Shown: positions 1 to 32,649 of the stretch, one piece after another
How the letters are laid out: each line of letters opens with the position of its first letter
Position numbering within the stretch: position 1 is the stretch's first letter
From: Candidatus Nanopelagicales bacterium
GTDB lineage: Bacteria > Actinomycetota > Actinomycetes > S36-B12 > GCA-2699445
NCBI GenBank assembly: GCA_030700225.1
Contig: JAUYJT010000059.1
Span: 1-32,649, forward strand
Length of the DNA stretch: 32,649 nt
Reading direction: 5' to 3'
Position numbers and translations under genes: made by a program
The notes under the pieces: generated by a model
The model's database searches: none
What the model was told of the DNA's origin: nothing
Seen by the model: the letters and a program-made list of their open reading frames with translations, nothing else

Positions 1-54
1 CAGCCCTGTTCGTCCACTGGCAACTAACCCCTATCCCCACACGCTGACCCGTGG

Positions 55-127
55 GAGCCGGATGACAGGAGACCGTCACGTCCGGTTCTGCGAGAGCCGG
101 GGGGTGCAACTCCCCCCGGCTACTCAC
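55..127 (+). mobile_element. Group II intron 3' end (domains V and VI)
   Basis: Positions 55-88 form a 34-nt domain V. The lower helix GAGCCGGA (55-62) pairs with TCCGGTTC (81-88), there is a two-base bulge before the upper helix, and a GAGA tetraloop of the GNRA type caps it. These are the hallmarks of the catalytic domain V of bacterial group II introns. Domain VI follows: GCCGGGGGG (96-104) pairs with CCCCCCGGC (112-120), then a TACTCAC end with a candidate branch-point A at 122. The 3' splice site is placed at about 127. The intron body and any reverse transcriptase lie upstream of the window, so completeness and activity cannot be judged. The 3' exon side is intergenic, about 70 bases past the stop of the convergent Rpf-like gene. 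Confidence 0.85.
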
Positions 128-198
128 CTTTGCATCATCTGACTGGCTTGAGCCGGAGCTCGCCGACCGATCACCCGCAATGAGCGAGGGATTCAGGC

Positions 199-660
199 TT
201 AGGCGCAACCCCAGGGGCCCCAGCCCGAACTCCGCCACAGCTTCCACGCGATGTGGTCCTGGGCGAACTTCGGAGCGCGGTGGGCGTTGGGGGCGTACCG
301 GCCGCCCCCGGCCCCGAGCCAAGTTCCAGTCAGGAACTGCCACGCGCCGTGGTAGGGGCCGTCGACAAGCTTGTAGTCCCCGTTCGATTCGCACTGCACC
401 ACAGAACGTGATTTCGCGGTCTTGGCCCACTTCCTGGACTTCTTGATCTGCCGAATCTCCTTGCGGGTCAGGTGGTGCTTCGCGATGCGGGAGCGCTTGA
501 CCGACGTCCGCGCGCTGCTGGCGTAGACGGACTCCTGTGCCTGGGCGCTGCTGGCGTACACCGCGTCGGAGGACTGGGCGGAGGCCAGGCTAAGTCCCGC
601 GGCCAACGTGGTGACACATAGGACGGCCGCGGCGGACATGGCGATTGGGCGTTTGCGCAT
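199..660 (-). CDS. Secreted Rpf/transglycosylase-like protein
   Basis: A 153-residue protein with a signal peptide (basic MRKR start, hydrophobic core about residues 8-25, ASA cleavage region), a short linker containing VYASSA twice (34-39 and 45-50), a basic segment at 52-84, and a C-terminal lysozyme-fold domain (about 86-153). That domain carries the CESNGDY motif with the likely catalytic Glu at 91, the GAWQF and TW segments, GGGRYAPNAHRAP, and a closing WGPWGCA that would disulphide-bond with Cys90. This is the resuscitation-promoting factor/transglycosylase pattern that cleaves peptidoglycan glycan strands outside the cell. It is transcribed away from the alaS operon. The upstream region has repeats but no riboswitch I can recognise. 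Family is secure; the exact physiological role (resuscitation or general wall remodelling) is inferred. Confidence 0.88.
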   Translation of the reverse strand: MRKRPIAMSAAAVLCVTTLAAGLSLASAQSSDAVYASSAQAQESVYASSARTSVKRSRIAKHHLTRKEIRQIKKSRKWAKTAKSRSVVQCESNGDYKLVDGPYHGAWQFLTGTWLGAGGGRYAPNAHRAPKFAQDHIAWKLWRSSGWGPWGCA

Positions 661-1043
661 GATGTTCCTTCGTCGACGGTCCCCTGGCGCTGCGAATCTG
701 GCTCAACCGCGCACGTTCGGGGCGGACTCCGGGTCGGGCCCGGATCGGGATCTTGCCCGGATAGGGTGCTTCGAAACCGACCCAGCGACCGTACGGCACG
801 TCTCCTACGTCTCCTACGGATCTGGCGTGTGAGTCATCTCACCAGGCCAACGAGACAGTGAGTCATCCGCCCGACCATCTCGCCCACCGCTGGGGGTACC
901 CCTCCCCCAAAGGGGGTACCCCCAACTGGGGAAGGTGAACCGGGGGGCCGAGGCTGCGTTAGTGTCGATGTTCAATACATCCGACTGGGGGACGCTCCCC
1001 CGGGGGGTAGTTCTCGAGGCAATTCTGGAGTGGAGGCACTGAC
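661..1043. other. Divergent intergenic region with short repeats
   Basis: This 383-base gap separates the leftward Rpf-like gene from the rightward alaS operon, so it must hold both promoters. It contains a tandem 9-mer (ACGTCTCCT twice, about 799-816), a direct repeat GTGAGTCATC at 829-838 and 858-867 (29 bases apart), and a hairpin at 891-924. I looked for a c-di-AMP (ydaO-type) riboswitch, which often precedes rpf genes in actinobacteria, and could not assemble one. No coding sequence is convincing here. Confidence 0.5.
891..924. repeat. Inverted repeat hairpin in alaS upstream region
   Basis: TGGGGGTACCC (891-901) is the exact reverse complement of GGGTACCCCCA (914-924), separated by 12 bases. 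There is no T-run on either side, so a classical terminator is not supported. It resembles the G/C-run hairpin found inside the repeat at 13405-13447 and may belong to a similar intergenic palindrome class. Confidence 0.6.
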
Positions 1044-1229
1044 GTGGGGCGACTGATTTGGGTGGGTGTTGGAGCCGCTGGGGGCATCTACGCGTACAGG
1101 CGCGCCGAGCGCGTGTGGCTTGAGGCCAAGGATCGGGGTGTGGCGGGCAACGCCACCATCCTCGCGGCCGCTACGACTGCGATGCTGGTCAAGGACAGAG
1201 TGGGGCCAAGACCCGGAGTCCGCCGCTGA
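1044..1229 (+). CDS. Small DUF6167-like protein upstream of alaS
   Basis: A 61-residue protein starting at GTG 1044, seven bases after a GGAGG ribosome-binding site (1032-1036). The N-terminus (GRLIWVGVGAAGGIYAYRR) is a short hydrophobic, glycine-rich segment followed by a charged stretch, then a second moderately hydrophobic piece (ATILAAATTAMLV). Its stop overlaps the alaS start (TGATG at 1227-1231), indicating translational coupling. Small proteins of the DUF6167 kind occupy this position upstream of alaS in many actinobacteria; that assignment rests on position and general character, not on a diagnostic motif. Function is unknown; a membrane-associated accessory is plausible. Confidence 0.65.
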   Translation: MGRLIWVGVGAAGGIYAYRRAERVWLEAKDRGVAGNATILAAATTAMLVKDRVGPRPGVRR

Positions 1230-3904
1230 TGGACTCAGCAGAGATCCGCGTCAGGTTTCTTCGGTTCTTCGAGAGCCGACAGCACGTCGCGGTTCCGTCA
1301 GCCTCGCTGCTCCTTGACGACCCGACGTTGCTGTTCGTCAACGCCGGAATGGTTCCGTTCAAGCCGTACTTCCTCGGCGAGGCTCCGGCGCCGTTCCCGA
1401 GGGCGACTTCGGTGCAGAAATGCGTCAGGACGCTGGACATCGATCAGGTGGGCAGGACTACGCGGCACGCGTCCTTCTTCCAGATGGCGGGCAACTTCGC
1501 CTTTGGCGACTACTTCAAGGACGTCGCGATCCCCTACGCGTGGGAACTGCTGACCACCGGTGTGGACGACGGAGGCTTCGGCTTCGATCCGGGCCGGATG
1601 TGGGCGACGGTCTATGACGATGACGACGAGGCGGCCGACATTTGGCACAACGTCGTGGGGATGCCGCTTGACCGAATCCAAAGACGGGGCCAAGCCGACA
1701 ACTACTGGTCCATGGGTGTCCCTGGGCCGTGCGGACCATGTTCGGAGATCTACTTCGACCGCGGCGCCGAGTTCGGCAGGGACGGCGGCCCGGTCGTGGA
1801 CGAGGACCGGTTCTTGGAGGTGTGGAACCTGGTCTTCATGCAGTCCTACAGAGGTGAGGGCCCTGCCAAGGAGGGTTACCCGATCCTTGGCGAACTGCCC
1901 AGCCGGAACATCGATACCGGAATGGGGCTGGAGAGGATGGCCGCTCTGCTCCAGGGAGTCGGCAGCATCTACGAGATCGACACCACGCGGGTGGTTCTGG
2001 ACAAGGCCAGCCATCTGACCGGCGCGAAGTACGGAACGCAGAACCGCTCAGATGTCTACTTGCGCGTCATCGCTGACCACTCCCGCACGTGCACGTTCCT
2101 GATCAGTGACGGTGTCGTCCCGGGCAATGAAGGCCGCGGGCACGTCCTGCGCAGGCTCATGCGGCGAGTGATCCGCAACATGCGCCTTCTGGGCGCCCAC
2201 GAGCCCGCCATGGCTCAACTAGTGGCAGCCAACGTTGAGGCGATGGCCCCGCAGTACCCCGAGCTGGCGAGCCAGGAGAGTCGAATCACATCGGTCGCCG
2301 TCAGCGAGGAGGCGTCCTTCCTGGAGACTCTGCGCACCGGCACGCAGGTATTCGATCTGGCTGTCGCCGAGACCAGGGTCGAGGGCACCGGCATGTTGAG
2401 CGGCAGCCAGGCCTTCCAGCTCCACGACACGCACGGTTTCCCGATCGAACTGACGCTGGAGATGGCGGCCGAGCAAGGACTTGAGGTCGACGAGGAAGGG
2501 TTTCGCCACCTCATGGCGGAGCAAAGGGAGCGGGCCCAGGCCGACTCCCGTGCAAGGAAGTCCGGCTTGGTCCCCCTGACGGCGTACCGGGACACGCTTT
2601 CCCGCAGCGGATCGACGATCTTCACCGGCTATGCGGAGATCGCGAGCGACGCGACGATCACCGGGATGCTGCGGGATGGCGAAGCGGTGCCAGCGGCTTC
2701 GGTCGGCGACGAGGTCAAGGTCGTTCTGGACCGCACCCCGTTCTACGCCGAGGGCGGTGGGCAGCTCGGTGACCACGGCGTGATCGTGTCCGATGACGGC
2801 GGCGTGATGGACGTGTTCGACGTTCAGTCCCCGATCCCTGGCCTAGTCGTCCACACCGGCAAGGTCCGCGACGGTCAGCTCGTGCTGGACGAAGCGGTGC
2901 ACGCACGCGTGGATGTGGAGCGGCGCAAGGCCATCAGCCGGGCGCACACGGCCACGCACATGATCCACCGCGCCTTCCGGGAGCTGATCGGGGAGACCGC
3001 GACCCAGATGGGTTCGGAAAACGCCCCCGGCCGCCTCCGGTTCGACTTCCCCAGCCCGAAGCCTGTCCCGCGGACGGTCTTGGCCGACGCCGAAGCTTTG
3101 GTCAACGACGTACTGCGCGAGGACCTGCTCGTGACAGCCAGGACGATGCCGCAACCTGACGCGGTCGCCATGGGTGCCATGGCCCTGTTCGGGGAGAAGT
3201 ACGGCGAAACCGTGCGCGTCGTGTCTGTGGGGGACTGGGCTCACGAGCTTTGCGGTGGCACTCACGCCGGTCGCAGCGGCCAACTGGGGATAGTCACCTT
3301 CCTGTCGGAGTCCTCGATCGGCGCTGGCGTCCGCCGCGTGGAGGCCTTGGTCGGATCTGACGCCTACACTTTCCTGGCCCGCGAGCACCATCTGGTCTCG
3401 CAGCTTTCCCAGATGGCGAAAGTGCCGCCCGATCAGCTGCCCAACCGGGTGGAATCCCTGATCGCGCGGTTGAAGGAAGCCGAGAAGGAGCTTGAGAGAG
3501 TTCGCCACGCGCAGCTCCTCGCGCGGTTCGAGGACATCGTCGGCACCGGCGCGGACGTTGGCGAGTTCCGCATCTGGACGTTCCGCGCACCCGATGACCT
3601 CAGCGGGGACGATCTGCGCCAACTCGCCACAAGAGCGCAATCCCACGCCCGGCCTGAGCTGGCGGTCGGCTTCGTGGGTGGGTCTGTGTCAGGCAACCGG
3701 GTCTCGATGGTCGCCGCTGTCAACCCGCACGGCCGCGAGCGCGGTTTGTCAGCACGGGATCTGTTGAGCGTGGCGCTGGTGCAGGTGGACGGCCGTGGGG
3801 GCGGGAAGGAAGCCCTGGCCCAAGGTTCCGGAACTCGGCCGGAGAAGCTCGATGACGCCTTCTCCGCCGTGCTGGAACACGTTTCTCATCTGTCCGGTGG
3901 GTGA
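1229..3904 (+). CDS. alaS: Alanine--tRNA ligase
   Basis: An 891-residue class II aminoacyl-tRNA synthetase that charges tRNA-Ala. The N-terminal catalytic core shows the typical RFFESRQHVAVPS, NAGMVPFKPYF and RHASFFQMAGNFAFGDYFK segments. A tRNA-recognition region follows, then the editing domain with its zinc/water-binding HTATH at 573-577 and CGGTH at 675-679. A coiled segment and a C-terminal DHHA1 domain (ending around HGRERGLSARDLL and DGRGGGKEALAQGSG) complete the usual architecture, so editing of mischarged Ser/Gly should be intact. Length is normal. The ATG at 1229 overlaps the preceding stop, and ruvX starts five bases after the stop, so it is part of an operon. Confidence 0.98.
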   Translation: MDSAEIRVRFLRFFESRQHVAVPSASLLLDDPTLLFVNAGMVPFKPYFLGEAPAPFPRATSVQKCVRTLDIDQVGRTTRHASFFQMAGNFAFGDYFKDVAIPYAWELLTTGVDDGGFGFDPGRMWATVYDDDDEAADIWHNVVGMPLDRIQRRGQADNYWSMGVPGPCGPCSEIYFDRGAEFGRDGGPVVDEDRFLEVWNLVFMQSYRGEGPAKEGYPILGELPSRNIDTGMGLERMAALLQGVGSIYEIDTTRVVLDKASHLTGAKYGTQNRSDVYLRVIADHSRTCTFLISDGVVPGNEGRGHVLRRLMRRVIRNMRLLGAHEPAMAQLVAANVEAMAPQYPELASQESRITSVAVSEEASFLETLRTGTQVFDLAVAETRVEGTGMLSGSQAFQLHDTHGFPIELTLEMAAEQGLEVDEEGFRHLMAEQRERAQADSRARKSGLVPLTAYRDTLSRSGSTIFTGYAEIASDATITGMLRDGEAVPAASVGDEVKVVLDRTPFYAEGGGQLGDHGVIVSDDGGVMDVFDVQSPIPGLVVHTGKVRDGQLVLDEAVHARVDVERRKAISRAHTATHMIHRAFRELIGETATQMGSENAPGRLRFDFPSPKPVPRTVLADAEALVNDVLREDLLVTARTMPQPDAVAMGAMALFGEKYGETVRVVSVGDWAHELCGGTHAGRSGQLGIVTFLSESSIGAGVRRVEALVGSDAYTFLAREHHLVSQLSQMAKVPPDQLPNRVESLIARLKEAEKELERVRHAQLLARFEDIVGTGADVGEFRIWTFRAPDDLSGDDLRQLATRAQSHARPELAVGFVGGSVSGNRVSMVAAVNPHGRERGLSARDLLSVALVQVDGRGGGKEALAQGSGTRPEKLDDAFSAVLEHVSHLSGG

Positions 3905-3908
3905 GCGG

Positions 3909-4385
3909 ATGCGCGAAGGGTCCCGGATAGGGATCGACCCGGGCACCGTCCGCATCGGAGTCGCGCGATGCGACGCCCCGGCCGTGCTCGCGGTCCCATT
4001 GGTGACGGTTCACGCTGGCGGCACCGCGATTGGGGAACTGGCTGCGCTAGCTGCTCAATGGGAGGTAATCGAGGTCATCGTCGGGCTGCCGCTGACGCTG
4101 TCAGGGCGCGTAGGACCAGCCGCGGCTTCGGCGACGGCGTTCGCGCGCGAACTGGCTTGTGAAGTGGCGCCCGTTCCCGTGCGACTCGTCGACGAACGAC
4201 TCACGACCGCGGCCTCGCAGAAGCACCTAAGGCAGGCCGGGCGGAACTCCCGCGACTCGCGGAAAGTCCAAGATCAAGCGGCGGCCGTCGCGATCTTGCA
4301 GAATGCACTAGACACGGAGCGGGCCACAGGCACACCAGCAGGCGTGGCCGTGGACCCGATCGGATCTAGCGAGGAGACCACGTGA
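3909..4385 (+). CDS. ruvX: RuvX/YqgF Holliday junction resolvase-like protein
   Basis: A 158-residue RNase H-fold protein. The start is taken at ATG 3909, just after the alaS stop, because the family begins near the GIDPGTVRIGVARCD motif (Asp10 is the first catalytic acid); an in-frame extension back to 3795 would run inside alaS and is a shadow. The VGLPLTLSGR motif, VRLVDERLTT (second acidic cluster) and the closing RKVQDQAAAVAILQ with a conserved Asp complete the YqgF active site. Family members resolve Holliday junctions or act in 16S rRNA 5' processing; which applies here is not visible. The stop overlaps the mltG GTG (GTGA, 4382-4385). Confidence 0.95.
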   Translation: MREGSRIGIDPGTVRIGVARCDAPAVLAVPLVTVHAGGTAIGELAALAAQWEVIEVIVGLPLTLSGRVGPAAASATAFARELACEVAPVPVRLVDERLTTAASQKHLRQAGRNSRDSRKVQDQAAAVAILQNALDTERATGTPAGVAVDPIGSSEETT

Positions 4386-5548
4386 GCAACGTCGGACTTC
4401 CCATGCGGGACAGCTCATCGGGGGGCGGGGGCCAGGATTCGCGTCCTTCGCGGCCCGGCGGCAAGCGCTCCAAGGCGGCGGTTGTGCTGGCCGTGATCAT
4501 CGTGGCGGCACTGGTCGGGGGCGTCGGATACGGCGGCTACAAGGTGTACAAGAGCATGCGCGCCGAAGCGCCGATCGACTACCCAGGTCCCGGCCAGGGC
4601 AGCGTGGTGATTGAGGTCAAAGAAGGCCAGATCCTCAGTGAGATCGGCGAGACCCTCAAGGAAGCCGACGTAGTCGCCTCGGCGGAGGCGTTCACCCAGG
4701 CAGCGGCCCTGGACGAGCGGGCGACATCGATTACGCCTGGTGGATATTCGATGTTGCTGAAGATGTCGGCCCAGGGAGCTTTGGAGCGGATGCTGGATCC
4801 AGCGTCGAGCACAGACGTCGTCGTGGTGATCCCGGAAGGGTTCCGGACCTACCAGACGGTGGACCGGCTCAGTGCCTCCACGGGCATTCCCAAGAACAAG
4901 TTCAACACCGTCATAGCCTCACCGCAGCTGCTGCCTTTGCCCGCGTGGGCCAAGGGCAAGGGAGCGGCGCGGGCCGAGGGGTTCTTGTTCCCCAGCACGT
5001 ACAGGTTCGACAAGAAGGCGACCCCTTCGGAGATGCTGAACGAGATGGTCGCCAAGTTCACGGCAGTGACCACCGAGATCGACTTCGTGGGACGCGCGGC
5101 GAAGACTGGCCGATCCCCGTACGACGTGCTGAACATCGCGTCCATCGTCCAAGCCGAAGGGCGTCCGGGGGACTTCGGGAAGGTCGCACGCGTGGTCTAC
5201 AACCGGCTGAGTCCGAAGACGTGGGGCGGCACATACGGGTATCTGGGCGTGGATGCGACCCTGAACTACGCCCTCGGTCAGTTCAAGATCGATCTGACCA
5301 GGTCCGAGCTGGCCACAAACTCGCCCTACAACACATCGACCGAGCACCGCCAAGGCCTGCCTCCGACGCCGATCGACTCGCCAGGGCAGGAAGCCATGGA
5401 AGCGGCCTTGGATCCGCCCAAGGGTGACTGGCTGTACTACGCGACCGTGAACCTCAAGACCGGTGAGACCAAGTTCACGGACAACTACAATGAGTTCCTG
5501 CGTTACCAGCAGGAGTTGCGCGACTACCTGGCACGTCACCCAGAATGA
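4382..5548 (+). CDS. mltG: Endolytic murein transglycosylase MltG
   Basis: A 388-residue inner-membrane lytic transglycosylase that cleaves nascent glycan strands and is thought to terminate peptidoglycan polymerisation. The N-terminus is a low-complexity cytoplasmic tail rich in Ser/Gly/Arg, then one transmembrane helix (about 31-53), a LysM-like region, and the YceG catalytic domain. The domain includes RAEGFLFPSTYRF, IASIVQAEG with the catalytic Glu at about 259, VARVVYNRL, the ATLNYALG segment, and the conserved SPYNTSTEHRQGLPPTPIDSPG region. The GTG start overlaps the ruvX stop and the end overlaps aroE (ATGA at 5545-5548). The order alaS-ruvX-mltG-aroE is typical of actinobacteria. Confidence 0.96.
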   Translation: MSNVGLPMRDSSSGGGGQDSRPSRPGGKRSKAAVVLAVIIVAALVGGVGYGGYKVYKSMRAEAPIDYPGPGQGSVVIEVKEGQILSEIGETLKEADVVASAEAFTQAAALDERATSITPGGYSMLLKMSAQGALERMLDPASSTDVVVVIPEGFRTYQTVDRLSASTGIPKNKFNTVIASPQLLPLPAWAKGKGAARAEGFLFPSTYRFDKKATPSEMLNEMVAKFTAVTTEIDFVGRAAKTGRSPYDVLNIASIVQAEGRPGDFGKVARVVYNRLSPKTWGGTYGYLGVDATLNYALGQFKIDLTRSELATNSPYNTSTEHRQGLPPTPIDSPGQEAMEAALDPPKGDWLYYATVNLKTGETKFTDNYNEFLRYQQELRDYLARHPE

Positions 5549-6348
5549 TGCGGGCGGCTGTCCTGGGCCATCCGATCGCCCACAGCCTGAGTCCGGTGCT
5601 CCACCGGGCTGCCTACGAAGCGCTGAGCCTTGACTGGCGTTACGACGCTATCGACGTTGACGAGCCTGGGCTGCCGGGCTTCATCGCCGCGTTGGACCCT
5701 TCGTGGGCCGGGCTGTCATTGACCATGCCGCTGAAGCGGGCCGTCGTGCCGTTGCTGGACGAGGCCTCGGAACTTGTCGACTCGCTCGGCTGCGCCAACA
5801 CCGTTGTGCTTCGGGAAGGTCGACGATCCGGGCACAACACGGATGTCGCCGGACTCGTGGCCGCCCTGGCGGAGTCGGGCGTCACGTCAGTGGCGAGTGT
5901 GGGGATTCTGGGAGCCGGGGCGACGGCGGGGTCGGCGCTCGCTGCCGCGGCCCGGTTGGAGTGCGAGTCGATCTCGGTCAGCGCGCGTCGGCCTGAATCT
6001 CTGGACGGGATGCGCCGTCTGGCCGTGCGTGTGGGGTGCGTCGCCGAGACCGTTGACTGGGAGCGGCGGGCGGAGGTTCTGGAGGCTGACGTAGTGATCT
6101 CGACGCTGCCGGGCGACGCGGCCGGGGCACTGGCGCCGCTGCTGCCCGCGCGCCTCGGCGTGCTGCTGGACGTGACGTATCACCCGTGGCCGACCACGTT
6201 GGCGTCTGCCTGGGGGCAGATGGGTGGCGTCGTGGTTTCCGGACACAGGTTTCTGTTGCACCAAGCTGCTGAGCAGGTGCGGCTGATGACGGGGTCGGAG
6301 CCGCCTATCGCCGCGATGGATGCCGCTCTGGGCCGGGTTTTGGCCTAG
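5545..6348 (+). CDS. aroE: Shikimate dehydrogenase
   Basis: A 267-residue protein reducing 3-dehydroshikimate to shikimate with NADPH. The N-terminal substrate domain has GHPIAHSLSPVLHRAAY, the LTMPLK motif with the catalytic Lys at 64, and GHNTDVAGL with the partner Asp at 100. The nucleotide-binding domain follows with GILGAGATAGSAL. The NADP-specificity loop reads SARRPE, and the C-terminal region ends with the HQAAEQVRLMTG segment typical of the family. The ATG at 5545 overlaps the mltG stop; a second in-frame ATG at 5548 is equally possible. This is the last gene of the alaS operon before the pilus locus. Confidence 0.96.
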   Translation: MMRAAVLGHPIAHSLSPVLHRAAYEALSLDWRYDAIDVDEPGLPGFIAALDPSWAGLSLTMPLKRAVVPLLDEASELVDSLGCANTVVLREGRRSGHNTDVAGLVAALAESGVTSVASVGILGAGATAGSALAAAARLECESISVSARRPESLDGMRRLAVRVGCVAETVDWERRAEVLEADVVISTLPGDAAGALAPLLPARLGVLLDVTYHPWPTTLASAWGQMGGVVVSGHRFLLHQAAEQVRLMTGSEPPIAAMDAALGRVLA

Positions 6349-6351
6349 CCG

Positions 6352-6366
6352 GGGGTTCCAAACCCC
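6352..6366 (+). terminator. Possible weak hairpin terminator after aroE
   Basis: GGGGTT (6352-6357) pairs with AACCCC (6361-6366) over a three-base loop, four bases after the aroE stop. No T-run follows, so this is only a candidate. The larger palindrome at 6392-6485 may serve the same purpose. Confidence 0.3.
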
Positions 6367-6391
6367 TGCGAGCTCAGGTTCAATGCCGCGC

Positions 6392-6485
6392 GATGATGCG
6401 AAACCTCTGATGATCATGCAACTCCGCGATCTGCCGGGAAGGGAAGATCGCTAATGAGCATGATCATCAGAGGTTTCGCATCATC
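6392..6485 (-). repeat. 94-bp palindromic repeat, copy A
   Basis: A perfect 28-bp inverted repeat: 6392-6419 (starting GATGATGCGAAACC) is exactly complementary to 6458-6485. The 38-base interior holds a second inverted repeat, GCGATCT (6426-6432) with AGATCGC (6445-6451). Read on the minus strand it aligns, over an equal 82-base length, with 32433-32514 after nusB (about 36 of 44 matches across the left arm and adjoining interior, aligned by hand). Both copies lie just past the end of a housekeeping gene. It is likely a dispersed intergenic palindromic or MITE-like element. There is no T-run, so terminator function is unproven. Confidence 0.85.
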
Positions 6486-6669
6486 CAGGTGAGTACTACA
6501 TCTAGGTCCGCACGGAAACCACTCGTGACCGGGCCCGGGGCGTCACTGCGCCGTGCCCGCGCGAAGCCGCCTTCAGGTTTTCGGCGCCATGTGCCGATAC
6601 CGGCGGAGGAGGACATGTGCGTCCGCCGGGCAGACATGTGTGCCTGGTGGGCAGGAAGGACAGGGCGGC
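6486..6669 (+). promoter_or_regulatory. Leader region upstream of pilB
   Basis: About 184 bases between the palindromic repeat and the pilB ATG must hold the pilB promoter unless transcription continues from aroE. The hexamer CATGTG appears three times (around 6589, 6613 and 6636), the last two preceded by GA and separated by about 22 bases, which could be binding half-sites. An upstream in-frame ATG at 6553 would extend PilB by 39 residues that do not resemble the family. No riboswitch was recognised. Confidence 0.3.
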
Positions 6670-8334
6670 ATGGCGGAGCTTGGCGAGATCCTGCTCGCCG
6701 CGGGTCTGATCGAACGCGAGCAGCTGAAGTGCGCGCTGGAGAAGCAACGCGCTTCTGGCGGGACGCTGGGCCAGATCCTCGTCGACGCGGGAGACTTGTC
6801 AGAGGGGCAGCTCGTCGCGCTGCTTGCCGCCGAGGGTGGGCTGCCATTCATGGATCTGGCCGATGTCACGGTTGACGGTTCGGCCATGGGAAGGGTCCCC
6901 GGCGTGGTTTGCCGCAAGCATCACGTCATCCCGGTCGCGATCGAGGACGGCGCTCTGGTCCTGGCCATGGCGGACCCCGCGGACGTAGTCGCCATCGACG
7001 ATGTCCGGGCACTGACCGGGATGGACGTCCGGATCGCCATCGCGACGCGCCGCGACGTCGACGCCGCCATCGACCGCCTCTACAGGGCTGACTCTGACCT
7101 GGATGACTTGACGACGGTGATGGATGTCGAGGAGCAACCCGAGGATCTGGCGGCACTGCGTCAGGTCATCGAAGACGCCCCGATCGTGAAGTTCGTCAAT
7201 CTCTTGATCACACAGGGCATCCAAGATGACGCCAGTGACATCCACCTGGAGCCCAACGAGCGCGATCTGTCGGTGCGCTTCCGCATTGATGGCGTCCTGC
7301 ATGAGGTGATGCGGTCTCCCCGAAGCATCCACGCGGGCGTGGTCAGCCGGCTGAAGATCATGGCGGACATGGACATCGCCGAACGGCGGGTGCCTCAGGA
7401 CGGCCGGTTGAGCGTGACGGCGCGTGGCAGGCAAGTTGACCTGCGGGTCGCGTCGCTGCCGACGGTGTGGGGCGAGAAGCTGGTGCTGCGAATACTGGAC
7501 AGCGGTACGAGCCGTCTGGACCTGTCCGACCTGGGGTTCAGTCCCAGCAACTACGACAAGTACTCGGAGTCGTTCTTCAAGCCCTACGGGATGATCATGG
7601 TCACCGGGCCGACCGGCTCAGGGAAGTCCACGACCCTCTACGCGACCTTGAACATCCTGAACCGCCCCGAGGTAAACATCATCACCGTCGAGGACCCTGT
7701 CGAGTACCGCTTGGCCGGGATCTCCCAGATCCAGACGCACCCCAAGGCCGGTCTTACCTTCGCTTCGGCCCTGCGCTCGATTCTGCGAGCTGACCCGGAC
7801 ATCGTGCTCATCGGTGAGGTTCGCGATCACGAGACAGCCCAGATCGCGGTCGAGGCGGCGCTGACGGGGCACTTGGTCCTGACGACTCTGCACACCAATG
7901 ACGCGCCGGGGTCGGTGAACCGGCTCATCGAGATGGGGATCGAGCCCTTCCTGGTGGGGTCGGCCCTGGACTGTGTGCTGGCTCAGCGGCTCGCGCGGCG
8001 GCTGTGCACGCACTGCCGCGAGGAGTTCAAGCCGACCCATGAGACGCTGACGGCCGCTCGATTCCCGTTGGCGGAGGGCGAGCCGGTGCCTGTGCTGTAC
8101 CGGGCCAAGGGTTGCTCCAAGTGCGCGAAGACCGGCTACAAAGGGCGCATCGCCCTGCATGAGGTCATGCGGGTCAGCGAAACGATCGAGCGGTTGACGG
8201 TAGAGCGGGCCACGACATCGGAAATCACAGAGGCCGCAAAGGCCGAGGGAATGCGGTCATTGCGCGATGATGGGATGCAGAAGGTCCTGGAAGGGGTCAC
8301 GAGTCTGGACGAGATCCTGCGGGTCGTGCTCTAA
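6670..8334 (+). CDS. pilB: Type IV pilus extension ATPase PilB
   Basis: A 554-residue GspE/PilB-type hexameric ATPase that powers pilin polymerisation from the cytoplasmic face of the membrane. The start is ATG 6670, preceded by AGGAAGGA, because the family domain begins at once. Residues 2-54 form a MshEN domain: two 24-residue motifs (ELGEILLAAG... and TLGQILVDAG...) separated by the five-residue RASGG. The motor domain has Walker A GPTGSGKST (313-321), the Asp box around EDPVEY, Walker B LRADPDIVLIGEVRD, and the His box HLVLTTLHTND. Four cysteines in two CxxC pairs (446/449 and 482/485) form the usual zinc site. It is followed by pilT and pilC. Confidence 0.97.
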   Translation: MAELGEILLAAGLIEREQLKCALEKQRASGGTLGQILVDAGDLSEGQLVALLAAEGGLPFMDLADVTVDGSAMGRVPGVVCRKHHVIPVAIEDGALVLAMADPADVVAIDDVRALTGMDVRIAIATRRDVDAAIDRLYRADSDLDDLTTVMDVEEQPEDLAALRQVIEDAPIVKFVNLLITQGIQDDASDIHLEPNERDLSVRFRIDGVLHEVMRSPRSIHAGVVSRLKIMADMDIAERRVPQDGRLSVTARGRQVDLRVASLPTVWGEKLVLRILDSGTSRLDLSDLGFSPSNYDKYSESFFKPYGMIMVTGPTGSGKSTTLYATLNILNRPEVNIITVEDPVEYRLAGISQIQTHPKAGLTFASALRSILRADPDIVLIGEVRDHETAQIAVEAALTGHLVLTTLHTNDAPGSVNRLIEMGIEPFLVGSALDCVLAQRLARRLCTHCREEFKPTHETLTAARFPLAEGEPVPVLYRAKGCSKCAKTGYKGRIALHEVMRVSETIERLTVERATTSEITEAAKAEGMRSLRDDGMQKVLEGVTSLDEILRVVL

Positions 8335-8442
8335 CTGGCGCGCGAGGGTTGGCGAGTCCGGGTCGATCTTGTCTGCGCCAAGCGCCAGACTGGGATCGGG
8401 CGGAAGTGAGACCGTGGTACCGCGGAGGCAAGGGAGAGTGCC

Positions 8443-9702
8443 GTGAGCCAGTCCGGGCAGGGCGACGACATCCGCTTCGCACCGTCGCGGGCACCGGAAT
8501 CGCCGACGCCAGGCCTGGTCCCCCCGGTGGGGCCGATGCCCAGCGTGCCGGACGCGCCACAAGTCGCGGACACCGCAGCCAAGCCCAAGGCTTACGAACG
8601 CTCGACGACCGAGACCAAGATCCGCAAGGGTGACATCTCCCTGCTGGACTTGCTGGATCGCGTGATGGATCTGGGCGCTTCCGACCTGCACATCGCCGCC
8701 GAGTCCAATCCAGTGGTGCGGATCAACGGGGCCTTGCACCTGCTGGAGGATTTCCCGGTACTGGACAAGGCCATGATTCAGCGCGTCCTCTACGCGATCA
8801 TCACCCAAGACCAGCGGGAGCGATTCGAGGAGGAACTGGAGCTCGACTTCTCCTACGCGCTGCCGGGCCGGAGCCGGTTCCGGGTGAATCTCTACAGGCA
8901 GAAGGACGCGCTCGGAGCCGCCTTCCGCCTGATTCCGCAGGAGATACGGTCGCTTGAAGAGCTCGGAATACCGCCCGTGGTGCGCGATTTCGCCAGCCTT
9001 CCGCGCGGGTTCGTTCTGGTGACCGGCCCGACCGGGTCGGGGAAGTCCACGACCCTGGCCGCGCTGATAGATCTTGCCAACACCACGCGGCACGACCACA
9101 TCATGACCGTCGAGGACCCGATCGAGTTCCTGCACTCGCACAAGTCCTGCCTGGTCAACCAGCGTGAGGTCGGCACGGACACTTGGTCCTACAACCAGGC
9201 TCTCAAGCACGTGCTGCGCCAGGACCCGGACATCATCCTGGTTGGTGAGATGCGAGATCTGGAGACGATCTCGGTGGCGTTGACCGCGGCGGAAACCGGC
9301 CACCTCGTCTTCGCGACGCTGCACACTCAGGACGCCGCGCAGACCATCGACCGCGTCATAGACGTGTTCCCGCCGTCTCAGCAGCAGCAGGTTCGCCAAC
9401 AGCTGGCTAGCTCCTTCCAGGGTGTGGTGTGCCAGACCCTGTGCAAGTCCGCGGACGGCCAGTCCAGGGTGGTTGCCGTGGAGGTCCTGACGATCACGCC
9501 CGCGGTTCGGAACTTGATCCGCGAGGGCAAGACGCATCAGTTGTACTCCGCGATGCAGGCGGGTGCCAAGTTCGGCATGCAGACCATGGACCAACACTTG
9601 GCGAAGCTGGTGCTGGCAAACCGGATCACGTACGAAACTGGCCTGGAGAAGTGCCACCAGATCGAGGACTTCAACCGCCTGGCGGGAAGGAGCTCGCACT
9701 GA
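8443..9702 (+). CDS. pilT: Type IV pilus retraction ATPase PilT
   Basis: A 419-residue PilT-type ATPase that depolymerises the pilus and drives twitching or DNA uptake. A non-conserved, Pro/Ser-rich N-terminus of about 60 residues precedes the PilT core at GDISLLDLLDRVMDLGASDLHI. Walker A is GPTGSGKST (195-203), Walker B is LRQDPDIILVGEMRD, and the His box is HLVFATLHTQD. There are no CxxC zinc pairs and no MshEN domain, which separates it from PilB. The closing IDVFPPSQQQQVRQQLA segment is characteristic of PilT. The start is GTG 8443 with a GGGAGAG site upstream. The stop overlaps the pilC ATG (TGATG, 9700-9704). Confidence 0.96.
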   Translation: MSQSGQGDDIRFAPSRAPESPTPGLVPPVGPMPSVPDAPQVADTAAKPKAYERSTTETKIRKGDISLLDLLDRVMDLGASDLHIAAESNPVVRINGALHLLEDFPVLDKAMIQRVLYAIITQDQRERFEEELELDFSYALPGRSRFRVNLYRQKDALGAAFRLIPQEIRSLEELGIPPVVRDFASLPRGFVLVTGPTGSGKSTTLAALIDLANTTRHDHIMTVEDPIEFLHSHKSCLVNQREVGTDTWSYNQALKHVLRQDPDIILVGEMRDLETISVALTAAETGHLVFATLHTQDAAQTIDRVIDVFPPSQQQQVRQQLASSFQGVVCQTLCKSADGQSRVVAVEVLTITPAVRNLIREGKTHQLYSAMQAGAKFGMQTMDQHLAKLVLANRITYETGLEKCHQIEDFNRLAGRSSH

Positions 9703-10922
9703 TGGCGGTCGGCACTTTCGAGTACCAGATCAGGGACCGGTCCGGCAAGATCGTCAATGGCAAGATCGACGCCGAGTCTCAGTCGGCGGTTGCCAACAAG
9801 CTCAAGTCGATGGGATACGCACCGATCTCCATCCGCGAGGCTGGCACGGGGATGAACCGCGAGATCCACATCCCGGGCTTCGGCGAGAAGGTCAAGCTGT
9901 ACGACCTGGCGGTGCTTTGCCGTCAATTCGCCACGATGATCAACTCGGGTCTGAACCTGCTCAGGTCGCTGTCGATTCTGGAGCAGCAGACGCAGAACGA
10001 GAAGCTCGCGAAGGTGATGGGCGAGGTCAGGGCTGAGGTCGAGGCCGGGTCATCCCTATCCATAGCGCTCGCACACCACGAAGAAGTGTTCCCTCCGCTG
10101 ATGATCAGCATGGTGCGCGCGGGTGAAGTCGGCGGGTTCTTGGACAAGGTCCTGCTTCAGATAGCGTCCAACTTCGAGTCCGAAGTCCGGCTACGCCAGA
10201 AGATCAAGTCAGCCATGACATATCCGACGGTCGTGTTCATCATCGCCATCCTGGCTCTGAGCGCCATGCTGCTGTTCATCGTCCCGGTGTTCGAAGGGCT
10301 ATTCATCGGGCTCGGCGGCGAGTTGCCCGCTCCCACGCGGGTTCTCGTGGCGATGTCCAACTTGCTGAAGGTGACCGCACCGTTCTTGATCCTGTTGATC
10401 ATCGTCGCGATGATCCTGTGGCGGCGGTTCAAGAATCACCCCAAGGTGCGCGACAAGGTCGATCCGCTCAAGCTGAAGCTGCCGGTGTTCGGCAAGATGT
10501 TCCAAAAGATCGCCCTGAGCCGGTTCACGCGCAACCTGGGGACACTGATCAGCGCTGGGGTGCCGATCCTGCAGTCCCTGGATATCGTCGCCGACACGTC
10601 AGGCAACGTGGTGATCGCCCGCGCGGTCCGCGATGTCGAGGACTCAGTGCGGTCCGGCGAGTCGCTGTCGCGGCGCCTTCAGGATCATCCCGTGTTCCCG
10701 CCGATGGTGGTGCAGATGCTGGCTGTGGGGGAGGACACTGGCTCGCTCGACGAGATGCTTCACAAGATAAGCGAGTTCTACGACCAGGAAGTCGAAGCCA
10801 CTACCGAGGCCCTGACCTCTCTGATCGAGCCGATCATGATCGCTGTTATCGGCGGGATGATCGGGGCGATGTTGATCGCGCTGTACCTGCCGATGTTCAA
10901 GATCTTCGAGCTGGTGAAGTAG
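9702..10922 (+). CDS. pilC: Type IV pilus platform protein PilC
   Basis: A 406-residue GspF-family polytopic inner-membrane protein that couples the PilB/PilT motors to the pilus base. The start is ATG 9702, overlapping the pilT stop; an in-frame extension to 9429 runs inside pilT. The protein begins with a short beta-rich segment (FEYQIRDRSGKIVNGKIDA), then two repeated GspF domains, each with the signature of a cytoplasmic helical bundle and a hydrophobic segment: LYDLAVLCRQFATMINSGL and FPPLMISMVRAGEVGGFLD in the first, SRFTRNLGTLISAGVPILQ and FPPMVVQMLAVGEDTGSLD in the second. Three transmembrane segments are visible (about 170-195, 220-245, 375-400). It ends the pilBTC block; the major pilin is about 6.8 kb away. 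Confidence 0.96.
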   Translation: MAVGTFEYQIRDRSGKIVNGKIDAESQSAVANKLKSMGYAPISIREAGTGMNREIHIPGFGEKVKLYDLAVLCRQFATMINSGLNLLRSLSILEQQTQNEKLAKVMGEVRAEVEAGSSLSIALAHHEEVFPPLMISMVRAGEVGGFLDKVLLQIASNFESEVRLRQKIKSAMTYPTVVFIIAILALSAMLLFIVPVFEGLFIGLGGELPAPTRVLVAMSNLLKVTAPFLILLIIVAMILWRRFKNHPKVRDKVDPLKLKLPVFGKMFQKIALSRFTRNLGTLISAGVPILQSLDIVADTSGNVVIARAVRDVEDSVRSGESLSRRLQDHPVFPPMVVQMLAVGEDTGSLDEMLHKISEFYDQEVEATTEALTSLIEPIMIAVIGGMIGAMLIALYLPMFKIFELVK

Positions 10923-10934
10923 CGCCGCTGTCAG

Positions 10935-11002
10935 GTGACAGGAGACATTTCCAATTGACATTGATCGTTTCCAACCGTTTCCGAAGTGACGAGATCATTT
11001 CC
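10935..11002 (+). repeat. Imperfect direct repeats between pilC and the AbiE module
   Basis: GTGACAGGAGACATTTCC (10935-10952) and GTGACGAGATCATTTCC (10986-11002) are similar and 51 bases apart, with two further CGTTTCC copies between them. CTGTCA-GG-TGACAG just upstream forms a small palindrome. Arrangements like this occur at transposon ends, but no transposase is present. It marks the left border of the toxin-antitoxin insertion. Confidence 0.35.
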
Positions 11003-11046
11003 TGAAGAGACGCTAGGCGTCCGAGGGATTCACAGATGTGTGCGGA

Positions 11047-11067
11047 AGCGTATCCATATGATACGCT
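11047..11067 (+). promoter_or_regulatory. Palindromic operator/-10 region of the AbiE module
   Basis: AGCGTATC (11047-11054) and GATACGCT (11060-11067) are exact reverse complements around a five-base CATAT centre. A TATGAT -10-like hexamer (11057-11062) lies inside the palindrome and the antitoxin ATG is eight bases past its end. Known AbiEi antitoxins bind inverted repeats in their own promoters and repress them, so this is the likely autoregulatory site. Confidence 0.6.
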
Positions 11068-11074
11068 AGAGCAC

Positions 11075-11632
11075 ATGAACATCTGGGATCTCGTGGTCGA
11101 ACGAGCTGCTGAGCAGCACGGATACGTGACAACCCGTGACGCTCGTGACCTTGAAATCGACCCCACGCAGCTGCGGCTGCTTGCGGCGCGCGGTCGTCTC
11201 GACCGCGTGGGGCGTGGCGTATATCGCGTCCCGTTACTACCCCGGGGGGAGCACGACGACTTGGCCGAGGCTGTGGCATGGACCTTGAGGCGTGGCGTGA
11301 TCTCGCACGAATCCGCGCTGCTGCTGCACGGAGTATCGGACGTGAACCCCTCGCACGTGCATCTGACGGTGCCACGCGACAATCACCCACGAGCTGCTGG
11401 AGGGGAGCTTTACCGCCTTCATCGCCGAAATCTTCCGGCCAAGGATGCCGCTGATGTAGATGGTATTCCGGTCACGACGGTCGAGCGGACGATCCGTGAC
11501 TGCCTTGCCGACGGAACCGACCCCTACCAACTGCAGTTGGCGATCGACCAGGCCGAAACGGTCGGTCTTCTCCGCAAGGCTGTAGCAGAGTCGCTTCGTG
11601 GTGAAGTCGCGTCAGCGAGAGCGCTCGCATGA
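11075..11632 (+). CDS. AbiEi-type antitoxin / transcriptional regulator
   Basis: A 185-residue protein starting at ATG 11075. An upstream in-frame start at 11036 would place the start before the palindromic operator and adds non-conserved residues. The N-terminal winged-helix part reads AAEQHGYVTTRDARDLEI...LRLLAARGRLDRVGRGVYRVP, the standard opening of AbiEi antitoxins. The middle part, ISHESALLLHGVSD...HLTVPRD...YRLHRRNLP, and VTTVERTIRDCL match the C-terminal antitoxin domain. In the AbiE (type IV) system this protein counteracts the AbiEii nucleotidyltransferase and represses the operon. Its stop overlaps the ATG of the toxin N-terminal frame (ATGA, 11629-11632). It appears intact although the toxin frame is split. 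Confidence 0.88.
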   Translation: MNIWDLVVERAAEQHGYVTTRDARDLEIDPTQLRLLAARGRLDRVGRGVYRVPLLPRGEHDDLAEAVAWTLRRGVISHESALLLHGVSDVNPSHVHLTVPRDNHPRAAGGELYRLHRRNLPAKDAADVDGIPVTTVERTIRDCLADGTDPYQLQLAIDQAETVGLLRKAVAESLRGEVASARALA

Positions 11633-12506
11633 CCTCGCGTTATGCGTCTTCGCCAACGAACCTGCGCGCACTCCGGGACCGGCTGACCCAGGCCGCGAAA
11701 CGCGAGGGAGTCGTGTTCGGGCGCTTGCAGCAGCACGTCGCGGTCCTCGTGGTCGCCCAGTTCATGACCTCGTGACCGACGACCACGGCGACCCACTTCT
11801 GCTCGTGAAAGGCGGCGCTTCCTTGGAGCTCCGGCGTGGCATCCCAACCTCGCGTACCTCCAAGGATCTGGACGCAGTGAACCGGGCCGATATGGAGACA
11901 GTCCACGATCGACTGGTCGAGGCGGGAGCAACACGTTGGGAGGGCTTCACGGCCATCTTCACCCAACCCGTGCCATTCCAAGTTCCGGGCGAAATCGTGA
12001 ACCCCTACCGTTTCACGGCGAAACTGAGCTACCACGGTAAGCCGTTCGCATCAGTGCCCGTCGAAGTGTCCGCAGTCGAGGCGGGCAACGCGGACCGCTA
12101 CGACAAGATCACCTCAGAGGCCCTCACGCTCATCGGCATCCCGGCCAGCGATGCCGTGCCTTGCATGACGCTTCCGTGGCAAGTCGCGCAGAAGATCCAT
12201 GCGTGCACGGAACTTCTCGAGCTGCCACGAAGCAACGACCGCGCTCACGATCTCGTCGACCTGCAACTGCTGGAGGCTCTTCTCATGGATGAATCACTTG
12301 CGGAGACCCGCAGCGCCAGCGTCGACGTATTCGCGGCAAGAGGCAAGCAAGCCTGGCCACCTCGGGTCGTAGCGCAACCTCACTGGGGACCGATCTATGC
12401 ACGTGCCCTAGAGGGACTCGACCAACTCGAGCTCGCACCGACCGTCGAAGAAGGCGTCGGGCGGGTCCAGGCTTTCGTGAATCAGATAGACGCGAGCGGT
12501 ATCTAA
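11629..12506 (+). pseudogene. AbiEii-type nucleotidyltransferase toxin, reading frame split
   Basis: Two frames make up one toxin. The first, ATG 11629 to TGA 11775 (48 residues), has the family N-terminus (TNLRALRDRLTQAAKREGV). The second begins at GTG 11772, overlapping that stop as GTGA, and runs 244 residues to 12506. It carries the AbiEii nucleotidyltransferase core: KGGASLELRR (glycine motif), TSKDLDAV (the DxD metal site), VPVEVSAVE, and QVAQKIHACTE with NDRAHDLVDL near the end. Together 292 residues, about normal for the family. A one-base loss near 11700-11775 explains this; the longer open frame back to 11598 is arginine-rich shadow sequence. It could be a dead toxin, a sequencing error, or a two-piece protein made by coupled translation. 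Confidence 0.7.
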
Positions 12507-12877
12507 CATTCTTCGCCTTCGACGATTTCGACTTCCACTTGCATTGCCGCCGCGTGATTAGCCTGACGCATCCAAGTCCAACAGGGTCGGAGGCGGTCAG
12601 TCCCGAACCAAATAGACGCGGGAGACCCGCGCTTGCACGCGCGACGACCCCCCGTCCCGGCACCCCGACGGCCTGAGACGCTCGTTGGGCAAGGTGGTGC
12701 AGACTTGCGTGTCAGACGTCCCGCGCGAGTGGTGCAGAGTGAGTGTCATTCACGAGGGGAATTGACGTGAGTGGTGCAAGATCCGATGTCAGCCGGCAGC
12801 AGCTTGTCGGTTGACAGCCGAGTTGGCCCAAGTGGACTTTGAGACGTGGGGAGCTTCACCGACGCGCCGCGCCGACC
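12507..12877 (+). other. Gene-free stretch with IS-end-like repeats
   Basis: This 371-base gap after the toxin gene has no convincing coding sequence. Its right half carries three spaced direct repeats (12694-12791, listed separately). Just after them TGTCAGCCG (12787-12795) and CGGTTGACA (about 12809-12817) form a near-perfect inverted pair. This looks like the leftover end of an insertion sequence. Confidence 0.4.
12694..12791 (+). repeat. Three spaced direct repeats, GTGGTGCA...TGTCA
   Basis: The pattern GTGGTGCA, 7-8 variable bases, then TGTCA occurs at 12694-12714, 12729-12748 and 12771-12791, at intervals of 35 and 42 bases. Multiple subterminal repeats of this sort are a feature of IS21-family ends, where they bind the transposase. 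No istA or istB gene is in the window, so this would be a solitary end. The IS21 link is inference from repeat style. Confidence 0.5.
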
Positions 12878-13240
12878 TCAGTGGGCTGCGTCGGCGTCGC
12901 GGGCCCATCCCAGTGCGATCACGACCGCCCAGACCAGTCCCGCAGCCATGAGGATCACGCCGAGCGCCTCAGCAACCAATGCCCCATTCATCGCCCACAG
13001 GGGCGGTGTGAATGTCTCGAAAGTGAAACCGCTTTCCCCTGAGCTCGAGGAAGGCGTAGCCCCGAACCACCAGTTCTGAGCGAGTCGTGAGAGGGCTTGG
13101 CTGACTTGCGTCAGGACGTAGCCGGCTACGAAGACCGCCGCCGCCCACACGAACCGGGTGCGAAGTCCCGCTCTCGGGCGAGCAGCGTCGTCGTAGTCAT
13201 CGTAGAAGTCTTCTTCTTGATCCCCGTCTGGTTGCGTCAC
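12878..13240 (-). CDS. Hypothetical small membrane protein
   Basis: A protein of about 120 residues, not recognised. The N-terminus is very acidic (DGDQEEDFYDDYDD), followed by a short basic stretch (RPRAGLRTR) and two predicted transmembrane helices: FVWAAAVFVAGYVLTQV and, near the C-terminus, ALVAEALGVILMAAGLVWAVVIALGW. The segment between them would face outward and includes WWFGATPSSSSGES. The acidic-then-basic arrangement before the first helix suggests N-in topology. The GTG start at 13240 is preferred; a TTG at 13261 in the same frame is an alternative, and neither has a strong ribosome-binding site. It stands alone between IS-like repeats and a large repeat. Confidence 0.6.
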   Translation of the reverse strand: MTQPDGDQEEDFYDDYDDAARPRAGLRTRFVWAAAVFVAGYVLTQVSQALSRLAQNWWFGATPSSSSGESGFTFETFTPPLWAMNGALVAEALGVILMAAGLVWAVVIALGWARDADAAH

Positions 13241-13296
13241 CGGAACAGGATCGCATCGCAAGCGACTGCGGCAGCCCGCGGGTCCTGGCAGCGGGT

Positions 13297-13509
13297 TTGG
13301 CCGAGGCCGAGATCGCAGGCATGATCAAGGAGCAGGCGGTAGAGCGAATGAGGTCGATCCGGACCGAGGTACGTGTCCATGGCACGAGCCCTCCCCCGCC
13401 TCGCGGGGGGACCCCCAGGCTTCAAGCCTCACGCTGGGGGTCCCCCCACGAAGTGGGGGGACCGGTCTCGACCCATGGACATGGACCCTGCGCCCGCTTT
13501 GTCCGTTAG
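13297..13509 (+). other. Possible gene remnant running into the repeat
   Basis: A 70-codon frame opening at TTG 13297. Its first 30 or so codons (AEAEIAGMIKEQAVERMRS...) look like real, high-GC3 coding sequence, and the same frame stays open further upstream on the other side of the TTG. After about 13375 it enters the inverted repeat and becomes proline/glycine-rich nonsense. It could be a gene truncated by the repeat, or an antisense artefact of the neighbouring membrane gene. No family recognised. Confidence 0.2.
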
Positions 13510-13592
13510 GTCCGGTTCCGCTCTGCGGATCTGCCCGCTACGGTCGCTAAAACTCGCGAATCCCGCCGGGTAACAACCAGAACGGGTCGATC
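13375..13592 (+). repeat. Dispersed repeat, copy R1 (left of copper gene)
   Basis: About 218 bp that recur in inverted orientation at 15025-15234. Shared blocks are GTCCATGG at the outer edge, GGCTTCAAGCCTCACGC (about 13418-13434), GTCTCGACCCATGGAC (13465-13480), GCTTTGTCC, GCGGATCTGCCCG, AATCCCGCCGGGTA and a closing GGGTCGATC. Over the inner 128 bases my hand alignment gives roughly 83% identity. R1 also contains a perfect 14-bp inverted repeat, 13405-13418 with 13434-13447. It ends 28 bases from the copper gene stop codon. Confidence 0.8.
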
Positions 13593-13619
13593 GCGCCAGG
13601 CAGGGCAGCGCGGCGGCGG

Positions 13620-15002
13620 CTACGGCCGGTTGATGGCGATGAACTCGCCGGGATACATGCCCATAACGCAGTTGAAGGAGTACACCCCCGGCTCCAGCGG
13701 CGCGATGTCGAACACGTTCACGCGGTCCCGCTCAAGATAGGTCGAAACGCCAAGGTCAGGGGCACGCAACGCCTCGGAGCACGTGAAGGGGGACTTGGCG
13801 TCGATGGCCCACTTCGTTGGCAGCCCCGAGTAGACGACGGACTGGGCGGGGACGTAGCCCCGTGACGTCTGGCTCATTCGCACGGTCTGGACCCCGTTAG
13901 CGACTGTGACGTTGTCCGAGATCTGGGCGGCGGCGACGGGCTCAGAGCTGGGCGTCGTCAGGCCCAGCGATCGCAGGCCGCCGACCATGCTCACCATGGC
14001 CATCCCGATCACCAGCACGCCGGTAACGCGCACAAACCCTTGGCTCTTCGTCGCCAGAGTGCCCAGCCCCCCGAGCGCCAGCAGACCCGGAGCGGTGCCG
14101 ACAGCGAAAGCCCCCATGATCGCGCCGGACATCAGTGGGCTACCCGTGGCCAGGGCGTAGACCTGGACTGACTGGGTGATTCCGCAAGGCAGTATGAACG
14201 TGGCCGCGCCCAGCCCGGCTGCCCGCCAGTGCCCGGAGCCGCGCGGTTTGGTCTGGCCGGTGAGGAAGTGGGAGAACCTCCCAGGCAGAGTCGGGCTCCA
14301 ACCCGCGAGCCGGGGAGACAGCCCGGTGAGCCGAAGTCCGAGCAACGTCATCACCAGCGCCACGGCTATCACCAGAACGGCCAGCGCCACCGGCGGTAGT
14401 GAGAACGCCGAGCCAACCGCGCCGAGCGCCGCGCCGAGGACCGCGAATCCGGCGATGCGCCCCGCCTGGAACGCCAACTGGGGGGCAAGCCTTTGCGTCG
14501 CGGTCGCGGCCGGGTGGGATCTGGCGTATTGCGCGGAAACGGCCAGGATCAGCCCGCCGACCAGCGCCATGCATGTGGACACGCCCGCGGCCAGTCCGAC
14601 CAGGACCATCACCGCAACGACTGCGAGCTTCTCAGCGTCCGCGCCGACGCTGCCCGCCGACAGGTCGACCCTTAGGACCAGCAGTACCAGGATCCAGACC
14701 GCGACCGCCGCTACGGCGACCGTAAGCCAGGCTCGTGGGTCCCGAAGCACCCAAGCCGGACGCCCGAGGTGGTAGCCCGCCTTGCGGACCGCGCGCTCCA
14801 ATGCCTCACGTTGGGGAGGGGGACTGCCGGAGACCCTGGCTTGCCCGCGAGTCGCTGAGACCGACACGTCAGTGACGCCGGGAACCTTCGACAGTGCCCT
14901 GCCCACCCGCTTCTCGCACGCGGCGCAAGTCATGCCGGTGACGGGAAGTTCCACGGTCACCGTCGCGACACCGTGGCCACGGCCCTCTGCCTGTTTCGTC
15001 AT
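13620..15002 (-). CDS. HMA-CcdA-like-cupredoxin copper handling protein
   Basis: A 460-residue three-part protein. Residues about 14-75 are a heavy-metal-associated domain with GMTCAACEKRVG (Cys26 and Cys29 as metal ligands). About 90-345 is a polytopic membrane region of six or more helices of the DsbD/CcdA-like type (often annotated as TauE/SafE or UreH-like), with a Cys in ATFILPCGITQSVQ and another in VSTCMALVGGL. The last 95 residues form a secreted cupredoxin-like domain; TCSEALRAP and the final FNCVMGMYPGEF supply Cys/Met residues suited to copper. Such fusions occur near copper-efflux genes, so metal transfer across the membrane is likely but direction is unknown. ATG 15002. The gene is boxed by inverted repeats R1 and R2. 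Confidence 0.85.
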   Translation of the reverse strand: MTKQAEGRGHGVATVTVELPVTGMTCAACEKRVGRALSKVPGVTDVSVSATRGQARVSGSPPPQREALERAVRKAGYHLGRPAWVLRDPRAWLTVAVAAVAVWILVLLVLRVDLSAGSVGADAEKLAVVAVMVLVGLAAGVSTCMALVGGLILAVSAQYARSHPAATATQRLAPQLAFQAGRIAGFAVLGAALGAVGSAFSLPPVALAVLVIAVALVMTLLGLRLTGLSPRLAGWSPTLPGRFSHFLTGQTKPRGSGHWRAAGLGAATFILPCGITQSVQVYALATGSPLMSGAIMGAFAVGTAPGLLALGGLGTLATKSQGFVRVTGVLVIGMAMVSMVGGLRSLGLTTPSSEPVAAAQISDNVTVANGVQTVRMSQTSRGYVPAQSVVYSGLPTKWAIDAKSPFTCSEALRAPDLGVSTYLERDRVNVFDIAPLEPGVYSFNCVMGMYPGEFIAINRP

Positions 15003-15024
15003 CGATCAGCTCCCTCGCCCCAGT

Positions 15025-15234
15025 GATCGACCCGATATGGTCGCTACCCGGCGGGATTTGCGAGTCTTAGCAACCATATCGGGCAGATCCGCGCGCCCAA
15101 TCGGACACACTGGACAAAGCTGGCGCGGGGTCCGGGTCCATGGGTCGAGACGAGCGGCGTGCGACGGGATCCGTGTCACGGGGGGTTTGGATCGAGCGGC
15201 GTGAGGCTTGAAGCCGCGGGCTCGGCCCATGGAC
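15025..15234 (-). repeat. Dispersed repeat, copy R2 (right of copper gene)
   Basis: The inverted partner of the 13375-13592 repeat, starting 23 bases upstream of the copper gene start codon. Its inner end has its own inverted repeat: CCGATATGGTCGCTA (about 15032-15046) against TAGCAACCATATCGG (about 15068-15082), one mismatch. R1 preserves the layout, but its arms pair less well. The outer half carries CACGCCGCTCG twice on the minus strand. Being so close to the start codon, R2 probably contains or abuts the copper gene promoter. Confidence 0.8.
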
Positions 15235-15258
15235 CCCGACCCCGAACCGGACCGGGCC

Positions 15259-15741
15259 TCAATCCGCCAGAGGCTCCAACACGATGAACGGCAGCTCCCG
15301 GCCCATGGCTCGATACGAATCCTGGCTGCCGTCGACCTCGAACTTCATGAACCGGGCAAGCTTCGTCGCGGCGCGCGGGTGCAGCCGAGCGTACGCGGCC
15401 ATCTCGTCCGCGCCCTGCTCCGGGGAGAACCGCGTGGCATGGACGGCGCTCTGTCTGTTCCTGACCTGGATGGTGATGTCTGGGTGCGCCATGAGGTTCT
15501 GGAACCACTGGGACTTCTCGCCCCAGCCGGAGCAGATGACGTACCCGTGAGCCTGCTCGTCGTGCCGCACAACCTCGACGACAGCCTGACGGGGCAGGCC
15601 GGACTTGCGGCCGATGTGGTTGAGCAACAGGAAGCGGCCGCTCATCATCCATCCCAGCTTGTGCCGGTACAGCCAGATCGGGGCGCGCGCGGCCGCCCTC
15701 TGGAACCTGGTCAGCGGCTTCATACGGTCCCCGTCAGACAT
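15259..15741 (-). CDS. DUF385 deazaflavin(F420)-dependent nitroreductase-like protein
   Basis: A 160-residue protein of the nitroreductase/F420-binding split-barrel group (DUF385, Ddn-like). Conserved features are WLYRHKLGWMMSGRFLLLNHIGRKSGLPRQAVVEVV (the strand-loop that starts the barrel), VICSGWGEKSQWFQNLMAHPDITIQV, the mid-domain R-rich segment, and a C-terminal RELPFIVLEP. The start is placed at the ATG at 15741, nine bases after GGAG; in-frame extensions up to 15870 are not family-like. These proteins use reduced F420 to reduce quinones, nitro compounds or other electrophiles; the substrate is unknown. It is divergent from bioY, sharing a roughly 180-base region. Confidence 0.85.
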   Translation of the reverse strand: MSDGDRMKPLTRFQRAAARAPIWLYRHKLGWMMSGRFLLLNHIGRKSGLPRQAVVEVVRHDEQAHGYVICSGWGEKSQWFQNLMAHPDITIQVRNRQSAVHATRFSPEQGADEMAAYARLHPRAATKLARFMKFEVDGSQDSYRAMGRELPFIVLEPLAD

Positions 15742-15921
15742 AGTGCCCATCTCCAATCGACAACGGCTACGCCAGCCGGTGACGAGACTGTCCCAGATCC
15801 GCCGGGTAGTTGCCAGCCCGGCCAGCGAGTTGACATGGCACGACGCGCGCGTTTCCGCCATGATCTTCACACGGGGTGAGGCGAGTTCACTGGCGCGCGC
15901 GGCAGCGCGGGAGGAGTCGAC

Positions 15922-16509
15922 ATGGCGGTAGCAGCCCCAAGCCCTAGAGTCCTGGCAGATGTGCTTCCAAGGTCAATCCCGCGGGACGTCCTTCTCGTCG
16001 TCGGCGGGGCGGCGTTCGTCGGAATCGCGGCGCAGATCATCATCCCGTTGCCGTTCACGCCAGTCCCGATCACGGGGCAGACGTTCGCGCTCCTGCTCAG
16101 TGCGGCCGCGCTCGGGACGCTGCGTGGAGTGCTGTCGATGCTCCTGTACGGGCTCGTCGGCATGGCCGGGCTGCCTTGGTTCGCCGGTGGCGTGTCAGGC
16201 GGCTTCGCGCTGGTGACGTTCGGCTACGTGATCGGATTCGTCGTAGCGGCCGGGGTCGTGGGATACCTCGCGGAACGCGGCTGGACGCGCAGTGTCGTGC
16301 GCATGGCCGGAGCGATGGTCATCGGCAACGTCACGATCTACATCTTCGGAGCGATCTACCTGCACTTCGCGCTGCACAGCACATCCTGGGCGACCACGAT
16401 GGGCCTCGGCGTGACCCCGTTCCTCCTTGGCGATGCCCTGAAGATCGTCATCGCTGCCGGGCTGTTCCCGCTCGTTTGGCGCCAGATCAAGACCGAGCCC
16501 GACAAATAG
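15922..16509 (+). CDS. bioY: BioY biotin transporter substrate-binding subunit
   Basis: A 195-residue integral membrane protein with about six transmembrane helices, the S component of an ECF-type biotin transporter. Family hallmarks are IIIPLPFTPVPITGQTFALLL, ALGTLRGVLSMLLYGLVGMAGLPWFAGG, TFGYVIGFVVAAGVVGYLAERGW, and GVTPFLLGDALKIVIAAGLFP. The ATG at 15922 follows a strong GGGAGGAG site. No bioM/bioN (A and T components) lie next to it, so it either works alone or borrows a shared ECF module. No biotin riboswitch is seen upstream. Confidence 0.95.
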   Translation: MAVAAPSPRVLADVLPRSIPRDVLLVVGGAAFVGIAAQIIIPLPFTPVPITGQTFALLLSAAALGTLRGVLSMLLYGLVGMAGLPWFAGGVSGGFALVTFGYVIGFVVAAGVVGYLAERGWTRSVVRMAGAMVIGNVTIYIFGAIYLHFALHSTSWATTMGLGVTPFLLGDALKIVIAAGLFPLVWRQIKTEPDK

Positions 16510-16598
16510 AGGACCAAGGTCATTCGCGCGAATCCAGCACGACAGGGGTGCGCGACATCGTAGGGTCAGCACGAAGTAGCACGGGAGGCGGTTAGGAC

Positions 16599-17321
16599 AT
16601 GAGTACTGCAGCCACACAGGTAGCTGAGCCGACTGGGGCGCCCAAGGACGGCAAGCCGCGTCATTACGGCTCTTCGGCCCTGTTCTCCGGAGCCGCCAGG
16701 ATGTGGCGAGCCTGGCTTCCATGTGTCGTGGTCATCGTCGTCAACGCGGCGATACAGGGGTTGATGGTCATCCGAGACCCAGCCGTGACCGCCAGCGCGT
16801 CGTTCATCGCGGCAGTGGTCATTTCGCTGGTGTGCATCCTGGCGACGTACGCGGTCATTACGGCGTCGGCGTTGGGCGCGGTGGAGGGCAAGGTTGGCTT
16901 CGGCGAGGCGTTCAAGTCGTCCGGGCGGCACCTTGGCCTCTTCGTGGCTTGGGTGCTTGGCTTGATGGTGGTGTCGCTGGCCGCGTACATGGTCTACGTC
17001 TACCCAGGCTTCATCGTGCTGGCAATTACCCCGTATGTGGCAGTCGCGGCGATGGCCGGGCGCGGCAACGCGCTCGCCGCGAACTTCCGCGCGATCGCGG
17101 GCAGGCCGGGCCGGACGCTTCTAACTGTGATCCTCATCGGTGTCATGTTGTTCATAGTTAGTCTCTTGGCGGCCGCGAACTACTTCTTCACCTGGTTCTT
17201 CGTCCGCGGGTTCGCCTCCTCGCTGGTCGCCTGGATCGCGTACGGGCTCTTGGCGTGGTGGTGGACTACTTCCCTGGCGTGCGTGTACCGCAGCACAGCG
17301 GTCGGTGACGAAACCGTCTGA
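16599..17321 (+). CDS. Hypothetical multi-pass membrane protein
   Basis: A 240-residue protein with about six hydrophobic segments (approximately 41-57, 69-92, 110-131, 134-149, 174-192, 209-226) and a hydrophilic N-terminus of about 38 residues. The central part, VEGKVGFGEAFKSSGRHLGLFVAWVLGL, loosely recalls bacterial membrane proteins annotated as glycerophosphodiester phosphodiesterase membrane domain or YciC-like, but I do not see a decisive motif. ATG 16599 has a GGGAGG site about 13 bases upstream. It is followed after three bases by the small acetyltransferase, suggesting co-transcription. Confidence 0.75.
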   Translation: MSTAATQVAEPTGAPKDGKPRHYGSSALFSGAARMWRAWLPCVVVIVVNAAIQGLMVIRDPAVTASASFIAAVVISLVCILATYAVITASALGAVEGKVGFGEAFKSSGRHLGLFVAWVLGLMVVSLAAYMVYVYPGFIVLAITPYVAVAAMAGRGNALAANFRAIAGRPGRTLLTVILIGVMLFIVSLLAAANYFFTWFFVRGFASSLVAWIAYGLLAWWWTTSLACVYRSTAVGDETV

Positions 17322-17324
17322 CGG

Positions 17325-17636
17325 GTGGATCGCCCGGTGTCGGCACGCGTCGTCCGCGCCGCCGAGCAGTCCAGGTATGAGATATGGCTGGGCGAGGATC
17401 TGGCTGGCTACGCCGAGTACGAGCAGGCCGGAGACGTGCTTCGACTGACGGCAACGCGGATCTATGACGAGTTCGAGCGGCGGGGCTTGGGTTCAGCACT
17501 GGCCGAGGGGCTTGTCGTTGATGTGCGCGAGCGTGGTTCGCGGATACTTCCGGTCTGCCCATTCATGGTCTGGTGGGTCGCGGAGCACCCAGAATGCGGT
17601 GACATCGTGGAGCCTCATGTGCAGGAGGATGATTGA
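17325..17636 (+). CDS. Small GNAT-like N-acetyltransferase (YjdJ/Acetyltransf_CG type)
   Basis: A 103-residue single-domain acetyltransferase of the compact GNAT subgroup. It has the strand pair RYEIWLGEDLAGYAEYEQAGDVLRLTATRIYDEF, the acetyl-CoA P-loop FERRGLGSALAEGLV (RRGLGS), and the closing segment RILPVCPFMVWWVAEHPE, where the Cys-Pro-Phe and His-Pro-Glu elements are typical of the family. Length is normal for the subgroup. The GTG at 17325 lies three bases after the upstream stop. The substrate is not predictable; many relatives are of unknown function. Confidence 0.85.
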   Translation: MDRPVSARVVRAAEQSRYEIWLGEDLAGYAEYEQAGDVLRLTATRIYDEFERRGLGSALAEGLVVDVRERGSRILPVCPFMVWWVAEHPECGDIVEPHVQEDD

Positions 17637-17739
17637 GGCCACTACTCCATTCGGGTGACAAGTGGGCGACATGTCGCGTTTGCCCTCAACCCAGTCTCTC
17701 CGCAGGCCGAGCCCTCTTACGTCATCGCCCTCATTTGGG

Positions 17740-17755
17740 CACTTGTTAACAAGTG
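17740..17755. promoter_or_regulatory. 16-bp perfect palindrome ahead of the pilin gene
   Basis: CACTTGTTAACAAGTG at 17740-17755 is its own reverse complement and abuts the AAAGGAG ribosome-binding site of the pilin gene. A related half-site, ACAAGTG, occurs about 80 bases upstream (around 17658). The position suggests an operator or an mRNA hairpin next to the ribosome-binding site. Confidence 0.5.
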
Positions 17756-17768
17756 AAAGGAGACGACC

Positions 17769-18224
17769 ATGTTGAGTCGTCTGCAGAAGAGAAGGGGAGA
17801 AGAGGGCTTCACCCTCATCGAACTCCTCGTAGTGATCATCATCATCGGAATCCTGGCGGCGATCGCCATCCCGGTGTTCCTGAGCCAGAGAAACAACGCC
17901 TATGACGCGGCTGTGGAATCCGACTTGCGCAACCTGGCCACGTCCGAGACGGCGGCTTTCACCACAGGTAACGTGTTCATCTTGTGTGGCGGGGCGGCCC
18001 CGCAGGTCGCATGTGCCGCTGAAACCGACCTGACCGACGAGGGATACGTCGAATCTGGCGCTGGCAACTACAGCGCGGTTCCGGTAGTTACGACCGTGAC
18101 AGCCGCTGGTGGTGCGGGGGGAACGACAGCGACGGGATTCTGCGCGGACGCAACCTCCACATCTGGCACGATCTTCAACTGGAACTCCCAAACTGGAGGA
18201 CTTGGCACTGGCGCCTGCCCCTAG
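17769..18224 (+). CDS. pilA: Major type IV pilin
   Basis: A 151-residue class III-signal prepilin. The leader of 13 residues is basic and ends in Gly13, and the mature protein begins at Phe14 with the conserved FTLIELLVVIIIIGILAAIAIPVF helix; Glu18 is the +5 glutamate needed for assembly. A globular part of about 110 residues follows, rich in Thr/Gly/Ala with four cysteines that could give two disulphides (including the D-region loop near GFCADATS...GACP). It has its own ribosome-binding site and a strong terminator right after the stop, as expected for a highly expressed subunit. The prepilin peptidase at 23146 would process it. Confidence 0.95.
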   Translation: MLSRLQKRRGEEGFTLIELLVVIIIIGILAAIAIPVFLSQRNNAYDAAVESDLRNLATSETAAFTTGNVFILCGGAAPQVACAAETDLTDEGYVESGAGNYSAVPVVTTVTAAGGAGGTTATGFCADATSTSGTIFNWNSQTGGLGTGACP

Positions 18225-18239
18225 GAGCTAGCGCTGCTG

Positions 18240-18273
18240 AGACGGTGGGCCGGGCCTTCCCGGCCCACCGTCT
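18240..18273 (+). terminator. Strong terminator after the major pilin
   Basis: GACGGTGGGCCGGG (18241-18254) pairs perfectly with CCCGGCCCACCGTC (18259-18272) over a CCTT loop, and A18240 pairs with T18273. A short T-containing tail (TTGCTGT) follows. It lies 16 bases beyond the pilA stop and should separate pilA levels from the minor pilin genes. Confidence 0.85.
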
Positions 18274-18339
18274 TGCTGTCTGGCGCGCTGAGAGTTTGGG
18301 CCGATCAAGCCCGTAGCGACTATTGTCGATAACCGTGAT

Positions 18340-20019
18340 GTGGCAGTGCGCGTGAGGGTGGCGCCTGGGGGGCGTCGACTGGCCTCTGAGCGCGGCATGA
18401 CCCTGATCGAGGCGATCGTCGCGCTCTTTCTGGCTGCCCTGCTTTTCGCGGCGCTCTCTGCGGCGGTCATCGGCGCAATCCGTGCCTCGCAGGTCGCCCG
18501 CCAGAACCAGACTGCGGTGGACATCGCCAACGCCCGCGTCGAGCAGCTCAGGGACTTGTCGTGGGGGGAACTCGGCCACGATGCGGACGGAATCGGCTGC
18601 CCGGACAGCAACCTAACCGACTGCGCGACGGCACCGAAACTCGACGGTAGTAGGCCGCTGGTGATCGTGGACTTCGGCGGCATCGCGGCACAGCGCGACA
18701 CCGAGGTTGTCAACGTCACCACCTACGAGGTCGCGACCTACATCACGGAACCGCCGGCGGGATCAACCGGTGACTACCGCCTCGCGACGGTGATCGTCTA
18801 CTGGGACGATTTCGGTACCCCCCGAAGCAAGCGCGTGGACACCGCGATTTCCGAATCCACGCGGGGCCTGGCGCTGCCAGACTTCGTCCTGAGTTCGATC
18901 GGGAGCTGCGGCGTCGCGGTGAATCCGGGCGCAACCGCACATTGGGGCTTCAAGGTCACAAACGAGGGCGCGCCCGATACATTCAACTTCTCCACGACCG
19001 GCGACTTCACGCCCAGCCGCTACTACCTAGATGACGGGGACTCCGAGTTCGACCCCGCTGTCGACACGCAACTGGCAGATACCACGGGGGATACGAAGGT
19101 CGACACGGGCAGGCTCGACCCGCTCGACTCGGCCGTAGTGTGGGTCGTCTACGACGTTCCTGACGCGCAGGCGGACGGAACGTTGACGCTGAGCATCACG
19201 GTTGCCTCAGCGTCTCAACCCCTCGCGGAGACCGCGACCAATGTCCTGGTTCCAGTGCGGACGCTGATCGTGCAGAGCGGCGTAATCACGCAACCTCCGA
19301 TCCCGTGCGAGTCCGGCACCTCCACGCCGACTCCCACACCTACTGGGGACAACGATCCGACGATCTGCGCCGACCCAGCGCCAGCCCCCGATCCGAGCGA
19401 GGAGAGCGGCTACACGCGTTACTCCTTCTGGCTGCACAACTCGGGTAGCACTTCTTGGCCGGCTACGCCGCTGCCAGAAACGGGGGAGATACCGGGAACG
19501 GTCGCGTTCAAGCCGATGGTCATGAACACGACTCTTCCCGCGATACCGACTGGCAGGTTGCTACCCCCGTATTCGACTGATCTGCAGACAGTCGACCCCA
19601 CGCGCGGGCGCTTGCTCTTCAACGGTGGTGGGTTCACTTCCGGCAAGGAGTACGTTGCGGACTTCCAGTCGCCGTCGGTGCACAAGGAGTACAAGAACTC
19701 GATAGTGCTGCGAACATACGTGCGGCGGGCGCCCGGCAGTGAAGCGACCGATGTGTCACTCGCTGCGCAGTTGTACGCCTTCAAGTCGCAGAACGGCAAC
19801 AGCGTCGGACTGCTGACGTCGGAGACCGTGACGCTGAGCCCCTGGGACTGCTCGGGCGGCTGGCAGGCCGTGTCGTTCTCATTCGCGATCTCGGGGGAGC
19901 TTGAACTCTCGAACAACTACGCACTATCCGTGCGCATCTGGAATCCGGGAACCGGCTGGGTGCGCATCGCCTACGACCACGCGGACTTCCCGTCATCGCT
20001 GACGGTGGTGGAGGAATGA
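18340..20019 (+). CDS. Large minor pilin (PilV-like), possible tip adhesin
   Basis: A 559-residue prepilin-like protein. The leader ends in SERG (Gly19), and the mature helix starts MTLIEAIVALFLAALLF with Glu24 at +5. The rest is far larger than a normal minor pilin: about 510 residues outside the membrane. It includes a beta-rich first half (with VAVNPGATAHWGFKVTNEGAPDTF and similar segments), a Pro/Thr linker (STPTPTPTGD, then PAPAPDPSEES), and a C-terminal beta-domain. The arrangement suggests an adhesive or cargo-carrying tip subunit. The start is GTG 18340; several GTGs follow closely so the exact start is uncertain. It ends with an ATGA overlap into the next gene. Confidence 0.85.
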   Translation: MAVRVRVAPGGRRLASERGMTLIEAIVALFLAALLFAALSAAVIGAIRASQVARQNQTAVDIANARVEQLRDLSWGELGHDADGIGCPDSNLTDCATAPKLDGSRPLVIVDFGGIAAQRDTEVVNVTTYEVATYITEPPAGSTGDYRLATVIVYWDDFGTPRSKRVDTAISESTRGLALPDFVLSSIGSCGVAVNPGATAHWGFKVTNEGAPDTFNFSTTGDFTPSRYYLDDGDSEFDPAVDTQLADTTGDTKVDTGRLDPLDSAVVWVVYDVPDAQADGTLTLSITVASASQPLAETATNVLVPVRTLIVQSGVITQPPIPCESGTSTPTPTPTGDNDPTICADPAPAPDPSEESGYTRYSFWLHNSGSTSWPATPLPETGEIPGTVAFKPMVMNTTLPAIPTGRLLPPYSTDLQTVDPTRGRLLFNGGGFTSGKEYVADFQSPSVHKEYKNSIVLRTYVRRAPGSEATDVSLAAQLYAFKSQNGNSVGLLTSETVTLSPWDCSGGWQAVSFSFAISGELELSNNYALSVRIWNPGTGWVRIAYDHADFPSSLTVVEE

Positions 20020-20585
20020 GCACCTGGCGCCGCCAGAACGGCTTCACGCTCATCGAGCTCCTAGTCACGATGGTGCTTCTCGGCGTCGTTGGCACGATAA
20101 TCGTGATGGCCGTAGTGAACGCGAACAGCGCGTTCCTGCGCAGCGACGACGAGAGCCGGGGACTCGGTGATGCCAAGAACGTGCTGGACCAGGTGGCCAG
20201 GGACATCCGGTCGTCCCGGGGAGTCGTGTGCGACGGCGGCTTGTCGGACCCCGACAACCCGGAGTCCCTTGACCCGGACTGCGCTGCTCACTTGCAGCTG
20301 TGGGTGGACAGCGACTCGAACTACGCCCAGGACGCAACCGAGGTGATCACGTGGAACCTGGAACAGTCTGGCGACGGCGAGCACTATGACGTAGTCAGGA
20401 CTGAGGGAAACGGGAACCGGAGGGTGATCGCCTCGTCGCTGATCATCGAGACGCTCTTTGAGTACGACACCCCAGACCCGGAGGACGCATCGCTCGTCAC
20501 CGTGACCATGACATACGACGCCCGCCCAGGCGCCGGAATCGACCCGCGCGAGGCTCAGACCAGCGCCAGAGTGCGAAACGGGTGA
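20016..20585 (+). CDS. Minor pilin (PilW-like)
   Basis: A 189-residue prepilin-like protein. The leader of nine residues ends at Gly9, then FTLIELLVTMVLLGVVGTIIVMAVV with Glu14 at +5. The remainder has a conserved-looking RSDDESRGLGDAKNVLDQVARDIRSSRGVV helix and a beta-rich C-terminus ending in TMTYDARPG, the general shape of PilW/GspJ minor pilins. It overlaps its neighbours on both sides (ATGA at 20016, GTGA at 20582), so its translation is coupled to both other minor pilins. Confidence 0.87.
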   Translation: MSTWRRQNGFTLIELLVTMVLLGVVGTIIVMAVVNANSAFLRSDDESRGLGDAKNVLDQVARDIRSSRGVVCDGGLSDPDNPESLDPDCAAHLQLWVDSDSNYAQDATEVITWNLEQSGDGEHYDVVRTEGNGNRRVIASSLIIETLFEYDTPDPEDASLVTVTMTYDARPGAGIDPREAQTSARVRNG

Positions 20586-22027
20586 TTGCTATGCGCTTTT
20601 TCTCACCCAGAGATGAGCGGGGGGTCGGGTTGATTCTCGTCGTAGGCATGACGGCCATGGTGTTGGTGCTGGTTGCTAGTGCGCTGATCCTGGCCCAGAG
20701 CGCACTTGAAAGGTCGCGGCACAGGTCCGACTTTGAGCTTTCGCTGGCCACAGCGGAGGACGGCATCGACACGACTCTGGCCAGACTGCAGGTGACCTAC
20801 GACAATGACAACGAGGACTTCCCGATCCCTGGGACGCAGTCGGGGACGACGTGCAGCCTGACTCAAGTGGAGCAGGAGTCGTTCGACACGGAAGCCGCCG
20901 AGAACACCTGGGCGCGGGCCGAGATCGCGGCGTTGGAAGAACAGGGGTGCATCCAAACCACTGATACGGGCCAGTACGTCGTGTTCAAGCCGGCTAGCGC
21001 CGCTTCCAGCCTCGGACGCGTCTACTCGCTTGGATGGTCCCCGAGCATCGACAGCCCGACCGCGGTCAGCCGCTTGGTGAAGGTGGAGTACCAGTTCTTG
21101 CCGTATTCGCCCACCCTCGCGGTTCTGACGCAAGGCAATCTCGAAATTGACTCCAGCGCCACCGTAACCACGGCAGGCGGCGCCGACCCGAGCCTGGCGG
21201 GCGCGCACGCCAACGGTCAGATCACGACTACGGGGAACCCGATCGTGGAGGGACTAGTCACAAGCACGGGCTCCTCTACGGCAACAAGCAACAACTTCAA
21301 CTCCAACCCAGGCGGCACTGTTCCACAGGCACCACGAGTCACCGTGCCGAGGATCAGCGCCCTGTCGTTCTACAAGCACGCCCGGGACCTTGACCCGGAC
21401 GCGACGGCGGAGGGGTCGTGGTACGACTTGTGCCCGGATGGCAGTGTGCGGCCCTATTCCGTCAACGGTCCGTGCGACGCGGCGACGTCCACATACTCAG
21501 GGGCGTGGGTACCCGAGTTCGACGCGGATGATCACATGTGGACAATTAGTAGCAACGCGAGGTCGGGGACGTACTTCGCCTTCGAGGCAGACGTCGAGCC
21601 GGGTGTGGGCAATGGCAGCTTCGACAACCTGACCGTAGTGGCATCAGCCGCGAACCCGAACAACTGCGCAACGAAGACCTACGGCAACATCACGTGGGAC
21701 CACTACGACATAGATTCGGCAGCATTCACCAACACCTTCATGTTCGCGGACTCTGACCTTCTGATCACGTCGAACTTCACCGCCGGCTCCAGCACAGGCA
21801 CGGGTGCGGACAGCGGGATGCTCGTGGCGGGGGATCAGATCGAGCTGGAGACGTCGAGCAACGTTGTGGTCGGAGCTGTGGTGGCGGCGGATCAGTGCGA
21901 CACCTCGGACCTCGTGGACTCGAACGTGATCAAGAACGTGACGATCAGGTTCGCCCCCACGGCGAAGTCGCCGTTCGCCAGCATCATCAACCAGAACCTG
22001 TGGCTTGAGTTCCCGGGGGCCGGGTGA
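20582..22027 (+). CDS. PilX/GspK-like minor pilin component
   Basis: A 481-residue protein. The short basic leader ends at Gly14 and the hydrophobic helix VGLILVVGMTAMVLVLVASALIL follows. No glutamate lies at +5, which also holds for GspK-type tip subunits. The outer part is large (about 440 residues), Ser/Thr/Gly-rich with many cysteines, for example LCPDG, NGPCDA, NNCATKT and ADQCDTS. It is related to the PilX N-terminal family in character, though I cannot confirm a domain by eye. The start is GTG 20582, overlapping the previous stop, with ATG 20591 as the alternative. Its final 38 bases are duplicated at 23112. Confidence 0.8.
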   Translation: MIAMRFFSPRDERGVGLILVVGMTAMVLVLVASALILAQSALERSRHRSDFELSLATAEDGIDTTLARLQVTYDNDNEDFPIPGTQSGTTCSLTQVEQESFDTEAAENTWARAEIAALEEQGCIQTTDTGQYVVFKPASAASSLGRVYSLGWSPSIDSPTAVSRLVKVEYQFLPYSPTLAVLTQGNLEIDSSATVTTAGGADPSLAGAHANGQITTTGNPIVEGLVTSTGSSTATSNNFNSNPGGTVPQAPRVTVPRISALSFYKHARDLDPDATAEGSWYDLCPDGSVRPYSVNGPCDAATSTYSGAWVPEFDADDHMWTISSNARSGTYFAFEADVEPGVGNGSFDNLTVVASAANPNNCATKTYGNITWDHYDIDSAAFTNTFMFADSDLLITSNFTAGSSTGTGADSGMLVAGDQIELETSSNVVVGAVVAADQCDTSDLVDSNVIKNVTIRFAPTAKSPFASIINQNLWLEFPGAG

Positions 22028-22060
22028 CCGCGCTGCTCGTCAGCGCCTGCGCGGTGCTGG
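21990..22060 (+). repeat. 71-bp direct repeat, left copy
   Basis: Positions 21990-22060 match 23112-23182 at 70 of 71 bases (C at 22052, G at 23174). This copy holds the last 38 bases of the PilX-like gene and the first 37 bases of a pilD reading frame (sharing the overlap), which then runs into unrelated sequence at 22061. It marks the left edge of the inserted toxin-antitoxin cassette. Confidence 0.95.
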
Positions 22061-22084
22061 CACGCCATTTTGCAACTGAGTTCC

Positions 22085-22118
22085 GGAGTACCAGCGGGAC
22101 TATCCCAACGGGTACTCC
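22085..22118 (+). repeat. Nested stem-loop at the left edge of the cassette
   Basis: GGAGTACC (22085-22092) pairs with GGTACTCC (22111-22118), and inside it GGGA (22096-22099) pairs with TCCC (22103-22106) over a three-base loop. It sits between the 71-bp repeat and the toxin-antitoxin promoter. No T-run follows. It could be a terminator-like or recombination structure. Confidence 0.5.
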
Positions 22119-22125
22119 ACAAGGA

Positions 22126-22160
22126 TAGACAACGAACTACGATTGTACGTATATTCGTAG
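22126..22160 (+). promoter_or_regulatory. Promoter with overlapping operator for the second toxin-antitoxin pair
   Basis: TAGACA (22126-22131) and TATATT (22150-22155) form a -35/-10 pair with an 18-base spacer. The -10 ends six bases before the ATG at 22162, so the transcript is probably leaderless. CTACGATT (22137-22144) and ATTCGTAG (22153-22160) are an inverted repeat with one mismatch overlapping the -10, a plausible site for autorepression by the antitoxin. Confidence 0.6.
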
Positions 22161-22161
22161 C

Positions 22162-22632
22162 ATGACTGCCAGAACGTTCCAGGCTACTGACCTCGCGCGG
22201 GACCATCGCACGGTCCTGGACCAGGCCCGTGAGAGCGAGGCGCTGATCCGAGACAAGGGTGGAACCACGCTCGCGATAGTCCTACTGGACGAACTTCGTG
22301 CGACTCGGGAGGTTTCCCGCTTGGCCCTTGAGCTGCTCCGGATCGAGGCGCTGCCCCAGTCAAGACGAGTCCCTACCTACCTCGGGGACTTGGCCTGGCT
22401 GACGTACCTGGACGAAGAGGAGTACGAGGAATTCGTCCAGGAGTTCCGCGACGCACTGTTCCTGGCGGCCAGTACCCACCACACGCAGATAGTGGACCAG
22501 CTCCTGTACTCCTGGAGAGCGACGGCCGAGATCAACTCCGATCCTGAACTGAGCTACCAGTTGCTCCACTCGGTAGACGACTACGACGACGAGGTCGGAC
22601 TGCTTCCTCTAAACCCAGAGATCGACGGCTAG
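22162..22632 (+). CDS. Antitoxin, probable Phd/YefM-like
   Basis: A 156-residue protein. The first 45 residues (TFQATDLARDHRTVLDQARES...IRDKGGTTLAIV) resemble the Phd/YefM fold, which begins with a 'do not integrate, set a default' type strand-helix and ends in a V-strand. The remaining two thirds are unusual: a long helical, acidic stretch (YLDEEEYEEFVQEFRDALF), and an Asp/Glu-rich C-terminus (SVDDYDDEVGLLP). Ordinary Phd proteins are nearer 75-90 residues, so this one has a fused extension, perhaps the toxin-binding part. The stop is four bases before the toxin GTG, the standard antitoxin-first order. Assignment rests on size, order and the N-terminal match. Confidence 0.65.
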   Translation: MTARTFQATDLARDHRTVLDQARESEALIRDKGGTTLAIVLLDELRATREVSRLALELLRIEALPQSRRVPTYLGDLAWLTYLDEEEYEEFVQEFRDALFLAASTHHTQIVDQLLYSWRATAEINSDPELSYQLLHSVDDYDDEVGLLPLNPEIDG

Positions 22633-22636
22633 AACG

Positions 22637-22996
22637 GTGGCACCCAGGAGGAAGCGTGCCTCCTCTCCCCGGAAGCCTCGTGTGAAGGACGACCAGTGGC
22701 GTATCCGGTTCGTCAGTTCCCGCGCCCTGAAGGAGTGGAACGCAGCCAAGGACCGGGAACCAGGGATCATGGAGTCCGTAGAACAACTCCTGCGTCACAA
22801 TCCCAGAGATCGCTCGGTGAACTCCCGGCGTCTTGGGCCTCTGGCTCATAGGACAATCTCGTTCCATGGCAAGCGATTCAAGATCTGGCAGTACGAGATG
22901 ACGTCGGGAGGAAGGATCTGGTACCTCGTGGATGATGACACGATCGTCGTCATCGTCACCAGTGTGTCCCTGTCGCACCCTCGGAAGACAGACTGA
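22637..22996 (+). CDS. Toxin, probable RelE/ParE superfamily
   Basis: A 119-residue basic protein. After a positively charged tail (PRRKRASSPRKPRVK) it reads RIRFVSSRALKEWNAAK, a helical middle (GIMESVEQLLRHNPRDRSVNSRRLGPL), and a beta-sheet end with FHGKRFKIWQYEMTSGGRIWYLVDDDTIVVIVTSVSLSH. The helix-then-strand order and the closing R-x-WY...D...I-V-V-I strands match the RelE/ParE toxin fold. Members cut mRNA on the ribosome or inhibit gyrase; the catalytic type cannot be settled by eye. GTG 22637 follows the antitoxin stop by four bases and has only a weak ribosome-binding site, so translational coupling is likely. Confidence 0.65.
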   Translation: MAPRRKRASSPRKPRVKDDQWRIRFVSSRALKEWNAAKDREPGIMESVEQLLRHNPRDRSVNSRRLGPLAHRTISFHGKRFKIWQYEMTSGGRIWYLVDDDTIVVIVTSVSLSHPRKTD

Positions 22997-23111
22997 CCTT
23001 TGCCTCAGTTCGCTAGAAGGTGATTGGAGTTGGTTCTCACGGAAACAGTCTGGGTGGGTCCCGGGGTCGTAGGCCAACGGCGTCCGGAACTTGTAGCCCT
23101 ATTCGTCCTCG

Positions 23112-23182
23112 ACCAGAACCTGTGGCTTGAGTTCCCGGGGGCCGGGTGACCGCGCTGCTCGTCAGCGCCTGCGGGGTGCTGG
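23112..23182 (+). repeat. 71-bp direct repeat, right copy
   Basis: The second copy of 21990-22060, one base different. It carries a 38-base relic of the PilX-like gene end followed in frame by the genuine pilD start (GTG 23146). Bases upstream of 23112 show no similarity to the real PilX-like gene, so the duplication is sharply bounded on this side. Confidence 0.95.
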
Positions 23183-23928
23183 GGTTGATCGTTGGGTCAT
23201 TCCTGAACGTGGTCATCTGGCGCGTGCCGCGCGGTGAGAGCGTCGTTTCTCCCGGTTCGGCATGCCCGGCGTGCGGGCACGCCATCCGGGCCTGGGACAA
23301 CATTCCAGTGCTGTCGTGGCTGGTTCTGCAGGGACGCTGCCGGGACTGTGGTGCCTCGATCTCACCGCGCTACCCGCTGGTCGAACTGGGTACTGGGTTG
23401 CTGTTCGCGGCCATGGCGTGGCAGTTCGGATTCTCCTGGGCACTGCCAGCCTTCCTCTACTTCGCGGGGATCGCGGTATCCCTGTCGCTGATCGACCTGG
23501 ACACGAAGCGATTGCCGAATGTCATCGTCCTGCCGTCGTACGCGGTCGCAGCGGCTCTGCTACTGGTTCCGGCCCTGGCGTACGGGGCCTGGACCCAGTA
23601 CTTGTACGCCTTGGCCGGGGCCGTCGCGCTGTTCGCGTTCTACTTCGTCCTGGCCTGGATCTACCCGGCAGGCATGGGCTTCGGTGATGTGAAGCTCGCG
23701 GGGGTAGTCGGGCTGTATCTCGGATGGCTCGGCTGGGCGCCACTCATCGTCGGTGCGTTTCTGGGGTTCTTGCTCGGGGCGGTCGTCGGTGTCATCCTCA
23801 TCGCCGCGAGGCGCGCTGGCCGCAAGACCGGGATCCCGTTCGGGCCTTTCATGCTCCTTGGCGCACTCATCGCCGTCTTCGCGGGAGACCCTCTCGCCGA
23901 CGTCTACCTGAACCTCGTCGGCATCTGA
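23146..23928 (+). CDS. pilD: Prepilin peptidase / N-methyltransferase
   Basis: A 260-residue polytopic membrane protease that cuts prepilin leaders after Gly and methylates the new N-terminus. It opens with GLIVGSFLNVVIWRVPRGESVVSPGSACPACGHAI, giving a CxxC pair at 40/43 and a second at 65/68 in the methyltransferase loop. The aspartates are at 117 (SLIDLDTKRLPN) and 181 (GMGFGDVKLAG). About eight hydrophobic segments fit the family. GTG 23146 lies inside the PilX-like gene's TGA in the duplicated copy, so in the ancestral state the two genes overlapped by four bases (GTGA). It would process the major and minor pilins upstream. Confidence 0.95.
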   Translation: MTALLVSACGVLGLIVGSFLNVVIWRVPRGESVVSPGSACPACGHAIRAWDNIPVLSWLVLQGRCRDCGASISPRYPLVELGTGLLFAAMAWQFGFSWALPAFLYFAGIAVSLSLIDLDTKRLPNVIVLPSYAVAAALLLVPALAYGAWTQYLYALAGAVALFAFYFVLAWIYPAGMGFGDVKLAGVVGLYLGWLGWAPLIVGAFLGFLLGAVVGVILIAARRAGRKTGIPFGPFMLLGALIAVFAGDPLADVYLNLVGI

Positions 23929-24382
23929 GTATCCTCGCCCTCGACGCTCGCTGTTTCGGGTGAACATGGCAAACCGGGCCCCGGTTAGCGCATCATGGAA
24001 GTGCACCACCATGGTGGTGTCACCCCTCCCCGCCGTCCGACCCACGTGGTCGCACTGGCGGGGCCGACTTTACGGCTGCTCCGGACAAACGCGAATGTTT
24101 GGGTACAGACGCGACCGTTGCAACGGGTGTCTCTTTGCGGAACGGGTGCCTTTGTCGGGAACGGCCGCTTCTGCGGGGCGGCAGGGTGGGGGTGTGGGGC
24201 GGGAGGAGCGGGCATGTTCCGTCCCAGGCCCGCTCTAGCTGGCCCTCCGCCCGTGGCGACGTGAGACTTCCGGGCACTTGAAGATCCGACACGCTGGGGC
24301 ATTAGGGGCGAATCTCGCACGTTTGCCGCCAGATATCAGCATGCTGTCCCCTAGGGGTTCCCGCGAAGGCGAGAGGACGGCG
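23929..24382 (+). promoter_or_regulatory. Gene-free leader between pilD and pilM
   Basis: About 450 bases with no believable gene; the open frames here are low-complexity. Notable structures are AACCGGG-C-CCCGGTT (about 23972-23986), a perfect 16-bp palindrome CACCACCATGGTGGTG (24004-24019), and three 19-bp imperfect tandem repeats starting AACGG (24122-24140, 24141-24159, 24160-24178). The pilM promoter is presumably here. Confidence 0.4.
24122..24178 (+). repeat. Three 19-bp imperfect tandem repeats
   Basis: Units AACGGGTGTCTCTTTGCGG, AACGGGTGCCTTTGTCGGG and AACGGCCGCTTCTGCGGGG lie end to end at 24122-24178. All begin AACGG and end in a G-run preceded by a T-rich middle. They are in the pilM leader and could be repeated regulator sites; the repeat length is below two helical turns. 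Confidence 0.55.
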
Positions 24383-25468
24383 ATGCCGCGCGATTCCACG
24401 ACCATTGGTCTGGACATCGCCACGTCCTGCGTGCGCGCCGCCGAGATCTCGCGCAAGGGCGGGACGCTGAGGCTCAGACGCTTCGGGCAGGTCCCGTTGC
24501 CGATCGGCGCGGTACACGACGGTGAGGTCCACGACCCGCAGACCGTAGGCCAAGCGATCTCGCGCCTGTGGAAGGCGGGCCGGTTCTCAAGCAAGCGGGT
24601 CTCGATCGGCGTCGCCAACCAGAGAGTGGTCGTGCGTCACCTGGAGATACCGTGGACGCGCCCCGCTGACCGCAAGACCAGCCTGCCGCTGATGGTGGCC
24701 GACCAGATCCCGATGCCGGTTGACGAAGCCATCATGGACTTCGTGCCGCTGGGATGGGAGACCACAGCCGAGGGCTCGCGGATGTCCAAGGGGCTGCTCG
24801 TCGCCGCTGACGAGAACATGGTCATGCAAGTCGTCAAGGCCGCTCAGACGGCGGGGCTGTGGGTTCGGGACGTGGACCTGTCGCCCTTCGCGGTTGTGCG
24901 CGCACTGTGCCACGCCGATCCGCTCGGTCTGCGAAGCGACGCCGAGGCGATAGTCGACATCGGTGCGTCGACCACCGTGATCGCGATCCACGCCAACGGA
25001 ATTCCTCACTTCGTGCGGATCCTGACCATTGGCGGGCAGGACGTCACCGACCGGCTGAGGTCAGAGCTCGGTGTGAACCTCGCGACCGCGGAGCAGCTTA
25101 AGCGGGACACCCGCCTGGTCTCGGGATCGCCCGCGGGATCGCCTGCGGGGGGGAAGGGCAGTTTCGATCCAGCCCGCGTCATAGGCGACGTCGTTGGCAC
25201 GCTCGTCGAAGAGATCCGGGGGTCCTTGGACTACTACCTGGCGACTTCCTCCGGGGCCCGTCTGTCGCGAGTTGTGCTCACCGGCGGGGGTTCCCTAGCG
25301 CCGGGGTTCGCCGAACGTCTGCGCGACGCCATTCACACTCCTGTGGAGCGCGGAGTCGCTGTGGCGGCCCTGGGCGTCGGCGAGACAGGGCTGAGTCAGG
25401 ATCATCTCAACTTCGTTGACGCTATGTCAGCGGTCTGTGTCGGCCTAGCCATCGGGAGTAGAACATGA
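24383..25468 (+). CDS. pilM: Type IV pilus assembly protein PilM
   Basis: A 361-residue actin-fold cytoplasmic protein that binds the PilN tail and links the motor to the alignment complex. It begins TTIGLDIATSCVRAAEISRKG, the phosphate-1 motif of the FtsA/PilM ATPase fold. It continues with EAIVDIGASTTVIAIHANG (phosphate-2) and ends with VLTGGGSLAPGFAERL (adenosine motif). The start at ATG 24383 follows a GAGAGGA site and is preferred over the in-frame ATG at 24278, since the added 35 residues are not family-like. A short SGSPAGSPAGG linker is inserted around 251-261. It overlaps pilN (ATGA at 25465). Confidence 0.93.
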   Translation: MPRDSTTIGLDIATSCVRAAEISRKGGTLRLRRFGQVPLPIGAVHDGEVHDPQTVGQAISRLWKAGRFSSKRVSIGVANQRVVVRHLEIPWTRPADRKTSLPLMVADQIPMPVDEAIMDFVPLGWETTAEGSRMSKGLLVAADENMVMQVVKAAQTAGLWVRDVDLSPFAVVRALCHADPLGLRSDAEAIVDIGASTTVIAIHANGIPHFVRILTIGGQDVTDRLRSELGVNLATAEQLKRDTRLVSGSPAGSPAGGKGSFDPARVIGDVVGTLVEEIRGSLDYYLATSSGARLSRVVLTGGGSLAPGFAERLRDAIHTPVERGVAVAALGVGETGLSQDHLNFVDAMSAVCVGLAIGSRT

Positions 25469-26283
25469 GTGCTTCGGGTGGGGTGTTGAGCCGACTGAGG
25501 CGCCGGGAACGAGATCCGAGCGAGTTCGACGAGCGACCGATCCCGGGGTACGTACGGGTCAACCTGTTGCCTCCCCAGGTGATCATGCTGGCGAAGGTCC
25601 GCAGGGCCCGGCGGATCGCGGCATCGATGGTGGCGGCTGCCGTCGCGATCAACGCGGGGCTGTGGGTCCTGGCGGAGATGGACGCTATCAACGCCGGACA
25701 GGAGCTGTCCCAAGCCGAATCCGAAACCGCCCAACTCAACATGCAGATGGCTCAGTACTCGCAGGTTCCGAAGGTGTTCGCGGCGGCCGACCTGGCCCAG
25801 CAATCACTGGCCGCCGCCATGGGCAGGGAAGTTCGCTGGGCGTTCCTACTGAACCAGCTGTCCTTCTCAACCCCGCCAGGTGTGACACTGAATTCGATCA
25901 CCGGGCAAGCGTTCGAGGCGGCGGATTCTGACGGATCTGAGGGAAGCCCTGAGACACCGGCCAATCCGGCTCTGCCTGTGATCTCGAATGTGGGATCGAT
26001 GACATTCGACGGCACCGCGATCTCCTTCGACAGCGTGGCGTCATGGCTGGACAGCCTGGAGAAGATCAAGGACTACACCTACCCGTTCTTGACAAACGCC
26101 ACGGCCAGCGAAACAGGCGTCGACTTCAACTCCACGGCGCGGCTGACGGATCTGGCCCTTTCCGGCAGGTACTCCACGAAGCCGGGAACCGGCACTACGC
26201 CCGGTACTCAGCCTTCCCCGGCGCCCCAGGCTTCGCCGACACCGGCTCCGACCGAGCCGCTTCCGGAAGCGGAGGGTCGCTGA
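25465..26283 (+). CDS. pilN: Type IV pilus assembly protein PilN
   Basis: A 272-residue bitopic protein. The cytoplasmic N-terminus contains RVNLLP (31-36), the PilM-binding motif of the family. A transmembrane helix (about 51-70) and a periplasm-side coiled segment (QELSQAESETAQLNMQMAQYSQ) follow. The extracellular core carries the PilN-type ferredoxin-like fold. The final 40 residues are a Pro/Thr/Ala-rich tail (GTTPGTQPSPAPQASPTPAP...), not typical of Gram-negative PilN. ATG 25465 overlaps the pilM stop, and pilO starts two bases after the stop, so the three genes form a co-translated set. Confidence 0.9.
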   Translation: MSASGGVLSRLRRRERDPSEFDERPIPGYVRVNLLPPQVIMLAKVRRARRIAASMVAAAVAINAGLWVLAEMDAINAGQELSQAESETAQLNMQMAQYSQVPKVFAAADLAQQSLAAAMGREVRWAFLLNQLSFSTPPGVTLNSITGQAFEAADSDGSEGSPETPANPALPVISNVGSMTFDGTAISFDSVASWLDSLEKIKDYTYPFLTNATASETGVDFNSTARLTDLALSGRYSTKPGTGTTPGTQPSPAPQASPTPAPTEPLPEAEGR

Positions 26284-26284
26284 C

Positions 26285-26992
26285 ATGGCTGCGAACCGGC
26301 GATGGCTGCTCGGCGGAGCTGGAGTCGCGATTGTCGTCTTCCTGATCCTGTTCTTGCTGCTGGTAGCCCCGGCGCGGCACCGGGCGAACGCGCTCCATGA
26401 CGATGCCCTAGCCGCGCAGGACGCGAACGTGGCGGCGGCGGCGCGGCTGGATCAGCTAAAGCGGCAGGCGTCCGAAGTGCCCGCGAAGCTCGCGGAAATC
26501 CAGGCGATCCAGCTCAAACTCCCGGCGAGCCTGCAACTTCCGCAACTCGTCCGCGCTATTACCGCTGCCGCCGGACGCTCCGGTGTCACGCTGAAGTCGA
26601 TCACTCCGGCGGAACCATCACCGGCCAAGGAGACGACGACCACAGCTGGCAGCGCGGACCTTGTGACGGTGCCGCTGGGTATCACGGCGAACGGATCTTA
26701 CGCGGCCATCAAGTCGTTCGTATCGGCACTGGAGGACATGGAGCGCGCGTTCTTCATCAAGTCCATTACGGTGTCGAGCGCGGGCTCGACGGGCACTGCG
26801 ACTGAGTCGGACACCGCCACTGAGAGCGACGTCTTCGGCGAGCTCTCGGTGGAGCTATCGGGTGCGGTCTTCGCACTACCCGACAAGACGCTGGCTGACG
26901 CCCTCGCCTCTCCCACGCCGACCCCGGCCCCTCCAGCACCAACATCCTCCGCCGCCCCGTCTCCCTCGCCGTCCGCCGCCCCGTCTCCATAG
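26285..26992 (+). CDS. pilO: Type IV pilus assembly protein PilO
   Basis: A 235-residue bitopic protein and partner of PilN. It has a transmembrane helix (about 7-28), a coiled-coil-like region (ANALHDDALAAQDANVAAAARLDQLKRQASEV), then the PilO fold with LVRAITAAAGRSGVTLKSI and SYAAIKSFVSALEDMERAFFIKSITVSS. Like PilN, it ends in a Pro/Ala/Ser tail of about 25 residues. It follows pilN after one base. No pilP or pilQ follows; instead aroC comes 36 bases later, matching an organism with no outer-membrane secretin. Confidence 0.9.
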   Translation: MAANRRWLLGGAGVAIVVFLILFLLLVAPARHRANALHDDALAAQDANVAAAARLDQLKRQASEVPAKLAEIQAIQLKLPASLQLPQLVRAITAAAGRSGVTLKSITPAEPSPAKETTTTAGSADLVTVPLGITANGSYAAIKSFVSALEDMERAFFIKSITVSSAGSTGTATESDTATESDVFGELSVELSGAVFALPDKTLADALASPTPTPAPPAPTSSAAPSPSPSAAPSP

Positions 26993-27028
26993 GCGGCTCC
27001 GGCAGCTCACGGATGCGAGAATGTGCAC

Positions 27029-28207
27029 ATGTTGCGTTGGTTGACTGCCGGTGAATCGCACGGCCCGGCCCTAGTGGCGATACTCGAGGGTCTTCCCGCG
27101 GGTGTGGAGATTACGACCTCGGATGTCGCGGCGGACCTAGGTCGGCGTCGGTTAGGTGCCGGTCGCGGCGCGCGGATGGGTTTCGAGGCCGACGAGGTGG
27201 AGTTCCTCGGCGGCGTCCGCCACGGTCGAACGATCGGCGCTCCCATCGCCATCCGTGTGGGGAATTCGGAGTGGCCCAAGTGGGAAGCCGTGATGGCTGC
27301 CGACCCGGTGGCCGAGGCGGATCTGGCGTCGAAAGCGCGCAACGCACCGCTTACCCGGCCCAGGCCCGGACACGCTGACCTGGCGGGTGTTCAGAAGTAC
27401 GGGTTCGACGACATCCGTCCGGTTCTTGAGAGGGCGAGCGCCCGCGAGACAGCGGCGCGCGTGGCGCTTGGCGCGGCGGCTCGGGCGTTTCTGTCGCAGG
27501 CGCTGGACACGGAGATCCTCAGCCACGTCGTTGGCATCGGTTCCGCCTCCTCGACCGGGTCTGGTGTGCCTGGCCCGCAGGACGTCGCAGCTCTGGATGC
27601 CGACCCCGTCCGGTGCTTCGACCCCGAGGCGAGCGCGGCCATGCAGTCGGTAATCGCCAAGGCCCACAGTGACGGCGACACGTGCGGCGGCGTTGTCGAG
27701 GTCCTCGCCTACGGTGTTCCGCCCGGGCTTGGCTCCTACAGCCACTGGGACCGTCGGCTTGGTGCTCGCCTGTCGGGTGCTTTGGCTGGCATTCAGGCCA
27801 TCAAGGGCGTGGAGATCGGTGACGGGTTCGAGTTGGCAAGAACTCCAGGGTCGAAGGCGCAGGACGAGATCGTGATCATCGACGGGAAGGTCCGCCGCAC
27901 TTCGGAGCACAGCGGCGGCATCGAGGGTGGAATCAGCACAGGGGACACGCTGAGGCTTCGCGCGGCCATGAAGCCGATCTCTACGATCCCTCGGGCGCTG
28001 CGGACGATCGACATCAATACCGGGGAGCCGGCCGAGGCGATCCACCAAAGGTCGGACGTGTGCGCGGTCCCGGCTGCCGGAGTCGTCGCGGAGGCGATGG
28101 TCGCTCTGGTCCTGGCGGATGCCGCCCTGGAGAAGTTCGGCGGCGACTCGGTTGGGGAGACGAGGCGCAACTTCCAGTCGTACCTCTCTCAGATCCGGGT
28201 GCGCTGA
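27029..28207 (+). CDS. aroC: Chorismate synthase
   Basis: A 392-residue FMN-dependent enzyme making chorismate from EPSP. The start at ATG 27029 gives [25 protein letters not shown], exactly the family N-terminus; an upstream in-frame GTG at 27023 adds two residues. Further signatures are the basic [13 protein letters not shown] segment, [40 protein letters not shown], and the GGGIEGGIS-like segment ([25 protein letters not shown]) near the active site. Its stop overlaps the aroK-aroB fusion (TGATG, 28205-28209). Confidence 0.97.
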
Positions 28208-29874
28208 TGGCTCCGATTATCGTGCTGGTCGGTCCTCCCGGCTCCGGCAAGACGACCATTGGCCAGGCCCTGTCGGCCCGGCTGGGTGTGGGCTTCCGGG
28301 ACACCGACGCCGACGTCGAGTCCGCCCAGGGCATGAGCATCGCGGACGTCTTCGTCACTAGCGGCGAGCCCGCCTTCCGCGCCCTTGAACTCACCGCTGT
28401 GTCGCAGGCGCTACGGGAGCATCACGGAGTCCTGGCCCTTGGGGGTGGCTCGGTCGAGTCGGCGCCCATCCGGGAGTCGCTGGCAGGTCAGCCGGTCGTG
28501 GAGCTTGAGGTTTCGCCAGGGGAGGCCGTGCGGCGTGTCGGCCCTGTCGACTCAAGGCCGGTGCTGCTGGGCAACGCGCGGGCCGCGCTTGCCGAACGGG
28601 CGGTCAACGACGATTCGGCGGCGCCGATGCCCCCCAAAGACATCCAGGAAGCCTGGACCAGGCTCGTCGCGCGGCGCAAACCGTTGTACGCACAGGTTCG
28701 CCGCGTGGCGGTCAGCACCGACGGTCGCGATGTAGCCGATGTTGTCGATGAGATCGTGTCGCGCCTGATGCTTACGCCCCCGGCGATTGTCCCCGCCCGG
28801 CTGGTCCGGGTCGCTGGAAGCCGTCCCTACGACGTGACAATCGGCAGGGGAGTGCTGCCGGAGGTGGCCCAGACCCTCCCCGCGGCCGCTCACAAGGTGG
28901 CCGTCATACACGCGCCAGTAATGGCGGATGTGGCTGCCCGGCTCGCCGTGGACCTGGACGCTAACGGCCGCGAAGCGCTGCTGCTCGCCGTGCCCGACTC
29001 GGAGTCCGCCAAGACCTCCACAGTCGCCGATCAGTGCTGGGAGCGCCTCGGCGTGGGGGGATTCACGCGCACCGATGCCGTGGTCGGCCTGGGCGGGGGA
29101 GCCACCACGGACCTGGCCGGATTCGTCGCCGCGACTTGGCTGCGTGGCGTCGCTGTCGTCCAGGTACCCACGACGCTGCTGGCGATGGTGGACGCCGCTG
29201 TCGGAGGCAAGACCGGCATCAACACCTCGGCGGGGAAGAACCTGGTCGGGGCGTTCCACCCTCCCATCGGTGTCATCTGCGATCTGGATCTGCTCGCCAC
29301 GGTCCCGCCGCCGGACCTCGCGGCGGGAATGGCCGAAGTCGTCAAGGCGGGGTTCATCGCCGATCCAGCGATCCTCGAACTCATAGAAGCTGACCCATCG
29401 GCGGCGCTCGACCCTGCCAGCCCGGCGTCGGGTGAACTCATCGAGCGAGCCATCCGCGTCAAAGCCGCCGTTGTCGCCGATGACCTCACCGAGTCGCTGG
29501 ACCGGGTCCTCGGACGCGAGATCCTCAACTACGGCCACACGTTCGCCCACGCCATAGAGAAGGTCGAGGCCTTCACGTGGCGGCACGGCGACGCGGTGAG
29601 CGTCGGGATGTGTTTCGCCGCCGAGCTGGCCTGCGCTGCGGGGCGCCTTTCCCGGGAAGGGGTTGACCGTCACTACCGGGTTCTGTCGTCCCTGGGACTG
29701 CCCACCGCGTACCCGGGTGGGGATTGGGACGCGCTGAGCCAAGCGATGCGCGTGGACAAGAAGGTGCGAGCGGGTACGTTGCGGATCATAGTGCTGGATC
29801 GCGTCGGCAAACCTGGACTGTTGGAGGCTCCCGATGATGCTTGGCTCAACGCCGCATTCGAGGCCGTGACATGA
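28207..29874 (+). CDS. aroKB: Fused shikimate kinase / 3-dehydroquinate synthase
   Basis: A 555-residue bifunctional enzyme with no stop between the two parts. Residues 1-170 are shikimate kinase: Walker A GPPGSGKTT (9-17), DTD with Asp32/Asp34 for shikimate, Arg58, and GGGSV (79-83). The RPVLLG lid region is followed by an extra loop (VNDDSAAPMPPKDIQEAW) absent from standard kinases. From about 199 on comes 3-dehydroquinate synthase: VGLGGGATTDLAGF (GGGAT at 296-300), QVPTTLLAMVDAAVGGKTGIN, NLVGAFHPP, AEVVKAGFI and LNYGHTFAHAIE with its metal-binding His. The TGATG start couples it to aroC. Confidence 0.95.
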   Translation: MAPIIVLVGPPGSGKTTIGQALSARLGVGFRDTDADVESAQGMSIADVFVTSGEPAFRALELTAVSQALREHHGVLALGGGSVESAPIRESLAGQPVVELEVSPGEAVRRVGPVDSRPVLLGNARAALAERAVNDDSAAPMPPKDIQEAWTRLVARRKPLYAQVRRVAVSTDGRDVADVVDEIVSRLMLTPPAIVPARLVRVAGSRPYDVTIGRGVLPEVAQTLPAAAHKVAVIHAPVMADVAARLAVDLDANGREALLLAVPDSESAKTSTVADQCWERLGVGGFTRTDAVVGLGGGATTDLAGFVAATWLRGVAVVQVPTTLLAMVDAAVGGKTGINTSAGKNLVGAFHPPIGVICDLDLLATVPPPDLAAGMAEVVKAGFIADPAILELIEADPSAALDPASPASGELIERAIRVKAAVVADDLTESLDRVLGREILNYGHTFAHAIEKVEAFTWRHGDAVSVGMCFAAELACAAGRLSREGVDRHYRVLSSLGLPTAYPGGDWDALSQAMRVDKKVRAGTLRIIVLDRVGKPGLLEAPDDAWLNAAFEAVT

Positions 29875-30323
29875 CCGCGGCTCCGGGCGCGACCGTCCTC
29901 GTCTTCAACGGGCCGAACTTGGGTCGGCTCGGGGTTCGGGAACCGGACGTATACGGCACCGGCACGATCTTGGACCTGGAGCAGCTTTGTGCTCGTGAGG
30001 CGCAGCGGCTCGGGCTATCGGTGGACTTCAGGCAGACCGACGACGAGGCGACGCTAGTCGGATGGCTTCATGAGGCCGCCGACAGCGGGCAGCCGGTCAT
30101 CCTGAATCCCGCCGCGTTCACGCACTACTCGTATTCGTTGCGCGACGCTTGCGCCCAGCTGACCGGCCCGCTGATCGAAGTGCATCTGTCGAACCCGCAC
30201 ACACGCGAGGAGTTCCGGCACACCAGCGTCGTGTCTGGTGTCGCCACGGGCGTCATCGCCGGGTTCGGCTTCGACTCCTACCGCCTGGCGTTCGAGGCCA
30301 TCGCCCGCCTGCTGGGGCCGTGA
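29871..30323 (+). CDS. aroQ: 3-dehydroquinate dehydratase, type II
   Basis: A 150-residue dodecameric-type dehydratase converting 3-dehydroquinate to 3-dehydroshikimate. The start at ATG 29871 overlaps the aroKB stop (ATGA). The N-terminus VLVFNGPNLGRLGVREPDVYG includes the lid Arg23 and the catalytic Tyr28. DFRQTDDEATLVGWLHEAA, ILNPAAFTHYSYSLRDA and EVHLSNPHTREEFRHTSVVSGVATGVIAGFG (with the catalytic His) complete the type II pattern. It lacks the type I Schiff-base signature. Its stop overlaps the GTG of the M24 peptidase gene. Confidence 0.96.
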   Translation: MTAAPGATVLVFNGPNLGRLGVREPDVYGTGTILDLEQLCAREAQRLGLSVDFRQTDDEATLVGWLHEAADSGQPVILNPAAFTHYSYSLRDACAQLTGPLIEVHLSNPHTREEFRHTSVVSGVATGVIAGFGFDSYRLAFEAIARLLGP

Positions 30324-31402
30324 TCCCGGACTACGCCGGTCGCCGAACCAGGGCGCTGGACGCGGCTCAGGTCGTGGATGTCGACGCTCTGCTGGTCACC
30401 GACCTGGTCAACGTCAGGTACCTGACTGGATTCAGCGGCTCCAACGCCGCGCTCGCGCTGGCCCCCGGCGGCCCGGTCCTGGTCACTGACCGCCGCTATG
30501 AGGACCAGGCCGCTCAGGAGTGTCCCGGCCTGGACGTGGTTCTGGAGCGAGATGCCGCCCTCGGCGCGTTGCGCGTGCTCGGCGGATCGGGCGCGGCAGC
30601 GGTTGCCATCGAGGCCGACGTCATGCCGGTGGCCCAGTTCCATCGGCTTTCCGCCATCGATGGTGCTCCGGCGCTGCGGCCGGAGTCCGCCCTGGTGTCG
30701 CCTCTGCGCCGCGTGAAGGACGCCTATGAGGTTTCCTGCTTGGAGGAAGCGTGCCGCATCGCGGTTGAGGCGCTCGTCGCGCTCACCGAGGAGGTGCGTC
30801 CTGGTGTCAGCGAGCAGGCGCTGGCGGGTCGCTACGAGCAACTCCTCCGCGATTGTGGCGCCGACGACCGGGCGTTCCCCTCCATCGTCGCGTCTGGGCC
30901 GAACTCGGCCATCCCCCATCACGTTCCGACAACCAGGCCGCTGGAGCGCGGGGATTTGTTGGTGATCGACGTCGGCGCGAGCGTTCGTGGGTACCACAGC
31001 GACATGACGCGCACGTTCGTTGTGGCAGCCGATCCCAGCGCCGACCAGTCGCGCCTGCATGACGCTGTGGCTGGAGCCGCAACCGCGGCTCTCGGGGCGC
31101 TGGGCCCTGGCGTTCCCGCCAAGCAGCCCTACGCGGCCGCACTGGAGAGCCTGGCCGCGCACGGGCTCGGTGACCGGTTCACGCACGGCCTGGGCCACGG
31201 AGTCGGGCTCGAAGTCCACGAGGCGCCGATCATGAGTGCGACCTCCGCGGCTACCATCGTTGCGGGCGACGTCCTCACGATCGAACCCGGCGCGTACCTG
31301 CCCGGCTTCGGAGGAGTGCGGATAGAGGACACGGTCGTTGTGGCTGAGACCGGCAACCGATTCCTGACCGACCTGAGCAGAGAGTGCGGACGCCTCGGAT
31401 AA
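30320..31402 (+). CDS. pepP: Xaa-Pro aminopeptidase-like M24 peptidase
   Basis: A 360-residue M24 (pita-bread fold) metallopeptidase removing N-terminal residues ahead of proline. The start at GTG 30320 overlaps the aroQ stop (GTGA); the longer frame back to 30149 is a shadow of aroQ. After a creatinase-type N-domain (VTDLVNVRYLTGFSGSNAAL), the catalytic part has VIDVGASVRGYHSDMTRTFVV (two metal Asp), FTHGLGHGVGLEVHEAP (metal His), LTIEPGAYL and GVRIEDTVVV (two metal Glu). All five metal ligands are present. It is the usual neighbour of efp in actinobacteria. The exact symbol (pepP versus pepQ) is uncertain. Confidence 0.92.
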   Translation: MIPDYAGRRTRALDAAQVVDVDALLVTDLVNVRYLTGFSGSNAALALAPGGPVLVTDRRYEDQAAQECPGLDVVLERDAALGALRVLGGSGAAAVAIEADVMPVAQFHRLSAIDGAPALRPESALVSPLRRVKDAYEVSCLEEACRIAVEALVALTEEVRPGVSEQALAGRYEQLLRDCGADDRAFPSIVASGPNSAIPHHVPTTRPLERGDLLVIDVGASVRGYHSDMTRTFVVAADPSADQSRLHDAVAGAATAALGALGPGVPAKQPYAAALESLAAHGLGDRFTHGLGHGVGLEVHEAPIMSATSAATIVAGDVLTIEPGAYLPGFGGVRIEDTVVVAETGNRFLTDLSRECGRLG

Positions 31403-31427
31403 CCGGGGCGCGAATCTGGAGTAACTA

Positions 31428-31988
31428 GTGGCAACGACGAATGACCTGAAGAACGGCATCGTTCTGAACCTCGACGGCAACTTGTGGGCAGTCGTTGAGT
31501 TCCAGCACGTCAAGCCCGGCAAGGGCGGGGCATTCGTGCGCACGAAGCTGAAGAACGTGCTGTCCGGCAAGGTCGTTGACCGCACGTTCAACGCCGGCAC
31601 CAAGGTCGAGACCGCGAACGTCGACAAGCGCGACATGCAATACCTGTACCGCGACGCCGACTCGTTCGTGTTCATGGATTCGAGCACCTATGACCAGATT
31701 CCCGTTTCCGCCGCAGTCGTCGGTGACCTCTCGCGCTATCTGTTGGAGAACCAGAACGCGGTCGTCGCCCTGCATGACGGCAACCCTTTGTATCTGGAGC
31801 TCCCCGCGTCCGTGGAGCTGGTGATCACATTCACCGAACCCGGGCTTCAGGGGGACAGGTCGACCGGGGGGACGAAACCGGCCACGCTGGAGACCGGGGC
31901 GGAGATTCAGGTGCCGCTGTTCGTCGAGCAGGGCACTCGCGTGAAGGTGGACACTCGGGACGGCTCCTACCTGGGTCGCATCAACTAA
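31428..31988 (+). CDS. efp: Translation elongation factor P
   Basis: A 186-residue three-domain protein that relieves ribosome stalling at polyproline. The start at GTG 31428 lies after a CTGGAG site. The domain I loop reads [10 protein letters not shown], with Lys32 at the position that bacteria modify or, in actinobacteria, reportedly leave unmodified. Domain II has [24 protein letters not shown], and domain III ends in [28 protein letters not shown]. This factor would help make the Pro-rich PilN, PilO and minor pilin tails encoded upstream. No epmA or epmB lies nearby. The nusB GTG starts right after the TAA stop. Confidence 0.97.
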
Positions 31989-32405
31989 GTGTCCGCTCGC
32001 GGCAAGGCCCGGCGCAGGGCCCTAGACATCCTGTTCGAGGCGGACATCCGTCGGATGCCCGCCTTGGACGTTCTGGCCGACCAGGACCAGCGACAGCGGG
32101 GCGGTGGTCCCGTCGCGCTGAACCCGTACACGGTCGAGCTGGTCACCGGCGTCGTGGAGAACCTTGAGCGCATCGACGAGTTGATCACCACGTATTCGGT
32201 CGACTGGAGCTTGGACCGGATGCCGCCTGTGGATCTGAATCTCCTGCGAATCGGTGCTTACGAGATCTTGTGGCGCGAAGACATCCCCGATGAGGTTGCC
32301 GTCGCCGAAGCTGTGTCCATGGCCAAGGAACTGTCCACGGACGAGTCCGGGTCATTCGTCAACGGCCTGCTGGCCCGGCTCATGGCCGTCCGCCCGGGCA
32401 TCTAG
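31989..32405 (+). CDS. nusB: Transcription antitermination factor NusB
   Basis: A 138-residue all-helical RNA-binding protein of the rRNA antitermination complex. Family motifs are SARGKARRRALDILFEADIR at the N-terminus, VELVTGVVENLERIDELITTYSVDWSLDRMPPVDLNLLRIGAYEILW, and IPDEVAVAEAVSMAKELSTDESGSFVNGLLARL at the C-terminus. GTG 31989 follows directly on the efp stop, with only a weak ribosome-binding site, so translation is probably coupled. It closes the housekeeping operon and is followed by a palindromic repeat. Confidence 0.95.
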   Translation: MSARGKARRRALDILFEADIRRMPALDVLADQDQRQRGGGPVALNPYTVELVTGVVENLERIDELITTYSVDWSLDRMPPVDLNLLRIGAYEILWREDIPDEVAVAEAVSMAKELSTDESGSFVNGLLARLMAVRPGI

Positions 32406-32432
32406 CGCCAAGGGGCCGAGCCTCGGGGTCCT

Positions 32433-32514
32433 GCTGATGCAAATCCTCTGTTGATCAAGCTCGTTCGTGATCTTCCACGCCTGCGGGGCCGTCGCCTTCC
32501 TTGATCAACAGAGG
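32433..32514 (+). repeat. Palindromic repeat, copy B, after nusB
   Basis: CCTCTGTTGATCAAG (32445-32459) is the exact reverse complement of CTTGATCAACAGAGG (32500-32514). The element aligns with the minus strand of 6392-6485 over an equal 82-base length. The two copies differ at paired arm positions (A-T versus T-A on both sides), so the ability to pair is kept. About 135 bases remain to the window end without a recognisable gene. Confidence 0.8.
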
Positions 32515-32649
32515 AGTGTGTCCTGAAAGGCGAGTGGTTGCGATGTAGGAGGTCGTGATTGTGGACCGTGCTGTGTTGGTGATGGAGGTAGGTCCTCCGG
32601 GCTCGCTGTGCAGGCAGAGGGCTCAAACCGCCGTGGTGTCATGTCGGTC

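Follow-up and report, generated by a model that had tools for sequence, protein, structure and literature searches.

The window analysed, 32,649 nucleotides in length, comprises the whole of contig C59, one of 85 contigs in a 2.6-Mb genome assembly (95.7% complete). The parts of it that belong to the palindromic repeat and to a group II intron are as follows.

1..128, plus strand: 3' end of an intron copy different from that at 32516 (end of the RT gene, domains V and VI), the intron being cut by the contig start; Rfam RF00029 at 53-128
129..201, plus strand: 3' remainder of a third element (long form), comprising the arm rest TTTGCATCATC, the right flank and the terminal repeat GGGATTCAGGCTTA at 188-201
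6392..6485, minus strand (family consensus orientation): intact, empty 94-bp palindrome with arms at 6392-6418 and 6459-6485; 101 bits with the covariance model
32433..32515, plus strand: 5' part of a second 94-bp palindrome, the end of the right arm being missing; interrupted by the intron after CAGAGGA
32444..32457, minus strand: the other probable homing site half of the 32433 palindrome, unoccupied; sequence match
32502..32515, plus strand: probable homing site half TGATCAACAGAGGA (IBS2 and IBS1), immediately 5' of the intron; sequence match
32516..32649, plus strand: 5' end of the group II intron (GTGTGTCC..., domain I), the intron being cut by the contig end; Rfam RF01999 at 32584-32637

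The intron 5' end at 32516 has identical counterparts in five further contigs, and the intron 3' end at window base 128 is the same as that in C19, C61 and C62. Contig C59 starts and ends within repeated group II introns, where the assembly broke. The bracketing of the pilus-containing interval by the two palindromes, pointed out in the initial annotation, has no meaning in itself, since the window is a whole contig ending in repeated introns at both sides.

Further repeats were observed in the window. A two-gene module resembling a toxin-antitoxin pair (22162-22996) has on both sides a 77-nt direct repeat (21984-22060 and 23106-23182, 96% alike), a duplication of a gene boundary within the pilus cluster. 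The gene at 13620-15002, encoding a membrane protein with an N-terminal metal-binding-like domain, is located between long inverted repeats (window 13368-15244; 68 nt 87% and 53 nt 83% complementary) that resemble the ends of a cargo-carrying element. A distinct palindromic repeat (CCCCCACTTCGTGGGGG with GGGGGTCCCC) was found at 13393-13459 and also near the copies C70, C4b and C23a of the family studied here (stretches L065, L054).

The palindromic repeat family

The coordinates and the near-perfect palindromy of the element at 6392-6485 held as first described, with a predicted RNA fold for 6385-6492 of -70 kcal/mol (z -11.4 against shuffles), and the fold for 32425-32525 was predicted at -41.7 kcal/mol (z -3.7). 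The alignment of the two palindromes in opposite orientations was reproduced, but the second one, previously taken for an 82-bp variant, is a 94-bp element by origin, of which the first 83 bases are kept at 32433-32515; in place of the remaining right-arm bases, a group II intron begins at 32516 with GTGTGTCCTGAAAGG.... The change from ATGATCAT to TTGATCAA between the two window copies, together with its matching change in the opposite arm, was likewise recovered, being mirrored in both arms.

A genome-wide search for the pattern CCTCTGNTGATCANG gave 24 occurrences, and one for its reversed control gave none; where both arms are exact, their starts are 55 nt apart in every case. With BLAST and with a covariance model derived from 21 copies, at least 22 copies were detected in the 2.6-Mb genome and none in 147 relatives, seven of them of the same family (148 genomes searched including the host), so the dispersed palindromic repeat family expected from the two window copies was found, in the host genome only. 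Long-form BLAST matches in nine relatives (E 8e-4 to 9e-3, 22-42 nt) were weak and taken as chance. Searches of plasmids and, with one stringent pattern, of viral contigs also yielded no copy of the repeat. At the gathering threshold, Rfam placed no described family over the palindromes.

In about half of the copies only the 94-bp core is present, with sharp ends at the 94-bp limits; the cores of these copies are 59-80% identical in pairwise comparison and their flanks are at background (29-30%). The remaining copies represent a long form of about 200 bp, in which the flanks beside the core are 58-64% alike and extend to the terminal inverted repeats AGCCTGAATCCA/TGGATTCAGGCT, adjoined by TA in most long copies and not in the core-only ones. 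The interior of the core-only copies is, in its left half, as conserved as the left arm, and by eye no direct target duplications were recognised around these copies.

Gene positions were taken from a codon-usage gene caller, and most neighbours were checked with Pfam. Every one of the 22 copies lies between genes, and 21 face at least one gene 3' end. Both neighbours are available for 17 copies, which lie in 5 convergent, 11 tandem and 1 divergent gaps, respectively, and each of the 5 copies at contig ends follows a gene 3' end. In the tandem gaps the copies are nearer to the upstream stop than expected by chance (p = 0.024 overall, p = 0.007 for the core-only copies). The description of the palindromes as sitting just past operon ends therefore holds broadly for the family, but does not fit one core-only copy between rplO and secY; a strong terminator role would be costly there and is therefore disfavoured.

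In the alignment of 21 copies, 86.6% of the cells are paired, and 11 pairs carry a two-sided change as compared with 7.7 +/- 1.5 in shuffles, 13 of 500 of which reach 11; slid controls gave far lower values. The mirrored changes are found mostly at one position (columns 20/77: AU 5, CG 4, UA 4, unpaired 8), which is the N of TGATCANCAGAGG. Columns 27/70 are mismatched in 15 of the 21 copies, and almost half of the arm pairs are invariant and uninformative either way. The covariation across the 21 copies is modest. The mirrored changes lend some support to the maintenance of a folded form, and hairpin-templated correction of quasi-palindromes would account for them equally well. Because such correction gives an identical signature, selection on the folded form, which the initial annotation had read, with copying as the other option, from these substitutions, is not established, while the paired substitutions that keep the stem are above the shuffles.

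Two other origins were considered for a repeat of this kind. The palindromes might be a MITE belonging to an IS630/Tc1-like, TA-inserting DNA transposon; the long form would then be the mobile one and the core-only copies its decayed remains. The TA adjoining the terminal repeats of most long copies would suit this origin, but the TA may merely belong to the terminal repeat, a DDE_3 search of the assembly for an autonomous IS630 partner gave no match, and conserved cores with flanks at background in the core-only copies are unlike plain decay; such an origin is possible but rather doubtful. It is far less probable that the copies form a REP/BIME-like family moved by a RAYT (REP-associated tyrosine transposase). 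They resemble REP/BIME and RAYT systems in being palindromic, intergenic, lineage-restricted and present in about 20 copies, but 94 bp with 27-bp arms exceeds the 21-65 bases of typical REPs (PMC1525189), and no RAYT transposase was found in the genome (assembly 95.7% complete). The REP-associated TnpA-like transposase for which the initial annotation had suggested a search has as its sole Y1 transposase match a truncated IS200/IS605 TnpA beside TnpB. This IS200/IS605-type element is located at C48:14000-20000, its TnpA matching only the last 40% of the Y1 profile. The palindromes in all probability represent a non-autonomous 94-bp repeat specific to this lineage, which in part of the copies lies within the longer form of about 200 bp, and the repeat itself would have been mobile.

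The group II intron and its probable target

The intron, with the repeat as its homing site, escaped the initial annotation. With intron ends counted within three mismatches of the probes, six 5' and four 3' ends are present in the assembly, and nine of the ten junctions fall at one shared position of the palindrome arm (5' ends 5/6, 3' ends 4/4). Five 5' ends come directly after CAGAGGA in a palindrome, and after each of the four 3' ends the arm continues with its remainder, TTYGCATCAYC. GTGTG is the start at every 5' junction, in agreement with the GUGYG of group II introns, and the base preceding the 3' exon (CACC/TTT) makes that junction uncertain by 1 nt. The ribozyme parts matched RF01999 with 84.8 bits and RF00029 with 61.2 bits, respectively. 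The occupied sites are split by contig breaks inside the introns; an RT-deleted copy in C5 is the only one assembled in one piece. The 5' end of C59b would belong with the 3' end in C62, and that of C60b with the one in C61. This short copy (C5:12400-15600) provides the sixth 5' end (C5:12666), preceded by the 5' exon GATAGGGGA, which is not a palindrome arm; it has a diverged domain V and 3' end, followed by an element arm on the 3' side.

The intron RT is encoded at C19:64-1392 (442 aa; TIGR04416 394 bits) and possesses RVT_1 and GIIM domains; a profile search gave no HNH endonuclease match, and the nearest solved relative is the GsI-IIC RT. It is absent at E <= 1e-60 from the other genomes among the 148, and relatives with 64-68% identity are present in other actinobacterial MAGs. 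The domain V motif GAGCCG...CGGTTC fits RF00029, and a domain V starting with GAGCC is what we take, from the motif and established class knowledge, to be the IIA/IIB type and not IIC. With its ribozyme parts, an RT/maturase and EBS-IBS pairing, the element can be regarded by sequence as a mobile group II intron, and the identical 5' ends in multiple copies suggest that it has moved recently. Related introns occupy tRNA T-arms, the YADD region of other reverse transcriptases and other coding sequence, and several of them share one site within a genome (for example L131, L132 and L135 in tRNA genes).

EBS1 (UCCUCU) was assigned to the loop of CCAGGG-TCGTCCTCTAA-TCCTGG in domain I, at intron position 267, where it pairs with AGAGGA, and EBS2 (AUGAUC; ATGATC in DNA) to intron position 236, where it pairs with GATCAT; together they are complementary to the arm sequence GATCANCAGAGGA preceding T. 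Among 12 related introns, the homologous EBS1 loops fit their own 5' exons with a score of 138 against 85 +/- 7.5, a value reached by 0 of 20,000 permutations, and the EBS2 loops with a score of 107 against 84 +/- 6 (p = 0.0008). Both assignments are thus supported by covariation across the related introns. The sequence TGATCANCAGAGGA occurs exactly 21 times in the genome, always in palindromes (21/21), and with one mismatch at most 32 of its 34 occurrences are in palindromes. The empty copy at 6392-6485 has CAGAGGT instead of CAGAGGA in both arms, a mismatch at position -1.

It may be asked whether the palindromes are host terminators or 3'-end stabilisers under selection, behind which the intron inserts as class IIC introns do, after terminators or at attC sites (PMC4424553). 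The orientation of 21 of the 22 copies towards a gene 3' end, their closeness to the upstream stop in tandem gaps, the great stability of the hairpins and the excess of mirrored changes over shuffles would all suit such a role, and the intron resembles class IIC in lying directly 3' of an inverted repeat, in the endonuclease-less RT and in the GsI-IIC RT as the nearest solved one. The absence of an endonuclease, a class IIC feature that the intron displays, is not specific to that class, being common to classes D, E and F (PMC4424553). The scan for T-tract terminators over 5900-7000 found none around 6392-6485, one copy is located between rplO and secY, and the family is absent from all relatives searched. 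Unlike class IIC introns, moreover, the intron has GAGCC in domain V as in IIA/IIB, pairs with its target through EBS2 as well as EBS1, inserts inside a longer stem of 27 bp, and has relatives that use sequence-specific sites in tRNA genes and coding sequence, with no hairpin rule and not after terminators. A class IIC intron behind terminator hairpins was ruled out by the domain V type, the EBS2-IBS2 covariation (p = 0.0008) and the sites of the relatives, and the terminator or stabiliser role as a whole is improbable. On the evidence of the repeat family, the common junctions, the EBS-IBS covariation, the confinement of the exact sites to the repeats, the two insertion orientations and one doubly hit element (both described below), all taken from sequence, the arms of the non-autonomous, lineage-specific repeat very probably serve a mobile group II intron, whose RT lacks an endonuclease, as its homing site. 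Against this reading count the occupied sites split between contigs, the 1-nt uncertainty at the 3' junction, and the negative outcome of the searches for a transposase able to move the repeat and for target duplications around core-only copies.

Probable homing into both arms

The intron RNA would pair via EBS2 and EBS1 with GATCANCAGAGGA in an arm, reverse-splice between the terminal A of that sequence and the following T, and be copied into DNA, the intron thereby coming to lie in the hairpin's 3' arm. Owing to the palindromy of the repeat, each copy would offer one homing site on each strand. The intron has the same orientation as the interior of the repeat in C4b, C54, C28 and C59b and the opposite one in C60b, and the flank after the intron 3' end in C61 also indicates the opposite orientation. 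The element at C54:4530 lacks its core; between its outer flanks lie two intron 3' ends pointing outward, an arrangement to be expected had both arms been hit and the middle deleted afterwards, in that probable order. All five palindrome 5' junctions, even that of the reversed-repeat C60b, are sense to the upstream gene, which fits insertion at the lagging-strand template for genes that run with the fork; C60b is a weaker case, since its gene gave no Pfam match.

Among the closest known arrangements is that of the endonuclease-less intron RmInt1 (group IIB3, class D) of Sinorhizobium meliloti; it reaches ISRm2011-2 by homing via EBS/IBS pairing and prefers the lagging-strand template (PMC8914252). 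The two introns have in common an endonuclease-less RT, the selection of the target by EBS1/EBS2 pairing with the 5' exon, and a multi-copy mobile repeat as the homing site, the class D label being that of RmInt1, to which the present intron is likened by the absence of an endonuclease and not by RT class. RmInt1 targets an insertion sequence, whereas the present target is short, non-coding and palindromic, with one site per strand. REPs are common targets of IS elements, and the table consulted in PMC1525189 lists 2 of 9 group II introns of Pseudomonas putida KT2440 at REPs; in both cases a dispersed palindrome is an insertion target of mobile elements. In the part of that source consulted, the association of introns with REPs is partial and no pairing is described, whereas here 9 of 10 junctions and all exact homing sites are in the repeat. 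The present case is a variant in which the arms of a lineage-specific palindrome are the homing site of the intron on both strands.

Retrohoming would be the likely route, presumably with priming at the replication fork. More tentatively, the palindrome could act as a two-sided landing pad, so that either strand exposed at the fork would be usable, whatever the orientation of the repeat.

The arrangement of intron and repeat accounts for the end points of many contigs in the assembly and gives an anonymous palindromic repeat of a bacterium a concrete molecular user, resolved to the base pair. Should this be confirmed, group II introns would have in palindromic repeats a natural multi-copy reservoir of homing sites that is independent of strand, and the strand choice of endonuclease-less introns at the replication fork could be tested with this system.
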